A DNA stretch of 64,000 bases, from assembly GCF_026191915.1 (NCBI RefSeq), contig NZ_JAIMBY010000010.1, positions 1 to 64,000 of the forward strand, given 5' to 3'. Made by a program: the position numbers and the translations under genes. The stretch's first letter is position 1. Every line of letters begins with the position of its first letter. A model generated the notes under the pieces. It had not been told where the DNA came from. It was given only the letters and a program-made list of their open reading frames with translations, and did no database searches. Shown piece after piece: positions 1-64,000 of the stretch. This DNA comes from Acidiphilium sp. PA. Lineage in GTDB: Bacteria; Pseudomonadota; Alphaproteobacteria; Acetobacterales; Acetobacteraceae.

Positions 1-127
1 CGCCACTCGACGCCAGCACGATCCGGGCAGCTTCGGCAAGCCACGTCCGATTGGCAATGAGCCTGAGTAGACGATCGAACCTTCGGTTCCCATCGCTCTC
101 TGCCCATGTCGCGAGCTTGTGTTGCAT
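1..127 (-). CDS. ltrA: Group II intron reverse transcriptase/maturase, N-terminal fragment cut by window edge
   Basis: The minus-strand ORF starts at ATG 127 and encodes MQHKLATWAESDGNRR followed by FDRLLRLIANRTWLAEAARI, running into the window edge after about 42 codons. This is the characteristic start of intron-encoded proteins with reverse transcriptase, maturase and often endonuclease activity. They splice the host intron and drive its retrohoming. An in-frame stop lies a short way upstream, which supports this start. Only the N-terminus is visible, so the catalytic YADD region cannot be checked and it is not known whether the gene is intact. Confidence 0.78.
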   Translation of the reverse strand, partial: MQHKLATWAESDGNRRFDRLLRLIANRTWLAEAARIVLASSG

Positions 128-778
128 TTCACTGATTATCAAAGGTCTTCACCTCATTGGGCCAGGTAGTCTGCACTCCAAGCAGTTGAACTGTCCCCCT
201 TCGCCATGTGGCAGGCTTTCCCTGCCGCGGACTACTACGGAGACTCCGCCAGCATGATGGACATCAGGGTCAACTCCCTTGGCATTCCATCATGCCTTCC
301 CTCGTTCATATGCTGGACTTTCACGCGCTGGGGAGGTTGCCGGTCGCAGTCCTTGTCCTTGCGTCCTGCAAGTCGATGCCGATGACATGGCCTGGCTGTG
401 TTCTCTCCATGTCTCCCCGCGAGCAGGCTACATTTCTGCCAGCGTTCGGATGCCGCCGACATACATCTCCGGCGCCATCATCAGCATTCCGCCTGTTAAG
501 CCGTGTAGGCGAAGGCGACATTTCAGCCCTCGGATGCGGGTTAACCGGTTCGTGTTCCTCAACCTTCCAGCGCTACAGCCTCGGAGATCATCTCGGCGTA
601 ACGGCTTCGCCTCAATCCCCTTTACCTGCGGGCTACGTCACCCTGCCAGTTGACGGCAGGTCACCGCCGCTTGGGCTCATGCCCTCCCACAGCAGAGGGC
701 AAGGCATTCTTCATTTTCCTCCTTTTCTCCTTTGCATTCCAGACATACGCTCCCCGGACCATCCGGGACGAGGCGCAC
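1..778 (-). mobile_element. Group II intron, 5' part (ribozyme domains I-III and start of the maturase ORF)
   Basis: On the minus strand the sequence begins at 778 with GTGCGCC, the conserved bacterial group II intron 5' end, directly after the orfB reading frame stops matching IS3 transposases. About 650 bases without a convincing gene follow, as expected for structured intron RNA. Then an ORF begins at 127 whose N-terminus looks like a group II reverse transcriptase/maturase. Domains V and VI and the 3' splice site are outside the window. The class of intron cannot be assigned from this part. Confidence 0.82.
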
Positions 779-1148
779 TGTAGGTGATGTCGGTTGCCCA
801 GACCTGATTGGGCCGGTCGATCACCTTGTCGCGCAGCAGATAGGGGTAGATCTTGTGCTCGTGGTTGGGCTTGCTTGTGTTGGGCTTTGGCCGGACCGCG
901 CAGAGGCCGAGTTTTTTCATCAAGCGCCGGATCCGCCGGCGACCGACCAAAATTCCCTCTCGCTCCAACGCCACCTGCAACCGGCGGCTGCCGTAGACCG
1001 GATGGTCGGTGAAAATCCGGTCAAGACGGGCCAGCAGATCGATCTCCTCCGCCGACTCCGCCCGCGGCCGATGATAAAAACTGCTGCGCGCAACACCGAG
1101 AAGTGCGCATTGCCGGTTGATGGACAGCTCCGCGTTCGGCGTAATCAT
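779..1148 (-). pseudogene. IS3-family transposase OrfB, 5' exon interrupted by group II intron
   Basis: This encodes about 123 residues of the DDE transposase OrfB: the HTH-like start (LSINRQCALLGVARSSFYHR), the YGSRR segment and the entry to the integrase core (NQVWATDITY). The homologous reading stops there because the intron starts at 778. The ATG overlaps the TGA of orfA (ATGA), as usual in IS3 elements, where OrfAB is normally made by programmed -1 frameshifting. If the intron splices precisely, the transposase could in principle be restored at RNA level; otherwise the gene is dead. Confidence 0.82.
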
Positions 1149-1456
1149 CGCCCGCCTCTCAGCAGTCGGGAGATGGCGGGCTGCCCGGCAAGAAAATCCC
1201 GCTCAACCTGCAACTGGCCGATCTTGCGGTGCAGATCATCGATCATCTTCTGCGCATCCTCGGCAACGGCCGCCTTGTTGCCGCGCTCGAATAATTCCCC
1301 CGCGCGCTTCACCAGCTCCTGCTTCCACGCGCTGATCATCGTCGCATGAACCCCAAATTCCGCCGACAACTCCGCCAGGGTCTTCTCCCCCGACAGCGCC
1401 GCCATCGCCACACGAGCTTTGAACTCCGCCCCGTGCTGCTTCCTCTTTACGCCCAT
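1145..1456 (-). CDS. IS3-family transposase OrfA (HTH protein)
   Basis: A 103-residue protein with the typical IS3 OrfA start (RKQHGAEFKARVAMAAL), the HTH segment TLAELSAEFGVHATMISAWK and a C-terminal leucine-rich coiled region (KIGQLQVERDFL) used for multimerisation. It binds the terminal inverted repeats and regulates transposition. It overlaps orfB by four bases. The frame is intact; what is damaged is the partner orfB. The assignment to the IS3 family is secure; the subgroup was not determined. Confidence 0.88.
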   Translation of the reverse strand: MGVKRKQHGAEFKARVAMAALSGEKTLAELSAEFGVHATMISAWKQELVKRAGELFERGNKAAVAEDAQKMIDDLHRKIGQLQVERDFLAGQPAISRLLRGGR

Positions 1457-1726
1457 CTCTGGCTCCTCTCTCGACCGGCCAGCCTTAGCTTAAACACCTG
1501 TCCAAAAAACCGGAGCCGCCGCAAAATGCGCGTGATCGACGGACAAGGAAGCCAAGACGACATTCACCGCAATCCACTGGGCCGCAACTGACGGTAAGCC
1601 GGCACGCCCGCGCAGGGAACGGATGACAGTCAATAACTGCCGTCCCTCGTCCCACGGGATTTGCCCTTGCCACCGACTAAATCCCCAGCGCATCGTGGCG
1701 TCCAACCCCAGCCATCGTACCCAACC

Positions 1727-1975
1727 ATGCTGCAACTTCGACCCAGCTGCGAATGCTGCAACCGCGATCTTCCGCCAAGCGCCGCCGAAGCCCGCATCTG
1801 CAGCTATGAATGCACTTTCTGCGCCGCATGTGTCGAAGATCGTCTCCATGGCCGCTGCCCCAACTGCGGCGGTGGTTTTATGCCGCGCCCGATCAAGCCC
1901 TCAGCCATGTTGACGCGTCACCCGCCATCCACCGAGCGCGTCTTCAACTCACAAAGCTGCACTGAACCAGCATAA
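1727..1975 (+). CDS. DUF1272 cysteine-rich small protein
   Basis: An 82-residue protein starting MLQLRPSCECCNRDLPP, with the segments CSYECTFCAACVE and GRCPNCGGGF, which is the full DUF1272 pattern of paired cysteines and probably binds zinc. Family function is unknown. The ATG at 1727 is preferred over upstream in-frame ATGs because family members start with this ML-L-RP-C motif. The C-terminal 20 residues beyond the TRHPPSTERV segment look less conserved. It stands alone, between the IS3 element and a T-rich hairpin repeat. Confidence 0.8.
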   Translation: MLQLRPSCECCNRDLPPSAAEARICSYECTFCAACVEDRLHGRCPNCGGGFMPRPIKPSAMLTRHPPSTERVFNSQSCTEPA

Positions 1976-2006
1976 AGCGCGGCACGACCCCCACACCCAG
2001 ACTCCC

Positions 2007-2040
2007 AAAAGTTTTTTGCTTCTTTTTTACAAAAAAGAAG
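2007..2040. repeat. Dispersed T-rich hairpin repeat, solo copy
   Basis: AAAAGTTTTTTGCTTC leads into a perfect hairpin (2019-2040) with stems CTTCTTTTTT and AAAAAAGAAG and a two-base loop AC. It is the reverse-orientation form of a repeat found six further times in this window. With its short loop and T/A runs it could act as a bidirectional transcription terminator between the DUF1272 gene and the TauE gene. Whether it is a terminator, a mobile REP-like element or both cannot be told from sequence. Confidence 0.85.
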
Positions 2041-2210
2041 TACTTGCCTTCCTGATCGACTAAGGCCCATGGCCCATTCCCGATAAATCGACAAACCGGC
2101 AATCCACCCCAGCCTCGACTATACTTCAACGGGCCGATCTCCCAGCCCAACCCCAGCATGATCCCGGTCAATTTCCCCGCCCGCCGTCAATTTCGTGCTA
2201 GACACGGCGA

Positions 2211-2993
2211 ATGAACACGCCGGAAATTCTCGCGGGGTTTGTGGTCGGGGGCATTGTCGGTCTCACCGGCGTCGGCGGCGGTGCTTTGATGACGCCGCTG
2301 CTCATTCTTCTGTTCGGCGTCCATCCATCCGGCGCGATCGGCACCGATCTGTTGTTTGCCGCCGCGACCAAATCGGTCGGCGCGGCGGTGCATGGGCTTG
2401 GTCATACCGTGGATTGGCGCCTCGTATGGCGCCTCGCGTCCGGCAGCCTGCCGGGGGCGGGTCTGGCCTTGGCGTGTCTCGGCTCTCTCGGCGTCCATGG
2501 TGCGCTCGCCAACCATATCAGCGCGCTCATTCTTGGCGTGGTGCTCATTCTCGCCGCCACCGCCTTGCTGATCCGCCCCTGGCTGATCAAAACCATCCGC
2601 CACGACCACACAGTAACGAATGCACCCCCCATCGCCCCGCGCACCGGGCTCACCATCGGCCTTGGGTTTGTGCTCGGCATTCTGGTCAGCATCACGTCGG
2701 TCGGCTCTGGTGCGCTCGGCACGGTCGCACTGATGCTGCTCTACCCGCGCATGCCGGCCGCCCGCGTCGTCGGCTCCGATCTGGCCCACGCCGTGCCGCT
2801 CACCCTGCTCGCCGGCATTGGCCATTGGATGCTCGGCACCGTCTCCCTCAGCTTGCTGTTGCCGCTGCTACTCGGCTCGATCCCCGGCATTATCCTCGGC
2901 AGCATCGCCGCCAGCCGCACGCCCGAAACCCTCCTGCGCATCGGCCTCGCCGGCATGCTCGCGGCGTCAGGCTGGTTCATCCTCGCCGCGTAA
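2211..2993 (+). CDS. TauE/SafE-family membrane permease (sulfite/anion exporter-like)
   Basis: A 260-residue hydrophobic protein with the duplicated TauE/SafE architecture. The first repeat has GLTGVGGGALMTPLL and GTDLLFAAATKSVGA (about residues 18-56). The second has ITSVGSGALGTVALMLLYP and GSDLAHAVPLTLLAGIGHW (about 160-206). About eight membrane segments are expected. Family members export sulfite, sulfoacetate or related anions across the inner membrane; the substrate here is not known. It stands alone, with no sulfur-metabolism gene beside it. Confidence 0.88.
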   Translation: MNTPEILAGFVVGGIVGLTGVGGGALMTPLLILLFGVHPSGAIGTDLLFAAATKSVGAAVHGLGHTVDWRLVWRLASGSLPGAGLALACLGSLGVHGALANHISALILGVVLILAATALLIRPWLIKTIRHDHTVTNAPPIAPRTGLTIGLGFVLGILVSITSVGSGALGTVALMLLYPRMPAARVVGSDLAHAVPLTLLAGIGHWMLGTVSLSLLLPLLLGSIPGIILGSIAASRTPETLLRIGLAGMLAASGWFILAA

Positions 2994-3027
2994 ACCGCAC
3001 CACGGCCCGAAAATCCGGCCAGCCACG

Positions 3028-3132
3028 ATATCTAGATTTGATCGGTTGTGCGGTACAGAGGAGCAACGCCGGGCGGTGGTGATCAGGTTGCGCTGGCCGG
3101 ATGGGTTTTCCGGCCCGGTCTGTGGCGAGGCT
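3028..3132 (+). pseudogene. IS1595-family transposase N-terminal remnant
   Basis: The reading frame through this stretch gives RFDRLCGTEEQRR and RLRWPDGFSGPVCG, which resembles the N-terminal zinc-ribbon entry of IS1595-family transposases (normally R/W-P-(D/N)-G followed by C-x-x-C). There is no start codon of its own, the second half of the zinc ribbon is missing, and the frame runs straight into a perfect palindrome. I read it as a decayed fragment; it is short, so the family call is tentative. Confidence 0.5.
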
Positions 3133-3184
3133 GATGCACGCCTAATTCGTTATAATATCGTAACGAATTAGGCGTGCATCAGCC
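3129..3184. repeat. 56-bp palindrome with perfect 24-bp arms
   Basis: Left arm 3129-3152 and right arm 3161-3184 are exact reverse complements over 24 bases, separated by TAATATCG. The arms begin GGCTGATGCACGCC. The right arm supplies the TGA stop of the minus-strand gene ending at 3179, so the structure also sits where a transcription terminator would be, though it has no T-tract. It abuts the IS1595 remnant, and two terminal inverted repeats brought together by internal deletion are one explanation. No flanking 8-bp duplication is visible. Confidence 0.9.
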
Positions 3185-3904
3185 CCGTGGGCCTTTGCGC
3201 CACATTTTTTTGGCGTCGAACGAGGGCACGAAAGGGTGGTGCCAGGGGGGGACGGGTGGTGGCGGTGGGCCGAGGATGTCGCGGAGTTGTTCGGGGGTGA
3301 AGTCGATGCTGCCGTCGGGGTTGACTTTGTATTGGGCCATGAAGTCGGGCTGGCGCTTGGGGCGGGGGCGTTTGGGGCGGGGGGTGGCGGGGTTGGTGGG
3401 TTCGCTCCGGGGTTTTCTGGGGCGTTTGATGATCTGGGGGGGACGCAGGCCGAGCATGGTGTGGAGGGGGCGGAGGATGCGGCCGAGGCTGGGGTGGGTG
3501 GCCAGCAGCTCCAGCACGATGGGGTCTTCCATGAAAAGCTGGAGATCGGCGCGGGCGGCGGCACCGGCGACGACGGTGGCGGGGCCGTTGGGCAACAGGC
3601 GGATCAGCCAGGCGAAGCCGCGCGGCAGGGTGAGGGGTGGTTTGGGGTTGGGATTGGGGGTGGCGGGTTCGCGCTCGACCGGTTTGGGAGCGCGGGTGCG
3701 GGTGCGGGGAGATTGGGGTGGGCGGGATGCGATGCGGGCGAAGCGGGCGATCTGGCGGGCGAGGTAGTTCCAGATCAGGACGATGAGCGGGCCGTGGATT
3801 TTGAGGCGGTAGCCGTTGTCCGCGACCGAGCGCTGCAGGGCACGGAAGATCACCGTGAAGCGCTCGGTCGGGTCGGCAGGCATGAACGGCGCGTTTGCGA
3901 TCAT
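3179..3904 (-). CDS. Conserved hypothetical protein, proline-rich linkers
   Basis: A 241-residue protein I cannot assign to a function. It has an N-terminal segment with ERFTVIFRALQRSVADNGYR and IHGPLIVLIWNYLARQI (about 14-53), a proline/arginine-rich linker (about 60-92), a second conserved block with PRGFAWLIRLLPNGP and LFMEDPIVLELLATHP (about 93-142), another basic proline-rich stretch, and a C-terminal motif YKVNPDGSIDFTPEQLRDIL. The last motif suggests a short peptide-binding or adaptor element. No signal peptide is obvious. The palindrome at 3129-3184 overlaps its stop codon. The layout resembles lineage-restricted Acetobacteraceae families, but that is from memory. Confidence 0.6.
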   Translation of the reverse strand: MIANAPFMPADPTERFTVIFRALQRSVADNGYRLKIHGPLIVLIWNYLARQIARFARIASRPPQSPRTRTRAPKPVEREPATPNPNPKPPLTLPRGFAWLIRLLPNGPATVVAGAAARADLQLFMEDPIVLELLATHPSLGRILRPLHTMLGLRPPQIIKRPRKPRSEPTNPATPRPKRPRPKRQPDFMAQYKVNPDGSIDFTPEQLRDILGPPPPPVPPWHHPFVPSFDAKKMWRKGPRG

Positions 3905-3975
3905 GACCGTACGTAAACCATGGCGGGCGGGGGGTGAGAAAGGAAAAAGTCAGGGAAGGAAGGAAGAAAGGAAGC

Positions 3976-4010
3976 GCTTCTTTTTTGTAAAAAAGAAGCA
4001 AAAAACTTTT
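3976..4010. repeat. Dispersed T-rich hairpin repeat, solo copy (forward)
   Basis: A hairpin with stems GCTTCTTTTTT and AAAAAAGAAGC (3976-3999) and loop GT, followed by AAAAAACTTTT. It is the same core as at 2007-2040 but in the opposite orientation, so the two copies flank a 2-kb segment containing the TauE gene, the IS1595 remnant and the unknown gene. It lies between the start of the unknown gene and the end of the SCO1 gene, where it could terminate SCO1 transcription. Confidence 0.85.
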
Positions 4011-4029
4011 GTTCGTCGGGGGTGGCCGA

Positions 4030-4620
4030 TCAGTGCACCTGGTCGGGTGATGCCGCTGCGCCGATCATGGTGGACAGGGCTAAGGCGAGTTGTTGCGCGG
4101 TCAGTTTGCCGCTCAATGCGGTCCGAAGCCGTCCCGACGGGCCGACCACGTAGAGCAGGCTGCCATGCGATATCTGGCCGGGATTCGGGTTATTTGTTTC
4201 GACATAGACATGGAATGCGGACTCCGCCTTGGTGATCGCCTTCACGCTGCCGGTCAGCCCGATGAAGCGATTGCCGAACAGCCGGACGTAGGCGTCGACC
4301 AACCGCACCGTGTCCCGCCTTGGATCGATCGTGATGAAAACCGGCTGGACCCGTGCTGCTCGCGGGCCGAGCAATCGCATGGCGGCGGCGATGGTCGCCA
4401 TGGTCAGCGGACATTGGTCCGGGCATCGCGTGTAGCCAAAATAGATCAGCAGGAAGCGGCCATGAACATCCCTGGATGTGAACGGCTGATCGCCACGTCC
4501 GGTCAGTGCAAACAATGGATCGATCGTGGCGTGGATATTGGCCGCGCCGGCCGCGCCACTCATTGTGATGCCGAGGGTGGTGAGCGCGAGTGCGCGGGCG
4601 ATGGACCATGGCCGGCGCAT
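4030..4620 (-). CDS. SCO1/SenC-family copper chaperone-like thioredoxin-fold protein
   Basis: A 196-residue exported protein with an N-terminal hydrophobic signal segment (about residues 8-26), the copper-binding CPDQC motif (Cys66, Cys70) inside FGYTRCPDQCP, and the third ligand candidate His152 in ISHGSLLY. The family delivers copper to the CuA site of cytochrome c oxidase or acts as a thiol-disulfide reductase in the periplasm. ATG 4620 was chosen; a GTG three codons upstream is possible. The gene follows the chemotaxis receptor gene by a few bases on the same strand, which is an odd partner. The cox genes at the right edge of the window are the likely functional link. Confidence 0.85.
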   Translation of the reverse strand: MRRPWSIARALALTTLGITMSGAAGAANIHATIDPLFALTGRGDQPFTSRDVHGRFLLIYFGYTRCPDQCPLTMATIAAAMRLLGPRAARVQPVFITIDPRRDTVRLVDAYVRLFGNRFIGLTGSVKAITKAESAFHVYVETNNPNPGQISHGSLLYVVGPSGRLRTALSGKLTAQQLALALSTMIGAAASPDQVH

Positions 4621-4635
4621 GAGTGACACGTCGGG

Positions 4636-6330
4636 TCAGCCGCCCGCGGCGATGGCTGGCATCGGGGCGCTGACCGCTCGTTTGGCGCCACGGGCGGGCC
4701 CTGCGGTGACGACGCGATCCGCCTGCCGATTGCGCGGCGCGGTGTGTGCCGCATCGGCCAGCGGCGCCGCGTCGTTGATTTTGAACCGCGCGATCAGGCG
4801 CGTGAGATTGCCGGTTTCGGCTGACAGGCCGCGTGCCGCTGCCGTGGTCTGTTCGACCATCGCCGCGGTTTGCTGGGTCGCCTGATCCATCTGATTGATT
4901 GCGGCGTTCACCTGGCCGAGCCGGCCCGCCTGATCCTGCGCCGTCCCGGCGATCGTCGCGACCACCTGGTCGATTTTGGCCACCTGCTCGAAGATGTGAC
5001 TGAGCGCCTGACCGGCATCATTCACCAGGGCGACGCCGTTCTTGACCTGAGTTTCAGCATTGCCGATCAGAAGCTTGATTTCACGGGCCGCATCGGTCGA
5101 ACGGAGTGCCAGTGTCCGGACTTCGGAGGCGACCACCGCAAAGCCGCGCCCGGCATCGCCGGCCCGGGCCGCCTCGATCCCGGCATTCAGTGCCAGCAGG
5201 TTGGTCTGAAAGGCGATTTCGTCGATCACGCCGATGATCTGACTGATCTGTTGTGACGATGTCGCGATTCCATCCATCGCGGTGACCGCGTTGCTGACGA
5301 CGGCGCCGGATCGTTCGGCATCCGCCCGGGTGCCGGCGACCAGTTGCCGCGCGTTCTGGGCGCTGTCCGCCGCATTGCGCACGACCCCCACGATTTCGTC
5401 GAGTGCCGCTGCCGTCTGTTCGAGTGTTGCGGCCTGTTGTTCGGTTCGCCGGGCCAGATCGTCGGACGCGGCGGCGATCTGGCCATTGCCGGCATCGATC
5501 GCGCGCGATGCCAGACCAATCTCGGTCACCGCGGCACGCAGTTCGGTGACCGCTTGATTGAAATCGACCCGCAAGGTCTCGTACGCCGCGCTGAACGGCA
5601 CGGCGAGGGATTGATGGAGGTCGCCGCCGGCCAGTCGGCTCAAGCCGGCGGCGATATGGCTCACGACCAGTGATTGTTGTTCGGCGCCTGTTGAGCGGAG
5701 GGCCTCCGCGGCGATGCGATCCGTCTCGATCCGGGACCGCTGGGTGGACGCCTCCGCCTCGGCAGCGGCGACCGCTTTTGCCGCCGCGGCACTCTCGGCA
5801 AGGCGCGCCGCAGCCTGACCGAGGGCGGCATTGATCTGGCCGATGATCCAGACGAGCGCGATCGTTTCGAGAACGACAACTGCGGCGTGGAGCAGGACCC
5901 TCGTCATGTTGCCGCCGCCGGGAAAGACCAGGGCCGGGACCAGGAAATTCATGACCAGATGCTGGATCGCGATGGCTCCGGCCGCTGCCAGCACGACGTC
6001 CCGATCGCAATAGATCGCAAGGATCGCGAGCGCGGCGAAAAAATACATATGCGCGTCGATCTGCAGGTAGCTGCCCCTGGCGCTGGCGACGATCAGCGAG
6101 ACCATCGCGATATACGCGACGGCGATGGTCAGCCGGGTCGATTTCGCATCGGGGCGGATTTTCCAGGCACCCGTCGTGACGGCGTTGATCAGGATCGCGA
6201 GGGCACAGGCACTGGCCCAGTCGCGACCGCTGAGCCAGACGATCGACCCGATCACCGGGACATGGAGCCATAGCAGGGGCACCATCAGCCGGTTTGCCAT
6301 TTGCCGTATCCGAGACAGGTCGTCAGTCAT
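4636..6330 (-). CDS. Methyl-accepting chemotaxis protein
   Basis: A 564-residue receptor. Residues about 15-165 hold five or six membrane segments with almost no periplasmic domain, so the stimulus is probably sensed in or near the membrane. A HAMP-like linker lies near 220-270. The signalling hairpin tip (EIAFQTNLLALNAGIEAARA, 371-390, then GRGFAVVASEVR to 405) identifies a CheA/CheW-coupled receptor. Methylation helices flank it. The ligand is unknown. It is preceded by a small membrane protein gene ending 24 bases upstream and followed closely by the SCO1-like gene, so the three may be co-transcribed. Confidence 0.92.
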   Translation of the reverse strand: MTDDLSRIRQMANRLMVPLLWLHVPVIGSIVWLSGRDWASACALAILINAVTTGAWKIRPDAKSTRLTIAVAYIAMVSLIVASARGSYLQIDAHMYFFAALAILAIYCDRDVVLAAAGAIAIQHLVMNFLVPALVFPGGGNMTRVLLHAAVVVLETIALVWIIGQINAALGQAAARLAESAAAAKAVAAAEAEASTQRSRIETDRIAAEALRSTGAEQQSLVVSHIAAGLSRLAGGDLHQSLAVPFSAAYETLRVDFNQAVTELRAAVTEIGLASRAIDAGNGQIAAASDDLARRTEQQAATLEQTAAALDEIVGVVRNAADSAQNARQLVAGTRADAERSGAVVSNAVTAMDGIATSSQQISQIIGVIDEIAFQTNLLALNAGIEAARAGDAGRGFAVVASEVRTLALRSTDAAREIKLLIGNAETQVKNGVALVNDAGQALSHIFEQVAKIDQVVATIAGTAQDQAGRLGQVNAAINQMDQATQQTAAMVEQTTAAARGLSAETGNLTRLIARFKINDAAPLADAAHTAPRNRQADRVVTAGPARGAKRAVSAPMPAIAAGG

Positions 6331-6354
6331 GGTCGATGGGGTCCTAACATGAAA

Positions 6355-6636
6355 TCATCCGCAGGCTTTGAACGCCTCAGCATCGAGCAGAAACCACGCG
6401 CCCGCCTGCAGCAGGTCCTGGCGGTGGCGCGGCAGCGCAATCACGACGAACGGGTAGCCGCCGAAGCCGATGACCCGCCCTGCCGACGCCGCGGCCCCGA
6501 ACGCGTGAGCGGCCGGCCACCACGGGGGAAACACTGCCGCGACCGGACCACGGGACGACGGTTCCATGATCAGCCCGAAAACCGCGGCCGCGGATAACAG
6601 CATGACGACGATGGGCATTCCCACGGCATCGATCAT
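6355..6636 (-). CDS. Small membrane protein, unknown function
   Basis: About 93 residues from ATG 6636 (MIDAVGMPIVVMLLSAAAVF), with one clear N-terminal membrane segment, then a conserved-looking FPPWWP motif and a hydrophobic GFGGYPFVVIAL stretch. The chosen start has AGGA about seven bases upstream; an ATG fifteen codons further up lacks this. It sits 24 bases before the chemotaxis receptor on the same strand and is probably co-transcribed with it. No function can be assigned. Confidence 0.6.
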   Translation of the reverse strand: MIDAVGMPIVVMLLSAAAVFGLIMEPSSRGPVAAVFPPWWPAAHAFGAAASAGRVIGFGGYPFVVIALPRHRQDLLQAGAWFLLDAEAFKACG

Positions 6637-6986
6637 GGAGCGTCCTGGCGAGTGCGGCGGTGGTTGCCGTGGTCCGGTCATGCGTTATCTATAATCCGGC
6701 CAGGTTAACAAATTGATACAGGTCGGGTGGGAAATCGATTTAGGTCTGGCCGCGGCAGACTGAAATCAGATCCTTGCGCGCCGGCCCGGCGGGACAGCCG
6801 CTGTCTGACCGGCCGGGCCGCACCCGGCGCGGCTGATGACCCGCCGCCGATCCGCGCATCGGGCAGACCGTGGCCGGACCGGGCGCGACGGCGGCGGCCG
6901 CCGGGTTGCGGGCAAGATCGATATGCCGCCGGTTGCCAGCCCGGGCTCCAGGCGGCGAAGCCGCCGCCTGACTGACGCGATGGCGA
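6637..6986. other. Intergenic region without a convincing gene; hairpin at 6950-6969
   Basis: Between the small membrane protein gene and the NCS1 permease gene (both minus strand) there are 350 bases with no supported ORF. The part nearest the permease stop has a GC-rich hairpin, GGCGGC-GAA-GCCGCC (6951-6965), that could end permease transcription but lacks a T-run. The stretch 6779-6825 contains another GC-rich inverted repeat (GGCCCGGC with GCCGGGCC). The upstream promoter of the chemotaxis genes must also be here. Confidence 0.4.
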
Positions 6987-8438
6987 TCAGCCCGGGGCGG
7001 GATACATCATCCGCGACATCACCGCATAAACCACGGCCCCGACGCCGACGCCGATGAACCAGGAGAACGAATACAGCGTCGCCAATCCGGGGATGAACAA
7101 GCCGCTCAGCGCGGCGAGGCCGCCGATCGCCATCGCGCTCAGCCCGGCCACGTTCCACCCGCCGCTCGCGGCATAGGCGCCGTCGTAGCGATAGAACGCC
7201 GCGACGTCGTATTTCCGCTGACGCACCAGGAAAAAATCGGCGAGCATGATGCCGGTCACCGGCCCGAGCAGGCCGCCGATCGCGCCCAGCACCTGGAAGA
7301 TGCTGTTCGCGTTTTTGAACCAGAGCCAGGGTGCGAAGGCCAGCCCGACCACCAGCACCACCATGCCGGCGCGGGCGAAGTTGAGCTGGCGCGGAAACAA
7401 ATTGATCAGGTCATAGCAGGCCGGCATGATATTGGCCGCGACGTTGACCGAAAGCGTCGCGATGATGATCGTCACGCCGCCCAGCACCAGGATGTAGGGG
7501 TTGTGGATCGCCATCAGCAGATCGACCGGATTCCAGATCGGCTTGCCGAAGGCGAGCACGGTGGCCGATGTCACGATCACGCTCATCAGGGTGAAGACCA
7601 CCGCGGTGATCGGCAGGCCGATCAATTGCCCCAGCGCCTGATCGCGTTCGGAGCGCACGAAGCGCGACAGATCGGGGATGTTCACCGCGAAGGTGGACCA
7701 CACGCCGATCAGCCCGGTCACGCCGTCGGCGAAGACCAGAAATCCCTTCATTCCGCTCAGGTGCGACGGCTCGGCGAACAGCGGGCCGAGCCCATGGCCG
7801 ATCTTCAGGCCCCAGATCGTCGCGATCGCGCCGACCAGGATCACCAGCGGGCCGGCGAAGAGTTCGAAATTGCGGATCCGGTGTACGCCATGCGTCACGA
7901 TCCAGCCGTGCAGCACCCAGAACAACCCGACCGAGACCCACAAATTGAGCGCCATGCCGAGAAACGGCGTGGTCAGCGCGGTCCATGGTGTCCATAACGT
8001 GCCGAGGATCGCATTGATCGCCTCGCTGCCGGCATAGGCCTGCACGGCGAACCAGAAAATCGCGATGAACCCGCGCAGCACCACGGGCAATTGCGCCCCG
8101 CGCGGGCCGAACGAGGCACGGATCAGGACGCAGAACGGCAGGCCGTAGCGCGTACCGGACACCGCGTTGAACCACATCGCGACAAACAGAAACATATAGG
8201 CGATCGCCGTTGCGCCGAGCGCCTGCCAGGCGTTCATGCCCAGTGCCATCAGCCCGGCAGCGGTTTCATAGGCGACCACGTTGTGGACCATGCCCATCCA
8301 GACGGTGGACATGTTCACCCAGGTCCAGTCGCGCCGGGCCTGCGGCACCGGCGCCAGATCGGCGTTATAGAGGCTGCCATCGGCCGGGCTGGCGGCATAA
8401 TCCTGGATATCCTGTGGAACAGCCTGAGATACGGACAT
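6987..8438 (-). CDS. NCS1-family nucleobase/hydantoin:cation symporter
   Basis: A 483-residue inner-membrane permease with about twelve membrane segments. The N-terminal NADLAPVPQARRDWTWVNM and the following WMGMVHNVVAYETAAGLMALGM are typical of NCS1 transporters for cytosine, allantoin, uracil or hydantoins. ATG 8438 is preceded by GGAAAGGGG, which fixes the start. It is divergent from a deaminase-like amidohydrolase gene 257 bases away, and an SDR gene follows that; together they suggest uptake and breakdown of a nitrogen heterocycle. The substrate cannot be named from sequence. Confidence 0.9.
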   Translation of the reverse strand: MSVSQAVPQDIQDYAASPADGSLYNADLAPVPQARRDWTWVNMSTVWMGMVHNVVAYETAAGLMALGMNAWQALGATAIAYMFLFVAMWFNAVSGTRYGLPFCVLIRASFGPRGAQLPVVLRGFIAIFWFAVQAYAGSEAINAILGTLWTPWTALTTPFLGMALNLWVSVGLFWVLHGWIVTHGVHRIRNFELFAGPLVILVGAIATIWGLKIGHGLGPLFAEPSHLSGMKGFLVFADGVTGLIGVWSTFAVNIPDLSRFVRSERDQALGQLIGLPITAVVFTLMSVIVTSATVLAFGKPIWNPVDLLMAIHNPYILVLGGVTIIIATLSVNVAANIMPACYDLINLFPRQLNFARAGMVVLVVGLAFAPWLWFKNANSIFQVLGAIGGLLGPVTGIMLADFFLVRQRKYDVAAFYRYDGAYAASGGWNVAGLSAMAIGGLAALSGLFIPGLATLYSFSWFIGVGVGAVVYAVMSRMMYPAPG

Positions 8439-8695
8439 GCGGGCCCCTTTCCGGTTTGGAGTTCCGTTAGCAACTCCCCGATAGCAAATCCCGTGCCACG
8501 TGTTGCGCCAGTTGCCGCGCACGCGTCGCGTGCGGCATAGGGGACGGCGCATGTGCTAGAGAATGCTTTCAGAAAGGATGTCAGCTTGGCCTGGCTCGAA
8601 CACCGGACTGCGCACCGATCGCATCGATCGGATCGGATTTCAGTCAATTTTCGCTTAATAGATGGGCATATGTCCTCTGAGTGTGCGGGGATTTC

Positions 8696-9970
8696 ATGGA
8701 TCTGCTGATCCGCGAGGCATCGATCCGTGGCAACCCGGTGCTGGTGGATTTTGCCATCACCGGCCGCCGCATCGTCGCGATCGAGCCCGGCATCACCGCC
8801 CCGGCCGCCCGTGTCATCGAGGCCGGGGGCCGCGTGGCTCTGCCCGGGCTGCTCGAGCCGCATATCCATCTCGACAAGGCTCTGCTCGACTGCCGGATGC
8901 CCGCGCAAACCGGCACGCTTGCCGAGGCGATCCGCATCACCGGTGAACTCAAGCGACACCAGCGGCGCGCGGATGTGCTGGACCGCTCGCGTGCCGTGCT
9001 CGACATGGCGGTGATGCACGGCGTCACCGCGCTGCGCGCCCATCCTGATGTCGACCCGATCCAGGGGTTGATCGGCGTCGAGACCGCGCTCGAGCTCAAG
9101 GCCGAATATGCCGATCTGCTCGACATCCAGATCGTTGCCTTCCCCCAGGAGGGGATCATCAAGGCTCCGGCCACGCTCGATCTGCTGAACGAGGCGATGC
9201 GGCTGGGGGCTGATGTGATCGGCGGCTGCCCCTATGTCGAACCCAGCGCGGCCGACGCGGCGGCGCATATCGACCGCGTGTTCGACCTTGCCGCACGCTG
9301 GGGTGCGCCGCTCGACCTGCATGCCGATTTCGCCGACGACACCACCGATCCACGCTTTGCGACCGCCGCATTGATCGCGCGCCGCACCATTGAAACCGGC
9401 TGGCACGACCGTGTTACCCTCGGCCATGTCACCAGCCTCGCAGCCTTGATGCCGGACGCTGCGGCGCCGATCATCGAGCGGTTGGCCGAAGCCGGTATCC
9501 ATATCGTGAGCCTGCCTGCGACCGATCTCTACCTCGGGGGCCGGGGTGATGCGGCCAGCCCGCGGCGCGGCCTCACGCCGATCCGCCGATTGCGCGATGC
9601 CGGGGTGAACGTCGCGTTTTCCTCGAACAACATCCGCAACGCCTTCACCCCGTTCGGCAAGGCCGACCCGATGCTGATCGGCAATCTGCTCGCCCATGCC
9701 GGCCAGTTCGGCACGGCGGCGGATCAGGCCTATGTGATCGACATGTGCACCACCAATGCCGCAGGCGCGATGGGTCTGGCGGCGGACTATGGGCTCCGGC
9801 GGGGTGCGAAGGCGGATCTGATCATTCTCGATACGATGGATGCCGGCGCGGCGCTCGCCGATCTGCCGCTGCGCGCCTTCGTCATCAAGGATGGGCGGAT
9901 CAGCGTCACCGCGACGCAATCCTGCGTCATTCATCGAAAATCTGGCGCGGCAGCATTGCCGACGGGTTAG
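8696..9970 (+). CDS. Amidohydrolase, cytosine deaminase/AtzC-like
   Basis: A 424-residue metal-dependent hydrolase of the amidohydrolase superfamily. The metal motif is EPHIHLDKA (His56, His58), with further candidate ligands in DLHADF and LGHVTSL. At the place where cytosine deaminases have an Asp (S/G-D-N) this protein reads FSSNNIRNAF, with Asn instead. Family members deaminate cytosine, isocytosine, pterins or s-triazine derivatives in the cytoplasm. The start at ATG 8696 has GGGG upstream; an ORF extension of five codons is less likely. Divergent transcription from the NCS1 permease supports a shared substrate. Confidence 0.85.
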   Translation: MDLLIREASIRGNPVLVDFAITGRRIVAIEPGITAPAARVIEAGGRVALPGLLEPHIHLDKALLDCRMPAQTGTLAEAIRITGELKRHQRRADVLDRSRAVLDMAVMHGVTALRAHPDVDPIQGLIGVETALELKAEYADLLDIQIVAFPQEGIIKAPATLDLLNEAMRLGADVIGGCPYVEPSAADAAAHIDRVFDLAARWGAPLDLHADFADDTTDPRFATAALIARRTIETGWHDRVTLGHVTSLAALMPDAAAPIIERLAEAGIHIVSLPATDLYLGGRGDAASPRRGLTPIRRLRDAGVNVAFSSNNIRNAFTPFGKADPMLIGNLLAHAGQFGTAADQAYVIDMCTTNAAGAMGLAADYGLRRGAKADLIILDTMDAGAALADLPLRAFVIKDGRISVTATQSCVIHRKSGAAALPTG

Positions 9971-10187
9971 GTGGCACACCGATCTGCGATGCGGGAGCCT
10001 CGGTTGGGTGCCGCGCGGATCGCGCCCGCGGGGGCGATGATGCCGCGATTGTGTTCGCGGGGTCGTTTTCGCTGGAAATCGGGCTGCGGCGTCAGGCAGA
10101 CGGCCAATACGGCGGGCTGGGGGCCGGATTGATCTTGCCGGCCGGTCTCGCCATCTGCCGCGGGTGACGAGAGAGGGAGTGCGTGAC

Positions 10188-11078
10188 ATGGACCGTTCTT
10201 ATGCCGATCGTCTGCGTCTCGACGGGCGCGTCGCGGTCGTAACCGGTGCGGCGCGGGGGATCGGCCGGGCGGCGGCGATCGCGCTGGCCGGTGCCGGCGC
10301 GGATATCGTGGGTATCGACATCGCGGGGCCGGTCAGCCCGGCGCTCGAGGTGCGGGTGGCCACGCCGGACGAGCTGGCGCAGACCGGTACGGCGGTCGGT
10401 GCCATGGGACGGGCGTTTCTGGGTTTGACCGCGGATCAGCGCGATCTCGCCGCGTTGCGCCGCTGTGCGGACGAGGCGTGCGCGCGGTTCGGCGGGATCG
10501 ATATCCTGTTCGCCAATGCGGGCATTCAGGCCTTCAAGCCGCTGCTGGAAATGGCGGATGTCGATTGGCATGATCAGATCGACGTCAATCTCACCGGCAC
10601 CGCCAATGCGATTCGCGCCTTTGCGCCGGGGATCGTTTCGCATACCGCGCAGCGCGGGGGCGGGCGGATCATTGTGTCCTCGTCGACACAGGGGCGGCAT
10701 GGGACGAAGTTCGGGGCGGCGTATTCAGCGTCCAAATGGGGGATCATCGGGTTGATGAAATCCGCCGCGCTCGAGCTTGGTGCTCATGGCATCACGGTGA
10801 ATGCCGTGATTCCCGGCCTGATCGACACGCCGCTGACACGGCATGAAAGCCGCTATGCGCAGGCATTGCAGGAGGCGGGCAAGGCGCCCAGCGGGGATGA
10901 GGCGGCGGATGAAGCGAGCGCGCGCGATGGGTTGATTGCGAAGACACCGCTGGGTGTGCCGTGGATCGAACCCGAGGATGTCGCGCCGGTGATTGCGTTT
11001 CTGGCATCGGACGCGGCGCGGATGATCAGCGGTGCGACGTTCGACGTGACGGGTGGGGACAGCGCCCATTATCAATAG
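10188..11078 (+). CDS. Short-chain dehydrogenase/reductase (SDR)
   Basis: A 296-residue classical-type SDR: the cofactor motif TGAARGIGR at about residues 19-27, NAG in the central sheet, and the catalytic Ser (SSSTQG) and Tyr-x-x-x-Lys (YSASK). The C-terminal part has PGLIDTPLTR and a carboxyl end typical of mycofactocin-type or NAD-dependent alcohol-oxidising SDRs. It carries an insert between the cofactor motif and NAG, slightly longer than the 250-residue standard. ATG 10188 follows GAGAGGGAG. It is 217 bases after the amidohydrolase on the same strand and may belong to the same pathway. The substrate is unknown. Confidence 0.88.
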   Translation: MDRSYADRLRLDGRVAVVTGAARGIGRAAAIALAGAGADIVGIDIAGPVSPALEVRVATPDELAQTGTAVGAMGRAFLGLTADQRDLAALRRCADEACARFGGIDILFANAGIQAFKPLLEMADVDWHDQIDVNLTGTANAIRAFAPGIVSHTAQRGGGRIIVSSSTQGRHGTKFGAAYSASKWGIIGLMKSAALELGAHGITVNAVIPGLIDTPLTRHESRYAQALQEAGKAPSGDEAADEASARDGLIAKTPLGVPWIEPEDVAPVIAFLASDAARMISGATFDVTGGDSAHYQ

Positions 11079-11450
11079 GCGCTGCGGGACGCGATATTTG
11101 CAGACGATCCGCAAGCCGGGCCGGCAGCGTTGACCCACAGCGGCTGGATGCGACTGCCTTCCCGGTGAGGGGTGGTGGGGCATGCGCGGTGGCGATCGGC
11201 GCGATTGCGGGCGTGAACGGGCAGGAGAGGACGTTCTGCGTGATCGCGGGCTAGGCGCGGGCTGTCAGCGTGGTCCAGGACCCTCATGGCGCCGCTGAGC
11301 GTCGGAGATCGGCCCGCTGTTTGCCGGCACCGCCTGGAAGTCTTGCCGGTGCGGCGGAAACGTGTGTGCCCGCGCCCGTCCATGCCGTGATCATGACGTG
11401 CGCAGTCTGCAGGGATGGACGGAGATGGCCGGTGAGGGCTCGATGGAGCG
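11079..11450. other. Intergenic region without a recognised gene
   Basis: 372 bases between the SDR gene and the tRNA gene. Short ORFs exist on both strands but none has a plausible start signal or recognisable family pattern. I see nothing else in it. Confidence 0.4.
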
Positions 11451-11526
11451 TGGTATCCCGTACCGGATTCGAACCGGTGTTGCCGCCGTGAAAGGGCAGT
11501 GTCCTAGGCCTCTAGACGAACGGGAC
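11451..11526 (-). tRNA. tRNA-Glu (UUC)
   Basis: On the minus strand the acceptor arm GTCCCGT pairs with ACGGGAT (one G-U pair), the D arm reads TCTAGAGGCCTAGGA, and the anticodon loop has CCTTTCACGG with anticodon TTC. The T arm is CCGGTTCGAATCCGG, the discriminator is A and CCA is encoded. The length is 76 bases including CCA. All arms fold without gaps. No integrase or attachment-site repeat is visible next to it. Confidence 0.96.
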
Positions 11527-11613
11527 GATACTGAGAGGGGTGATAATCGAGATTGACGCTGCCATCAAGCGGGCGGTGCAAAGTTTAGCGGGTGGATCGG
11601 GGTGGCGGGCGGT

Positions 11614-11784
11614 TCAGGGGGTCGTGCGCCGTTGGCGCTGAATGGCGGCATCGCGTTTGCCGGTGCGGCAGGCGTCCGAGCAGAAGCGCACATTGTCCCA
11701 GTCGCGTGCCCATTTGCGCCGCCAGGTGAACGGCCGGCCGCAGGCGGCGCAGGGCTTGCTCGGCAGGGCGGCCTTGCCCTTCAT
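11614..11784 (-). CDS. DUF2256 small zinc-binding-like protein
   Basis: A 56-residue protein: [20 protein letters not shown], then [20 protein letters not shown]. The two cysteine pairs (CAAC and CSDAC) and the [10 protein letters not shown] core match DUF2256, a family of unknown function often found near RNA- or stress-related genes. The ATG overlaps the TGA of the preceding DUF6476 gene by four bases (ATGA), implying translational coupling. The frame is too short to stand out and is buried in a longer spurious ORF. Confidence 0.85.
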
Positions 11785-12134
11785 GGCGCGGTCGCGCTGC
11801 CGAGCAGTGCGCCGGTGCGCGGATCGATGAAATCGACGCGGCCACCCTTGTCGTCGTGTACCCAGATGGCGATCACCCCGCCCGACGCGGCGAGGCCGGT
11901 GATGGTTGCGCCGGGTGCCGCGGGCAGCACGGTCCGGAACGGTGCCGCGCCCGGAACCGCCGCCGGCCGCGCCGCAGATGTGCCCGGGGTGGCGGTTGAC
12001 TCGACCATGCGTTTGACCACAACCCCGATGACCAGGGCGGTGCCCAGCACGATGAGCACGCCCATGCCGATCACCAGCGCCTTCAAACCCCTTACGTCCG
12101 GTGCCGATTTCCGTGAGTCCCGAGTCTGATCCAT
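11781..12134 (-). CDS. DUF6476-type small membrane protein
   Basis: A 117-residue protein with one N-terminal membrane anchor ([20 protein letters not shown], about residues 16-35), an Ala/Pro-rich linker, and a C-terminal periplasmic or cytoplasmic segment with [19 protein letters not shown]. It matches my recollection of the DUF6476 family located next to rluD in alphaproteobacteria. It is divergent from rluD with overlapping 5' ends (12101-12134), so both start sites share the same few bases. Function unknown. Confidence 0.75.
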
Positions 12135-13129
12135 CCCATCCGTTCCTGCGTGATCCGGCCTCGCTGTACGGCAATCTGGCGGTTTGCGCCACGGCGGAGG
12201 ACCAGGGCGAGCGGCTCGACCGGTTTTTGGCCGGCCGGCTCGACGGCATGTCGCGCTCGCGCGTCAAAACGCTGATCGAGGAGGGGCTGGTCACCTGCGA
12301 TGATGCGCCGGCGGCGACGCCGGCGGCGCCGGTGCGGGCGGGTTCGGTCTATCGCATCGCCATTCCGGCGCCGCTGCCGGCGACGCCGCAGGGGCAGGCG
12401 ATCCCGTTTCCGATTCTGTATGAGGACGGCGATCTGATCGTGCTCGACAAGCCGGCCGGTCTGGTCGTGCACCCGGCGCCGGGCAATCTGGACGGCACGC
12501 TGGTCAATGCTTTGATCGCGCATTGCGGTGACAGTCTTGCGGGTATCGGCGGTGAGAAGCGCCCGGGGATCGTGCATCGGCTGGACAAGGACACGTCCGG
12601 CGTCATGGTGGTGGCGAAGACCGAGCTTGCGCATCATGCGCTGTCCGAGGCGTTTGCGGCACGGGACCTGGAACGGCACTACCTGGCGCTTTGCTGGGGC
12701 GCGCCCGCATCGGCCGCCGGCGCGATCGAGGCGCCGATCGGACGCGATCCGCGCGAGCGCAAGCGCATGGCGGTGGTGACGCGCGGCGGTAGGTTTGCTC
12801 TGACCCATTTCACGGCCGTGCAGCGTTTCGGCCTGGGCGCGACGCTGCTGGAATGCCGGCTGGCGACCGGGCGGACCCATCAGATCAGGGTTCATCTGGC
12901 CCATATCGGCCATCCGGTGGTCGGCGATCCCGTCTATCTGCGGCGGCGACCGGCCGCGGCGGCGCACATCGCGGAGCCTGCGCGGTCGGTTCTGCTCGAT
13001 TTTCCCCGCCAGGCGCTTCATGCGGCGAGCCTTGGCTTCGTGCATCCGCGCACGGGCGCCGCGTTGCGGTTCGAAACGCCGCCGCCGGCGGATTTCAGTG
13101 CGTTAGTTGACCTGTTGACCGGTTCATAA
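12101..13129 (+). CDS. rluD: RluD-family 23S rRNA pseudouridine synthase
   Basis: A 342-residue enzyme with an N-terminal S4 RNA-binding domain (about residues 33-92, including [12 protein letters not shown] and [14 protein letters not shown]) and the RluA-type catalytic domain. HRLDKDTSG holds the catalytic Asp162, and [20 protein letters not shown] is the second signature. It isomerises uridines in helix 69 of 23S rRNA during ribosome assembly if it is a true RluD. A GTG start at 12101 is given; GTG at 12113 in the same frame would reduce the overlap with the divergent DUF6476 gene. rpoH follows, a synteny common in alphaproteobacteria. Confidence 0.9.
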
Positions 13130-13173
13130 CCATTTTGCACTAATCTTATACCGGACCTTGCAGGTCTTATTTG

Positions 13174-13203
13174 TTGACAATTCCGCCTTCGCCGGGGTAA
13201 AAA
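13174..13203 (+). promoter_or_regulatory. Possible housekeeping promoter upstream of rpoH
   Basis: TTGACA at 13174-13179, an 18-base spacer, then TAAAAA. It lies about 260 bases upstream of the rpoH start, leaving a long 5' untranslated region. The -10 match is weak, so this is only a candidate. Confidence 0.35.
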
Positions 13204-13294
13204 CGCGGCAATGACCGAGTTATGGAAACCACTGTCAAGTGAATAATTCTCGAAATTGGCCAGATTGCGAGCCAATTACGGCGTTTTCAGGGGT

Positions 13295-13312
13295 TATCAC
13301 GGAACCGTGATA
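13295..13312. promoter_or_regulatory. Perfect palindrome upstream of rpoH, operator-like
   Basis: TATCACGGAACCGTGATA has 8-base perfect arms around AA and lies 150 bases before the rpoH start. A close relative occurs at 14742-14759 on the other side of rpoH. It could be a binding site for a dimeric regulator or a hairpin in the rpoH leader. No regulator can be named. Confidence 0.5.
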
Positions 13313-13461
13313 CATAATCGGGCGGATCGGGTGTATACCAATCTTCATAAGAGACGAGGCATCACGCGGGTTCGGCCGTTGCGCATCCGAACGGTGGCTG
13401 GTCTGGTAGTATGGACGACGCAAACAACGACGACGCGAAGTAGTCGAGAGGAATTCGAACA

Positions 13462-14373
13462 ATGGCCTCCGGAATGAGTACGATGGCCCCGAGCGAGGGC
13501 AATCTTTCCAGGTATCTGCAGGAAATCCGCAAATACCCCATGCTGGCTCCCGAAGAAGAGGACCGTCTGGCGCGCGCCTGGCGCGATCATGAGGACCACA
13601 AGGCGGCTCACAAGCTGGTCACGTCGCATCTGCGGCTGGTGGCGAAGATCGCGATGGGGTACCGCGGCTATGGTTTGCCGCTCGGTGAGCTGATTTCCGA
13701 GGGCAATGTCGGCATGATGCAGGCGGTCAAGCGGTTCGATCCGGAACGCGGTTTCCGGCTGGCAACGTATGCCATGTGGTGGATCCGCGCTGCGATCCAG
13801 GAATATATCCTGCATTCCTGGTCGCTGGTGAAAATGGGCACCACCGCCTCGCAGAAGAAGCTGTTCTTCAACCTGCGCCGCCTGAAGGGGCAGATGCAGG
13901 CGATCGAGGACGGCGACATGCAGCCTGAACAGGTGGCCAAGGTTGCGCGCGTGCTCGGCGTGCCCGAGCAGGACGTGGTCAGCATGAACCGCCGCCTTGC
14001 CGCGCCCGATCATAGCCTGAACGCGCCGATCCGCATGGATGGCGAGGGTGAATGGCAGGACTGGCTGGTCGATGATCAGGAGAGCCAGGAAGAGAGCATC
14101 GGCGATCGCGAGGAGATGACCGGCCGGCGCGCTTTGCTGACCAATGCCCTGAAGACGTTGAATGATCGGGAGCGCCACATTCTGATCCAGCGCCGGCTGA
14201 AGGACGAGCCGACGACGCTCGAGGATCTGTCGCAGCAATATAACATCTCGCGCGAGCGGGTTCGCCAGATCGAGGTGCGGGCGTTCGAGAAACTGCAGAA
14301 ATCGATGAAGACGCAGGTCTCCGAGCAGCGCGCCGAGCAACGCAACGCCGTCCAGGCGCGGTTGAGCGCCTGA
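13462..14373 (+). CDS. rpoH: RNA polymerase heat-shock sigma factor RpoH (sigma-32)
   Basis: A 303-residue group sigma factor. Region 2 contains LVTSHLRLVAKIAMGYRGYG and RFDPERGFRLATYAMWWIRA. The RpoH box QKKLFFNLRR follows, and region 4 ends with the HTH TLEDLSQQYNISRERVRQIE. It directs RNA polymerase to chaperone and protease promoters after heat or folding stress. ATG 13462 has AGAGGAA upstream; ATG 13474 is an in-frame alternative. It follows rluD after a 332-base leader with a palindrome and ends at a hairpin terminator. The long leader would suit thermosensor control, but I did not find a clear thermometer fold. Confidence 0.95.
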   Translation: MASGMSTMAPSEGNLSRYLQEIRKYPMLAPEEEDRLARAWRDHEDHKAAHKLVTSHLRLVAKIAMGYRGYGLPLGELISEGNVGMMQAVKRFDPERGFRLATYAMWWIRAAIQEYILHSWSLVKMGTTASQKKLFFNLRRLKGQMQAIEDGDMQPEQVAKVARVLGVPEQDVVSMNRRLAAPDHSLNAPIRMDGEGEWQDWLVDDQESQEESIGDREEMTGRRALLTNALKTLNDRERHILIQRRLKDEPTTLEDLSQQYNISRERVRQIEVRAFEKLQKSMKTQVSEQRAEQRNAVQARLSA

Positions 14374-14393
14374 GCGCCGGCTTGTATTCATGA

Positions 14394-14430
14394 AAAAAGG
14401 CCGACCCCGCGAGGGGCCGGCCTTTTTCTT
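14394..14430 (+). terminator. Intrinsic terminator after rpoH
   Basis: A 12-base stem (AAGGCCGACCCC with GGGGCCGGCCTT, one mismatch) around GCGA, flanked by an A-run on one side and TTTTTC on the other. The symmetric runs allow termination of both rpoH and the convergent small gene at 14444. Confidence 0.85.
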
Positions 14431-14443
14431 TTGCGGGTCCCGC

Positions 14444-14689
14444 TCAGTTGGCGCCGTTGGCGTGCTGCTGGGCGGCTTTCTCGCGCGCAAGTTTGGCGCG
14501 ATGCTTCGCCAGTTCATGTCCGGCAATGCAACCGCCGACCGCGCCGATCACGGCATGGTGGTGCGCGTAGTGACCGGCGACGCCGCCGACCACGGCACCC
14601 TTCAGGCAGCCCTTGGCCTGGGCCAGATTGAAACCGCTGAGCGCGACCAGGGCGACGGCGGCAGCGAGGCTAGATTTCATGGCAGTCAT
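14444..14689 (-). CDS. Small exported glycine-zipper-like protein
   Basis: An 81-residue protein with an N-terminal signal peptide (KSSLAAAVALVALSGFNLAQA), then CLKGAVVGGVAGHYAHHHAV and IGAVGGCIAGHELAKHR. The regularly spaced glycines resemble a short glycine zipper, which usually forms a membrane-associated hairpin, and two cysteines flank it. The C-terminus is a basic helix rich in Ala, Lys and His. ATG 14689 has GGAG eight bases upstream. Function unknown; it converges on rpoH. Confidence 0.7.
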   Translation of the reverse strand: MTAMKSSLAAAVALVALSGFNLAQAKGCLKGAVVGGVAGHYAHHHAVIGAVGGCIAGHELAKHRAKLAREKAAQQHANGAN

Positions 14690-14741
14690 CGGGACGCTCC
14701 ATCACGGGTTGGCCCATCGATATAGGGTGCGGGTGGCGCAA

Positions 14742-14759
14742 TGTCACGTATCCGTGATA
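14742..14759. promoter_or_regulatory. Inverted repeat resembling the rpoH-leader palindrome
   Basis: TGTCACG and CCGTGATA with a three-base gap form an imperfect inverted repeat about 55 bases upstream of the small exported protein gene (minus strand). Its half-sites match those of the perfect palindrome at 13295-13312. Confidence 0.4.
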
Positions 14760-14763
14760 TCGG

Positions 14764-15582
14764 TCAGGTGGCGTGCCACACCGCGCCGTGCTCGGCTGCA
14801 AACCCCTCCGCGCGCAGCTTGAGCAGATGCGCCAGCACATTGCGCTCGGCGGCGATCTTCAGCATCGGGTTCTGCTTTGCGTAGAGCCGTGCCGCCAGAT
14901 CGGCCACTGAAGCCGGGGCGCCGTGCAGGGCTTCGAGAATCGCGCTCTCGCGCTTGCGCCGATGCGCCAGCATCTCCTCGACCAGGCTCCGGGGTTCGGG
15001 CAGTGCCGGCCCGTGACCGGGCAGATAGAGCCGGTCCGCCCGGTCCAGCAGGCGCTGCAACGAGGCATAATACGCCTGCATGTCGCCATCCGGCGGATTG
15101 ACGATCGAGGATGACCACGACATCACGTGATCGGCGCTGAATAATATGTCCTGATAGGCGAATGCCAGATGATCGCTGGCGTGGCCCGGCGTGTGCACCG
15201 CGGTCAGCCCGGCCACGGCATCGCCATCCGCGAGCGGGTGATCGGGCGTGAAATGCAGGGCCGCCGCACGCTCGAACCCGTAGGTTCGTGCGCCGGTGGC
15301 CGATTGCAGCGCCGCCGTGGCCCCCAGGTGATCGTGATGGGTGTGCGACAGCAGGATGCGCTTGATCGGCAGCGTGCCGGCCGCCGCCAGAATATCGCGC
15401 ACATGGGCCGGGTCGTCGGGCCCGGGGTCGAGCACGGTCAACCCGTCCGCCGCGGCGATCAGGTAGGTGTTGGTGCCGTGATAGGTCATGATGCCGGGAT
15501 TGCGCGCCACGATGCGGCGAATGCCCGGCAGCACCTCCAGCGCGATGCCTCGTGGCGGTTCGGGTTCGGTCAGAAACGGCAT
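14764..15582 (-). CDS. MBL-fold metallo-hydrolase (LACTB2-like) with winged-helix tail
   Basis: A 272-residue cytoplasmic protein. The metal motif is SHTHHDHLGA, with further ligands in HTPGHASDH, FSADHVMSW and YLPGHGP. The last 60 residues resemble the LACTB2 winged-helix C-terminal domain. Relatives cleave RNA or thioesters, so function is open. The start codon ATG at 15582 overlaps the TAA of the upstream hydratase-like gene (TAATG), implying coupled translation, and ties this protein to acyl-CoA metabolism rather than to antibiotic resistance. Confidence 0.85.
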   Translation of the reverse strand: MPFLTEPEPPRGIALEVLPGIRRIVARNPGIMTYHGTNTYLIAAADGLTVLDPGPDDPAHVRDILAAAGTLPIKRILLSHTHHDHLGATAALQSATGARTYGFERAAALHFTPDHPLADGDAVAGLTAVHTPGHASDHLAFAYQDILFSADHVMSWSSSIVNPPDGDMQAYYASLQRLLDRADRLYLPGHGPALPEPRSLVEEMLAHRRKRESAILEALHGAPASVADLAARLYAKQNPMLKIAAERNVLAHLLKLRAEGFAAEHGAVWHAT

Positions 15583-16427
15583 TACCGCGCCGTGCCGGCC
15601 ATGCACACCGCACCGCTGCTGTCGCGCAGCGTCAGATCGAGCCCGTCCGGCCCGTCGATTGCGGCCAGGGTCAGCGCCTTGCCCTGAAACACCGCGCGCC
15701 GCGCCCGGAAGGCGAAGGCGCGGATTGGCGCCTGGTTGCGGCAGGTGCGGGCGAAATCGGCGAGCCAGGTCGCCTGCAATGCGCCCTGCACCACGAGACC
15801 AGGATAATGTTCGACCCCGGTGACATATTCGTAATCATAGTGAATGCGATGGGAATTGCCGGTTACCGCCGAATAGCGAAACAGCGTCAGCGCGTCCGGC
15901 ATCACGCTGCGGGTGCGCGCCGCCGGCGGCACCGGTTCGGGCACCGCCGCGCTGACGGCCGGATCATCCGCGGCGCGGTACACCACATCCTGCAATTCGG
16001 TGATGGCCGTCTCGCCGGCGGGGCCGATGTCATGGCGCAACTGGATGAAGGCGAGCGTGCCGGTGCGGCCCTGTTTGAGCGTTGCACCGGCGATGCTGGA
16101 GCGGCGCTCCACCGCCTCACCAACGCGCAGGCTGCGATGAAACGTGACCGCGCTGCCGGCCCACATCCGCCGTTCCATTCCTGCGATGGCGGGCATGAAC
16201 TCGCCGCGCGCCGCATGGCCATCGGGGCCGAGCGTGCTCCATTTCTGCCAGTCCTGAAACAACACCCAATGCCAGAGCGGCGGCACGGTGCCATCGGCCG
16301 GGGCATCGGTATCGAGGGTTGCCGCGAGCGCGGCGATGCGATGGGGGGAAACGACATCGCTGACCAAAGCGGTGCGCCCGATCAACCCGTCGAGTTCAGC
16401 CTGGATTTGGGTGTGATTGCTGTCCAT
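15582..16427 (-). CDS. FAS1-like dehydratase/mesaconyl-CoA hydratase-type hot-dog protein
   Basis: A 281-residue double-hot-dog protein. The N-terminal half has PLWHWVLFQDW and MPAIAGMERRMWAGSAVTF, as in FAS1-like (MaoC_dehydrat_N) dehydratases. The C-terminal half carries LFRYSAVTGNSHRIHYDYEY and HYPGLVVQGAL, which is the catalytic hydratase 2 pattern with His and Asp/Tyr near the thioester. Relatives hydrate mesaconyl-C4-CoA or itaconyl-CoA, or act in mitochondrial-type fatty acid synthesis. The substrate is unknown. It is coupled to the MBL-fold gene that follows. Confidence 0.82.
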   Translation of the reverse strand: MDSNHTQIQAELDGLIGRTALVSDVVSPHRIAALAATLDTDAPADGTVPPLWHWVLFQDWQKWSTLGPDGHAARGEFMPAIAGMERRMWAGSAVTFHRSLRVGEAVERRSSIAGATLKQGRTGTLAFIQLRHDIGPAGETAITELQDVVYRAADDPAVSAAVPEPVPPAARTRSVMPDALTLFRYSAVTGNSHRIHYDYEYVTGVEHYPGLVVQGALQATWLADFARTCRNQAPIRAFAFRARRAVFQGKALTLAAIDGPDGLDLTLRDSSGAVCMAGTAR

Positions 16428-16473
16428 GCCGCAAGATTAGACCCGACCGGCCGGATTTGCCCATAGGGCGCCG

Positions 16474-16656
16474 TTATCCGACGCCGAACAACGCCGCCAT
16501 CAAGGCCAGTACCGCACCCGCCAGGACAAAACCCGCGATCCAGATGCCCGGCGATAGTCGCTCGCGGTCCTGACTTGGCCGCCAGCCCCCCGATTCGTGG
16601 GGTTGGCCGCCCAGTTCACCCGGGGCTTTCACCCGGCCTGCATTGCGCATGACCAT
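16474..16656 (-). CDS. Small single-membrane-span protein
   Basis: A 60-residue protein with a hydrophilic N-terminal part (GELGGQPHESGGWRPSQDRE) and one C-terminal membrane segment (GIWIAGFVLAGAVLALMAAL). The start ATG at 16656 is preceded by GGAGGA at ideal spacing, which is the main reason to accept such a short gene. It has no recognised family. It would be a tail-anchored inner-membrane protein. Confidence 0.55.
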   Translation of the reverse strand: MVMRNAGRVKAPGELGGQPHESGGWRPSQDRERLSPGIWIAGFVLAGAVLALMAALFGVG

Positions 16657-16741
16657 GGCACGTTCCTCCGGCGCAAATCTGCGCCGGTTGCGGGGGACTC
16701 GGCAAGGAAAACTGTAGGGGTAGCCGGAGCGAGGCGAGGAA

Positions 16742-16866
16742 GGCGTCTTTTTTGTAAAAAAGAAGCAAAAAACTTTCCTTAATTTGGGGTATCGCCGGTT
16801 TCACGGGCACGGTCTCAAATTTACAAAGTTTTTTTTGCTTCTTTTTTGTTCACAAAAAAGAAGACT
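16742..16866. repeat. Paired T-rich hairpin element (about 125 bp)
   Basis: The left half is a TCTTTTTTGTAAAAAAGA hairpin followed by AGCAAAAAACTTT. The centre contains TTAATTTGGGGTATCGCC and GGTTTCACGGGCACGG. The right half is AAAGTTTTTTTTGCTTC followed by TTTTTTGTTCACAAAAAA, in reverse orientation. The same head-to-head arrangement and centre recur at 23531-23654 and 54469-54588. It separates the divergent small membrane protein gene and the DUF445 gene. Confidence 0.85.
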
Positions 16867-16946
16867 CTTCCTTACCCTGATCGACCGCCTTAGCAGACCA
16901 TAAGGGACCGCTTGCCGATTGCGGTACCGCAGGCCACATCACGCCG

Positions 16947-18227
16947 ATGCCACGACCGATCATCGAGACCGATCCCGACCTGCCGTTGCGCCGGTCCCTT
17001 GCCCGTCACCGTGCCTTCGCCAGCGGTTTGCTCGTGGTCATGGCAGTGCTGGCGGCTTTTGCCTATTGGCTGCCGCCCACGCTGGGCGCGTTGTTTCTGC
17101 GCGATGCCGCCAAGGCCGGCGTGATCGGCGGCATTGCCGACTGGTTCGCGGTCACCGCGCTGTTCCGCCATCCGCTGGGGCTGCCGATTCCGCACACCGC
17201 GATTCTGCCGGCGCAGAAAGAGCGCCTGGGCGGCGCGCTGGGCCGGTTCGTCGCCAATCACGTCTTTACCGAGGCCGATGTCGCGCGGTTTCTGGCAGGG
17301 CTCGATATTCCTGATCTGCTTGGCCGGTTTCTGGCCGATCCGGCAATGGCGCGGCCGATGGCCGAGGCGATCGCGGGGTCCCTGCCGAGGCTGCTGCAAT
17401 CGGTCGAGGACGGGCGTTTGCGACGCCTGTTCACCAGGTTGCTGCCGCGCATCGCCGGTGGTCCGGCGGCCGGGCGCGTGGTGGCGCGCGCGCTTGCCTC
17501 ATTGGTGCAGAGCGGTCGGCACCAGGAGGTATTTTCGTTCATACTGGAACAATTGCGCGCCATGCTGCAGACCCGCGAGGCGGATTTGAAGCAGATCGTG
17601 CGCGAGCGGGTGCGCGAGCAGGGCGGTGTGCTGGTGGGCTGGGCGGTCGGCGCCAATATCGCCTCGAAAGTGGTGAGCACGCTGAACACCGAACTCGACC
17701 GGGTCCGGCCGGACGGATCGGAATTGCGGGCGGCCTTCGATGAATGGGTTGGCCGCGAGATCGTCCGCCTGACCGAAGATCCGGCACGGGCGGCGGAACT
17801 TGGCGCGGCGCTGCGCGGCATGGTCACGCACGAGAGCATGCGGGCGTGGGGGCGCGACATCTGGGCCCGGCTGCGCGATGCCATCGCACAGGATGCCGGG
17901 CGGCCGGGCGGGCATAGCGTGGCGCTGATCGATACGATTCTCGCCAATCTGGGCACCATGCTGCGCGATGACCCCGGCACGCGCGCGCGGATTTCCGCCG
18001 CGGCGGGGGCGGTGGTGGCGCGGCTGCTGCCGGCGGCACAGGTCGAGATTGCCGGGTTCATCGGCCGCGTCGTCGGCAATTGGGATGCCGAAACCATCAC
18101 GGACAAGCTTGAACTCCGGGTGGGCAGGGATTTGCAGTTCATCAGGGTCAACGGCACGCTGGTTGGGTTTCTGATCGGTGGTATGCTGTTCCTGCTGCTG
18201 CATTTCGGTTTCCACCAACAGGGTTGA
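16947..18227 (+). CDS. DUF445 family membrane protein
   Basis: A 426-residue protein with an N-terminal membrane span (FASGLLVVMAVLAAFAYWL), the family signature GVIGGIADWFAVTALFRHPLG LPIPHTAILP read across residues about 57-86, a long amphipathic helical middle, and a C-terminal membrane span (FIRVNGTLVGFLIGGMLFLL). This is the complete DUF445 (YjiN/YheB-like) layout. Function is not established. The stop lies two bases before the start of the next gene, suggesting one operon with the 2-hydroxyacid dehydrogenase. Confidence 0.9.
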   Translation: MPRPIIETDPDLPLRRSLARHRAFASGLLVVMAVLAAFAYWLPPTLGALFLRDAAKAGVIGGIADWFAVTALFRHPLGLPIPHTAILPAQKERLGGALGRFVANHVFTEADVARFLAGLDIPDLLGRFLADPAMARPMAEAIAGSLPRLLQSVEDGRLRRLFTRLLPRIAGGPAAGRVVARALASLVQSGRHQEVFSFILEQLRAMLQTREADLKQIVRERVREQGGVLVGWAVGANIASKVVSTLNTELDRVRPDGSELRAAFDEWVGREIVRLTEDPARAAELGAALRGMVTHESMRAWGRDIWARLRDAIAQDAGRPGGHSVALIDTILANLGTMLRDDPGTRARISAAAGAVVARLLPAAQVEIAGFIGRVVGNWDAETITDKLELRVGRDLQFIRVNGTLVGFLIGGMLFLLLHFGFHQQG

Positions 18228-18229
18228 GC

Positions 18230-19210
18230 ATGCACATCCATATCCACGAGTTTCCCGACAGCCCGTTTCTGAAATTGACAGCGGAAGAGTTTCATGCGGC
18301 GGCGGCGTTGGCGGGGCCCGCCGGACAGGGGCATCGGCTGACCGTGGGGGCCAGCATCGCCGATTACGAGGCCGCGGCCGCAACGCTCGACGTGCTGATC
18401 GCCACACCGGGCGCGGTGCGGCGGCTCGACCTGATGGCGGCACCGCAGCTTAAACTCATTCAGTCCACGGCCGCGGGTGTCGATGCGCTGGCGCCGTTCG
18501 ATATGATCCCGGCCGGGGTGAAGCTGCTGAACAATCGCGGCGTGCATGCCGACCGCGCCGGTGAATTCGCGATCATGGCGATGCTGATGCTCACCACGCA
18601 GATGCAGCGCTTTGCGGCCGATCAACGCGCGCAGCGCTGGCAGCGCCGGCCCTCGGGCGTGGTGGCGGGGCGGCGGGCGACCATTGTGGGCGTCGGCGGC
18701 CTCGGTGGCGGGGCGGCGCGGCGGGCGCGGCAATTCGGCATCCATGTCACCGGCATCCGGTTCGGGACCGATCCGCACCCCGATTGCGACGAGACGCTGC
18801 CGATCGCGGCCCTGGATACCGTGCTGCCCACCAGCGATTTTCTGATCCTCGCCTGCCCGCTCACCCACGCGACGCACCACCTGCTCGATGCGCGGCGAAT
18901 TGCGCTGCTGCCGGCCCATGCCGGGGTGATCAACATCGGTCGTGGCGGTCTGGTCGATCAGGCGGCGCTGATTGCGGCGCTGAACACCCATGCCATCGCC
19001 GGCGCCGTGCTCGACGTGTTTGCCGCCGAGCCGATCCCGCCGGGCGATCCGGTGTGGACGGCGGAGAATCTGATCATTACGCCGCATATCTCATCCGATG
19101 ATCCGGATCATTACAATGCCGCGACGCTCGCGCTGTTTTTCGCCAACCTTGCCACGCTGGCCGAAGGGCGCGACCCGCCGACCCTGGTTGATTTTTCGAA
19201 GGGTTATTGA
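18230..19210 (+). CDS. D-2-hydroxyacid dehydrogenase (NAD(P)-dependent)
   Basis: A 326-residue enzyme with the two-domain D-isomer-specific fold. It has a catalytic Arg candidate in IQSTAAGVDAL, the nucleotide motif VGVGGLGGGAARRARQFG, ILACPLTHATHHLLDARRI, INIGRGGLVDQAAL and the catalytic His in NLIITPHISSDDP. Relatives reduce glyoxylate, hydroxypyruvate or other 2-oxoacids. ATG 18230 is preferred to an in-frame TTG two codons earlier. It is two bases after the DUF445 gene and converges with the sulfotransferase gene, overlapping it by seven bases. Confidence 0.88.
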   Translation: MHIHIHEFPDSPFLKLTAEEFHAAAALAGPAGQGHRLTVGASIADYEAAAATLDVLIATPGAVRRLDLMAAPQLKLIQSTAAGVDALAPFDMIPAGVKLLNNRGVHADRAGEFAIMAMLMLTTQMQRFAADQRAQRWQRRPSGVVAGRRATIVGVGGLGGGAARRARQFGIHVTGIRFGTDPHPDCDETLPIAALDTVLPTSDFLILACPLTHATHHLLDARRIALLPAHAGVINIGRGGLVDQAALIAALNTHAIAGAVLDVFAAEPIPPGDPVWTAENLIITPHISSDDPDHYNAATLALFFANLATLAEGRDPPTLVDFSKGY

Positions 19211-20034
19211 TCGCGGTAGCGAAACCGGCGCATCTGCACGGCGTGATCGCGCTCGATCCGCCGCCGCTGCGCCGGGCTGAGCGCCGTGCGCCACTGGCCG
19301 GCGGTGCCGTTGCGAAAAAACGCGGCGGCGGTGACCGGGCGTTCGGCAAAGCCATGCGCCTGCTCCTGGGCGGCAAGGGCGGCAAACCGGCTTGCCGCGA
19401 TTGCGCGTTCGAGCCGGGCGGCGTCGGGCGTCGCGCCCAGAAACCGCACCACATCGCCGAACCCGTCCGCCGGGTCGTCCAGCAGATCCTCGTAGCGCAA
19501 AACCAGCAGTTTCGGATGGGGATCGGCGGTCCATGAAGCGACATGGCGCGACCAGGAGCCGATGAACTCCAGCACCTTGCGATCATCACCGCCGCTCACC
19601 GCCCGGTCGTCCGCCAGCAGCGCGATCATTGCATCGAGCGTGATCCCCAGATGCGCCGCATACGACACCACCACGTCGCGCGGGTCGCGCACCAGATAGA
19701 TCGCGCGGTCCGTCACCTCGGGCGTGATCAGGGCGACACCATGGCTCATGATTGCCGCGTTATGGGTCTTGACGAACACCCGCGCCGCATCCGTCCCCAT
19801 CAGGTCGCGATGAACCAGCGGGCGGAGCCGCGCCAGTTCAGACGTCCGATAGGTGCGCGCGGGCCGTGGATCGTGGCGGTGATACAGCGCCGCCCCACTC
19901 TCGCCGGTGGTCAGATCGGTCAGACGGTTGATGTCGTATGGCGTCGCGCGGTCGGTCAGGTAGTTATGGATGAAGGCGCGCAGCCAGGTGTTGCCCGATT
20001 TGGGGTAGGCGGCGAGCCAGATCAGTTTGCCCAT
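19204..20034 (-). CDS. Sulfotransferase domain protein
   Basis: A 276-residue protein. The 5'-phosphosulfate loop is AAYPKSGNTWLRAF (about residues 8-21), and the 3'-phosphate motif is YLVRDPRDVVVSYAAHLG (about 113-130), with LRYEDLLDDP further on. It would transfer sulfate from PAPS to an alcohol, amine or sugar in the cytoplasm. The acceptor is unknown; no PAPS synthesis genes or polysaccharide genes are nearby. Ten bases separate it from the YceI gene upstream, so the two are probably one transcript. Confidence 0.88.
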   Translation of the reverse strand: MGKLIWLAAYPKSGNTWLRAFIHNYLTDRATPYDINRLTDLTTGESGAALYHRHDPRPARTYRTSELARLRPLVHRDLMGTDAARVFVKTHNAAIMSHGVALITPEVTDRAIYLVRDPRDVVVSYAAHLGITLDAMIALLADDRAVSGGDDRKVLEFIGSWSRHVASWTADPHPKLLVLRYEDLLDDPADGFGDVVRFLGATPDAARLERAIAASRFAALAAQEQAHGFAERPVTAAAFFRNGTAGQWRTALSPAQRRRIERDHAVQMRRFRYRDQ

Positions 20035-20043
20035 GGGCCGCGG

Positions 20044-20598
20044 TCAGGCAGGCGGCTTGCCGTCGAGCGAGATTTTATTGGTCACCCGGATCATTTTGCT
20101 CACGGTCATCGACTGGCCGGTGAGACCCCAGTGGAACCGGTTGAACGATCCCGCCGTGTCGATATCGGCCAGTTTGCCGTCGACCATCCGGTAGGTCACG
20201 GCCATGTCAAACCGATGGGTCTGGCCATGATTGGTCAATTCGCCCGCCAGCACCGTGCCGCCCTTGGTGCAGGTGCCGACATAGCGCGAGGTCGGGTATT
20301 TGTCGGGGTCGAGAAAATCCTTCGCCATCACCTGGCCCCGAATGATCGCGTTGGGCAGAGCGAGGCTGCGGGTCTGGAACGTGACATCGACCGAACAGGT
20401 CTTCGCCACCGGATCGAACTGGAGCGTGCCGGCAAGCTGGCGGTACGTGCCGGTCACCGTGAACAGAATGGCGCCCGAATGCGTCTGCGCCAGCATATTG
20501 CCGGGCGTGAGCTGCAATGTCTCCGGCGCCGCCTGCGCCATGCCGCTACAAGCCAGCACGGCCAGACCCAGGGGGATGTAGAACGAGGCTCGGTTCAT
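20044..20598 (-). CDS. YceI-family periplasmic lipid-binding protein
   Basis: A 184-residue protein with a signal peptide (about residues 1-23, cut after MAQA) and the YceI beta-barrel pattern, including GTLQFDPVAKTCSVDVTFQ and DFLDPDKYPTSRY, where DFLD-x-x-K-(F/Y)P is the family hallmark. YceI proteins bind isoprenoids or lipids in the periplasm. The start has GGAGC upstream. The C-terminal part FNRFHWGLTG also fits the family. It is followed by the sulfotransferase gene. Confidence 0.88.
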   Translation of the reverse strand: MNRASFYIPLGLAVLACSGMAQAAPETLQLTPGNMLAQTHSGAILFTVTGTYRQLAGTLQFDPVAKTCSVDVTFQTRSLALPNAIIRGQVMAKDFLDPDKYPTSRYVGTCTKGGTVLAGELTNHGQTHRFDMAVTYRMVDGKLADIDTAGSFNRFHWGLTGQSMTVSKMIRVTNKISLDGKPPA

Positions 20599-20781
20599 GG
20601 TCGCTCCTGCAAATTTTTATCCCTCCCCTATGCCCGAGTTCGGGCTGTGGGACGAGGGGTGTCAGGGCCGGCCCGACCGATGGGGGACGAAGAGCGTGCG
20701 CGGAAGGCCCGGCGTTGAAAGGATGATGGGGCACGCCCACGTGCCAGCAGCGTTCGCGTTCATCGGTTCAGGAGACTGCTC

Positions 20782-21126
20782 ATGACAATCCGCCACGTCG
20801 CGTTTTTCGCCGGACTGACCCTGCTGGCAGCGGCGCCGGTCGCATGGGGCCAGACGAGCATGACGCCGGCTGATCAATCATTCGTCGGCGCGATGCAGCA
20901 GATGGACCAGGCGACGAAATCGATGCCGATGACCGGCAAGACCGACCAGGATTTCGTCATGATGATGGTGCCGCACCATGAAGCGGCGGTGGCGATGGCT
21001 CAGACGGAACTGAAATATGGGAAATCGCCGTTTCTGAAGCGCATGGCGCGCAACATCATCAAATCGCAGGATCACGAAATCAAACAGATGCGCCGCTGGC
21101 TGGCCAGGCACCCCGGCACGCATTGA
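20782..21126 (+). CDS. DUF305 exported protein, copper-binding-like
   Basis: A 114-residue protein with a signal peptide (about residues 1-23), then the DUF305 ferritin-like helical core. The motifs are DFVMMMVPHHEAAVAMAQTE, ARNIIKSQDHEIKQMRRWL and several Met residues (MDQATKSMPM). The paired His in PHHEAA and the Q-x-x-E-I-x-Q-M pattern are family hallmarks associated with copper or other metals in the periplasm. It stands alone between two minus-strand groups. A possible link to the SCO1 and cox genes in this window is inference. Confidence 0.88.
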   Translation: MTIRHVAFFAGLTLLAAAPVAWGQTSMTPADQSFVGAMQQMDQATKSMPMTGKTDQDFVMMMVPHHEAAVAMAQTELKYGKSPFLKRMARNIIKSQDHEIKQMRRWLARHPGTH

Positions 21127-21158
21127 GCCCGCGCTTCAACCCGCGGCGGGGTGCCCGC

Positions 21159-21884
21159 CTACGGCCATGGTTCCAGGCTGACAGGCATAAAGGCGGTGCG
21201 GTCGGGCGGGCCCGCGGCAAACTGAAATAGCGTGGCCTCGGGGGCCAGCGCGACGAGGCACGATGAGACGGTGCCGAACCCGTCGTGCGGGGCGACGTTG
21301 AGGCTGGTTTCCGCCGGTGGGGTCTGGTCTGCGAGCAGAGCGGTCCAATCGGACCAGTCATTGGTTGACGGGTCGGGGCGGGGGGCAGCCTCGAATCGGG
21401 GTTTGTAGCGCGCGATGCGCGGGTTGGCGGCATCGTTCGGATCGCCGGCCGTGATCATGGTGATACCTGGTGCGACCGATGCAGCCTCGGGCGCGCCGGA
21501 TTCGAGGCCGCGGATCAGAAAGCCGCCGGTGGCATCGGCGATCAGCATGTTGAAGCCGCGGTATGAGCCCGCGTTCAAAGCGACGATGTGATCCGCCGCG
21601 GCGGCGGCGGTCCTGCCCCGCAGGGCGATCAGCGGCAGGTCGCCGCGGCTTGATTTACCCGGAGCCGGGCCGAGGCTCGCGGTGCGGTTCAGCACCGCCG
21701 CGATGACGCCGTGCTGATTGACGCCGAGCCAGGTGCCGCCGGCCAGCCGATCGCGCCCGGCGATCACCCCGGGCCAAAACCGGCCAGGCGGGTCCCACGG
21801 GCGATCGAGCCGTTCATCGCGATTGGCGGCGATCACGAGGGGCCAGGTGGCGGCCGGCACGAAGGAGAGAATGAGCGAACACAT
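21159..21884 (-). CDS. NRDE/TANGO2-family Ntn-hydrolase-like protein
   Basis: A 241-residue protein starting MCSLILSF, so Cys2 would become the N-terminal nucleophile, and carrying the name-giving AANRDERLDRPW motif (about residues 22-33), GGTWLGVNQHGVIAAVLNR and NMLIADATGGFL. The NRDE family is related to human TANGO2, linked to heme and lipid handling; the reaction is unknown. ATG 21884 was chosen because it places Cys at position 2, although the frame stays open for 91 more codons upstream. Confidence 0.85.
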   Translation of the reverse strand: MCSLILSFVPAATWPLVIAANRDERLDRPWDPPGRFWPGVIAGRDRLAGGTWLGVNQHGVIAAVLNRTASLGPAPGKSSRGDLPLIALRGRTAAAAADHIVALNAGSYRGFNMLIADATGGFLIRGLESGAPEAASVAPGITMITAGDPNDAANPRIARYKPRFEAAPRPDPSTNDWSDWTALLADQTPPAETSLNVAPHDGFGTVSSCLVALAPEATLFQFAAGPPDRTAFMPVSLEPWP

Positions 21885-22009
21885 CGGGTCGAGGTAGGCG
21901 ATGGGGTGATGTTTGTAAAAAGCGCATCGCGCCGCGATCCCGGCCATACTGGCCGAGCCGACGAAAATCCGGCAGACAGGCGAGACACGGCACAGTTTCG
22001 AGGCAAGCG

Positions 22010-23515
22010 ATGACAAGACCGGCCACCATGCGGCTGCACCATGATGACAATGTTCTGGTTGCCCTCGAGCCGCTCGCCAGCGGCAGCGTCGTGGCGGGAA
22101 TAACGGCGACCGAGCGGATTCCGCGCGGTCATAAAATGGCGAGCACCGCAATCGCACCGGGTGCCGCGATCCATAAATTCGGCCAGATCATCGGCTTCGC
22201 CGGTCAGGCGATTGCGCCGGGCGCCTGGGTGCATGAGCATAACGTGACGCTGCACGAGTTCGACCGTGAGTATCAGGTCGAGTCCCAACCCACCGCCGTG
22301 GTTGAGCCAGCCGCCTCGTTTCAGGGGTTCCGCCGCGCCAATGGCCGTGCGGGCACGCGTAACTACCTTGCGATCCTGAGTTCGGTGAACTGCGCCGCGA
22401 CGGTTGCGCGCCAGATCGTGCGCCAGGCCGAAAAGACCGGCCTGCTCGACGCCTATCCGAATATCGACGGCATCGTACCGCTCACCCACGGTACCGGCTG
22501 CGGCATGGCCGCGAACGGCGAGGGGTTCGAGACGCTCGAACGCACCCTGTGGGGCACCGCCTGCAACCCGAATATTGCCGCGGTCCTGTTCGTCGGCCTG
22601 GGATGCGAAGTGTTTCAGATCGCGCGGATGAAAGCGGCCTATGGTATCGCCGAGGGCGATGCGTTTCGATCGATGACGATTCAGGAGAGCGGCGGTACGC
22701 CGGCCACAATAGCCGCCGGGCTCGCGGCCCTGCGCGATATGGCGCCGATCGCCAATGCGGCGACGCGCAGCACCATTCCGGCATCCGAACTAATTCTGGC
22801 GCTGCAGTGCGGCGGCTCGGACGCCTATTCCGGCCTGACCGCCAACCCCGCGCTGGGGGCTGCGGTCGATATTCTGGTGCGGCAGGGCGGTACGGCGATT
22901 TTGTCCGAGACGCCGGAAATCTATGGGGCGGAGCATCTGCTGGTGCGGCGGGCAGCGAGCCAGCGCGTGGCCGATGATCTGCTCGCGCGGATCGACTGGT
23001 GGCGACGCTACGTTGCACGCACCGGCGATGAAATGAACAACAACCCATCGCCCGGCAACAAGGCTGGCGGGCTGACCACGATTTTGGAAAAATCGCTTGG
23101 CGCGGTTGCGAAAGGCGGCAGCGTACCGCTGAGTGGCGTTGTTCGCTATGCTGAGCCGGTGACCGGGCGGGGCCTCGTTTTCATGGACACGCCGGGGTAC
23201 GACCCGGTCTCGGCCACCGGCCAGGTGGCGGGGGGTGCCAATATTCTGTGCTTCACGACCGGTCGTGGTTCGGCCTTCGGCTGCAAGCCGGTGCCGAGCC
23301 TGAAACTCGCGACCAACAGCGATCTGTATCGCCGGATGGAATCGGATATGGATATCGATTGCGGCGATATCCTCGATGGTGTCAGCATCGCGGCCAAAGG
23401 CCAGCAGATTTTCGACCGGCTGCTCGAGATTGCCTCGGGTACTGCGACGAAATCCGAGATCCTCGGCTATGGCGATAATGAATTCGTGCCTTGGCAGATT
23501 GGGGCGGTGATGTAG
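22010..23515 (+). CDS. UxaA-family altronate/galactarate dehydratase
   Basis: A 501-residue sugar-acid dehydratase. Residues about 1-90 form the SAF domain (VLVALEPLASGSVV, HKMASTAIAPGAAIHKFGQI). The catalytic part carries FRRANGRAGTRNYLAILSSV, LTHGTGCGM, LGCEVFQI, LQCGGSDAYSGLTANPALG and PSPGNKAGGLTTI, with the conserved cysteines expected for iron binding. It removes water from D-altronate, D-galactarate or a related aldonate to give a 2-keto-3-deoxy acid. No uronate isomerase or aldolase gene is adjacent, so the exact substrate is open. ATG 22010 is given; ATG 22028 is an alternative. Confidence 0.88.
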   Translation: MTRPATMRLHHDDNVLVALEPLASGSVVAGITATERIPRGHKMASTAIAPGAAIHKFGQIIGFAGQAIAPGAWVHEHNVTLHEFDREYQVESQPTAVVEPAASFQGFRRANGRAGTRNYLAILSSVNCAATVARQIVRQAEKTGLLDAYPNIDGIVPLTHGTGCGMAANGEGFETLERTLWGTACNPNIAAVLFVGLGCEVFQIARMKAAYGIAEGDAFRSMTIQESGGTPATIAAGLAALRDMAPIANAATRSTIPASELILALQCGGSDAYSGLTANPALGAAVDILVRQGGTAILSETPEIYGAEHLLVRRAASQRVADDLLARIDWWRRYVARTGDEMNNNPSPGNKAGGLTTILEKSLGAVAKGGSVPLSGVVRYAEPVTGRGLVFMDTPGYDPVSATGQVAGGANILCFTTGRGSAFGCKPVPSLKLATNSDLYRRMESDMDIDCGDILDGVSIAAKGQQIFDRLLEIASGTATKSEILGYGDNEFVPWQIGAVM

Positions 23516-23530
23516 GAAGGGTAACAAGAG

Positions 23531-23654
23531 AAGACGTCTTTTTTGTAAAAAAGAAGCAAAAAACTTTTTTTAATTTGGGGCATGGGCGGTATCGCGGGCA
23601 CGGGCCAAGTTGGTGAAGTTTTTTTTGCTTCTTTTTTGTTCACAAAAAAGAACA
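23531..23654. repeat. Paired T-rich hairpin element (about 124 bp)
   Basis: The left hairpin is TCTTTTTTGTAAAAAAGA plus AGCAAAAAACTTT. The centre reads TTAATTTGGGGCATGGGC and then ATCGCGGGCACGGGCC. The right half is AAGTTTTTTTTGCTTC and TTTTTTGTTCACAAAAAA, reversed. The centre aligns well with the copies at 16742 and 54469. It sits right after the UxaA stop and ahead of the Liv operon. Confidence 0.85.
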
Positions 23655-23769
23655 CCTTCTCTCCCGTACGCTCCCGCGTCCGCCCCTTGCGGAGAGGATT
23701 GAATTTAATATACGATCGACACCAATCGATCAGCCTGAAAAATTAAATCGATCAGAACGGGAAACGAAC

Positions 23770-24906
23770 ATGACAATCAAGATCCAAACCGGCCTCGTCA
23801 GTGCAGCTGTTTTCGCAGCCACGCTCGGCATAGCCACCGCGCAGGCCGCCAAGACGATCGATATCGGCCTGATCGCCGATCTCACCGGTCCGGCCGCGCT
23901 CAGCGGCAAGCACAAAGTCGATGGTGCCAAACTCGCGGTCAATGAAATCAACGCCAAGGGCGGCATCAACGGCAAGAAAATCAAGCTGTTCATCGAGGAT
24001 GACCAGGGCAAGAATCAAGCCGGCGTCTCGGCTTATGAAAAACTCGCCTCGAATCAGAATATCATCGCCATCATCGGCTCGGTGCGCAGCACGATCGTGA
24101 ACGCGACGCTGCCTTACGTGGCGCGTGACAAAATTCCGACCATGATCGGCGGCACCGATCCGATGCTTACCCATGTCGGCAATCAATGGGTGTTCCGCTT
24201 CCGCCCGAACGATACCTATGCCTCGCAAGCGATGGCCGGCTACGCGGTGGACTCGATGGGTGCGAAGAAGGTCGCGATTTTATACGATACCGATGCGTTC
24301 GGCTCCGCCGGCAACGAGCTGCTGAAAACCGCCTTCGCCAAGGACAAGACACCGGTCGTCAGCGACCAGGGCTATACCACCGCGACGCGGGACTACACCT
24401 CCTTCCTCGAGAAAATCAAAAGCTCGGGGGCGAATCTGCTGGCCACCTACATGACGAATGCCGAGGATGAAGCGCAGATGCTCAAGCAGCTGCGCCAGCT
24501 CGGCCTGAAAATCCAGATCATGGGTTCCCCTTCGATCGCCACCGCCGTATGCATCCAGCTTGCCGGACCGGCCGTGAACGGCACCTATGGCGTGTCGGAT
24601 TTCGTGGCGAATGGCAATCCGCAGGCCAAGGCATTCACCGCCAAATACACCGCCGCTTATCATTCCGAACCCGATCTGTTCGGCGGATGGGTCTATGATG
24701 CGATCAACGTGCTCTCGCGGGTGATCGCGAAGGACGGCACCTCCGGTCCTGCCATCCAGAAAGGGATCCGGGCGGTCAAGGGCTACAAAGGTGTCGAAGG
24801 CGTCTATAATTTCGATGACAAGGGCGACGGACTGCACGGCTATTCGGTGGTGAAGATAACGGATGGCAAGGTGCATCTGATCAAATACGACGATTTCACC
24901 AAGTAG
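23770..24906 (+). CDS. livK: Branched-chain amino acid ABC transporter substrate-binding protein
   Basis: A 378-residue periplasmic protein of the Leu/Ile/Val-binding class (Peripla_BP_6), with a signal peptide cut near residue 26 (TAQA). It has the N-terminal IGLIADLTGPAALSGK, ELxxxDDQG-like FIEDDQGKNQ, IIGSVRSTIVNATLPYVARD and the hinge region PSIATAVCIQLAGPA. It delivers its ligand to the LivH/LivM permeases encoded next. The ligand may be an amino acid, amide, urea or aromatic acid; family membership does not decide. It is the first gene of a four-gene Liv operon. Confidence 0.92.
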   Translation: MTIKIQTGLVSAAVFAATLGIATAQAAKTIDIGLIADLTGPAALSGKHKVDGAKLAVNEINAKGGINGKKIKLFIEDDQGKNQAGVSAYEKLASNQNIIAIIGSVRSTIVNATLPYVARDKIPTMIGGTDPMLTHVGNQWVFRFRPNDTYASQAMAGYAVDSMGAKKVAILYDTDAFGSAGNELLKTAFAKDKTPVVSDQGYTTATRDYTSFLEKIKSSGANLLATYMTNAEDEAQMLKQLRQLGLKIQIMGSPSIATAVCIQLAGPAVNGTYGVSDFVANGNPQAKAFTAKYTAAYHSEPDLFGGWVYDAINVLSRVIAKDGTSGPAIQKGIRAVKGYKGVEGVYNFDDKGDGLHGYSVVKITDGKVHLIKYDDFTK

Positions 24907-24923
24907 CGCGGCCGGGCCGGCGC

Positions 24924-25808
24924 GTGTTCGTCGAATTTATTCAGCTCACGATTGCCGGCCTCGCGGTCGGCAGTATCTACGCGCTCGTCGCGTTGGGCTT
25001 CGTGCTGATCTACACCTCGGTCAATGTCGTGAATTTCGCGCAGGGTGATTTCGCGATGATCGGGGCGTATTTCATGGTCAGCCTCGTGCTCGGCGTGCAC
25101 TGGCCCTGGTGGATCGCCCTGCCGGCCGCCATGGTGCTGACCGGTCTGGTGGGCGCGTTGTTCCAGCTCGTGCTCTATCAACCGGTGCGTAACCGAACGC
25201 GCAACTTTCTGCCGGTGATGATCGCAACCGTCGGCGCGTCGGTGTTTCTTGAGCAGGTGTTTCTGCTGATCTACGGCCCGGTGCCGTTTCAGCTGCCGGG
25301 CATATTCAAGGCGCAATCTGTCAATATCGATGGCGTGTTCGTCTATCCGCAGTACCTCGTGATCATTGTGGTGACTTCAGTGATGGTGACGGTGCTGAAC
25401 TGGTTTCTGGAACGTACCAAACTCGGCAAGCAACTTCAGGCCACCGCGCAGGATGCGGATACCGCGCGCCTGATGGGAATTCGCGTCGCCCGCATGACCG
25501 CGCTGATTTTCGCGATCAGCACCGGGCTCGGCGGTCTTGCCGGTATTCTGATCGCCCCGGTCTATACCGTGACCGCGGGGATGGGATCGACCATCGCGTT
25601 GAAGGCGTTTGCATCCGCGATTGTTGGCGGCTTCGGCTCGATCAAGGGTGCCATCGTCGGCGGCCTGACCATCGGCCTCGTGGAAACCTATGGTGCTACC
25701 TACATTTCCGGCAGCTATCGCGATGCGTTTCCGTTCATCGTGCTGATCCTGTTCCTGATCTTCCGGCCCAGCGGTCTGTTCGGTGAGAAGGTCTCGCAGA
25801 AAGTATGA
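24924..25808 (+). CDS. livH: Branched-chain amino acid ABC transporter permease LivH
   Basis: A 294-residue inner-membrane permease with the LivH pattern: GLAVGSIYALVALGFVLIY, VNVVNFAQGDFAMIGAY, the cytoplasmic coupling loop with QLQATAQDADTARLMGIRV and SAIVGGFGSIKGAIVGGL. The start is GTG at 24924, 17 bases after the livK stop. The gene ends in ATGA, overlapping the next start. It forms the membrane channel with the LivM part of the fused gene downstream. Confidence 0.92.
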   Translation: MFVEFIQLTIAGLAVGSIYALVALGFVLIYTSVNVVNFAQGDFAMIGAYFMVSLVLGVHWPWWIALPAAMVLTGLVGALFQLVLYQPVRNRTRNFLPVMIATVGASVFLEQVFLLIYGPVPFQLPGIFKAQSVNIDGVFVYPQYLVIIVVTSVMVTVLNWFLERTKLGKQLQATAQDADTARLMGIRVARMTALIFAISTGLGGLAGILIAPVYTVTAGMGSTIALKAFASAIVGGFGSIKGAIVGGLTIGLVETYGATYISGSYRDAFPFIVLILFLIFRPSGLFGEKVSQKV

Positions 25809-27604
25809 CCAGAGCCGCCCTAAAATTCCTGCCGTTCCTGATCGCGCTCGCGCTGATCCCGATCTTCCTGCCTGGCGGCCGCCTCGGCTCATATTACCTC
25901 ACGCTGCTGATCCTGTCGGTATCCTACGCGGTCGCGGCACTGGGTCTGACGATATTGCTCGGCTATTCTGGTCAGGTTTCGCTGGCGCAGGCCGCATTTT
26001 TCGGCATCGGTGCCTATGCCTTCGCCGTGCTTGCGGCCAAGCACGATGTGCCGTTCGGGTTAGCCGCCATCGCCGCGCTGATCATCACCACAGGCTTCGG
26101 TTTTCTGCTGGGCCTGATCTCGCTTCGCCTCGCCAGCCATTATCTCGCTTTGGTCACCATCGGGTTTCAGATCATCGTCGGGCTGGTGCTGAACAATTGG
26201 GCGATCGTCACCGGCGGGGCCGATGGCGTTTCCAACATTCCGCGCCCGGCGTTTTTCGGCATCGATTTCAGCCATGATCATTATTTCTATTGGCTGAGCA
26301 TCGCCTGCCTCGGCATTGCCTCCTACCTCGTCTATCGCCTGCGCCATTCGCGCCTCGGTGGCGCGCTGCTTGCGCTGCGCGAAGATGAGATCGCCGCCGC
26401 ATCGAACGGCATCAGCCTGTTCTGGACCAAGATCCTCGCGTTCACCGCCTCCGCCACGCTCGGCGGCCTCGGTGGAATTCTATACGCATCCGGATCGATG
26501 TATATCAGCCCCAACGTGTTCGATTTCAATCAGTCGGTCTCGTTTTTTGCAATGACGCTGGTGGGTGGCCAGGAATCGATCGTCGGCACCACGCTGGGCG
26601 CCGCGTTGATCACTTTCCTGCCGGAAGTGCTGCGGTTTCTGCACGCCTACTACATTGCGGTGTATGGCGCGCTGGTGGTCATCGTCATTCTGTTCATGCC
26701 GCAGGGCCTTTATGGCATGCTGCTCCGCGGGGCGGATGCGCTGCGCGATATGGTGTTCCGCAGGCCGGTGGAGGGCGCTGCCGTGCCGGTCGAGGCGCAG
26801 CGCCAACACAGCCTCAAACGTCCGGTCGCGAGCAGTGACCCTATTCTGCAGATCACGGGTCTGCGCAAGCATTTCGGTGGCATCAAGGCGGTGGACGGTG
26901 TGGATTTCACCATCTGCCGCGGCGACATCGCGGTGCTGATCGGCCCGAACGGTTCAGGCAAAACCACCGCGCTCAATGTGCTCAGCGGGGTCTATACCGC
27001 AACCGCCGGGACAATCAGTTTCAAAGGCGCGGATATCACCAACCGGCGTCCGGCCGAAATCAACCGCCTCGGTATAACCCGCACCTTTCAGAACATTCGC
27101 CTGTTTCCCGAACTCACAGCGCTCGAGAATGTGGTAATCGGCTACTATCCGAAAGGCACCGTCGGGCTGCTCGGCACGCTGTTCGCGCGCCGGCGCGGCT
27201 TCATCGAAGATCGCGAAGCCATGGCAAAGGCACGCGAGACCCTGCGCCTGCTTGGCTTTTCCCGGTTTGATGTGAAGGCGAAGAACCTGCCCTATGGTCA
27301 GCAGCGCGTCGTTGAAATCGCACGCGCTATCGTTGCGGGCCCGGAATTGTTGCTGCTCGATGAGCCGGCGGCCGGCATGAACCGCGAGGAGACCGCGGCG
27401 CTTTCTGAAATTCTGTACCGCATCCATGATCTTGGCCTGACGATCCTGTTGATCGAGCACGACATGTCTTTTGTCGCCAGTGTCGCCACCCGCGCCTATG
27501 TAATGGATTTCGGCCAGAAGATCAGCGAAGGAACGGTGGCCGAGGTGCTGTCGGATCAGAAGGTCATCAAGGCCTATCTTGGCGATGATGCCGAATATGC
27601 TTGA
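25805..27604 (+). CDS. livMG: Fused LivM permease and LivG ATPase
   Basis: A 599-residue fusion. Residues about 1-310 are the LivM permease (GLTILLGYSGQVSLAQAAFFG, RLASHYLALVTIGFQIIVG, FSALREDE-like LALREDEIAAASNGI). After a short linker (PVEGAAVPVEAQRQH), residues about 340-599 are the LivG ATPase. It carries Walker A GPNGSGKTT, signature LPYGQQRVVEIARAI, Walker B LLLLDEPAAGMN and the switch His in LIEHDMSF. One polypeptide thus supplies a membrane domain and a nucleotide-binding domain. It overlaps livH by four bases and livF by about 20. Confidence 0.93.
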   Translation: MTRAALKFLPFLIALALIPIFLPGGRLGSYYLTLLILSVSYAVAALGLTILLGYSGQVSLAQAAFFGIGAYAFAVLAAKHDVPFGLAAIAALIITTGFGFLLGLISLRLASHYLALVTIGFQIIVGLVLNNWAIVTGGADGVSNIPRPAFFGIDFSHDHYFYWLSIACLGIASYLVYRLRHSRLGGALLALREDEIAAASNGISLFWTKILAFTASATLGGLGGILYASGSMYISPNVFDFNQSVSFFAMTLVGGQESIVGTTLGAALITFLPEVLRFLHAYYIAVYGALVVIVILFMPQGLYGMLLRGADALRDMVFRRPVEGAAVPVEAQRQHSLKRPVASSDPILQITGLRKHFGGIKAVDGVDFTICRGDIAVLIGPNGSGKTTALNVLSGVYTATAGTISFKGADITNRRPAEINRLGITRTFQNIRLFPELTALENVVIGYYPKGTVGLLGTLFARRRGFIEDREAMAKARETLRLLGFSRFDVKAKNLPYGQQRVVEIARAIVAGPELLLLDEPAAGMNREETAALSEILYRIHDLGLTILLIEHDMSFVASVATRAYVMDFGQKISEGTVAEVLSDQKVIKAYLGDDAEYA

Positions 27605-28316
27605 GGTCAGCGGCATCAGCGCGCGATACGGCAACGTAACGGCATTGCACGATGTCAGCCTGACGGTCGGTCAGGGAGAAATCATCGTGCTGCTCGGTGT
27701 CAACGGCGCCGGTAAATCGACCACGCTCAAAACCATATCGGGTCTGCTGCATCCGGCGCGCGGCGGCATCAGGTTCGAAGGCGAGGCGATCGACCGCATG
27801 GCCCCGGAAGCCATCGTGCGCCGGGGCATTGCGCATGTACCGGAGGGGCGCCACGTATTTCCGGGTCTGACCGTGCGCGAAAATCTGGTGATGGGCACCT
27901 CGAACCGCAAAGTCACGCGCGCCGAGACCGAATCCGACATCGAGCGCATCCTGGAGATTTTCCCCGACCTGAAGCGGCTTTACACCCAGATGGGCTGGTC
28001 GCTCAGCGGCGGCCAGCAACAGATGCTCGCGATCGGGCGTGGTCTGATGGCGCGGCCAAAATTGCTGATGCTCGATGAACCGTCGCTCGGTCTCGCACCG
28101 GTCATCATCAAGCAGGTGTTCCGCACCATCAAATCGATCAACGAGGCCGGCATGACGATTTTGTTGGTTGAGCAGAACGTTGGCCTCAGCCTGAAAATCG
28201 CCCACCGGGCCTATCTGCTGGAAACCGGGCGCATGATCCGCACCGACACCGCGGCGGCCCTGCGCGAGGACGACGGGTTCCGGACCGCGCTGCTGGGGGT
28301 CAAGCCGGGGGCCTAG
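27585..28316 (+). CDS. livF: Branched-chain amino acid ABC transporter ATPase LivF
   Basis: About 243 residues with Walker A GVNGAGKST, the LivF-type VPEGRHVFPGLTVRENL, signature LSGGQQQMLAIGRGL, Walker B LLMLDEPSLGLAP and LLVEQNV. It is the second ATPase of the Liv transporter, pairing with the LivG half of the fused protein. The start is uncertain: ATG 27585, 27588 and 27597 are all in frame and all fall within or beside the end of the livMG gene, with no clear ribosome-binding site. Confidence 0.92.
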   Translation: MMPNMLEVSGISARYGNVTALHDVSLTVGQGEIIVLLGVNGAGKSTTLKTISGLLHPARGGIRFEGEAIDRMAPEAIVRRGIAHVPEGRHVFPGLTVRENLVMGTSNRKVTRAETESDIERILEIFPDLKRLYTQMGWSLSGGQQQMLAIGRGLMARPKLLMLDEPSLGLAPVIIKQVFRTIKSINEAGMTILLVEQNVGLSLKIAHRAYLLETGRMIRTDTAAALREDDGFRTALLGVKPGA

Positions 28317-28399
28317 CGTCTTTACAAGATCGTCATGATCCTGTTATTCCTTCGGGCGCAAAATAATGTACCGCACAGCACGAGGGGATAGATAAATTC

Positions 28400-28822
28400 A
28401 TGCGTCGGCTATTTGTGGCACTCAGCCTGACAGCGCTATCGTGCCTGGCGTCCGGTTCCATTGCCCGCGCGGCCTGTGCTCCTGGGGATTTTACAAAAGC
28501 GCAGGCGGCTCAAGGTAAAATTTTGTACGATGCCAATTGCGCGTCCTGCCACATGACTAACCTGTCCGGCGGGTCAGGTCCGGCGCTGGGGGGCGCCAAG
28601 TTCAAATCCTACCTCGATTTCACCAAGATTACGGGCGCCCAATTATTGTCGTTCATTACGGCACAAATGCCGTATCAGGCGCCTGGCAGCCTGAAACCAG
28701 CCGAATATCGGTCGATATTCGCGTATATATTGCAGCAAAACCAATACAAAGCGGGCAATGTGCCGCTGACCGGGCAAACCGCCGCCTGCATCGCCATGCT
28801 GCCGTATCCGGGTAAATCCTGA
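28400..28822 (+). CDS. Exported class I cytochrome c
   Basis: A 140-residue periplasmic protein with a signal peptide cut near ARA-ACA (about residue 25). The heme site is CASCH (Cys47, Cys50, His51) and Met90 in SFITAQMP is the probable sixth ligand, within the SLKPAEYRSIFAYIL pattern typical of small electron carriers paired with quinoproteins. It lies 61 bases before the PQQ dehydrogenase start and is the likely electron acceptor of that enzyme. Two further cysteines (Cys26 and one near the C-terminus) could form a disulfide. Confidence 0.9.
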   Translation: MRRLFVALSLTALSCLASGSIARAACAPGDFTKAQAAQGKILYDANCASCHMTNLSGGSGPALGGAKFKSYLDFTKITGAQLLSFITAQMPYQAPGSLKPAEYRSIFAYILQQNQYKAGNVPLTGQTAACIAMLPYPGKS

Positions 28823-28883
28823 AACACCACCCGGACGTCGGCTGTTCGTTAGTGTTTTTCACATGTTCAATGAGGGAATTTCC

Positions 28884-30587
28884 ATGACAAAATCCATCCC
28901 GTCGAGCCGGCTGTCGCGCCGGCTGCGCTCTGCCGTGCTGCCGGCCGCGGCGCTGCTATGCCTTGGCATGGCGCATACCGCATTGGCCGGCGCCACCGAG
29001 GCGGCAGGTTCGGAGACCGGCGGCAAAACGGAGGTTGCCGGCAAGACGATCACGGCGAATGTCAACGTCACCTCCGGCATGATCGAGACGGCACCGAAAA
29101 GCGGCGCGAACTGGCTCGTCACCGGCCGTGATTATGACAATTCGCGCTTCTCACCGCTCAAGCAGATCAACGCCGGTAACGTCGCGCATCTCACCCCCGT
29201 GGCGATCGCGCAGACCGGCTTTACCGCGAGCTTCGAAACCACGCCGATCGTGGTCAACGGCATCATGTACCTCACCACTCCGATGGTGAACGACAAGCAG
29301 GCCCTGATCGCGATGAACGCGGCAACCGGTGCCACGCTGTGGACCTACACCTACACCGACGGCACCAACCAGATCTGCTGTGGCCCGGTCAATCGCGGTG
29401 CCGCGGCGGCCGATGGCAAAGTGTTCATGCTGACGCTCGATGACAAGCTGATCGCGGTGGATGCCGCAACCGGCAAGCAGGCATGGATGAGCACGGTCGC
29501 CGATCCGCGCTATGGTTATTCCGAGACGATGGCACCCACCGTCTATAAGAACATGGTGATCATCGGCAGCGCCGGTGGCGAATGGCCGATCCGTGGTTTC
29601 GTCGCCGCCTATGACGTCAAGACCGGCAAGAAGATCTGGCAGTTCAACACGACCAACAAGGAAAAAAGCTGGGCCGGCGACTCCTGGAAGACCGGCGGTG
29701 GCACGGTGTGGACCACGCCGACGGTCGATGCCAAGCGCGGCTTGTTGATTTTCGCGACCGGCAACCCGAACCCCGATCTGAACGGCGCCTCGCGCCTCGG
29801 TGACAATCTATACACCGACTCGATCGTCGCCCTGCATGTCGATACCGGCAAACTTGCCTGGTATTATCAGGAAGTGAAGCACGACGTGTGGGATTACGAT
29901 GCGGTCAGCAACGTTCTGCTGTTCGATACCAAGGTGAACGGCAAGACCGTCCCCGCGGCCGGTGAGGCCGGCAAGACTGCCTGGTTCTACATCGTGAACC
30001 GCGAAACCGGTCAGTTGATCCGCAAATCCGAACCGTTCGACAAGCAAAAGAACATGTTCGCCCAGCCGACGCTGGCCGGCGTACAGATGCTGCCGGGTGC
30101 CAACGGTGGCGCCGAATGGTCACCCCCGGCGTTCTCGCCGCTCACGCATGAGGTTTATGTGTTGGGCATGAACCAGTTGATGACCTTCACCAACGAAAAG
30201 AGCAGCCCTGCAATTCCTGGCCAGATCCGGCTGGGCAGCACCTTCAAGAACGTGCCGCACGGGGTGCAGGACGGTACGTTGACGGCCATCAACGTCGATA
30301 CCGGCAAGATCGCCTGGAACGACCACATGCCTCAGCCCATGATGGGCGGCGCGCTCGCGACGGCGGGCAATCTGGTGTTCACGGGTGAGGGCAACGGCTG
30401 GTTCGACGCGATGGATGCCAAAACCGGCAAACGTCTCTGGCGGTTCAACCTTGGCGCCGGCGTCAACGCACCGCCGATCGCCTACAGCGTCGCGGGCCGT
30501 GAATACATCGCCGTGGCCGCTGGGGGCAATTTCCAGCTCAGCTACCCGTATGGCGACACGGTGGCGATCTTCGCGCTCTCAAAATAA
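28884..30587 (+). CDS. PQQ-dependent alcohol dehydrogenase, lanthanide-type signature
   Basis: A 567-residue exported eight-bladed propeller quinoprotein. The signal peptide ends near residue 35. The vicinal disulfide is Cys165-Cys166 in NQICCGPVNRG. Metal/PQQ ligands by family alignment are Glu233 (GSAGGEWPIRGF), Asn294 (ATGNPNPDLN) and catalytic Asp337 in WDYDAV. The extra Asp339, two residues on, is the XoxF-type signature of lanthanide-using enzymes. There is no cytochrome domain, so electrons go to a separate cytochrome c, probably the one encoded just upstream. ATG 28884 is chosen because GAGGGA precedes it; an ATG seven codons earlier has no such site. The substrate is unknown. Confidence 0.9.
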   Translation: MTKSIPSSRLSRRLRSAVLPAAALLCLGMAHTALAGATEAAGSETGGKTEVAGKTITANVNVTSGMIETAPKSGANWLVTGRDYDNSRFSPLKQINAGNVAHLTPVAIAQTGFTASFETTPIVVNGIMYLTTPMVNDKQALIAMNAATGATLWTYTYTDGTNQICCGPVNRGAAAADGKVFMLTLDDKLIAVDAATGKQAWMSTVADPRYGYSETMAPTVYKNMVIIGSAGGEWPIRGFVAAYDVKTGKKIWQFNTTNKEKSWAGDSWKTGGGTVWTTPTVDAKRGLLIFATGNPNPDLNGASRLGDNLYTDSIVALHVDTGKLAWYYQEVKHDVWDYDAVSNVLLFDTKVNGKTVPAAGEAGKTAWFYIVNRETGQLIRKSEPFDKQKNMFAQPTLAGVQMLPGANGGAEWSPPAFSPLTHEVYVLGMNQLMTFTNEKSSPAIPGQIRLGSTFKNVPHGVQDGTLTAINVDTGKIAWNDHMPQPMMGGALATAGNLVFTGEGNGWFDAMDAKTGKRLWRFNLGAGVNAPPIAYSVAGREYIAVAAGGNFQLSYPYGDTVAIFALSK

Positions 30588-30996
30588 CACGGGCGGCGAC
30601 CCGCCGTGCGTACGACGGGTCGGCGTTGCGTACGACGCCTCACGCACCAGGCCGTACGGATCGGGCCCGGGCAATGCGGCGGCATCGTACTGCATCGGCC
30701 GGGTAAATGAATGGGTCATCGGCGGTCAACGCCGGTGGCCTTTTCTGTTTTTGCCGCGGTGGCGCGGCATCGCCTCTGCGGCGAGCGATCAGCTGGCGGA
30801 TTACCGTCCTTGGGGGGACGGGCGCCGATGCCATGAGCCTCGCACATTCGCCAGACCGGTGCGCGGCGATCGCGCAGACCAGTATCGTTGGGTGGCCTGA
30901 AACATCGGGGTCGGTGGACCCTGGCCAGGCCGGGGGTTCGAGGGCGGATAACCCCCGGCCTTGCTGGCTGCAAGGCACCCCCGGTCGGCGGCGGCG
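30588..30996. other. Intergenic region without a recognised gene
   Basis: 409 bases between the convergent PQQ dehydrogenase and APC permease genes. Near the start an imperfect hairpin (CACGGGCGG with CCCGCCGTG around CGA) may be a terminator of the dehydrogenase gene. No ORF here has a believable start or family pattern. Confidence 0.4.
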
Positions 30997-32613
30997 TTAC
31001 TCGGCGGGCATGAACAGTTCGGGTTCGCCGGCGAGGATGGTCGCCTTTGCTTCCTCAGGGTCCGGGACGCCCGCATTGATCGCGACGAACAGCATCACAA
31101 TGCTGAAGATGATCAGGATGATCGAGTCGGTGACCTGGCCGAGCGTGCTGGTGCCGCCGGTCAGGGCTTTCGGGCCGAGATAGGTCAGCAGCCAGAGGCC
31201 GAAGAAGTAGGGTGCGAGCCACCAGGCGCCGCGCCAGTGGAGGTTGGCGATGCCGACGCCGGCGATCGCTTCGTAGGCGACGTAGATGACGGTGAAGCCG
31301 AGGATGAGTTCGAACAGGAAGTCATCGGTGGCGGCGCCGCTCCAGAAGATGATGAAGTTGGAGATGATGAAGGCGATTGAGGCGATCAGATTGCCGCCGG
31401 CGAGCAGGTAGGGGCGCTTATAACGATCCGGCGGCAGGGTTTTGCGCAGCGTCATCATGACGACGGGGCCGGTGCCATAGGACAGCACGGTGGCGGAGGA
31501 GATGAACGTGACGATACCCTGCCACGAGGGGAACGGCACGAGGAACAGCAGTCCGACCAGGAAGGTGACCAGAACGCCGACCAGCGGGACGCCGGCGACC
31601 GAAAGCTTGGCGAAGAAATTGCCGCCGATCAGGCCTTCCTTGCCGGTGGCGTAGAGCACCCGCGAGGTTGTGGTGAAGTAGATGATGCCGGTGCCGGTGG
31701 GCGAGACGAAGGCATCGATATAGAGCAGCACGGCCAGCCAGCCCATGCCGATGAGCGAGGCGAGGCCGGCGAACGGGCCGAATGCGCCTTTGAAATTGAC
31801 GTTGGCCCAGCCTTTGGCGATGTCCGACGGGTTGAGTGCCCCGATGAACGAGATTTGCAGGCCGACGTAGACGATCAGGCCGATCGAGACCGAGCCGATG
31901 ATCGCGATCGGCAGGTTGCGTTTGGGATTGCTCGATTCACCCGCGAGTTCCACCGCCTGGCGAAAGCCGAGGTAGGAGAACACGATGCCGGAGGTTGCCA
32001 CGGCGGAGAACACGCCGGACGCGCCGGCGGGGGCGAAGCCGTGCGAGGAGAAATTGCTGGCGTGAAAGCCGAACAGCAGGAAGACGATGATGGTGAGCAC
32101 CGGGATGGCGATTTTCCACCATGTCAGGGTCGAGTTGATGGCGAGCACGGTCTTGATCGCCAGCATGTTCACCACCGCGAAGACAGCGAGCAGGGCTGCC
32201 GAGACGATGAAGCCGAGCGTGGTCAGCACACCGCCTTTATCGACCAGGCCGGTGATGTAGTTGCTTGCATAGGTGATCACGGCGGAGGCTTCGGCCGGTG
32301 CGACCGAGGCGTAGCCGAGGAACACGACAAAGCTCAGCACGGTCGCCATCAGGTTGCCGTGGGAGAGTTTTGGAAAGGCGATGACGGCGCCGGCGCGCGG
32401 AAAGGCGGTGGCGAGTTCGGCGTAGACGAAGGAGAGCAGCAGGACCGCGACGCCGCCGATCATCCATGCGATGATCGCGGAGGGGCCGGCGATTTTCGCG
32501 GCGGTGAGCGGCCCGAGCAGCCAGCCCGATCCGATGATGCCCCCCAGACTCGCAAACAAGAGCCCGATAATTCCCGCATCGCGTTTGAGTTTGATCCCAG
32601 TACCTTCAGCCAT
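30997..32613 (-). CDS. APC-superfamily amino acid permease
   Basis: A 538-residue inner-membrane protein with about twelve to fourteen membrane segments. The first carries the substrate-backbone motif FASLGGIIGSGWLLGPL (Gly-rich, as in APC transporters). Other APC features are FPRAGAVIAF, FSYLGFRQAVELAGESSNPKRNLP and YIDAFVSPTGTGIIYFTTTSRVLYA. It probably imports or exchanges an amino acid or amine with protons. ATG 32613 is chosen over the preceding TTG. It is longer than many family members because of a C-terminal extension with two extra hydrophobic segments. Confidence 0.88.
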   Translation of the reverse strand: MAEGTGIKLKRDAGIIGLLFASLGGIIGSGWLLGPLTAAKIAGPSAIIAWMIGGVAVLLLSFVYAELATAFPRAGAVIAFPKLSHGNLMATVLSFVVFLGYASVAPAEASAVITYASNYITGLVDKGGVLTTLGFIVSAALLAVFAVVNMLAIKTVLAINSTLTWWKIAIPVLTIIVFLLFGFHASNFSSHGFAPAGASGVFSAVATSGIVFSYLGFRQAVELAGESSNPKRNLPIAIIGSVSIGLIVYVGLQISFIGALNPSDIAKGWANVNFKGAFGPFAGLASLIGMGWLAVLLYIDAFVSPTGTGIIYFTTTSRVLYATGKEGLIGGNFFAKLSVAGVPLVGVLVTFLVGLLFLVPFPSWQGIVTFISSATVLSYGTGPVVMMTLRKTLPPDRYKRPYLLAGGNLIASIAFIISNFIIFWSGAATDDFLFELILGFTVIYVAYEAIAGVGIANLHWRGAWWLAPYFFGLWLLTYLGPKALTGGTSTLGQVTDSIILIIFSIVMLFVAINAGVPDPEEAKATILAGEPELFMPAE

Positions 32614-32824
32614 CAATGATCCCCTGTTTTGACTTATCGGCGAACCTTAACGCCGTTTTAATGAAGATGGAAAGATATTAAATGACAGCTATGTGACTGA
32701 CCCTCTTTACAAATGCGGGTTTCCAGCGCGCGGGCGCGGGCGGCGACGCGGCTTGTTTCACATGGGGGCGAACGCCATCTGCATCTTTCGCCAATTCCGG
32801 CCGAGCAGATCGAGGATGACAACC

Positions 32825-33187
32825 ATGGACGAAGATGAACTCAAAGGTGCCGCCAAGGACATTGGGGGCAAAATCAAGGACGGCGTCGGCGGGTTGACCG
32901 GCGACGAATCGCTCCAGGCCGAGGGTAAGGCCGACCAACTCGCGGGCAAGGCGCAGAAGCTTTACGGCTCGGCCAAGGAAACCATCAGTGAAGCCGCCGA
33001 AGCTGCCAGCGAGGCTTTTACCAGCCATAAGCCGCATTTTGACTCGACGACGAATTCGTATGTGGACGACAGTCTGATGGGCCGCGCCTCCGACATGATC
33101 AAGGAGCAGCCGCTGCTTGCCATGCTGGGCACCGCGGTCGCCGGTTACGCGCTGGCCTTTTTGCTCCACGGCCGCAGCCGGACCTGA
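32825..33187 (+). CDS. CsbD-like stress protein with C-terminal membrane segment
   Basis: A 120-residue protein starting MDEDELKGAAKDIGGKIKDG, the CsbD repeat pattern (K-G-x-x-K/D-x-x-G-K-x-K), followed by LQAEGKADQLAGKAQKLYG. The C-terminal part IKEQPLLAMLGTAVAGYALAFLLHG resembles the membrane anchor of DUF883/ElaB proteins, so this is a CsbD core with a tail anchor. Such proteins are general stress proteins of unclear mechanism. GAGGA sits at proper distance before ATG 32825; the ATG nine bases earlier is too close. The last 43 bases overlap the convergent EamA transporter gene. Confidence 0.85.
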   Translation: MDEDELKGAAKDIGGKIKDGVGGLTGDESLQAEGKADQLAGKAQKLYGSAKETISEAAEAASEAFTSHKPHFDSTTNSYVDDSLMGRASDMIKEQPLLAMLGTAVAGYALAFLLHGRSRT

Positions 33188-34017
33188 GGCGATACGATCA
33201 GCACGATCGAGCACAGCAGGGCGACGAGACCGACCGCGTCGCCTTGCGTGAACGCTTCTCCCAGGATCACGACGCCCGCCAGCGTCGCGGTGGCCGGCAG
33301 GAGCGCCGTGAACGCGCCGGCGACGCCGGCCTTCACCCGCTTCATACCGTGATACCATAGCAGCAGAGCTAGCAGGCTCGAGGTCAGGCTGTGCACCACC
33401 AGCAAAAGGCCGATGCCCAGCGTGAAATGGGCGGCCGGGATCTGCACGATCGCCAGCGGCATGCAGAACACCGCACTCGCCACCTGCATCCAGAAACTCG
33501 CCTGCGCGACCGGCAATTGCCCCGCCGCCCGACGGGCCAGCAAGGCGTACACCGCCTCGCCGCCCACCGCGCCGAACACCAGCCCGTCACCGATCAGGCT
33601 GAATCCGCCACCGCCGCGCGCCAGCGCCGCAATACCCAATCCCGCCAGACCGACCGCCAGCCATTGCCGCCAGCTCAGACCCTCCCGCAGCAGGATCGCG
33701 GCACCCAGCGCAATCACCGCCGGTAAGGTCGCCAGCACCAGACCCGCCTGGACCGCACCCGTCCGCTGCAAGCCCGCCAGCAACAGGACATTGTACGCCA
33801 GCGTGCCAAACCCCGCCTGTAAGACCAGATTGCCCAGAACCCGTCGTCCGGGAATCCAGCGCACCCGCGCAAACGGCGCCAAAACCAAAGCAGCCAGAAC
33901 CGACCGCAACCCCAGAATCACGAAAATCGGTAAATCCCCGGCCAAAATCTTCAAAATCACCACATTCGCCCCGACCATCATCATGGACAGGGCCAACGAC
34001 GCGTATGCGGCGATCAT
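33145..34017 (-). CDS. EamA/DMT-family transporter
   Basis: A 290-residue protein of ten expected membrane segments with two EamA repeats. The first includes GANVVILKILAGDLPIF and LRSVLAALVLAPFARVRW. The second covers GDGLVFGAVGGEAVYALLAR and AGVAGAFTALLPATATLAGV, then the ending LGEAFTQGDAVGLVALL. These transporters mostly export metabolites; the substrate is unknown. ATG 34017 is preferred to the in-frame TTG five codons earlier. Its start codon coincides with the outer edge of a 274-bp inverted-repeat element, and its end overlaps the CsbD-like gene by 43 bases. Confidence 0.87.
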   Translation of the reverse strand: MIAAYASLALSMMMVGANVVILKILAGDLPIFVILGLRSVLAALVLAPFARVRWIPGRRVLGNLVLQAGFGTLAYNVLLLAGLQRTGAVQAGLVLATLPAVIALGAAILLREGLSWRQWLAVGLAGLGIAALARGGGGFSLIGDGLVFGAVGGEAVYALLARRAAGQLPVAQASFWMQVASAVFCMPLAIVQIPAAHFTLGIGLLLVVHSLTSSLLALLLWYHGMKRVKAGVAGAFTALLPATATLAGVVILGEAFTQGDAVGLVALLCSIVLIVSPQVRLRPWSKKASA

Positions 34018-34290
34018 GAGTGAGGGAAGCAAGGCCAGGGGGCTTTGCCCCCTGGACCCCCACTAAGGGCGGAGCCCTTAGAACCCGCTAGTTTTAGGCC
34101 AGAGGAGGGCGACACGGGCCAGATCGGCGGAACCACCGAGGCAGCGCCCTCCCCTTGCCTAAAACTAATGGATTTTAAAGGCTCCGCCTTTAACGGGGTC
34201 CAGGGGCGGAGGAGCCGAAGGTTCCAGCGATGCTCTTCATCGCTGGAATGGCTCCGGAGGGAGAGCCCCTGGCCTTGCTTCCTTCGCTCA
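34017..34290. repeat. Complex inverted-repeat element, about 274 bp, with internal hairpins
   Basis: Outer arms (TGAGTGAGGGAAGCAAGG against CCTTGCTTCCTTCGCTCA, two mismatches) are followed by CCAGGGG on the left and CCCCTGG on the right. Inner arms TAGTTTTAGGC and GCCTAAAACTA, with GGAGGGCG and CGCCCTCC, close a central loop. Separate hairpins lie at 34035-34055 (CCAGGGGG/CCCCCTGG), 34063-34081 (CTAAGGGC/GCCCTTAG), 34175-34193 (TTAAAGGC/GCCTTTAA) and 34222-34248 (11-bp arms). The whole could fold into a cloverleaf. It begins at the EamA start codon and ends at the stop codon of the DUF482 gene, filling the space between them. Confidence 0.85.
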
Positions 34291-35466
34291 GGGCTCGGCA
34301 CGATACGGCGATTGTTCGCCCAGCATGGCCATTTCGTCGGCGATGGCGGGGCGTTCGGCGTCGAGGAAGTCGGCGACGGCGGCGTTGAGGCCGGGGTGGA
34401 ACAGGTAGTGGGCGGAGAAGGTGCGGCTGGGCAGGTAGCCGCGCTGGATTTTATGTTGGCCTTGGGCCCCGGCTTCGACGCGTTTGAGGCCGAGGCTGAT
34501 CGCGAATTCGATGGCCTGATAGTAGCAGAGTTCGAAGTGGAGGAACGGGATGTCTTCGGTGGCACCCCAGTTGCGGCCGTAGAGGGCTTCGTCGCCGAGC
34601 AGGTTGAGGGCGCCGGCGATGGGTTTGCCGGCGCGGAAGGCCATCATGACGACGACGGCGTCGCCGAGGCGTTGACCGAGCAGGCTGAAGAAGCTTTCGG
34701 TGAGGTAGGCGCCGCCCCATTTGCGATCGACCGTGGAGAGGTAGAATTGGTGGAACGCGGCCCATTCGCGTCTGCCCATTTCCGAGCCGCGCAGGGGGCG
34801 GATTTCGAGACCGGCCTGCGCATCGCGGCGTTCGCGGCGGATGGCTTTGCGTTTGCGGGAGGCGAGCGCGGCGAGGAAGGCGTCGAAATCGGCGTAATCG
34901 CGGTTATGCCAATGGTATTGCACGCCCATGCGCTGCAGCCAGCCGGCTTTGCCGAGCGCATGCCATTCGGCCTCGGTACAGAACGTGGCATGGACGGAGG
35001 AGCATTTGAGTTGCCGGGCGCCGATTTTCAGCGCGTCGGCGAGGGATGCCATGTCGAGCCCGGGCGAGAGCAGCATGCGCGGACCGGGCACCGGGCTGAA
35101 CGGCGAGGCGATCTGGAGTTTCGGGTAGTAGCGCCCGCCCGCGCGTTCGAGGGCGTTGGCCCAGGCGTGGTCGAACACGTATTCGCCGTAGGAGTGGGCC
35201 TTGGCATAGGCGGGCGCGGCGGCGGCGAGGCGGCCCGCGGCATCGCGCAGTGCGGCGTGGTAGGGGTACCAGCCGCTGCGGCCGCCGACCGAGCCGCTGT
35301 CTTCCATGGCGGCGAGGAATTCGTGGCGCACGAACGGGTTACCCGTGCCCGCGAGCAGGTTCCACTCGGCGGCCGGGATATCATGGATGCTTTGGTGCAG
35401 GCGCAGGGTGAGGTCGCGGGGCGTGCCGTCCATCGCTTCAATATGCGGCACCGATGGCGTCTGCAT
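34288..35466 (-). CDS. DUF482/FemAB-like GNAT-superfamily N-acyltransferase
   Basis: A 392-residue cytoplasmic protein. Features of the DUF482 (peptidogalycan biosynthesis-like) family include NPFVRHEFLAAMEDSGSVGG, YGEYVFDHAWANALERAGG, VQYHWHNRDYADFDAFLAAL, SRKRKAIRRERR, KPIAGALNLLGDEALYGRNW and the C-terminal FELCYYQAIEFAISLGLKRVEAGAQGQHK. The last blocks form the acyltransferase fold shared with FemAB. The substrate is unknown. The stop codon lies at the edge of the 274-bp repeat. It is divergent from pepN. Confidence 0.88.
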   Translation of the reverse strand: MQTPSVPHIEAMDGTPRDLTLRLHQSIHDIPAAEWNLLAGTGNPFVRHEFLAAMEDSGSVGGRSGWYPYHAALRDAAGRLAAAAPAYAKAHSYGEYVFDHAWANALERAGGRYYPKLQIASPFSPVPGPRMLLSPGLDMASLADALKIGARQLKCSSVHATFCTEAEWHALGKAGWLQRMGVQYHWHNRDYADFDAFLAALASRKRKAIRRERRDAQAGLEIRPLRGSEMGRREWAAFHQFYLSTVDRKWGGAYLTESFFSLLGQRLGDAVVVMMAFRAGKPIAGALNLLGDEALYGRNWGATEDIPFLHFELCYYQAIEFAISLGLKRVEAGAQGQHKIQRGYLPSRTFSAHYLFHPGLNAAVADFLDAERPAIADEMAMLGEQSPYRAEP

Positions 35467-35627
35467 AGGATTTTGGGCGCGGTCCTTGCAAAATAATCAT
35501 GTTGGGAAGCGCGACGCAATTTCCGCGAAGTCGGCACGGGATGTTCGGACCGATAAAACCGTGGTGGCTCAGTGCATTGCGCGGGGCGGGCGGGTCGGGC
35601 AAGTTTGGGCATCCGAAGGAGTGTCAT

Positions 35628-38285
35628 ATGGCTGAGCGTCCCGTCTCGATCCCTGCCCCGCTTGCCGAGCATCGGCTGTCCGATTATCGGCCGCCTGCGT
35701 TTCTGGTCGATACCGTCGATCTGATTTTCGATCTGGACCCGAAAGCCACGCGGGTGCGCGCGACATTGGCGTTGCGGCGGAACCCGGCGCATGGCGATGC
35801 GGCGGCGCCGCTGGTGCTGGATGGCGAGGATCTGACTTTGAACGCGGTAGCGGTCGATGGGGTGGCGCTCGATGCTGCTGCCTATCGGCTGGGCGCGCAT
35901 GGGCTGGTGATCGCGGATTTGCCCGATGCGTGCACGCTGGATACCGATGTCACGATCGATCCGGCCGGGAATACGCAACTATCGGGGCTGTATGTTTCGG
36001 GGGGCGATTTTTTCACCCAATGCGAGGCGGAGGGGTTTCGCCGGATTACGTTTTTCCCGGACCGGCCGGATGTGATGGCGCGCTACAGCGCTACACTGGT
36101 GGCGGACGCGGCGCGATATCCCGTGCTGCTGTCGAACGGTAATCCGGTTGACCGGGGGGCGATGCCGGATGGGCGGGCCTGGGTGAAATGGGTCGATCCG
36201 CATCCGAAGCCTTCGTATCTGTTCGCGCTGGTCGCCGGGAAGCTGGTGTCGGTGCACGACGAGTTCATCACCGCGTCGGGCCGCCGGGTGGCGCTCGGGA
36301 TTTACGTCCGCCAGGGCGATGAGGACAAGGTGGATCACGCGATGGTCTGCCTCAAACGGTCGATGCGGTGGGATGAGGAGGTGTTCGGCCTCGAATACGA
36401 TCTGGATATTTTCAACATCGCGGCGGTGGGCGATTTCAATGCCGGTGCCATGGAGAACAAGGGGCTGAACATTTTCAACACCGCCCTGGTGCTGGCGCGG
36501 CCGGATACCGCGACCGATGCGGATTATCTGCGGATCGACCGGGTGATCGCGCACGAGTATTTCCATAACTGGACCGGCGATCGGGTGACGTGTCGCGACT
36601 GGTTTCAGTTGTCCTTGAAAGAGGGGCTGACCGTATTTCGCGATCAGGAATACGGGGCGGATACGACCGATGCCAGCCTGTCGCGCATCGAGGATGTGCT
36701 GCGGCTGCGGGGCTTTCAGTTCCGCGAGGACGGCGGGCCGCTGGCGCACCCGGTGCGGCCGCCCGCCTATCGGAAGATCGATAATTTCTACACGGCCACG
36801 GTGTATGAAAAGGGCGCGGAAGTGGTGCGGATGATCCGCACGATCATCGGCGCCGATGCGTTCCGGCGCGGCATGGATATTTATTTCGCCAACAACGACA
36901 ATACCGCCGCGACGATCGAGGATTTCGTCGCGGCGATGCATGAGGCGTCGGGCTACGATTTTACCCAGTTCATGCGCTGGTATGATCAGGCCGGTACGCC
37001 GGCGGTCAGCTTTGCCGGCACGTATGATGCGAAGACGCGGCGCTATACGCTGACGCTGCGCCAGGCGACCGCACCGACACCGGGACAGGCCGAAAAGGCG
37101 CCGTTCGTGATTCCGGTGGCGCTCGGTCTGATCGGGCCGGAAGGGCAGGATCTGGCGGGCACGCTCGATGGTGAGACGGTGGCGGGTACCCGCGTGGTGC
37201 TGCTGACCGAGGCCGAGCAGAGTTTCGTGTTCACCGATGTCGCAGCGGCACCGGTGCCCTCGCTGTTCCGCAATTTTTCGGCACCGATCCGCCTGAGCGG
37301 GTACGACCGGGCGCAATTGGCGATGATGGCGGCGCATGACAGCGACGGGTTCAATCGCTGGGAAGCCGGCCATGAATACGCGGTGCAGGTCTTGCTCGAG
37401 GCGATCGCGCTGCATCAGGGCGGCGCGCGCTTCGTGCTCGACGACGGGTTGCGCGATGCGCGCGCCGCGGCGCTCGATCATGCGGCGGCCGCACCGGCGC
37501 TTGCGGCGCGGTTGCTCGCCCTGCCGGGGGCATCGACGCTTGCGGACCGGATGACTGTGGTCGATCCCGATGCCATCCACGCGGTGCTGACCGCCGCCCG
37601 CCGTGCGATCGGGGAGGCGCTGCATGCGCGGTTCCGGGCGGTTTACGCACAGACCGCCTACGAGGGGCCGTTTGCGGTCGATCCGGCCAGTGTGGGTCGC
37701 CGCGCGCTGCGCAACGCGTGCCTTGCGTATCTGATGGCAGCCGATGAGGCGGACGGGATTGCTCTGGCGCAGGCGCAGATTGCGGCCGATACCACCATGA
37801 CCGAAAGCCTCACCGCGCTGGCGCTGCTGGTCGATACCGCGAGTCCGGCGCGGGATACGGCACTCGCCGCGTTCCATGCGCGATTCCAGGACGATGCATT
37901 GGTGATCGACAAATTCTTCGCAATCCAGGCGATGAGCAGCGCGCCGGATACGCTGGCGCGGATCGACGCGCTGACCCGCCACCCCGATTTCGACATCCGC
38001 AACCCCAACCGCTACCGCTCGCTGGTCTCGGCCTTCGGGTATCGCAACCCGCTGTGGTTTCACGATGCGTCTGGTGCCGGTTACGATTTCGTCGCGCGCA
38101 TGACCCTTGCGGCCGACAAGGTGAACCGCAGTGTTGCGGCCCGCGGCATGGAAGTGTTCGCGGATTGGAAACGCTACGATCCGGCGCGTCAGGAGAAGAT
38201 GCGCGCGGCGCTGGACCGGATTCTGGCTGCGAACGATCTATCCGCGAACACGCGGGAGATGGCCGAACGGGTACGCAAGGGTTAG
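35628..38285 (+). CDS. pepN: Aminopeptidase N (M1 metallopeptidase)
   Basis: An 885-residue enzyme. GAMEN (273-277) binds the substrate amino end, HEYFH (His309, Glu310, His313) with Glu332 binds zinc and holds the catalytic glutamate. The C-terminal half (DUF3458-type) contains SFAGTYDAKTRRYTLTLRQ and the alpha-helical tail. It trims N-terminal residues from peptides in the cytoplasm. GAAGGAG before ATG 35628 fixes the start, 43 codons inside the open frame. It is divergent from the DUF482 gene and followed by a strong hairpin. Confidence 0.95.
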   Translation: MAERPVSIPAPLAEHRLSDYRPPAFLVDTVDLIFDLDPKATRVRATLALRRNPAHGDAAAPLVLDGEDLTLNAVAVDGVALDAAAYRLGAHGLVIADLPDACTLDTDVTIDPAGNTQLSGLYVSGGDFFTQCEAEGFRRITFFPDRPDVMARYSATLVADAARYPVLLSNGNPVDRGAMPDGRAWVKWVDPHPKPSYLFALVAGKLVSVHDEFITASGRRVALGIYVRQGDEDKVDHAMVCLKRSMRWDEEVFGLEYDLDIFNIAAVGDFNAGAMENKGLNIFNTALVLARPDTATDADYLRIDRVIAHEYFHNWTGDRVTCRDWFQLSLKEGLTVFRDQEYGADTTDASLSRIEDVLRLRGFQFREDGGPLAHPVRPPAYRKIDNFYTATVYEKGAEVVRMIRTIIGADAFRRGMDIYFANNDNTAATIEDFVAAMHEASGYDFTQFMRWYDQAGTPAVSFAGTYDAKTRRYTLTLRQATAPTPGQAEKAPFVIPVALGLIGPEGQDLAGTLDGETVAGTRVVLLTEAEQSFVFTDVAAAPVPSLFRNFSAPIRLSGYDRAQLAMMAAHDSDGFNRWEAGHEYAVQVLLEAIALHQGGARFVLDDGLRDARAAALDHAAAAPALAARLLALPGASTLADRMTVVDPDAIHAVLTAARRAIGEALHARFRAVYAQTAYEGPFAVDPASVGRRALRNACLAYLMAADEADGIALAQAQIAADTTMTESLTALALLVDTASPARDTALAAFHARFQDDALVIDKFFAIQAMSSAPDTLARIDALTRHPDFDIRNPNRYRSLVSAFGYRNPLWFHDASGAGYDFVARMTLAADKVNRSVAARGMEVFADWKRYDPARQEKMRAALDRILAANDLSANTREMAERVRKG

Positions 38286-38307
38286 GCTGAGGCGACATGC
38301 GCGAGGC

Positions 38308-38345
38308 AGGGTGCGGGCAGGGCCGGGGGCTCTGCCCGCCACCCT
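38308..38345 (+). terminator. GC-rich hairpin after pepN
   Basis: AGGGTGCGGGCAG pairs with CTGCCCGCCACCCT with one bulge and a GGCCGGGGGCT loop, 22 bases after the pepN stop. It has no T-run, so it may be a Rho-assisted end or a processing hairpin. Confidence 0.5.
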
Positions 38346-38483
38346 CCGGCGGTGGTCGCTGTCTTGATCGCGGGCGCCGGTCAGCGGAACGCTGACGACC
38401 CATGGCGTGAACCGGTTGGGGAATTGATCGGCTGTCCCACCGCAAGCCGCCAGCGTCGCCGTGCCGTAACGCCTCAATTTCAA

Positions 38484-38512
38484 TTGACAGAACCCGGCCA
38501 GCCTGATTATTC
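38484..38512 (+). promoter_or_regulatory. Sigma-70-type promoter of the SorC operon
   Basis: TTGACA at 38484-38489, a 17-base spacer, and TTATTC at 38507-38512. The SorC gene starts 38 bases downstream. The -35 box is perfect, the -10 box moderate. The AT-rich stretch after it (ATAAATAATTAATCA) would suit operator or open-complex formation. Confidence 0.6.
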
Positions 38513-38550
38513 CGTCAGACCATAAATAATTAATCACCCAGAAGGTCACG

Positions 38551-39516
38551 GTGGCAAACGATCGAGGAAACCGGAGCGGGGCCGACGATGCCGAGTTGGC
38601 GACGCGTGCGGCCTGGCTCTATTACGAGGCATCGCTGACCCAGGCGGAAATCAGTGCCGAGTTGCGGGTTCCTCCGGCCAAGGTTCAGCGGCTGATCGCG
38701 CGCGCGATGCGCGATGGGCTGGTCCGCATCCTGATCGAGGGTGACATGGCCGGGTGCCTCACGCTCGAGCGCGCGCTGTCCACCGCGCATCGGCTCAATT
38801 TCTGTCGTGTCGTACCGGCCATTCCCGGTGTGGCACCGTTTTCCGCCCTTGGCCGGGCGGCGGCGGCCTATTTGTATGCCGCGATCGAAAGCGGGGCGCA
38901 TGCCATCATCGGCGTCGGTCATGGCCGCAGCCTGGCCGCGATGGTCGATCACATGCCGCATGTCGAGCGGCCCGATCTGACGCTGGTGTCGGTGATCGGC
39001 GGCGTACCGCGCCGGGTCGGTGCCAATCCGTTCGATGTGGTCCACGCCCTGGCGGAAAAGACCCATGCGGCGGCCTGGGTGATGCCGGTGCCGTTCTATG
39101 CGAACGATCCTGACGACCGGGTGGTGCTGTTGCGCCAGCGCGGCGTGACCGAGACGCTCGATTTGGCGGCGCGGTCGAGCCTGTTCGTCATGGGCATCGG
39201 CGAGGTCACGGAATCGGCGTTTCTCTGCCAGAGCGGCATGATGCTGGCGAGCGAGATTGCCGAGGCGCGGGCGCTCGGCGCGGTGGGCGAGGCGTTCGGC
39301 ACGTTCTATGATCAGGCCGGCCAGCGCATCAGCACGACGCTGCACGACCGGGTCATTGCGGTGGATATGGAGGCAATGCGCCATCGCGAGGTGTTGATGG
39401 TCGCGGGCGGCATCGAAAAACTGGCGGCCTTGCGGGCCATGCTCAATACCGGCCTGCCGACCGGGTTCATCACCGATGAACCGACGGCGCGCGCGCTGGC
39501 CGGCACCCCGAAGTGA
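38551..39516 (+). CDS. SorC/DeoR-type sugar-binding transcriptional regulator
   Basis: A 321-residue regulator. The N-terminal HTH is in LATRAAWLYYEASLTQAEIS and LRVPPAKVQRLIARAMRDG. The SorC effector domain follows, with GVGHGRSLAAMVDHMP, VSVIGGVPRR, HALAEKT and LFVMGIGEVTESAF, ending VAGGIEKLAALRAMLNTG. It binds a phosphorylated sugar or polyol and controls the operon behind it. The start is GTG 38551 after AGAAGG. It heads a four-gene unit with a 2-hydroxyacid dehydrogenase, an FGGY kinase and a HAD phosphatase. Confidence 0.9.
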   Translation: MANDRGNRSGADDAELATRAAWLYYEASLTQAEISAELRVPPAKVQRLIARAMRDGLVRILIEGDMAGCLTLERALSTAHRLNFCRVVPAIPGVAPFSALGRAAAAYLYAAIESGAHAIIGVGHGRSLAAMVDHMPHVERPDLTLVSVIGGVPRRVGANPFDVVHALAEKTHAAAWVMPVPFYANDPDDRVVLLRQRGVTETLDLAARSSLFVMGIGEVTESAFLCQSGMMLASEIAEARALGAVGEAFGTFYDQAGQRISTTLHDRVIAVDMEAMRHREVLMVAGGIEKLAALRAMLNTGLPTGFITDEPTARALAGTPK

Positions 39517-39577
39517 CAGGGTACGGCGCCATGGCCGCATTCCGGCCCGGTTTCGCCGCCTTGCAGGAGGCTTTCCC

Positions 39578-40627
39578 GTGAGCGACCCGATCTGGCGCTG
39601 CGCCGTCATCGCCGATGATTTCATGCTGCCCGCCATGTTCGAAGCCGCCATCCACGCGGCCTGCGGCGCTGCGGTCACGGTGCGGTCGATGCAGCTGCCA
39701 TGGCCCGATCAGCCGATGGTGCAAGCGAGTGAGGCACCCGCCCTCGCCGGCATCAAGGAGTTCCTCGGCGATCCCGATGATATCGCCAGCTTCATCGGCG
39801 AATCCGAAATCGTCGTGACGCATCTGGCCCCGCTCTCGGCCAGCGTCATCGCGCGTCTGCCCCGCTTGCGGCTGATCGGCAGCGTGCGCGGTGGCCCGGT
39901 CAACATCGACCGCGCGGCGGCCACGGCGCGCGGCATCGCAGTGGTCAACACGCCCGGCCGCAACGCCAGCGCGGTGGCGGAATTCACCGTCGGTTGCATC
40001 CTCGCCCAGACGCGCCAGATCACCGTCGCGCACGAGGGGATGCGCCAGCGCATCTGGCGCGGCGATCTCTACCGCGCGGACCGGACCGGGCGCGAGTTGC
40101 GGGAACTCACGGTCGGCATCGTCGGCTATGGGCAGATCGGCCGGCGCGTGGTCAAGTTGCTGGCTCCGTTCGGTTGCCGCATCATCGTGGCCGACCCCTA
40201 CGCAACCCTCGCACCGGAGGATGCCGCCGCCGGCGTCACGCTCTGCCCGCTCCCGACGCTGCTGGCCAGCGCCGATGTCATCACGCTGCACCCGCGCGTG
40301 ACCCCGGAGACGACCAACATGATCGATGCGGCCGCCATCGCCACGATGCGGCGGGGTGCCATCATCATCAACACCACGCGCGGCGCGATCATCGACTATG
40401 CGGCACTGACCGCGGCGCTCGCATCCGGCCAGCTCGGCGGCGCCGCACTCGATTGCTACAGCATCGAACCGCCGCCCGACGATTGGGCGCTGCTCGACCT
40501 GCCGAACGTCACGCTGACCCCGCACATCGCCGGCGCCTCGCTCGAGAACGTGCGGGTCGCCACCAGCATGATCGCGACCGAAATCCACCGGTTCATCACC
40601 GGCCTGCCGCCGTTGCACCCGTGCTAG
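39578..40627 (+). CDS. D-2-hydroxyacid dehydrogenase in SorC operon
   Basis: A 349-residue D-isomer-specific dehydrogenase. It has LPRLRLIGSVRGGPVNID with the catalytic Arg, the nucleotide motif VGIVGYGQIGRRVVKLLAPFG, ITLHPRVTPETTNMID, IINTTRGAIIDYAAL and the catalytic His in NVTLTPHIAGAS. AGGAGG seven bases before GTG 39578 gives a convincing start, so the long upstream open frame is not coding. The gene overlaps the kinase gene by seven bases. It probably oxidises or reduces a sugar-acid intermediate of the same pathway. Confidence 0.9.
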   Translation: MSDPIWRCAVIADDFMLPAMFEAAIHAACGAAVTVRSMQLPWPDQPMVQASEAPALAGIKEFLGDPDDIASFIGESEIVVTHLAPLSASVIARLPRLRLIGSVRGGPVNIDRAAATARGIAVVNTPGRNASAVAEFTVGCILAQTRQITVAHEGMRQRIWRGDLYRADRTGRELRELTVGIVGYGQIGRRVVKLLAPFGCRIIVADPYATLAPEDAAAGVTLCPLPTLLASADVITLHPRVTPETTNMIDAAAIATMRRGAIIINTTRGAIIDYAALTAALASGQLGGAALDCYSIEPPPDDWALLDLPNVTLTPHIAGASLENVRVATSMIATEIHRFITGLPPLHPC

Positions 40628-41862
40628 CCCTCGGCATCGACATCGGCACCTCCGGCGTGCGCGCGGTCGCGATCGATCCGGCCGGTGCAATGCAGGGTCA
40701 GGGCAGCGCCCGCATCGCGGCCGAGGCCAGGCGGGACCCTGCTGCCATCTGGCATGCGGTCGGCGAAGCGCTGGATGCGCTGCGCCCGTCGATCGACATG
40801 GCCGCGATTGCCGCCCTCGCGGTCGATGGCACGTCCGGCACAATCATCGTGACCAATGCCGCCGGCGTGCCGACCGGCCCGGCCACGCTGTATAACGATC
40901 AGGCGACGCCGGCCGCCGTCGCCCGCATCGCCGCAATCGCTCCGCGCGACAGCGCCGCCCACGGCAATACCTCACCGCTGGCCCGCCTGCTCGGTTCTGC
41001 AGACGAAACAAGCCCGCGTCTGGCCCTGCACGAAGCGGATTGGATCACGCATCGCCTGGGCGGACCGCTCGGTGTTTCGGATGCCAATAATGCGCTGAAA
41101 ACCGGCTACGATCCGGTCGCCGGTGCGTGGCCGGGCTGGATCGAACAGCTCGCCCTGCCGGTGGCGCTGCCCCGCGTGGTCGAACCGGGCACGATCCTCG
41201 GCACGATCGCGGCCACCATCGCCGCGCGTTTCGGCTTTGACCCTGAATTGCGCCTGGTCGCCGGCACCACGGATGGCTGCGCCTCTTTCCTCGCCACCGG
41301 TGCCGACCAGCCCGGCGATGGCGTGACGGCGCTGGGCTCGACGCTGACCGTCAAACTCCTGTCAAACCAGCCGGTGTTCGCGCCGGATCATGGCGTCTAC
41401 AGCCATCGGCTGCTTGGCAATTTCCTGCCCGGCGGCGCATCGAGCGCCGGGGCCGCGGTGCTCGCGCGCTATTTCACCCCGGCGCAGATCGAGGATCTGA
41501 GCCGCGGCATCGATCCGCGCCAGGAGTCCGGGCTCGACTATTACCCGCTGCCCGCCCCCGGCGAGCGATTCCCGATCAACGACGCCACGCTGGAGCCGCG
41601 CCTGTCACCGCGGCCGGAGAGCGATGCGCTGTTCCTGCACGGCCTGCTCGAAGGCCTCGCGCGGATCGAGGCGCTGGGATACCGCAGGCTCGCCGCCCTG
41701 GGCGCGCCGCGCCTGCGCCGTGTGCTGACCGTCGGCGGCGGCGCGGTCAATCCGGTTTGGACCGCACTGCGCGCCCGTATCCTCGGCATCGATGTCACCA
41801 CCGCCGCCCGGACCGAGGCCGCCTACGGCACCGCGCGCCTCGCGCTGCGGGGACTCGCATGA
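40621..41862 (+). CDS. FGGY-family carbohydrate kinase
   Basis: A 413-residue sugar kinase starting at GTG 40621 (VLALGIDIGTSGVRAVAID, the phosphate-1 motif). It also has AALAVDGTSGTIIVTNAAG, the sugar-binding region around ADWITHRLGG and SDANNALKTGYD, the adenosine motif VTVGGGAVNPVW preceded by a C-terminal ATPase core with GTTDGCASFLATG. It is somewhat shorter than the usual 480-520 residues. It phosphorylates a sugar or polyol and overlaps both its neighbours, so it is translationally coupled. The substrate is unknown. Confidence 0.88.
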   Translation: MLALGIDIGTSGVRAVAIDPAGAMQGQGSARIAAEARRDPAAIWHAVGEALDALRPSIDMAAIAALAVDGTSGTIIVTNAAGVPTGPATLYNDQATPAAVARIAAIAPRDSAAHGNTSPLARLLGSADETSPRLALHEADWITHRLGGPLGVSDANNALKTGYDPVAGAWPGWIEQLALPVALPRVVEPGTILGTIAATIAARFGFDPELRLVAGTTDGCASFLATGADQPGDGVTALGSTLTVKLLSNQPVFAPDHGVYSHRLLGNFLPGGASSAGAAVLARYFTPAQIEDLSRGIDPRQESGLDYYPLPAPGERFPINDATLEPRLSPRPESDALFLHGLLEGLARIEALGYRRLAALGAPRLRRVLTVGGGAVNPVWTALRARILGIDVTTAARTEAAYGTARLALRGLA

Positions 41863-42707
41863 TGCGCGCCAGCGAAATCCCGGGCCTGGCCGCCCTGGCG
41901 GAGGACGCGGATGCGTTCCTGATCGACCAGTTCGGCACGATCCACGACGGTGAACGCCCCTATCCCGGCGCGATCGAGGCCCTGCGGGCGATCCGTGCCG
42001 CGGGCAAGCGGATCATTCTGCTCTCGAACTCCGGCCGCCGCGCCCGCAACAACAACGCCCGGCTCGATGCCATGGGCTTCACCCCCGATTGCTACGATGC
42101 TTCGCTCTGCTCGGGTGAAATCGGCTGGGCCGCGCTGCACGAAGCCCCTTTGCCCTGCTGCCTGCAAAGCCGCTGCCGTGTGCTGCTGCTGGCGCGCGAT
42201 CCTGCGCTCGACATCCTCGATGGCTTCGACATCGAACCGGTCAACGACATCGAGGATGCCGATCTGATCATGCTGGCCGGCTCGCAGACCGATCGCTACG
42301 GTTACGATGCGCTGTGGGCGAAAATCCGCCCCGGCATTGCGCGCGGCATCCCGCTGGTCTGCACCAACCCCGACCGGCTGATGCTGGCCGGCGGCACGCT
42401 GCACCCCGGCGCCGGGACCCTGGCCGAAGCCTATCGCGACGCCGGCGGCTTCGTGCGCTGGTACGGCAAGCCTCACCCGAAACTCTATCAGGCGGCGTTC
42501 GCCCTGCTGCCCGGCGTGCCCCGCGCGCGTATCTTCGGCGTCGGCGACAGTATCGAACACGATATCGCCGGTGCCGCCGCACGCGGCTGTGCGAGCGTGC
42601 TGGTCCGTACCGGCATCATCGCCGGGCTCGACGATGCAGCGCTCGAAGCCGAAATGATCCGCTTCGCGAGCCGCCCGACCGCCGTGATGGCACGTTTCGG
42701 CTGGTAG
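41859..42707 (+). CDS. HAD-superfamily hydrolase (TIGR01459 type)
   Basis: A 282-residue protein of the HAD IIA class. Motif I is DAFLIDQFGTIHDG, with Asp nucleophile and Gln in place of the usual second Asp-x position, motif II is LLSNSGRRARNN, the cap follows, and motifs III/IV are GKPHPKLYQ and GVGDSIEHDIAGAAARG. It is probably a sugar-phosphate phosphatase. The start ATG 41859 overlaps the kinase stop (ATGA). A kinase and a phosphatase in one operon without a transporter is unusual and may reflect damage control of the phosphorylated product. Confidence 0.87.
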   Translation: MMRASEIPGLAALAEDADAFLIDQFGTIHDGERPYPGAIEALRAIRAAGKRIILLSNSGRRARNNNARLDAMGFTPDCYDASLCSGEIGWAALHEAPLPCCLQSRCRVLLLARDPALDILDGFDIEPVNDIEDADLIMLAGSQTDRYGYDALWAKIRPGIARGIPLVCTNPDRLMLAGGTLHPGAGTLAEAYRDAGGFVRWYGKPHPKLYQAAFALLPGVPRARIFGVGDSIEHDIAGAAARGCASVLVRTGIIAGLDDAALEAEMIRFASRPTAVMARFGW

Positions 42708-42716
42708 CCTCGCGCT

Positions 42717-44342
42717 CTACGCCGCCGAACGGATTGCGGCGTTGCGGATGTCGGCATCCACCCCATCCGCGAAGCTCGCGAAATTCGCCTCGAACCGGCC
42801 GATCAATTCCGCCGCCTGCCGGTCATAGGCCGCCTGATCGGCCCAGGCCTGCCGCGGGTTGAGCAGCGTGCCCGGCACGCCCGCGACCGCATCGGGGATC
42901 ATCAGGCCGAATGCCGGATCGGGATGAAAACCGGCGCCATCCAGCGCGCCCGAAAGCGCGGCATTCAGCAGCGCGCGGGTATGCGCAATCGGCATCCGCT
43001 TGCCCGTACCGTACGCGCCGCCCGACCAGCCGGTGTTCACCAGCCAGCACGACACATTGTGCTCGGCGATCAATTTGGCCAGCAATTCGCCATACACACG
43101 CGGCTCGCGCGGCAGGAACGGCGCGCCGAAACAGGTCGAAAACGTCGCCTGCGGCTCGCGGCCGAGGCCCTTTTCCGTCCCCGCCACCTTGGCGGTATAG
43201 CCCGACAGGAAATGATACATCGCCTGCGCCGGCGTCAGTTTCGCGAGCGGCGGCAGCACGCCGAACGCATCGGCGGTCAGCATCACCACATGCTTCGGCC
43301 GGCCGCCGCGCCCGGAGGGTTCGACGTTCGGAATAAACTCGATCGGATAGCACGAGCGGGTGTTCTCGGTCAGCGTGCGGTCGGCCAGATCCACCACGCC
43401 GCGCGGGTCCGCCACCACGTTTTCCAGCACGGTGCCGAACCGGTGCGACGCCGCAAAAATCTCCGGCTCCGCCTCGGCCGACAGATCGATCACCTTGGCG
43501 TAGCAACCGCCCTCGAAGTTGAAAATCCCGCCCTGACCCCAACCGTGTTCGTCATCGCCGATCAGCCGCCGCTCCGGATCGGACGACAGCGTGGTCTTGC
43601 CGGTGCCGGACAGGCCGAAAAACAGCGCGACGTCGTCGTTCCTGCCGATATTGGCACTGCAATGCATCGGCAGCACGCCGCGCTCGGGCAGCATCCAGTT
43701 CATCACCGTGAAGATCGATTTCTTGATCTCGCCGGCATATTGCGTCCCCGCGATCACGATTTTCCGCTCCGCGAACGACAGCGCGATGGCCGTGCTGCTC
43801 CGCACCCCGTCGATCGCCGGGTCCGCCTCGAAATCCGGCGCGTGCAGAATGACGTAGTCAGGCGCGAAGCCGGCCAACTCGCTGGTCTTCGGACGGATGA
43901 ACATGTTGCGCGCGAACAGCGCCTGCCAGGCGTTGGTGGTGATCAGCCGGACCCGGATGCGGTTCTCCGGATCGGCCCCGGCAAACAGATCCTGGCTGAA
44001 AATCTCGCGATCCTGCAAATACGCCTGCACCCGGCCCTTCAGCGTCGCGAAATGCGAACTCGACAGTTTCTGATTGACCTTGCCCCACCAGATCGCCTTG
44101 GTGGTGGCGGGCTCATCGACCACGAATTTATCGGCGACCGACCGCCCGGTGTGCACGCCGGTCTGCACCATCAGCGCGCCATCTGCCGAAAGTCGGCCCT
44201 CGCCGCGCCTTATCGCATGGGCAACCAGGGCGGGCGCCGTCAAATTGGCGTGCAGCACCGCAACCCGCCCCACGCCCGAGCAGGCGAGGTAGGCGGCGTT
44301 GTGCGCGGTACTGTCGATGGCAGCATGATCGGATGCGTTCAC
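42717..44342 (-). CDS. pckA: Phosphoenolpyruvate carboxykinase (ATP)
   Basis: A 541-residue gluconeogenic enzyme converting oxaloacetate and ATP to PEP, CO2 and ADP. Visible signatures are GVHTGRSVADKFVV, the substrate loop YAGEIKKSIFTVMNWMLPE, the kinase-1a P-loop GLSGTGKTTLS, SSDPERRLIGDDEHGW and FLSGYTAKVAGTEKG. It starts with GTG 44342 after AAGGGAAG. It is a few bases from the HAD gene end (convergent) and lies next to chvI-chvG, the two-component system that in other alphaproteobacteria is linked with it. Confidence 0.96.
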   Translation of the reverse strand: MNASDHAAIDSTAHNAAYLACSGVGRVAVLHANLTAPALVAHAIRRGEGRLSADGALMVQTGVHTGRSVADKFVVDEPATTKAIWWGKVNQKLSSSHFATLKGRVQAYLQDREIFSQDLFAGADPENRIRVRLITTNAWQALFARNMFIRPKTSELAGFAPDYVILHAPDFEADPAIDGVRSSTAIALSFAERKIVIAGTQYAGEIKKSIFTVMNWMLPERGVLPMHCSANIGRNDDVALFFGLSGTGKTTLSSDPERRLIGDDEHGWGQGGIFNFEGGCYAKVIDLSAEAEPEIFAASHRFGTVLENVVADPRGVVDLADRTLTENTRSCYPIEFIPNVEPSGRGGRPKHVVMLTADAFGVLPPLAKLTPAQAMYHFLSGYTAKVAGTEKGLGREPQATFSTCFGAPFLPREPRVYGELLAKLIAEHNVSCWLVNTGWSGGAYGTGKRMPIAHTRALLNAALSGALDGAGFHPDPAFGLMIPDAVAGVPGTLLNPRQAWADQAAYDRQAAELIGRFEANFASFADGVDADIRNAAIRSAA

Positions 44343-44435
44343 GTCGATGGACTTCCCTTGGATCGTTGATCGGCAATGTCGTTAGGCGCATATATGAAAC
44401 GCCTTTCGGCTTTTGCCAAACCCGAAACGCGCAAT

Positions 44436-45152
44436 TCATACCTGCGTCGGAGGCGCGATATTGTTCATTTCGATCATTAATTCGCCGTAAACGCGCAAGC
44501 TTCGGCGTAACGCGATCCGCAGCACCCGGTCCTCGCGCGCTAGATCGAACCCGTCGGCGTCCAGCGTCACCATGCGCCAGCCATCCCCGGCACCGCCATG
44601 CCGATGCGCGATCGCATCGATCTCACCCGCCCGTTCCCGGTTCGCCGCCGCCATCGCCGCCTCGGCGGCCGCATCGTCGCACAGCGCTGCCGTCACCGGG
44701 CCGAGCCGCGCCACATCGAGCGTCGCCGCCCGCGCGAACCCGCCGACGTATCGCGCCGCGACCGTACTCAGCCGATAGACCCCGAAATCGCCGAAACCCG
44801 CATAAAATGCGGCATAGGGATGCACCGCCAGATACCGCGCCCGGTCCGCCGGATCGTCCGACCGCTCGGCATCGCACACCAGCGACAGCCGCGGGCTGGT
44901 CTGCGGATTGACCTCGGTCGCCGCCCCGCTCACCATCAGCGCACATCGCCCATCCCGATCGAGCGCCCGGGTATGCGCCGATAATTGCGACAGCAGCACG
45001 ATCACGGCGCCATCCAGCGTCACTGCCGGCGTCACCAGCGCAAGCGCGGGATATTCATCCTCGATCACCGCGAGGCTTGCCGCCCGCGCAGCCCGCAGCA
45101 ACAGCCGCGCTTCACGGTGAATGTCGTTCTGTGGTTCCCTCAGGTCTTGCAT
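44436..45152 (-). CDS. HugZ-like pyridoxamine 5'-phosphate oxidase-fold protein
   Basis: A 238-residue split-barrel protein. The N-terminal flavin/heme-binding fold is in [20 protein letters not shown] and [50 protein letters not shown] is the HugZ-type central block, and the C-terminal DUF2470-like domain has [10 protein letters not shown] and [11 protein letters not shown]. Relatives degrade heme to release iron or bind heme; the reaction here is unproven. It is divergent from chvI. Confidence 0.87.
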
Positions 45153-45218
45153 TGTTGCCTTATTCCCGTCACGTCACTGCACCATTGTTACGTCCAGATC
45201 CCCGCTGAAGCAGAGACG

Positions 45219-45920
45219 ATGAAACATACAATTGCCCTGGTTGACGACGACCGCAATATCCTCGAATCGGTCCAGATGACGCTGGAACAGGAAGGCTTCC
45301 TGGTCCGCACCTACACCGATGGCGAATCCGCCCTCCAGGGGCTGATGGCCCGCCCGGTCGACCTCGCGGTGCTCGATATCAAGATGCCGCGCATGGACGG
45401 CATGGAGCTGCTCCAGCGCCTGCGCGCCCGCTCCGCCATGCCGGTCATCTTCCTCACCAGCAAGGACGACGAGCTCGACGAATTGATGGGCCTGCGCCTC
45501 GGCGCGGATGACTACATCACCAAACCCTTCAGCCAGCGCCTGCTGCTGGAACGCATCCGCACCCTGCTGCGCCGCAACGAGGCGAGCCGCGCCGAAGGCT
45601 CCGGCGCCGCCCCCACCGGGCTGATCGCGCGCGGCAATCTCACGCTCGATGAAACCAAACACCAATGCCTCTGGAAAGGGCAGGATATCCAGCTCACCGT
45701 CACGGAATTCCTGCTGGTCAAAGCCCTCGCCGCCCGGCCGGGCATGGTCAAATCGCGCGACCAGCTGATCGATGCGGCCTATGGCGAAAGCGTCTACGTC
45801 GACGACCGCACGATCGACAGCCACATCAAACGCCTCCGCCGCAAATTCCGCGCCCTCGATGAAGAGTTCGACCAGATCGAGACGCTCTATGGCATCGGTT
45901 ACCGCTACAAAGAGGCATGA
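45219..45920 (+). CDS. chvI: Response regulator ChvI
   Basis: A 233-residue OmpR-class regulator. The receiver has the acidic pair DDD near residues 9-11, phospho-acceptor Asp53 in [11 protein letters not shown], switch Thr in FLTSKDDE and Lys in [10 protein letters not shown]. The winged-helix output domain has [20 protein letters not shown] and [17 protein letters not shown]. It receives phosphate from ChvG and controls envelope, acid-response and metabolic genes in alphaproteobacteria. ATG 45219 is chosen although the frame is open far upstream. A hairpin repeat lies between it and chvG. Confidence 0.93.
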
Positions 45921-45962
45921 TGGCGCTGGGCTGCCGGGCACAGGCGGAAAGGCGACGCAAGC

Positions 45963-46025
45963 ACGTCTTTTTTGTAAAAGAGCGGCACAAAACTTTTGTT
46001 AATCCGGCGCGCGGTTGGTTTCACT
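45963..46025. repeat. Degenerate T-rich hairpin repeat within the chvI-chvG spacer
   Basis: TCTTTTTTGTAAAAGA followed by GCGGCACAAAACTTTTG, then AATCCGGCGCGCGGTTGG and TTTCACTGCCC, which recalls the centre of the paired elements. The stem is weakened (AAAAGAGCGG instead of AAAAAAGAAGC), as if it had decayed inside this probable operon, where a working terminator would be harmful. Confidence 0.65.
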
Positions 46026-46041
46026 GCCCGACCGCATCCGC

Positions 46042-47679
46042 ATGACCACGCCAGCCCCCGCGCTATCGCCCTGGCGCATCTCGCCCCTGCTGCGCCGCAT
46101 TCTGCTGGTCAACGCCCTGCCGCTTGCCCTCATCGTCGCGGCCCTGCTCTACCTCGATCAATATCAGCACGGGCTGCTCACCGCCGAAGTCACGGCGCTC
46201 CGCGAACAAGCCCGCATCTACGCCGGCGCCCTCGCCGAATCCGCCGTCCAGACCAACGCCGCCAACCAGCCCACCATCAACCCCGACCTCGCCCGCCCGT
46301 TGCTTTATCGCCTGATCGAACCCACCCCCAACGCCCAGGCGCTCATCTACGGTAACGATGGTCAGGTCATCGCCAACTCGCGCATCCGCCAAGGCCCCGG
46401 CGGCGCGATCATCACCGAACCACTGCCCTCGGTCCGCCCGCGCGGCGATTTCGCCCGCGCCGTCAGCTTCCTCTACGACCAGTTCCTCGCCTTCCTGCCC
46501 AACCCGGATGTCGGAACCGCCGGTGCCAACGGCGAAGCCGCCGGCCTCGGCTGGCAACCCAGCGTGCGCGAAGCCCTGCGGCTGACCAGCGCCAAGCCCG
46601 ACCATCAGGCCGCCCCCTTCATCCGGCGCGCACCGGACGGCCGACTGCTCGTCACCGTTGCCGAACCCATCATCCGCTCCAAACAATCCGTCGGCGTCGT
46701 CCTGCTCACCCGCGAAGCGACCGAAGTCGATCGCGCGGTCTTTGCCATCCGTGTCTCCATCCTCGGCCTGTTCGTCCTCGCCCTCGTGCTCACCGTGCTG
46801 CTCTCCGCCTACCTCGCCCGTACCATCGCCACCCCGCTGCTCCGCCTCGCCGTGTCGGCCAGCCGGCTGCGCGAAGGCCGCGCCGCCATGGCCGAACCCG
46901 TGCCCCCCGCCATCGCAGCCCGCCAGGATGAAATCGGCACCCTCGCCCGCGCCCTTGCCGACTCCGCCCACGCTCTCTGGGCGCGGATGGACGCCATCGA
47001 ACGCTTCGCCGCCGACGTCGCCCACGAAATCAAAAACCCGCTCTCCTCCATCCGCTCCGCCATCGAGACCATCCGCCGGATGGACGACCCCGTCCGCGCC
47101 GCCCGCCTGTTCGACATCATCGCCCAGGATGTTCAACGTCTCGATCGCCTGATCTCCGATATCAGCGACTCCTCGCGCCTCGATTCCGAAATGTCGCGCA
47201 CCGCCATGGAGCCGGTCGACCTTGCCCCCATCCTCTCGGCCCTCGCCGAAATCCACGACGCCACCCGCAAGGACAACGACCCCGTCATGGTGCTCGACGC
47301 GCCGGCCTCGGGCCTTACAATCCGCGGCGCCGAAAGCCGTCTCGTCCAGGTCCTGCGCAACCTGATCGGCAACGCCGTCTCGTTCAGCCCGCCAAACGGC
47401 AAGATCTGGCTCCGTGGCCGCGAAACCGGCAATACCATCGAAATCGCCGTCGAGGACGAGGGCCCCGGTATCCCCGATGCCAAATTGAACGACGTGTTCG
47501 ACCGATTCTACTCCGAACGCCCCCAGACCGAGAGTTTCGGCAGCCACTCCGGCCTCGGGCTGTCGATCTCGCGCCAGATCGTCGAAGCCCACCGCGGCCG
47601 CATCACCGCCGAAAACCGCCGCAACAGCACCAACAGCATCACCGGCGCCCGCTTCGTCATTCGCCTCCCACGCGGCTGA
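46042..47679 (+). CDS. chvG: Sensor histidine kinase ChvG
   Basis: A 545-residue membrane kinase. A first membrane span (RILLVNALPLALIVAALLYL) and a second (IRVSILGLFVLALVLTVLLS, about 248-267) enclose a periplasmic sensor of about 210 residues containing VAEPIIRSKQSVGVVLLT. HAMP follows, then the H-box FAADVAHEIKNPLSS, N-box LRNLIGNAVSF, DEGPGIP and SGLGLSISRQIVE. In related species ChvG responds to acidity and cell-envelope changes. It is 121 bases after chvI. HPr kinase and PTS genes, which often follow, are absent here. Confidence 0.93.
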   Translation: MTTPAPALSPWRISPLLRRILLVNALPLALIVAALLYLDQYQHGLLTAEVTALREQARIYAGALAESAVQTNAANQPTINPDLARPLLYRLIEPTPNAQALIYGNDGQVIANSRIRQGPGGAIITEPLPSVRPRGDFARAVSFLYDQFLAFLPNPDVGTAGANGEAAGLGWQPSVREALRLTSAKPDHQAAPFIRRAPDGRLLVTVAEPIIRSKQSVGVVLLTREATEVDRAVFAIRVSILGLFVLALVLTVLLSAYLARTIATPLLRLAVSASRLREGRAAMAEPVPPAIAARQDEIGTLARALADSAHALWARMDAIERFAADVAHEIKNPLSSIRSAIETIRRMDDPVRAARLFDIIAQDVQRLDRLISDISDSSRLDSEMSRTAMEPVDLAPILSALAEIHDATRKDNDPVMVLDAPASGLTIRGAESRLVQVLRNLIGNAVSFSPPNGKIWLRGRETGNTIEIAVEDEGPGIPDAKLNDVFDRFYSERPQTESFGSHSGLGLSISRQIVEAHRGRITAENRRNSTNSITGARFVIRLPRG

Positions 47680-47742
47680 TCGCTCTGCCGCGTGCCGGCG
47701 CACGAGGCCAAGGCGCGCAGACTTGCGCCCCACCGCTCGGCA

Positions 47743-49665
47743 TCAGTCCGCCGGCTGCAAGGCGGCAAGGCGGCGGTACAGGGTGTTGCGGCTGATGCCG
47801 AGGCGACGTGCCGCAGCACTCATGTTGCCGGCGGCCTGTTCGACCGCCTGCAGAATAACCTGATCGGCCGCGGTGCGGAGCGATTGCCGGTCATCGGGGC
47901 GGCCGTGCGGCACGGCCGGTATTGTGGTCTGGCGGCGCAGATCAGCCGCGATATCATCGGGCAGATGGTGCCAGTCGAGCTCGGTGTCGCCGTCGTCGCA
48001 CAGCGAAGCGGCAATGCGCAGCACGCTCGCGAGTTCGCGGATATTGCCGGGCCAGGTATGGGCTTGCAGCGCGGCAAGCAGCGGATCGGCGATGCGCCGG
48101 GGCCCGGTGCGGCCGGGGGCGCGGGCGAGGATGGACGTGATCAGGGCGACAAGATCGGTGCGCTCGCGCAGCAGCGGCAGGGCGATGCACAACCCATTGA
48201 GCCTGTAGTACAGATCCGAGCGGAAACGGCCCTTCGCGATATCGGCCCTGAGGTCGCGGTTGGTTGCGCTGATCAACGCGAAATCGACCGCAACGGGCCG
48301 CCCACCCAGCGGGGCCACGGTCCGGTCTTCCAGCACGCGCAACAGGCGGCTCTGGAGCGATGCCGGCATATCGCCGATTTCGTCGAGAAACAGTGTACCG
48401 CCCGCGGCCTCGCGAATGCGCCCGAGCGCGCCCTCACGCCTGGCGCCGGTGAAGGCGCCGGGCGCGTAGCCGAACAATTCCGCCTCGATCAGATGTTCCG
48501 GCAGCGCGGCGCAGTTCACCGCGACGAAGGCCTCGCCCCGGCGTGGCCCGGCGGCGTGGATCGCCTGGGCCATCACATCCTTGCCCGCCCCGGTTTCGCC
48601 GCGCAGCAGGATCGGGATGGGTTTACCCAGCACCCGGCGGATCTGCCCGATCGCGCGGGAGATTGCGGCATCGCCGGTATCGAGTGCGGCGAGCGCGTCG
48701 GCCGGCCACATAGGCGTCGCCGGCCGGGGCCGGTTGATCCGCGGAATTTCGAGCCGCACGTACAGGCGTGAGCCATCGCGGCGGCAGATTTCGATGGGTT
48801 CGCCGCCGCGCTGGCGGTCGCGCGCGAGCAGATCGGCGAACCGTCCCTCGATCTGATCGGCGATGCTGGCGCGTCCCATATCGACCCGGCGCAGACCGAG
48901 CAAATCGGTCGCCGGGCGGTTGGCGCCGAGGATGAGCCCATCCGGGCTGATCGCCAGCACGCCTTCCACCACGGTGCCGACCGCCTGCAGGGCCGTGTGA
49001 AACCGCAGCTTGATGTCGCGCACGTGGTTGATCTCGAACATCCGGTTCTCGATCATCTGGGCGGCGGCGCGCACCAGGCCGAAGGTGTGCGGGTGATAGA
49101 TCCGGTGATCGCACGAAATATCGAGCACGCCGAGCAGGCTGCCGTCCGAGGCGGCAAGGGGGGCGGCCGCGCAGGCCAGAAACCCGTTGCGATCCAGGAA
49201 GTGTTCCGGCCCGTGGATGACCACCGGCGCCGCCTCGATCAGCGCGGTACCGACCGCATTGGTGCCACGATCGGCCTCCGCCCAGCAGGCGCCCGGTTGC
49301 AGCGCGACGCGGGCGGCCCGATCGCTGAACCCGGGGTCGCCCACCGCATCGAGCAGAAACCCGTTCTGGTCGGACAGCAGGATGATGCAACCGGAATCGC
49401 GGATCTGCGCGTGCAGGTAATCGATGATCGGGCGCGCCCGCATGGTCAGATCGCCCTGGCGCTCAACCGCCTCGTGCAATTCCCGCCCGCCGAGATGCCT
49501 TGCATCGATGCACGGCCGTTCAGGCGATAACCCGGCAGAGACGCAGCGCGTCCACGAGCGGGTCAACAGGGGCGGCAACCCGACAACCGCCCCGCTGGTC
49601 GCAAGATTGCGTCGCGCCGTCGCAAGATCGGCCGCCGCGGCAGGATGACTGGCATGAGCCCGCAT
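47743..49665 (-). CDS. AcoR-type sigma-54-dependent Fis-family activator
   Basis: A 640-residue enhancer-binding protein. The N-terminal GAF-type sensor spans about residues 80-220 and includes GCIILLSDQNGFLLDAVGD and HFLDRNGFLACAAAPL, a layout typical of AcoR and related alcohol/acetoin regulators. A PAS-like segment follows (about 235-330). The AAA+ domain has Walker A GETGAGKD, GAFTGA for sigma-54 contact, and GTLFLDEIGDMPASLQSRLL. The Fis HTH is at the C-terminus (AAGNMSAAARRLGISRNTLYRRL). It is divergent from the aldehyde dehydrogenase gene, whose promoter has a sigma-54 signature and upstream inverted repeats, so that is its probable target. Confidence 0.93.
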   Translation of the reverse strand: MRAHASHPAAAADLATARRNLATSGAVVGLPPLLTRSWTRCVSAGLSPERPCIDARHLGGRELHEAVERQGDLTMRARPIIDYLHAQIRDSGCIILLSDQNGFLLDAVGDPGFSDRAARVALQPGACWAEADRGTNAVGTALIEAAPVVIHGPEHFLDRNGFLACAAAPLAASDGSLLGVLDISCDHRIYHPHTFGLVRAAAQMIENRMFEINHVRDIKLRFHTALQAVGTVVEGVLAISPDGLILGANRPATDLLGLRRVDMGRASIADQIEGRFADLLARDRQRGGEPIEICRRDGSRLYVRLEIPRINRPRPATPMWPADALAALDTGDAAISRAIGQIRRVLGKPIPILLRGETGAGKDVMAQAIHAAGPRRGEAFVAVNCAALPEHLIEAELFGYAPGAFTGARREGALGRIREAAGGTLFLDEIGDMPASLQSRLLRVLEDRTVAPLGGRPVAVDFALISATNRDLRADIAKGRFRSDLYYRLNGLCIALPLLRERTDLVALITSILARAPGRTGPRRIADPLLAALQAHTWPGNIRELASVLRIAASLCDDGDTELDWHHLPDDIAADLRRQTTIPAVPHGRPDDRQSLRTAADQVILQAVEQAAGNMSAAARRLGISRNTLYRRLAALQPAD

Positions 49666-49789
49666 TTTACTGTGCTTCTCTTTCGTTCCACCCGTAATGC
49701 TGGCGACCCTTTAGCCGGGTCCGTTATGCCAGCGAGCATTAGGCCGGCGCACCACCGCTGACAACAAAAACCGTCACGCAGCCCCGCAC

Positions 49790-49824
49790 TGTCCCGTTTC
49801 AGGACAATGTCCCGCAACGGGACG
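49790..49824. promoter_or_regulatory. Two tandem inverted repeats, probable activator binding sites
   Basis: TGTCCCGTTTCAGGACA (49790-49806) and TGTCCCGCAACGGGACG (49808-49824) share the half-site TGTCC and are 18 bases apart centre to centre, so they face the same side of the helix within tolerance. They lie 65 bases upstream of the sigma-54 promoter, a normal place for an enhancer site of the divergent activator. Confidence 0.7.
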
Positions 49825-49888
49825 TCCCGATACCGTGACGGAGGCCGCCCGCGCCCGGCAAACCCGCGGCGCCGCGCGGTTCGCCGGC

Positions 49889-49903
49889 TGGCACGGGACT
49901 TGC
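49889..49903 (+). promoter_or_regulatory. Sigma-54 (-24/-12) promoter of the aldehyde dehydrogenase operon
   Basis: TGGCACGGGACTTGC matches the sigma-54 consensus TGGCAC-N5-TTGC(A/T) at all conserved positions. Transcription would start about 12 bases after the TTGC, near 49915, leaving a leader of about 60 bases with an AAAGGAGG ribosome-binding site before ATG 49974. Confidence 0.85.
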
Positions 49904-49973
49904 GATGTAGCGGTCAACCAGATCAAGCGCAGGTCGCCATGGTGGCGGCGGCGCACCCAAAGGAGGACCGACC

Positions 49974-51506
49974 ATGCCCGACGGCTCATTGCGCCCCACC
50001 CCCGGCACCGCGCCCGGCGGTTTCGCGTTCAAACCCCGCTACGAGAATTTCATCGGCGGCAAATTCACCCCACCCCTCGGCGGCCGCTATTTCGACAACG
50101 TCACCCCGGTCACCGGCCAGGTCTTCACCGAGGTCGCCCGTTCCGACGAGGCTGATATCAACGCCGCGCTCGATGCCGCGCACGCCGCCGCCGATGCCTG
50201 GGGCCGCACCTCCACCACCGAACGCGCCAACATGCTCAACCGCATCGCCGATGTGATGGAGCAGAACCTCGCTCTGCTCGCCTATGTCGAGACCATCGAC
50301 AACGGCAAGCCGATCCGCGAAACGACGGCGGCCGACATCCCCCTCGCCATCGACCATTTCCGCTATTTCGCCGGCTGCATCCGCGCCCAGGAAGGCGCGC
50401 TGTCGCAGATCGACGATACCACGGTCGCCTATCATTTTCACGAACCGCTCGGCGTGGTCGGCCAGATCATCCCCTGGAATTTCCCGATCCTGATGGCGGT
50501 CTGGAAACTCGCCCCGGCCCTGGCCGCCGGCAATTGCGTCGTCCTCAAGCCGGCCGAGCAGACGCCGGTGAGCATCCTGGTTCTGGTCGAATTGATCGCC
50601 GACATCCTGCCCCCCGGCGTGCTCAACGTGGTCAACGGCTTCGGCCTCGAAGCCGGCAAGCCGCTCGCCTCGTCCAAGCGGATCGCGAAAATCGCCTTCA
50701 CCGGCGAGACCACCACCGGCCGCCTGATCATGCAGTACGCCAGCCACAATCTCATCCCGGTCACGCTGGAACTCGGCGGCAAATCGCCCAACATCTTTTT
50801 CGCCGACGTATGCGACGCGGACGACGCCTTCTTCGACAAGGCGCTGGAAGGCTTCGCGATGTTCGCCCTCAACCAGGGCGAGGTCTGTACCTGTCCCTCC
50901 CGCGCCCTGATCCAGGAAAGCATCTACGACCGGTTCATGGAGCGTGCGCTCGCCCGCGTGAAGGCGATCAAGCAGGGCAGCCCGCTCGATCCCTCGACCA
51001 TGATCGGCGCCCAGGCCTCGACCGAGCAGGTCGACAAGATCCTGTCCTATTTCGACATCGGCCGCCAGGAAGGCGCCGAAGTGCTCACCGGCGGCGCCCG
51101 TGCCGCCCATGGCGGCGAATTGTCGGAAGGCTTCTACATCGAGCCCACCATCTTCCGCGGCAACAACAAGATGCGCGTGTTCCAGGAGGAAATCTTCGGC
51201 CCGGTCGTCTCGGTGACCACGTTCAAGGACGAAGCCGAAGCGCTCGAAATCGCCAACGACACGCTCTATGGCCTTGGTTCCGGTGTCTGGACCCGCAACG
51301 GCAACCGCGCCTACCAGTTCGGCCGCAACATCAAGGCCGGCCGGGTCTGGACCAATTGCTACCATCTGTACCCCGCCCATTCCGCGTTCGGCGGCTACAA
51401 GCAATCGGGCATCGGGCGCGAGAACCACAAAATGATGCTCGATCATTACCAGCAGACCAAAAACATGCTGGTCAGCTACAGCCCCAACAAGCTTGGGTTC
51501 TTCTGA
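49974..51506 (+). CDS. NAD-dependent aldehyde dehydrogenase (acetaldehyde type)
   Basis: A 510-residue cytoplasmic enzyme of the ExaC/AldB class. The cofactor region has [20 protein letters not shown] and [11 protein letters not shown], the general-base Glu is in [14 protein letters not shown], and the nucleophilic Cys is in [13 protein letters not shown]. The C-terminus has [13 protein letters not shown] and [18 protein letters not shown]. It oxidises acetaldehyde or related aldehydes produced by alcohol dehydrogenases to acids. Its operon contains the DUF779 gene one base later, then a PQQ dehydrogenase. Regulation by the divergent sigma-54 activator is strongly suggested. Confidence 0.95.
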
Positions 51507-51507
51507 C

Positions 51508-51903
51508 ATGCACCGTGCCGCGCCCGATGCGTCGATCGAGCGGGTGATCGCCACACCGGCGGCCCTCGCCCTGATCGCCCAGCTCGAAGCGCGGCACGGC
51601 CCCGTGCTGTTTCACCAGTCGGGCGGTTGCTGCGACGGCTCATCGCCGATGTGCTACCCGCAGGACGATTTCCTGACCGGCCCGGACGATGTCTGCCTCG
51701 GTGCCATCGGCGGCGTGCGATTTTTCATGAGCGCATCGCAGTTCGAATACTGGCGCCACACGCAGATCATCATCGATGTCGTCGCCGGCATGGGCGGCAT
51801 GTTCTCGCTGGAAAACGGCACCGGCCAGCGGTTCCTGACCCGCTCACGCGTGTTTTCCGACGAGGAGGCGGCACGATTGAACCCAGACCAACCCGCAGGT
51901 TGA
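51508..51903 (+). CDS. DUF779 protein, aldehyde dehydrogenase-associated
   Basis: A 131-residue protein with the DUF779 core: RHGPVLFHQSGGCCDGSSPM, CYPQDDFLTGPDDVCLG and YWRHTQIIIDVVAGMGGMFS. The vicinal Cys pair and a third Cys suggest metal or redox chemistry. The family is regularly encoded beside acetaldehyde-type aldehyde dehydrogenases, but its role is unknown. ATG 51508 begins just after the aldehyde dehydrogenase stop, so the two are coupled. Confidence 0.9.
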   Translation: MHRAAPDASIERVIATPAALALIAQLEARHGPVLFHQSGGCCDGSSPMCYPQDDFLTGPDDVCLGAIGGVRFFMSASQFEYWRHTQIIIDVVAGMGGMFSLENGTGQRFLTRSRVFSDEEAARLNPDQPAG

Positions 51904-51976
51904 CTTGTTTCGGTTTATGCCCAAACATTTAGACCAATAACCAGTAATCAATAAAAGACACATCGGAGGACTGACA

Positions 51977-53689
51977 ATGAAACTCAAGACATCGACCCTC
52001 ACGTCCTGCTTGCTCGGCAGCGCCCTGCTCGCGCTCGCCATCCCCGGCATCGGCCATGCCATGCCATCCTACCCGCCGGTGACCCAGTCCCGGCTCGACA
52101 ACGCCGCCTCATCCAAAGGCTGGCTGATGTTCAACCGCGACTATGCGGGCGACGATTACGCCCCCTATGCCGCGATCAACACCAGCAACGTCGCCTCGTT
52201 GAAGCCGGTCTGGACCTCGCCCAAGGTCAACATCCCGCACGGTTTCGAAAACGTGCCGATCATCAACGGCGACTACATGTTCGTCACCACCCCGCTCGAT
52301 CACCTCATGGCGTTCGACGCCAAGACCGGCAAGCTGCTCTGGAAATACACCTACAAGCTGGCGGGCGATGCGACCAAGACGATCTGCTGCGACGTCAATA
52401 ACCGCGGCGTCGCCGTCTATGACGACATGGTCTACATGGCCACGATCGACAATCACGTCGTTGCCTTCGATGCCAAGACCGGCAAGGTCGCCTGGAACAC
52501 CGCCCTGTACAAGCCCGGGGTCGGCTACTCGATCGACGAAGCCCCGCTGATCGTCGATGGCAAGGTGGTGGTCGGCGTCGGCGGCGGCGAATATGGCGCG
52601 CGCGGCTTCATCGCGGCGCTCGATGCCAAGACCGGCAAACTCGACTGGAAACTCCACACCATCCCCGCGCCCAGCCAGCCCGGCGGCAAGACCTGGCCGG
52701 CCGGCGCCTACAAGCACGGCGGCGGCAGCCCGTGGATGACCGGCACCTACGATCCCTCGACCAAAACCCTGTTCTGGGGTGTCGGCAACCCCGGCCCGTG
52801 GCTCGCCTCGACCCGCCCCGGCCACAACCTCTATTCCGACAGCCTGCTGGCGATCGACCCGTCCACCGGCAAGATCAAATGGCACTACCAGTATACCCGC
52901 AACGACACCTGGGATTACGATGGCGTCAATACACCGACGCTGAGCAACGTCACCTACAAGGGCAAGCCCTACAAGGCGATCGTCGAGGCCAACCGCAACG
53001 GCTATTTCTACGCGATCAATCGCGAAGACGGCAAACTGATCTATGCCAAACCCTTCGTGCACGATACCTCGATCACCGGCATCAGCCCCGGCGGCCACGC
53101 CATCAACAACACCGCGAACCAACCCGGCCTCGATAAACAGATCACCACCTGCCCCAGCTTCCTCGGCGGCAAGAACTGGTGGGCCGCCGCGGTCGATCCC
53201 AAGACCAACATGGCCTACGTGCCGACGCTGCACGCCTGCATGACCATGAAGGGCGTCCCCACCAGCTACGCCGCCGGCCTGCCCTATCTGGGCGAAACCT
53301 TCCAGATGATCCCCGACCCCACCTCGCCCGATCTCGGCTCGGTGCAGGCGATCGATCTGTCGACCGGCAAGCAGGTCTGGCAATACAAGACCAAGGCGCC
53401 CTGGAACGGCGGCATGACGGCAACCGCCGGCGGTGTCGTCTTCAGCGGCGGCACCAACGGCAAGCTCTACGGGTTCGATGCCAAAACCGGCAAAATCCTG
53501 TGGACCAGTGCTGATCTCGGTTCGCCGATCGTCGCCGCACCGGTCTCCTACGAGGTCGATGGCAAGCAGTATGTCGCGGTCTGGTCGGGCTGGGGTGGCG
53601 TCTGGCCGCTCTGGTCGGGCAAGCTCGGCGCGCCGCTGACCAAGGCGCCCACCGGCGGCCAGCTGCACGTCTTCGCCCTGAATGGTTGA
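51977..53689 (+). CDS. PQQ-dependent alcohol dehydrogenase, XoxF-like lanthanide-type signature
   Basis: A 570-residue exported quinoprotein with a signal peptide (cut near GHA, residue 28) and GGAGG before the start. It has the vicinal disulfide Cys137-Cys138 in KTICCDVNNRG, Glu205 in VGGGEYGARGF, Asn271 in GVGNPGPW and catalytic Asp313 in TWDYDGVNT. Asp315 is the extra acidic ligand found in lanthanide-dependent XoxF/PedH-type enzymes. It oxidises a primary alcohol in the periplasm and passes electrons to a cytochrome c, probably the one at 54633. It overlaps the following binding-protein gene by eight bases. Confidence 0.92.
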   Translation: MKLKTSTLTSCLLGSALLALAIPGIGHAMPSYPPVTQSRLDNAASSKGWLMFNRDYAGDDYAPYAAINTSNVASLKPVWTSPKVNIPHGFENVPIINGDYMFVTTPLDHLMAFDAKTGKLLWKYTYKLAGDATKTICCDVNNRGVAVYDDMVYMATIDNHVVAFDAKTGKVAWNTALYKPGVGYSIDEAPLIVDGKVVVGVGGGEYGARGFIAALDAKTGKLDWKLHTIPAPSQPGGKTWPAGAYKHGGGSPWMTGTYDPSTKTLFWGVGNPGPWLASTRPGHNLYSDSLLAIDPSTGKIKWHYQYTRNDTWDYDGVNTPTLSNVTYKGKPYKAIVEANRNGYFYAINREDGKLIYAKPFVHDTSITGISPGGHAINNTANQPGLDKQITTCPSFLGGKNWWAAAVDPKTNMAYVPTLHACMTMKGVPTSYAAGLPYLGETFQMIPDPTSPDLGSVQAIDLSTGKQVWQYKTKAPWNGGMTATAGGVVFSGGTNGKLYGFDAKTGKILWTSADLGSPIVAAPVSYEVDGKQYVAVWSGWGGVWPLWSGKLGAPLTKAPTGGQLHVFALNG

Positions 53690-54467
53690 CGTCACACCCA
53701 ACACCCCGCCGCGTCCGCGGCGGGGTCTCGTCTGGTCCGGCGTTGCCCTGATCCTGGCAACGCTTACCGCCTCGGCCGGTGCAGCGACCACCAGTTTCTG
53801 CATCGACAAAGGCAATCCCTTCTTCAACATCGACCACGCCGTCGCCACCGCCGTCGCGCAGGCCGAACACACGACGCCGCATTTCACCGTGATCGACACC
53901 AGAGTTGGCGCCGATGCCCTCAATGCGCAGAAGGGCGTCTTCTTCGCCAAACTGGCAAGCCGCTGCGATCTGGTGATGGGATTTCCTGTCGAAACCGGCT
54001 ACCCGACCGTGCCGGCCGGCGTCATGGCCACCAACCCCTACGCCGCCACCGGCTTCGTCCTCGCCGCCACCGGCAGCAGCGCGCCGAGTTTCGCGAGCCT
54101 CGCGCCGCACACCAAGGTCGGCATCACCTATCTCACCGTGCCGAGCACCTATTTCGACCACGGCCACGGCGCCACGCTCGAAGCCCATGAATACTCGACC
54201 CCCGCCTCCCTCTACCGCGCGCTCGAAGCAAAAGACGTCGCGGTCGCCCTGATGTGGCAGCCCTGGCTGGTCAACCACCTCGCGCACACCCACGCCAAGG
54301 TCGCCCAGCACGCCCTGAGCCTGCCGCACGCGCAATGGCAGATCGTCGCCCTCTACAGCACAGCGCACGCCGCGTCAGGCAAATCGTTCGACCACGCGTT
54401 GCAGCATTTGGTGGCGCATCGGCAACTGGCTTCACTGGTTGTGCCTTACCGTGTGCCGACGAAATAA
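53682..54467 (+). CDS. XoxJ/MoxJ-like periplasmic substrate-binding-fold protein
   Basis: A 261-residue protein with an N-terminal membrane or signal segment (GLVWSGVALILATLTASAGA) and a type II periplasmic-binding fold: TTSFCIDKGNPFFNIDHAVA, DLVMGFPVETGYP and VGITYLTVPSTYFDH. It matches the MoxJ/XoxJ proteins encoded beside methanol-type dehydrogenases, thought to help activate or assemble them. It overlaps the dehydrogenase gene, which argues for a dedicated partner. The assignment rests on context and fold pattern, not on a ligand. Confidence 0.82.
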   Translation: MVDVTPNTPPRPRRGLVWSGVALILATLTASAGAATTSFCIDKGNPFFNIDHAVATAVAQAEHTTPHFTVIDTRVGADALNAQKGVFFAKLASRCDLVMGFPVETGYPTVPAGVMATNPYAATGFVLAATGSSAPSFASLAPHTKVGITYLTVPSTYFDHGHGATLEAHEYSTPASLYRALEAKDVAVALMWQPWLVNHLAHTHAKVAQHALSLPHAQWQIVALYSTAHAASGKSFDHALQHLVAHRQLASLVVPYRVPTK

Positions 54468-54468
54468 G

Positions 54469-54588
54469 AAGACTTCTTTTTTGAAAAAAAGAAGCAAAAA
54501 AACTTTGAACACTTGAGCCTGTACCAGTGAAACCGCCCATGCCCCAAATTAAAAAAAGTTTTTTGCTTCTTTTTTTCAAAAAAGAAGC
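54469..54588. repeat. Paired T-rich hairpin element (about 120 bp)
   Basis: The left hairpin is CTTCTTTTTTGAAAAAAAGAAG plus CAAAAAAACTTT. The centre, in opposite direction to the other copies, reads AGTGAAACCGCCCATG and CCCCAAATTAAAAAAAG. The right half is AGTTTTTTGCTTC plus TTTTTTTCAAAAAAGAAG. It splits the operon between the XoxJ-like gene and the cytochrome c gene, starting right after the stop codon. Confidence 0.85.
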
Positions 54589-54632
54589 CTTCCCTTAACC
54601 TTACCTAATTCTTCCCAACCAAGGACCACCCC

Positions 54633-55034
54633 ATGAAACTTCCCTTGCTCCTCGCCGCCAGCCTTACCCTCACCGGCATCGCCGTCGCCGCCGCGCCCCC
54701 GGCCATCTACACCGCCGCCCAGGCGACCGCAGGGCATGCGGATTTCGAGACCCATTGCTCGATGTGCCACGGCAAAAACCTCCAGGGCATCGCGGGCCCC
54801 ACCCTGATCGGCCAGAGCTTCGCCAGCAAAGCGAACAACTACACCGTCGCCGCGATTTTCGATGAATTATCGCAACAAATGCCGGCCGGCGCCCCCGCCA
54901 GCCTGACCAACACCCAATATGCCGACATCATGGCCTTCATCCTCTCGAAAAACGGCTACCCCGCCGGCAGCACGCCGCTCACTTTCGAAGGCGCGCAGAG
55001 CTCGACCGTCAAACTGATCTCCCAGGTCAAATAG
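54633..55034 (+). CDS. Exported class I cytochrome c, XoxG-like
   Basis: A 133-residue periplasmic protein with a signal peptide cut near AAA-PPA (about residue 21). The heme site is CSMCH (Cys42, Cys45, His46) with Met83 in ELSQQMPAGAPASL as likely sixth ligand. It has the same layout as the cytochrome at 28400. Position downstream of a XoxF-like dehydrogenase and XoxJ-like gene makes it the probable electron acceptor, although a hairpin element lies between. Confidence 0.88.
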   Translation: MKLPLLLAASLTLTGIAVAAAPPAIYTAAQATAGHADFETHCSMCHGKNLQGIAGPTLIGQSFASKANNYTVAAIFDELSQQMPAGAPASLTNTQYADIMAFILSKNGYPAGSTPLTFEGAQSSTVKLISQVK

Positions 55035-55287
55035 AAAACCCGCACCGCCCCCGCCGCGCCGGTTCACCGCGCGGCGCGCGTCCCTCGACCCGCCAAGCCG
55101 CCCGCCCACGTCCCGCCATACCCCCACCGCATTCCCCCCGTGCGGCAGGGGGGTGAAATTTCACACAACAATCCCCGAAAAGCCCTTGCGTCTCTAGGGA
55201 TTTATGCGCATATCGCGCTCTCTTTGGCCCCGGGGGGCGCGGCGCGGTGCTGCGTTCTACAGGCTGTCACTGGTTTGGGGGTTCGCA

Positions 55288-55752
55288 ATGAACGCACTTG
55301 CCCGACTGGGGATGGTCTCGGATTTTCCGAGCGAAAACCAGACGTTTGCGCACGACACGGTCGATGAAGTCGCCGTGCCGAAGGATTATTTCGTAGAACG
55401 TGACGGCGTGAAATTCGCTGGTACGCATCTGCTCATCGATTTATGGGGGGCCAGCAACCTCGACGATCCCGCCCTGATCGATGTCACACTGCGTGATGGC
55501 GCCCTGGCCGCCGGCGCGACCATTCTGCACAGCCACTTCCACCATTTCACGCCCAATGGCGGCGTGTCGGGCGTCGTCGTGCTGGCGGAGAGCCATATCT
55601 CGATCCATACCTGGCCCGAGCGCGGTTTCGCCGCGGTCGATATCTTCATGTGCGGCGAATGCGATCCCTACAAGGCGATCAGCTTCCTGCGCGCCACCTT
55701 CTCGCCGAGCGACGTGCAGGTGGCCGAACAGCGCCGCGGACTGACCACCTGA
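55288..55752 (+). CDS. speD: S-adenosylmethionine decarboxylase proenzyme (prokaryotic type)
   Basis: A 154-residue proenzyme with the core GTHLLIDLWGASNLDDP, HSHFHHFTPNGGVSGVVVLA and the self-cleavage site between Glu101 and Ser102 in AESHISIHTWPE. Ser102 becomes the pyruvoyl group. The enzyme makes decarboxylated SAM for spermidine synthesis by the next gene. ATG 55288 is chosen because family members start close to this point; an ATG 28 codons upstream would add an unlikely basic leader. Between speD and speE lies a strong hairpin. Confidence 0.94.
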   Translation: MNALARLGMVSDFPSENQTFAHDTVDEVAVPKDYFVERDGVKFAGTHLLIDLWGASNLDDPALIDVTLRDGALAAGATILHSHFHHFTPNGGVSGVVVLAESHISIHTWPERGFAAVDIFMCGECDPYKAISFLRATFSPSDVQVAEQRRGLTT

Positions 55753-55773
55753 TTTCATCGGGCTGAAACCGAC

Positions 55774-55805
55774 ACACCGCCTTACAGCATGTAAGGCGGT
55801 GTTTT
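55774..55805 (+). terminator. Strong hairpin with T-run between speD and speE
   Basis: Perfect 12-base arms ACACCGCCTTAC and GTAAGGCGGTGT around AGCAT, followed by TTTTC. It has all features of an intrinsic terminator but stands only about 17 bases before the speE start, so it could act as an attenuator or make speE depend on partial read-through. Confidence 0.88.
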
Positions 55806-55821
55806 CGTATGGAGTGAACGA

Positions 55822-56685
55822 ATGACCGACATGTGGGTGAACGAAACCCTTTACCCCTACTGGGGCCAGCGCTTCCGCGTCACGCGTGAGCTTGCGCGCG
55901 CCAAAAGCGACTTCCAGGACATCGCCATCGTCGACACCGAATTCCATGGCCGCGTCATGCTGCTCGACGGCGTGGTGCAAATCACCGAGGCCGATGAATT
56001 CGTCTACCAGGAAATGCTCGCCCACGTGCCGATCCTGGCCCATGGCGACGCGAAATCCGTCCTGATCATCGGAGCGGGCGACGGCGGCGTGCTCAGGCGC
56101 GTGCTGATGCACAAATCCGTCACCAAGGCCGTCATGGTCGAAATCGACGGCGAGGTGATCCGCCTTTCGAAGGAATTCCTCCCCGCCATCGGCGGCGATG
56201 CCTGGACCGACAAGCGCGCCGATGTCATCGTCGGTGACGGTATCGACTACGTCAAGCGCGCGCCGGATGCGAGTTTCGATGTCATCATCGTCGATTCGAC
56301 CGATCCGATCGGCGTCGGCGAAGTCCTGTTCACCGACGCGTTCTATCAAAACTGCGCGCGCATCCTGACCGATCGCGGCCTGATCGTGAACCAGTGCGGC
56401 GTCCCCTTCATGCAGGCCGACGAACTGCGCGAAACCTCCGCCCGCCGCCGCAATTTCTTTCCCCATGTCACCGCCTACATCGCGGCCGTGCCCACCTATG
56501 TCGGCGGCTACATGACGCTGGGATGGGCCGGCAAGGACGCAGCCCTGACCACCCTGTCGATCGAAACCATCACCGAACGCGCCCAGGCGGCCGGCATTCT
56601 GGGCACCACCCGCTACTGGTCACCCCAGATCCACGTCGCCTCCTTCTGGCTGCCGCCATACATCGCCAAACATCTGCCAGCCTGA
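55822..56685 (+). CDS. speE: Spermidine synthase
   Basis: A 287-residue aminopropyltransferase. It has ETLYPYWGQRFRVTRELARA, LLDGVVQITEADEFVYQEML, SAM-like motif VLIIGAGDGGVLRRVL, VEIDGEVIRLSKEFLP, DGIDYVKRAPDASFDVIIVD with the catalytic Asp in IIVDSTDPIGVGEVLF. It transfers the aminopropyl group of decarboxylated SAM to putrescine. It follows speD after a hairpin, and the two form one pathway. GGAG precedes the ATG. Confidence 0.96.
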   Translation: MTDMWVNETLYPYWGQRFRVTRELARAKSDFQDIAIVDTEFHGRVMLLDGVVQITEADEFVYQEMLAHVPILAHGDAKSVLIIGAGDGGVLRRVLMHKSVTKAVMVEIDGEVIRLSKEFLPAIGGDAWTDKRADVIVGDGIDYVKRAPDASFDVIIVDSTDPIGVGEVLFTDAFYQNCARILTDRGLIVNQCGVPFMQADELRETSARRRNFFPHVTAYIAAVPTYVGGYMTLGWAGKDAALTTLSIETITERAQAAGILGTTRYWSPQIHVASFWLPPYIAKHLPA

Positions 56686-56833
56686 GCCCGAGCCTTGGCG
56701 TGATCGGGCAGAACGCCGCGCCCGGTCGCGCGGCCGCCGGCCCGGGGGTCGCCCGTCATAAAAGGTTCACGACCACCCCCTTTTTTCGCGGGGCCGGTTC
56801 GGCCATGGGTAGCGCGATAACGAGGAGGGTTTC

Positions 56834-58771
56834 ATGCGCCTACGGGACCGTTTGATTTCGACAGTGCTGGCCACCGCCATGGTGATGCCGGGGTTTGCCG
56901 CAGCCGGCGTCACCGCGCCCATTCCCCCGGCGGCGCGGCCCTACGTGGTTGCCGCGGGCCAGGAGCCGCATCTCTCACCAGCGCAGATGACCGCGCTGCT
57001 CCGCCAGCACATCAAATACGTCTTCGTCCTGTATCAGGAAAATCGCTCGTTCGATTCCTATTTCGGCACCTATCCGGGCGCGGATGGGCTCTATTCGCAA
57101 CCCGCGTCTCAAACGCCGGGCTTGACGCAGAAGATCATCGGCGTCTCCGGCAAGGTCGAGACGATCCAGCCCTTCACGATCGGGCCGGCCCAGTTCGCGG
57201 CCGACACGGACGACATCGATCATTCCCACCCCATCATGTTCGCCAAAATGCACATCGTGAACGGCCATGCCGAAATGAACCATTTCGCGCTGGGCGAAGA
57301 GCGGAAATACTGGAAATCCGGCCCGACCCCCTCGCTCAAGGCCAAGCAGATGGGCGAACTCGCGATGGCGCACGAGGATTGCAACACGATCCCCATCCTA
57401 TGGCGCTACGCCGATCGTTTCGTGCTGATGGATCACATGTTCCAGGACATGGTCGGCCCCTCCACCCCCGGGAATCTCTCGATCTTCGCGGCCCAGACCG
57501 GTCTGACGCAATGGGCCTTGCACCCGAACGAGGCATGGAAGCAGGTAGGCAAGCCGGGCGACCCGGTCGATTCCGATATCGACCCGCTCTGGGGCTCGCG
57601 CGAAGATCCGTTCCAGCACAAGCTGGTGCCCTACAACCCGCGCGACTACGCGCAAGACGGGCCGGGCAAGGTGCAGATCAACCAGACCTACGCCACCGTC
57701 GCGCTGACCACCGCGGGCAACACCATCAAGGCCAAGACCAGCCACGATCTCGACCCCAAGCCCGACCTCGCCGACGTCGCCAAGGACATCTCCTTCATCC
57801 AGCGGCTCGACCGGCATAAGGTGGCCTGGCGCTGGTTCGAGGAAGGCTTCTCCAGCCTGCCGGCCGCCAACAACCTCGGCCCGAAGGACGCCGATGGTGT
57901 GCACGCCTCCTACATCACCCATCACAACGGGCCGCAATATTTCGGCTACATCGCGAACAACCCGAAAATGACCGCCGATATGGGCGGGCTGCGCGCCTTC
58001 TTCAGCGCGGTCAAAGGCGGCACGCTGCCGGCGGAAGGCGGCGTGTTCTACGTCAAAGGCGGCTACCGCAATGGCTTCGGCCTCAAGCCCACCGATCCCA
58101 ACGCCACCGTGCAAAAGAAATTTCTGGGCGATGACGATCACCCCGGCTATTCCGATGCACAGATCAGCGAGGCCCTGCTGGCGCGCGCGGTGAACACGAT
58201 CGCAGCGAGCAAATACTGGGCGCATGCCGCCATCATCATCACCTGGGATGACTCGGAAGGCGATTACGACCATGTCCCGCCGCCGGAACTCGCGACGGCG
58301 CCGGATGGCACGGTCCTGAGCGATGGGCCGCGCGTGCCATTCCTGGTGATCTCGCCCTACGCCAGGGTGCACGCGATTGCGCACGCCGTCGGCAACCAGG
58401 CCTCGGTGGTCAAATTCGTCGATGCCGTGTTCAACCTGCCGCCCCTGGCAACGCTGCCGGATGAAAAAAAGGGCCGCGCGATCGGCCAGAAACAGTTCCA
58501 CCAGCCATACATGGGACCATTCGATGCCGAAACGCCGGATGTGACGAACCTGGCCTCCGCCTTCGATCCCGCCCGGCTCGATGGCAAGGCCAAACCCCTG
58601 CCGGCATCCTACGCCATGGTGCCCGAGAGCTGGACGACCGCGCTGCCGGCCACGACGGGCGCGGATTGCAAAATGATCGGCCTGGTCCCGACCAATGTGC
58701 AACTGCATATCCCCAACGTCATCCCGCCGGGGTTCAATCCCCGGCCCAAGACCAATCCCGGGGTGGGGTGA
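56834..58771 (+). CDS. Exported phospholipase C/acid phosphatase-like phosphoesterase
   Basis: A 645-residue secreted protein with a signal peptide (about residues 1-24). The phosphoesterase signature is VFVLYQENRSFDSYFGTYPG, where Glu, Asn and the Ser/Thr position belong to the metal and phosphate site of the PLC-type family. Further blocks are VLMDHMFQDMVGPSTPGNLS, the C-terminal AAIIITWDDSEGDYDHVPPP and RVPFLVISPYAR. It resembles acidic phosphatase AcpA/phospholipase C proteins and is longer than average. It releases phosphate from lipids or esters outside the cell. GAGGAGGG precedes the start. Confidence 0.88.
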   Translation: MRLRDRLISTVLATAMVMPGFAAAGVTAPIPPAARPYVVAAGQEPHLSPAQMTALLRQHIKYVFVLYQENRSFDSYFGTYPGADGLYSQPASQTPGLTQKIIGVSGKVETIQPFTIGPAQFAADTDDIDHSHPIMFAKMHIVNGHAEMNHFALGEERKYWKSGPTPSLKAKQMGELAMAHEDCNTIPILWRYADRFVLMDHMFQDMVGPSTPGNLSIFAAQTGLTQWALHPNEAWKQVGKPGDPVDSDIDPLWGSREDPFQHKLVPYNPRDYAQDGPGKVQINQTYATVALTTAGNTIKAKTSHDLDPKPDLADVAKDISFIQRLDRHKVAWRWFEEGFSSLPAANNLGPKDADGVHASYITHHNGPQYFGYIANNPKMTADMGGLRAFFSAVKGGTLPAEGGVFYVKGGYRNGFGLKPTDPNATVQKKFLGDDDHPGYSDAQISEALLARAVNTIAASKYWAHAAIIITWDDSEGDYDHVPPPELATAPDGTVLSDGPRVPFLVISPYARVHAIAHAVGNQASVVKFVDAVFNLPPLATLPDEKKGRAIGQKQFHQPYMGPFDAETPDVTNLASAFDPARLDGKAKPLPASYAMVPESWTTALPATTGADCKMIGLVPTNVQLHIPNVIPPGFNPRPKTNPGVG

Positions 58772-58788
58772 GGGCCGGGGAGGGAAGC

Positions 58789-58822
58789 GCTACTTTTTCG
58801 CAAAAAAGTAGCAAAAAACTTT
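58789..58822. repeat. Variant T-rich hairpin repeat with compensatory stem change
   Basis: GCTACTTTTT and AAAAAGTAGC form the stem, and AAAAAACTTTT follows, as in the other copies. The stem reads CTAC/GTAG instead of CTTC/GAAG, so both arms changed together and pairing is kept. It lies between the phosphoesterase stop and the MoeB/ThiF gene. Confidence 0.8.
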
Positions 58823-58891
58823 TCGACTCTGGTTGGCAGGGGTTCCGGCTGCCCTCTTGATCGATCCTGCGGGTGGTGCGATTCGAGCGCC

Positions 58892-59674
58892 ATGGATCTG
58901 AATTTTTCGGAAGCCGAAATCGCCCGCTACTCGCGCCACATCCTGCTGCGCGAAGTGGGCGGCACCGGCCAGGCGCGCCTGCGGGCGACCTCCGTGCTGA
59001 TCATCGGCGCCGGCGGGCTTGGCAGTCCGGCGGCGCTGTACCTTGCAGCCGCCGGCATCGGGCGCATCGGCATCGTCGATCACGACGTGCTGGAACTCTC
59101 CAACCTCCAGCGCCAGATCGCGCACACCATGGCCGGCATCGGGCGCGCCAAGGTCGCCAGCGCGGCGGCGGCGATGCGGGCGATCAACCCGGACATCATC
59201 GTCACCCCGATCGAGGCGCGGGTCGATCCGGCAAGCACCAACGCGCTGATCGCCGATTACGACATCGTGCTCGACGGCACCGATAATTTCGAAACACGGT
59301 TTCTGGTCGCCGATGCCTGCGTGCGGGCGCGCAAAACACTAATCTCGGCGGCGGTGCTGCGGTTCGAAGGCCAGATTTCCACCTTCAAGCCGCACGCCGG
59401 GGCCGAACTGCCGTGCTACCGCTGCCTCTACCCCGAAGCGCCGCCCGCCGGCATGGTGCCAAGCTGTTCCGAAGCCGGCGTGCTCGGCCCGGTCACCGGC
59501 GTCATGGGCACGCTCCAGGCGGTGGAGGCGATGAAGGAAAGTCTGGGCATCGGCACCGGTCTGGCCGGCCGCCTGTTGCTGTGGGACGCGCTGGACATGC
59601 GCTTTCGCATGATCGCCGTACCGCGCGATCCAAACTGCCCGGTCTGCGGCCCAGCGGGCACGTCCCATGCGTAA
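58892..59674 (+). CDS. MoeB/ThiF-family adenylyltransferase
   Basis: A 260-residue E1-like enzyme. It has RYSRHILLREVGGTGQARL, the ATP-binding IIGAGGLGSPAALYLAAAG, VELSNLQRQ-like LELSNLQRQIAHT, DGTDNFETRFLVADAC, the catalytic cysteine region PSCSEAGVLGP and zinc-binding CYRC with CPVC at the end. It adenylates the C-terminal glycine of a sulfur carrier (MoaD or ThiS) for molybdopterin or thiamine synthesis; which one is not decided by sequence alone. It overlaps the SH3-protein gene by eight bases. Confidence 0.9.
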   Translation: MDLNFSEAEIARYSRHILLREVGGTGQARLRATSVLIIGAGGLGSPAALYLAAAGIGRIGIVDHDVLELSNLQRQIAHTMAGIGRAKVASAAAAMRAINPDIIVTPIEARVDPASTNALIADYDIVLDGTDNFETRFLVADACVRARKTLISAAVLRFEGQISTFKPHAGAELPCYRCLYPEAPPAGMVPSCSEAGVLGPVTGVMGTLQAVEAMKESLGIGTGLAGRLLLWDALDMRFRMIAVPRDPNCPVCGPAGTSHA

Positions 59675-60191
59675 GGCCCGCGCCGCGATCCTGCCGCTCC
59701 TGGCGCTCATCCTGGCCGCCTGGCACGCGCCCAACCCCGGCCCGGGCCCCGGCCCCGCCAAAGGCAGCGCAACCGGCTGGCCGGTGCCCCGCTTCGAGAG
59801 TTTCCGCTCCGATCAAATCTATATGCGCGCCGGCCCGGGCTTTCAGTACCCGATCGTCTGGGTCTATCACCGGTTCGACCTGCCGGTGGAAATCACCGGC
59901 GAATTCAACGTCTGGCGCCACGTCGTCGCGCCGGATGGCGGCACCGGCTGGGTGCACGAAGCCTTGCTGCACGGCGTGCGCAGTTTCATCGTCACCGGCG
60001 GCCGTCACACCATGCGCGCAGCGCCCGATCCCACGGCGGCCCCGGTGGCCTATCTCGACAAGGGCGTGATCGGCGTGATCACCGCCTGCAAGCCGGACGC
60101 CACCTGGTGCGCGGTCGAAGCCGGCCACCGGCGCGGCTATCTCCCGCGCGCCGATTTCTGGGGCAGTTTCGCCGGCGAAGCGATAAAATAA
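59667..60191 (+). CDS. Exported SH3-like domain protein
   Basis: A 174-residue protein with an N-terminal signal-like segment (AILPLLALILAAW), a Pro/Gly-rich linker and two SH3-type halves. The first has MRAGPGFQYPIVWVYHRF, LPVEITGEFNVWRHVVAPDG and TGWVHEALL. The second has MRAAPDPTAAPVAYLDKGVI and GYLPRADFWG. Such alphaproteobacterial SH3 proteins probably bind the cell wall. It overlaps the MoeB/ThiF gene and is followed by gcrA. Confidence 0.85.
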   Translation: MRKARAAILPLLALILAAWHAPNPGPGPGPAKGSATGWPVPRFESFRSDQIYMRAGPGFQYPIVWVYHRFDLPVEITGEFNVWRHVVAPDGGTGWVHEALLHGVRSFIVTGGRHTMRAAPDPTAAPVAYLDKGVIGVITACKPDATWCAVEAGHRRGYLPRADFWGSFAGEAIK

Positions 60192-60197
60192 TCCGAC

Positions 60198-60206
60198 TTG
60201 TCCACA
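60198..60206 (+). promoter_or_regulatory. DnaA-box-like sequence upstream of gcrA
   Basis: TTGTCCACA differs from the DnaA box TTATCCACA by one base and lies about 90 bases before the gcrA start. In Caulobacter gcrA transcription is activated by DnaA. A single box is weak evidence. Confidence 0.45.
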
Positions 60207-60293
60207 GAAAACTGCCTCCATGCCCTTAACAATATATTGAGCACGATTGGCTGATAGACTACTCTATATTGTATCAACCATGAGGACATGGCG

Positions 60294-60827
60294 ATGGATT
60301 GGACAGACGACGCAATCATGCGGCTTCGGAGCTTGTGGGACGATGGCTTGTCCACCGCCGAAATCGGCCGGCGCCTGGGCATTTCGAAAAATGCCGTCGT
60401 TGGCAAGGCGCACCGGCTCGACCTGCCCGCCCGGCCCTCACCGATCCGGCGCGACCCCGCCACGTTGAACGTGCCACGCGAGCCCGCGCCGCGCCGGGTT
60501 TCCGGCCCCACGCTGCCATCCATGGCCGAACCGCCCGAGGCGCCGGTCAGCCCGGCCACCCCGGCCGCCGCATCGCCGGCCCCCGCAATCACCCCGGTCG
60601 CCGCCCCGCCCGTCAACCGGCCGGCCCGCCCCTCGCTGGTCGCCGCCATGACCGCACCCATTCGCCTGTCACCCCGCGCGCCGGCCTGCTGCTGGCCGAT
60701 CGGTGAACCCGGCACCGCAACCTTCCGTTTCTGCGGCGAGCCGGCGCTGAACGGCAAGCCCTACTGCGGCCCCCACGCCGATATCGCCTATGTCCGCGTC
60801 CGCGACCGGCGTGAGGATGTGGCCTGA
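60294..60827 (+). CDS. gcrA: GcrA-family cell-cycle regulator
   Basis: A 177-residue protein starting MDWTDDAIMRLRSLWDDGLS, then TAEIGRRLGISKNAVVGKAH, the GcrA N-terminal HTH that reads methylated GANTC sites together with sigma-70. A Pro/Ala-rich linker follows (about 48-125). The C-terminal zinc-like block has CCWPIGEPGTATFRFCGEPA and KPYCGPHADIAY, which binds sigma-70 region 2. ATG 60294 is preferred to ATG 60288 because GAGG lies eight bases before it. It controls replication, division and polarity genes in alphaproteobacteria. Confidence 0.94.
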   Translation: MDWTDDAIMRLRSLWDDGLSTAEIGRRLGISKNAVVGKAHRLDLPARPSPIRRDPATLNVPREPAPRRVSGPTLPSMAEPPEAPVSPATPAAASPAPAITPVAAPPVNRPARPSLVAAMTAPIRLSPRAPACCWPIGEPGTATFRFCGEPALNGKPYCGPHADIAYVRVRDRREDVA

Positions 60828-60982
60828 TAACGCCCCCTGGTTCGCCTGCCCTACTTGCATGCGAGCCCCGCATCCCCCACAACAGACAGTGTAGTTACGA
60901 AAATGTGACGCCTCTGCCGGCGGCTGGGTTTCGCGGCGCCGATCAGGCAGGGTTCGGGGACTGACAGGAGCACCGTGCGTTC

Positions 60983-61663
60983 ATGAGCGATACTTTCAAG
61001 ACGGCTTCGGCCGATCCGCTTGCGGCGCGCAGTAATCTGGACGCTGACGCCGTGCGCGCCGCCTATCGTCGCTGGGCTGGCGTTTACGATGCGGTGTTCG
61101 GCGCCATCTCCGCCCCCGCCCGCCGCGCCGCCGTGGCCGCGGTCAACCAGGCACCGGGCACGGATGTGCTGGAAGTCGGTGTCGGCACCGGACTCGCACT
61201 GCCGCTCTATCTGCGGGAAAAGCGCATCACCGGGATCGACCTGTCAGCCGAAATGCTCGACCGCGCGCGCATCCGCGTGCGCCAGCAAAACCTCACCAAT
61301 GTCGATCACCTGCTCGAGCTCGATGCCGAGGACACCGGCTTTGAATCCGGGCGGTTCGACATCGCGGTAGCCATGTTCGTCGCCTCGGTGGTGCCAAACC
61401 CGCGCAAACTGGCCGAGGAACTGCGCCGCGTGGTGCGGCCGGGCGGCACGATCCTGTTCGTCAACCATTTCGCCGCCGATGGCGGGCCGGTCGCCTGGGT
61501 CGAACGCGCCATGGCACCGGCGTCCCGCGCGCTGGGCTGGCACCCCGATTTCTCGATCGACCGCCTGATAGCACCGGCCGAAGCGGTCGGGCTGACGGCC
61601 CGCCCGATGCGCCCCTTCGGCCTGTTCCGCCTCGTGTCGCTTGTGAACACCACACCAGCCTGA
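60983..61663 (+). CDS. PmtA-like phospholipid N-methyltransferase (class I SAM)
   Basis: A 226-residue SAM-dependent methyltransferase. It has AAYRRWAGVYDAVFGAISAPAR at the start, the SAM motif VLEVGVGTGLALPLYL, GIDLSAEMLDRARIRV, LDAEDTGFESGRFDIAVAMF and PGGTILFVNHF. The pattern is that of alphaproteobacterial PmtA, which methylates phosphatidylethanolamine towards phosphatidylcholine at the inner membrane. A general UbiE-like methyltransferase is the alternative. It stands alone between gcrA and coxB. Confidence 0.82.
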   Translation: MSDTFKTASADPLAARSNLDADAVRAAYRRWAGVYDAVFGAISAPARRAAVAAVNQAPGTDVLEVGVGTGLALPLYLREKRITGIDLSAEMLDRARIRVRQQNLTNVDHLLELDAEDTGFESGRFDIAVAMFVASVVPNPRKLAEELRRVVRPGGTILFVNHFAADGGPVAWVERAMAPASRALGWHPDFSIDRLIAPAEAVGLTARPMRPFGLFRLVSLVNTTPA

Positions 61664-61852
61664 GGTTGCGCGGCCCCACCGGAACGCCACCGCCCAGGCA
61701 GCCTTGATCCGGGCGGCACGGTGATATATCAACATTTGTGAATGCGCGTGGCGCTTGTGTAATCTGCGTGTTATTCTCAGGAAACCGACCCCATAAATGG
61801 ACCTTACCGGCCGAGGCGAGCCCGGCCCGCAGCAATGGAACTGGCGGAATTG

Positions 61853-62791
61853 ATGAAGCAATCGACTAAATACGGGCTCCTCGCCCTGGGCCTGATCACC
61901 GCCGCCGCCGCCGCGCATCCGGCCCTTGCCGCCAGCCTGCCGAAAAACAGCGCCGGCTTTACGGTCCACGCGCCACAACCCTGGGAATGGTGGTTCCAGC
62001 CGGCCGCAAGCCCGATCCAGAAAAGCATCGACTGGATGATGCAGTTCGTCCTCTGGATTATGTTCGGCGTCGTCCTGCTGGTCGCCGGCCTGCTGGCCTA
62101 CATCATGGTCAAGTTCCGCGCCTCGGTGCATCCCGTCCCCTCGACCACGACGCATAACACCTTGATCGAGGTGATCTGGACGGTGGCGCCCGCCCTGCTG
62201 CTGATCGTGATTTTCGTCCCCTCGCTCAACATGATCTATCAGCAGTCGAACTATAAGCACCCCTACATGACGGTGAAGGTCACCGGCCATCAATGGTATT
62301 GGGAATACCAGTATCTCGGCGCCAAAGGGGTCGATTTCACCTCCTACCCGATCCCGCCCAACCAGTTGAAGCCCGGCGAGATCAAGCAATTGTCGGTCGA
62401 TCACCCCTTGGTGGTCCCGGCCAACCGGAAAATCGTCTTCCAGATCACCAGCGGCGACGTGCTGCACTCCTTCTTCATCCCCTCGCTCGGCGTGCAGCGC
62501 TACGCGATCCCGGGGCAATACTGGCATCAATGGACCAAGATCGACGCACCCGGCGTCTATTACGGCGAATGCAACCAGATCTGCGGCATGAACCACGACA
62601 ATATGCCGATCGAGATCGTCGCACTGCCGATGGCGCAGTTCCAGGCCTGGCTCGCCGAAGCCAAGGCCGATGCCGCGCAGGGCGATGTGCCGCCGGTCCA
62701 CAAATACGAGGTTCTGGCCGAGGCCGCAGCCGCAAAAGCCGCATCGATCGCGCAACCGCACCTTGCACTCGCCAGCAACGCATCGAATTGA
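61853..62791 (+). CDS. coxB: Cytochrome c oxidase subunit II with CuA site
   Basis: A 312-residue protein with a signal peptide (cut near LAA, about residue 27), two membrane spans (VLWIMFGVVLLVAGLLAYI and IEVIWTVAPALLLIVIFVP), and a periplasmic cupredoxin domain. The CuA ligands are His in VLHSFFIPSLG, and Cys, Cys, His, Met in YGECNQICGMNHDNMP, so it is an aa3-type oxidase accepting electrons from cytochrome c rather than a quinol oxidase. GGCGGA before ATG 61853 supports this start; ATG 61835 is six codons earlier. coxA follows after about 45 bases. Confidence 0.95.
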   Translation: MKQSTKYGLLALGLITAAAAAHPALAASLPKNSAGFTVHAPQPWEWWFQPAASPIQKSIDWMMQFVLWIMFGVVLLVAGLLAYIMVKFRASVHPVPSTTTHNTLIEVIWTVAPALLLIVIFVPSLNMIYQQSNYKHPYMTVKVTGHQWYWEYQYLGAKGVDFTSYPIPPNQLKPGEIKQLSVDHPLVVPANRKIVFQITSGDVLHSFFIPSLGVQRYAIPGQYWHQWTKIDAPGVYYGECNQICGMNHDNMPIEIVALPMAQFQAWLAEAKADAAQGDVPPVHKYEVLAEAAAAKAASIAQPHLALASNASN

Positions 62792-62836
62792 GAGTCCTGT
62801 GAATTCCGTCTCCATCATCCGCCAGGGGTCATGACC

Positions 62837-64000
62837 ATGTCCGCGACCGCGCTTCACGACGACCACGCCGCCCACGGCCACCAGCCCGGCTTCCTTCGCC
62901 GCTGGCTGATGAGCACCAACCACAAGGATATCGGCACGCTCTACATCACCTGGGCGATCATCGCCGGGATCGAAGGCGGCGTGCTCTCCATGATCATGCG
63001 CGCCCAGTTGGCCGAACCCGGCAACACGCTGATCACCAACGGCGCGGCCTGGAACGCGATCGTCACCTCCCACGGCCTGCTGATGATCTTCTTTCTGGTC
63101 ATGCCCGCGCTGATCGGCGGTTTCGGCAACTGGATGGTGCCGATGATGATCGGCGCACCGGACATGGCGTTCCCACGCCTGAACAACATGAGCTTCTGGT
63201 TCCTGTTCATGGGGTTCATCTTCGTCAACCTCGGCCTGCTGGTCGGCGTCGGCTCCGGCATCGGCTGGACCCTGTACCCGCCGCTGTCCGACATCACCTA
63301 TTCACCCGGGCCGGCGGTCGACTTCACCCTGTTCTCGCTCCATCTGGCCGGTATTTCCTCCCTGCTGGGCGCGATCAACTTCATCGCCACCATCCTGAAC
63401 ATGCGCGCACCGGGCATGACGATGCATAAAATGCCGCTGTTCGTCTGGTCGATCCTGGTCACCGCCTTCCTCCTGCTGCTCGCCATTCCGGTCCTCGCCG
63501 GCGCCATCACCATGCTCATCATGGACCGCAATTTCGGCACCTCCTTCTTCGAGCCCGCCGGCGGCGGCGACCCGGTGCTGTTCCAGCATCTGTTCTGGTT
63601 CTTCGGACACCCCGAAGTCTACATCATGATCCTGCCGGCCTTCGGCATCGTCAGCCACGTGGTCTCGACCTTCTCGAAAAAGCCGATCTTCGGCTACCTC
63701 GGCATGGTCTACGCCATGGTCGCGATCGGCTTCGTCGGCTTCGTGGTCTGGGCGCACCATATGTTCGTCTCGGGCATCTCGATGGACAGCAAAGTCTATT
63801 TCGAGGCCGCGACCCTGGTCATCGCGGTGCCGACCGGCGTGAAAGTATTCTCCTGGATCGCGACCATGTGGGGCGGCTCGGTCGAGTTGAAGACCCCGAT
63901 GCTGTGGGCCATCGGCTTCATCTTCATGTTCGTCGTCGGCGGCGCGACCGGCGTGGTGCTCGCCAACGCCGGTCTCGATACCGAGCTGCACAACACCTAT
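62837..64000 (+). CDS. coxA: Cytochrome c oxidase subunit I, N-terminal part (cut by window edge)
   Basis: 388 residues of the heme-copper oxidase core. The heme a ligand His is in [20 protein letters not shown]. The CuB site comprises [17 protein letters not shown] (His, with Tyr four residues on as cross-linked partner) and WAHHMFVSG (His pair). NHKDIGTLY is the classical start. It reduces oxygen to water and pumps protons. The frame is open to the window end, so heme a3 ligands are not visible. ATG 62837 is preferred for spacing to AGGGG; ATG 62831 is possible. Confidence 0.96.

Follow-up and report, generated by a model that had tools for sequence, protein, structure and literature searches.

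A polar double-hairpin repeat of Acidiphilium and other Acetobacteraceae: a candidate direction-independent 3'-end signal

The window analysed here (the whole stretch of Acidiphilium DNA presented above, 64 kb in length) carries three intergenic elements in which two inverted hairpins flank a related centre. They raise the question of what such elements are: independent terminators that happen to look alike, copies of a non-autonomous mobile element, or a structured RNA that can be read in both directions. The initial annotation set aside the first option, offered the other two as alternatives, and took four solo hairpins to be halves or decayed forms of the element. All three elements were found in the sequence where they had been placed, and the family to which they belong turned out to be larger than claimed. 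The features of the window are as follows.

16737–16869, minus strand: full element 1 (profile score 110 bits, E = 1.2e-31)
16744–16765: arm hairpin of element 1, CGTCTTTTTTGTAAAAAAGAAG (sequence, repeat family D2; one mismatched pair)
16838–16863: second arm hairpin of element 1, CTTCTTTTTTGTTCACAAAAAAGAAG (sequence)
23527–23659, minus strand: full element 2 (profile score 108 bits, E = 5.8e-31)
23535–23556: arm hairpin of element 2 (sequence)
23628–23653: second arm hairpin of element 2 (sequence; CTTC/GAAC, one mismatched pair)
54470–54595, plus strand: full element 3 (profile score 106 bits, E = 2e-30)
54473–54494: arm hairpin 1 of element 3 (sequence, fold)
54503–54558: centre of element 3, including the CTTT and AAAG at its edges (alignment)
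54566–54587: arm hairpin 2 of element 3 (sequence)
1996–2040, minus strand: solo arm (repeat family D7, arm motif)
3970–4010, plus strand: solo arm, hairpin intact, 5' of a copy of a 241-aa ORF unit (repeat family, arm motif)
45957–46022, plus strand: decayed half element, a damaged arm with a partial centre (repeat families D2, D3)
58783–58823, plus strand: solo arm with the compensated stem CTAC/GTAG (repeat family, arm motif)

Element 1 separates two divergent genes, namely an ORF for a small membrane protein (start near 16658, minus strand) and a DUF445 gene (start 16947, plus strand). Element 2 begins ~11 nt 3' of the stop codon of an altronate dehydratase gene (22010–23515), with the next gene starting at 23770 on the plus strand, and element 3 sits directly 3' of the stop codon of gene 53682–54467, ahead of a cytochrome c gene (start 54633). 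The orientation of element 3 is opposite to that of elements 1 and 2, and its centre reads GTGAAA..CCGCCC..CCCCAAATTAA; the common centre proposed at the outset is real, while the motifs then listed for it are the reverse complement of the inverted copy at 54469–54588. Among the solo copies, the one at 45963 is indeed a decayed half with a partial centre, while the arms at 2007, 3976 and 58789 still have paired stems. The last of these lies ~12 nt 3' of the stop codon of ORF 56834–58771, and the arrangement of a solo arm 5' of the 241-aa ORF recurs at C1:302658, on contig C1 of the source genome. Several solo copies have perfect, even covaried, stems, and some are common to the source genome (G000; 4.54 Mb in 86 contigs) and its relative G005.

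The extent of the family was established by searching G000. A BLAST search with positions 54460–54595 returned ~40 scored copies, with identities of up to 87%. A sequence-only profile, built from 30 oriented copies, aligns across nearly all of its 136 positions (E values down to 1e-36) and locates ~100 non-overlapping full copies, the total of 156 matches including hits on both strands and partial copies. Far from proving unalignable across the genome, the centres align in these ~100 copies; the 30 oriented copies have a single polarity and a single common centre, and the three window elements are copies of this one polar, ~125-bp double-hairpin repeat. The arm sequence AARAAGCAAAAAACTTT (up to two mismatches) occurs seven times in the window versus zero times in 100 dinucleotide shuffles, and AAGAAGCAAAAAACTT (up to one mismatch) 202 times in the whole genome versus once for a reversed control pattern. 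A chance origin of the repeat family is excluded. Rfam 15, at the gathering score, gave no match over the window elements or over 140 kb of element-bearing sequence, and no published description of the element was found in the open literature (subscription journals fall outside this scope). The element is a new family of a general kind, the small palindromic interspersed repeat.

Each unit consists, in order, of (i) a purine-rich flank, (ii) arm hairpin 1, with a loop that is often GTGAAC, (iii) C A6–8 CTTT, (iv) an exchangeable centre of ~50 nt, (v) AAAGT6–8 G, (vi) arm hairpin 2, with a short loop, and (vii) a pyrimidine-rich flank. In the consensus of the 30 oriented copies, the left arm reads CTTCTTTTTTGTGAACAAAAAAGAAGC and is followed by the A-tract and CTTT; the centre contains TTAATYTGGGC..GGTGAAAACGCCCGTGCCCCAGATTAA, and the right half continues with AAAGTTTTTTG and the right arm CTTCTTTTTTACAAAAAAGAAG, the purine-rich and pyrimidine-rich flanks lying before the left and after the right arm, respectively. 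The centre may be tandemly duplicated (in units of ~50 bp) between the two arms, so that the element becomes double or longer; such copies lie at the following places in G000.

C12:144334–145126 (L295): tandem-centre copies
C20:401–686 (L300): tandem-centre copies
C45:108967–109153: tandem-centre copies
C56:145843–146030 and 182634–182821: tandem-centre copies

The arms matter as local hairpins, because their stems covary. Across 766 kb of G000, the paired changes CTTC/GAAG, GTTC/GAAC, CTGC/GCAG and GTCC/GGAC are seen, to which the CTAC/GTAG stem of the solo arm at 58783 and TTTC/GAAA elsewhere can be added. The left-arm loop likewise retains its closing pair, as G[TGAA]C or C[TGAA]G. In other genera, all four pairs are formed in 93% of arms, compared with 50% after the 3' sides were re-dealt (the maximum in 2000 trials being 63% fully paired). 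Covariation of this kind is the same signal for RNA hairpins and for DNA hairpins. One strand of the element can also pair along its full length to give one long hairpin (-43.8 kcal/mol, z -8.2), and both arms of one copy, that at the metF-uvrD locus of G002, are altered in a manner that fits the long pairing; the local arm hairpins and the one long hairpin may therefore be alternative folds. When element 3 is folded, its centre yields a weak hairpin. Two further candidates for maintained stems were rejected, the outer purine/pyrimidine flanks and the two centre ends: in neither is within-element complementarity higher than in re-paired elements or than composition would give.

The element is unevenly distributed. 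Of the 13 Acidiphilium genomes compared, one of which is G000, four reach 150 or more profile matches, one has 42 and one 16, with zero to three in each of the remainder (counts that include both strands). In the wider family, matches occur in 111 of 397 Acetobacteraceae genomes and in 37 of 102 genera. Other genera retain the arms and their polarity around a different centre, and the centres within any one genome outside Acidiphilium are recognisably alike (three to six copies inspected per genome). A single relative on a plasmid was found, on NC_015179.1 of A. multivorum AIU301.

Comparison of orthologous sites indicates how copies come and go. In G005, whose flanks are mostly 90–97% identical to those of G000, the element is present at all 23 compared sites, and the only rows of this comparison without an element concern tandem-centre or repeat copies. 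The copies are thus stable, with a mobility that is slow or past. Empty sites, which the initial annotation had suggested looking for, were found in relatives. The locus of element 1 (16738) is filled in G005 and lacks the element in G001, G002, G003 and G012; that of element 3 (54466) is continuous with G005 and empty in G003, G004, G010 and G012; and that of element 2 is filled in G005, while in G004 and G010 the related genes are not followed by an element. Elsewhere in G000, the copy at C1:290424 is absent from G001, G002, G003 and G012. In the opposite direction, G002 carries an element beside ureA that G000 lacks, and at C1:613049 it carries one where G000, G004 and G010 have a GC-rich hairpin. 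At C1:611784, both G000 and G002 have an element, with opposite polarities. The metF-uvrD locus (these gene names, like ureA, being recognised from sequence) carries an element in G000, G005, G001 and G002, while in G003, G004, G006, G008, G010 and G012 the two genes overlap at stop and start or nearly abut; one whole unit was gained at an ancestral GTGA stop/start overlap, and in G001 and G002 the metF reading frame enters the element and terminates inside it. Filled and empty sites at five loci reveal no consistent target duplication, with a hint by eye of 12–20 nt at C1:290424; the flanks have diverged, so that element ends are approximate in these comparisons.

Once in place, the parts of the element diverge at different rates. 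At 17 loci orthologous with G005, arms are 98% and centres 89% identical; in more distant species, arms remain 96–100% identical while centres fall to 67–83% (five comparisons at four loci, a sixth being left out by the cutting rule). The arms therefore appear to be under selection, in a test that covers few loci. The centres at several loci resemble a paralogue more closely than the orthologous copy, which suggests occasional conversion between copies.

The best relatives of the altronate/galactarate dehydratase gene upstream of element 2 in the genome collection are mostly from Rhizobiales-type alphaproteobacteria, and the gene has perhaps been acquired horizontally; where the element would stand, its relatives in G004 and G010 instead carry a short tandem repeat, CATGTGACCGCC.

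Position relative to genes was assessed on contig C1, with genes called by a simple hexamer model. The 31 full elements with two neighbours fall into 10 convergent, 19 co-directional and 2 divergent intergenes, against length-based expectations of 5.5, 16.3 and 9.1. That is, divergent intergenes are depleted (p = 0.003) and convergent ones show a roughly twofold excess (p = 0.056). The median distance from element to stop codon is 7 nt, polarity relative to the adjoining gene is mixed, and in about half of the co-directional cases 40 nt or fewer separate the element from the next start codon. The gene for ribosomal protein L10 (rplJ, recognised from sequence) is flanked by two copies. A role as tRNA terminator was also considered; no element lies downstream of any of 10 tRNA genes, a sample too small to be informative.

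Taken together, the mobile-repeat and bidirectional-RNA options of the initial annotation are compatible, and their combination is favoured. The explanation to which we lean, by a modest degree, is that the element is a non-autonomous palindromic interspersed repeat of Acetobacteraceae whose transcribed hairpins would serve as a portable, direction-independent 3'-end signal. Gains are of whole units, mostly within ~20 nt 3' of a stop codon and in either polarity, and the spread would be due to a mobiliser or to recombination. Copies are then inherited in place, the arms apparently kept by selection while centres drift and seem at times to be replaced from other copies. The unit would share the transcript of the gene upstream of it, or the transcripts of both neighbours where these converge; its arms would fold as local RNA hairpins and, together with the A-tract/centre/U-tract core, form a signal that attenuates or terminates transcription, protects the RNA end, or both. 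We infer RNA as the acting molecule, as we do termination or attenuation and the route of spread. A 3'-end signal is the most economical function because the local hairpins and the A-tract/T-tract core can be read from both strands, and the exchange of an element in G002 with a GC-rich hairpin in its sisters supports it at one locus. Complete termination everywhere is unlikely and cannot be the rule, because several copies lie at operon junctions, with 40 nt or fewer to the next start; copies there imply read-through or a new promoter. A pattern scan for the canonical terminator (a GC-rich hairpin followed by a U-tract) found none at two elements. Since the core fails this pattern and copies occur at operon junctions, attenuation, pausing, RNA processing or end protection is as likely as full termination.

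The foremost alternative, which we consider unlikely, is that the repeat is purely selfish and REPIN- or MITE-like, mobilised in trans by a transposase and without host function, its position at gene ends reflecting the sites that tolerate it. This alternative fits the copy number and polarity of the repeat, the tandemly duplicated centres inside arm pairs and the gain of whole units, as well as the patchy presence within the genus, the genus-specific centres, and a layout of conserved inverted ends, free spacer and singlets as in REPINs (PMC3116915). The search for a RAYT speaks against it. No match to the RAYT domain (Y1_Tnp, PF01797) was obtained in G000, in a search whose control was positive in 5 of 14 known genomes, and RAYT mobilisation was rejected on this basis. 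Also against it are the lack of a consistent target duplication, the near-constancy of arms at fixed orthologous sites in contrast to the drifting centre, and the paired stems kept by solo arms. Read by sequence, the genes between closely spaced copies on C1 show no transposase. The multicopy 241-aa ORF was likewise rejected as mobiliser: many element-positive genomes are without the ORF and some ORF-positive genomes without elements, so the ORF is not required.

That ORF is a repeat in its own right. It is proline-rich, without Pfam or NCBIfam match, and lies at 3179–3904 (minus strand) in the window and at C1:254057–254773, C1:176589–177311, C45:108197–108913 and other places in G000, in more than 15 dispersed copies of 90–97% DNA identity, often with a full element directly 3'. 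Distant multicopy relatives occur in 51 of 299 family genomes; the G002 ORF is ~38% identical and also adjoins elements. At its 3' end in the window (3126–3180) is a near-perfect palindrome of ~54 bp (GGCTGATGCACGCCTAATTCGTTATAATATCG..), apparently two ORF-unit ends joined head to head. A second palindromic repeat, of ~200 bp and unrelated to the element (AGGGGCTCTGCCCCTGGACCCC..; C1:282208–282414, L154:2208–2414), has many copies on both strands in G001, G002, G012, G006 and others.

A still less probable alternative is that the arms act as DNA, whether as cruciform or single-strand hairpins for recombination, as a site for protein binding or chromosome structure, or as a DNA-uptake-type signal whose pairs also serve as terminators. 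Such a role is consistent with the perfect short palindromes and their A/T tracts, with the mixed polarity of the elements in respect of genes, and with centres that are at times nearer to a paralogue, as in conversion between copies; for it, the paired uptake sequences of Neisseria that work as terminators offer a precedent (discussed in PMC3049150). Covarying stem bases, however, speak against a fixed protein-recognition sequence, and the strong bias to gene 3' ends, away from divergent promoters, points to transcription. Independent intrinsic terminators, alike through composition and position, are highly improbable: gene-end location, the modest convergent excess and an A-tract/stem/T-tract readable on both strands would suit them, as in the bidirectional terminators between convergent genes of the alphaproteobacterium Zymomonas (PMC7566282), but a polar architecture and centre alignable at full length in ~100 copies, genus-specific centres, whole-unit gains, covarying local stems and the negative pattern scan argue, as the initial annotation had, against them.

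Among known systems, REPINs have the layout most like that of the element, SPRITE the most similar location and terminator-like character, and ERIC the most similar size and habit of lying between cistrons. REPINs, the RAYT-associated REP doublets (PMC3116915, PMC3733652), share with it strongly conserved, inverted ends that enclose a spacer free to vary, a size of ~100 bp, the occurrence of doublets, singlets and clusters, a hairpin fold and an extragenic location. The element differs in that its genome has no Y1_Tnp domain, its 30-copy consensus lacks the GTAG tetranucleotide of REP ends, each arm is itself an A/T-rich hairpin, and the whole is polar and found behind stop codons. SPRITE of S. 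pneumoniae (PMC3049150) is also an AT-rich, interspersed, terminator-like repeat near gene 3' ends whose spread is slow or past; it is a single 18-bp duplex with a U-rich tract, whereas the element has two arms and a GC-rich centre, is readable on both strands, and occurs in a GC-rich genome at far higher copy number. ERIC/IRU/RU-1 (PMC2229807, PMC10969869) are palindromic intergenic repeats of ~125 bp that form a long stem-loop and also occur between co-transcribed genes; their reported TA termini and target duplications are not seen here, and their hosts are Enterobacteriaceae and Vibrionaceae (a comparison by published description). The Caulobacter intergenic repeats (CIR; PMC2229807) are alphaproteobacterial and have two hairpin arms and a linker; they carry a conserved GANTC site for methylation, which is present in only 15 of 49 copies of the element, and membership was rejected. 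The Zymomonas terminators share the A-tract/stem/T-tract and the excess between convergent genes, and ordinary terminators, unlike the element, have no common sequence family, polarity or history of whole-unit gain. We place the element in none of the REPIN/RAYT, canonical terminator and CIR groups, because the respective defining features (RAYT and GTAG, a GC-rich hairpin directly before a U-tract, and a conserved GANTC) were not found in the searches described above.

Repeats of the small palindromic kind are usually taken to be selfish, or no role is known for them. In the present case, the parts of one can be told apart through relatives at graded distances: at fixed loci the arms stay nearly the same while the spacer drifts, and new copies arise directly 3' of stop codons, in one instance where a GC-rich hairpin is retained by sister species. 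Should transcript ends confirm it, the family would be a clear example of a repeat that provides many genes with 3'-end signals, and the natural insertions at operon junctions would form a graded series for measuring its effect. A wider possibility, which we put forward tentatively, is a portable, orientation-independent RNA 3'-end module of the whole family, in which two selected hairpins with a swappable centre spread in Acetobacteraceae, are installed behind genes, operon junctions included, and can replace conventional GC-hairpin terminators. If this is true, part of the transcript-end landscape of the lineage would be carried by a repeat.
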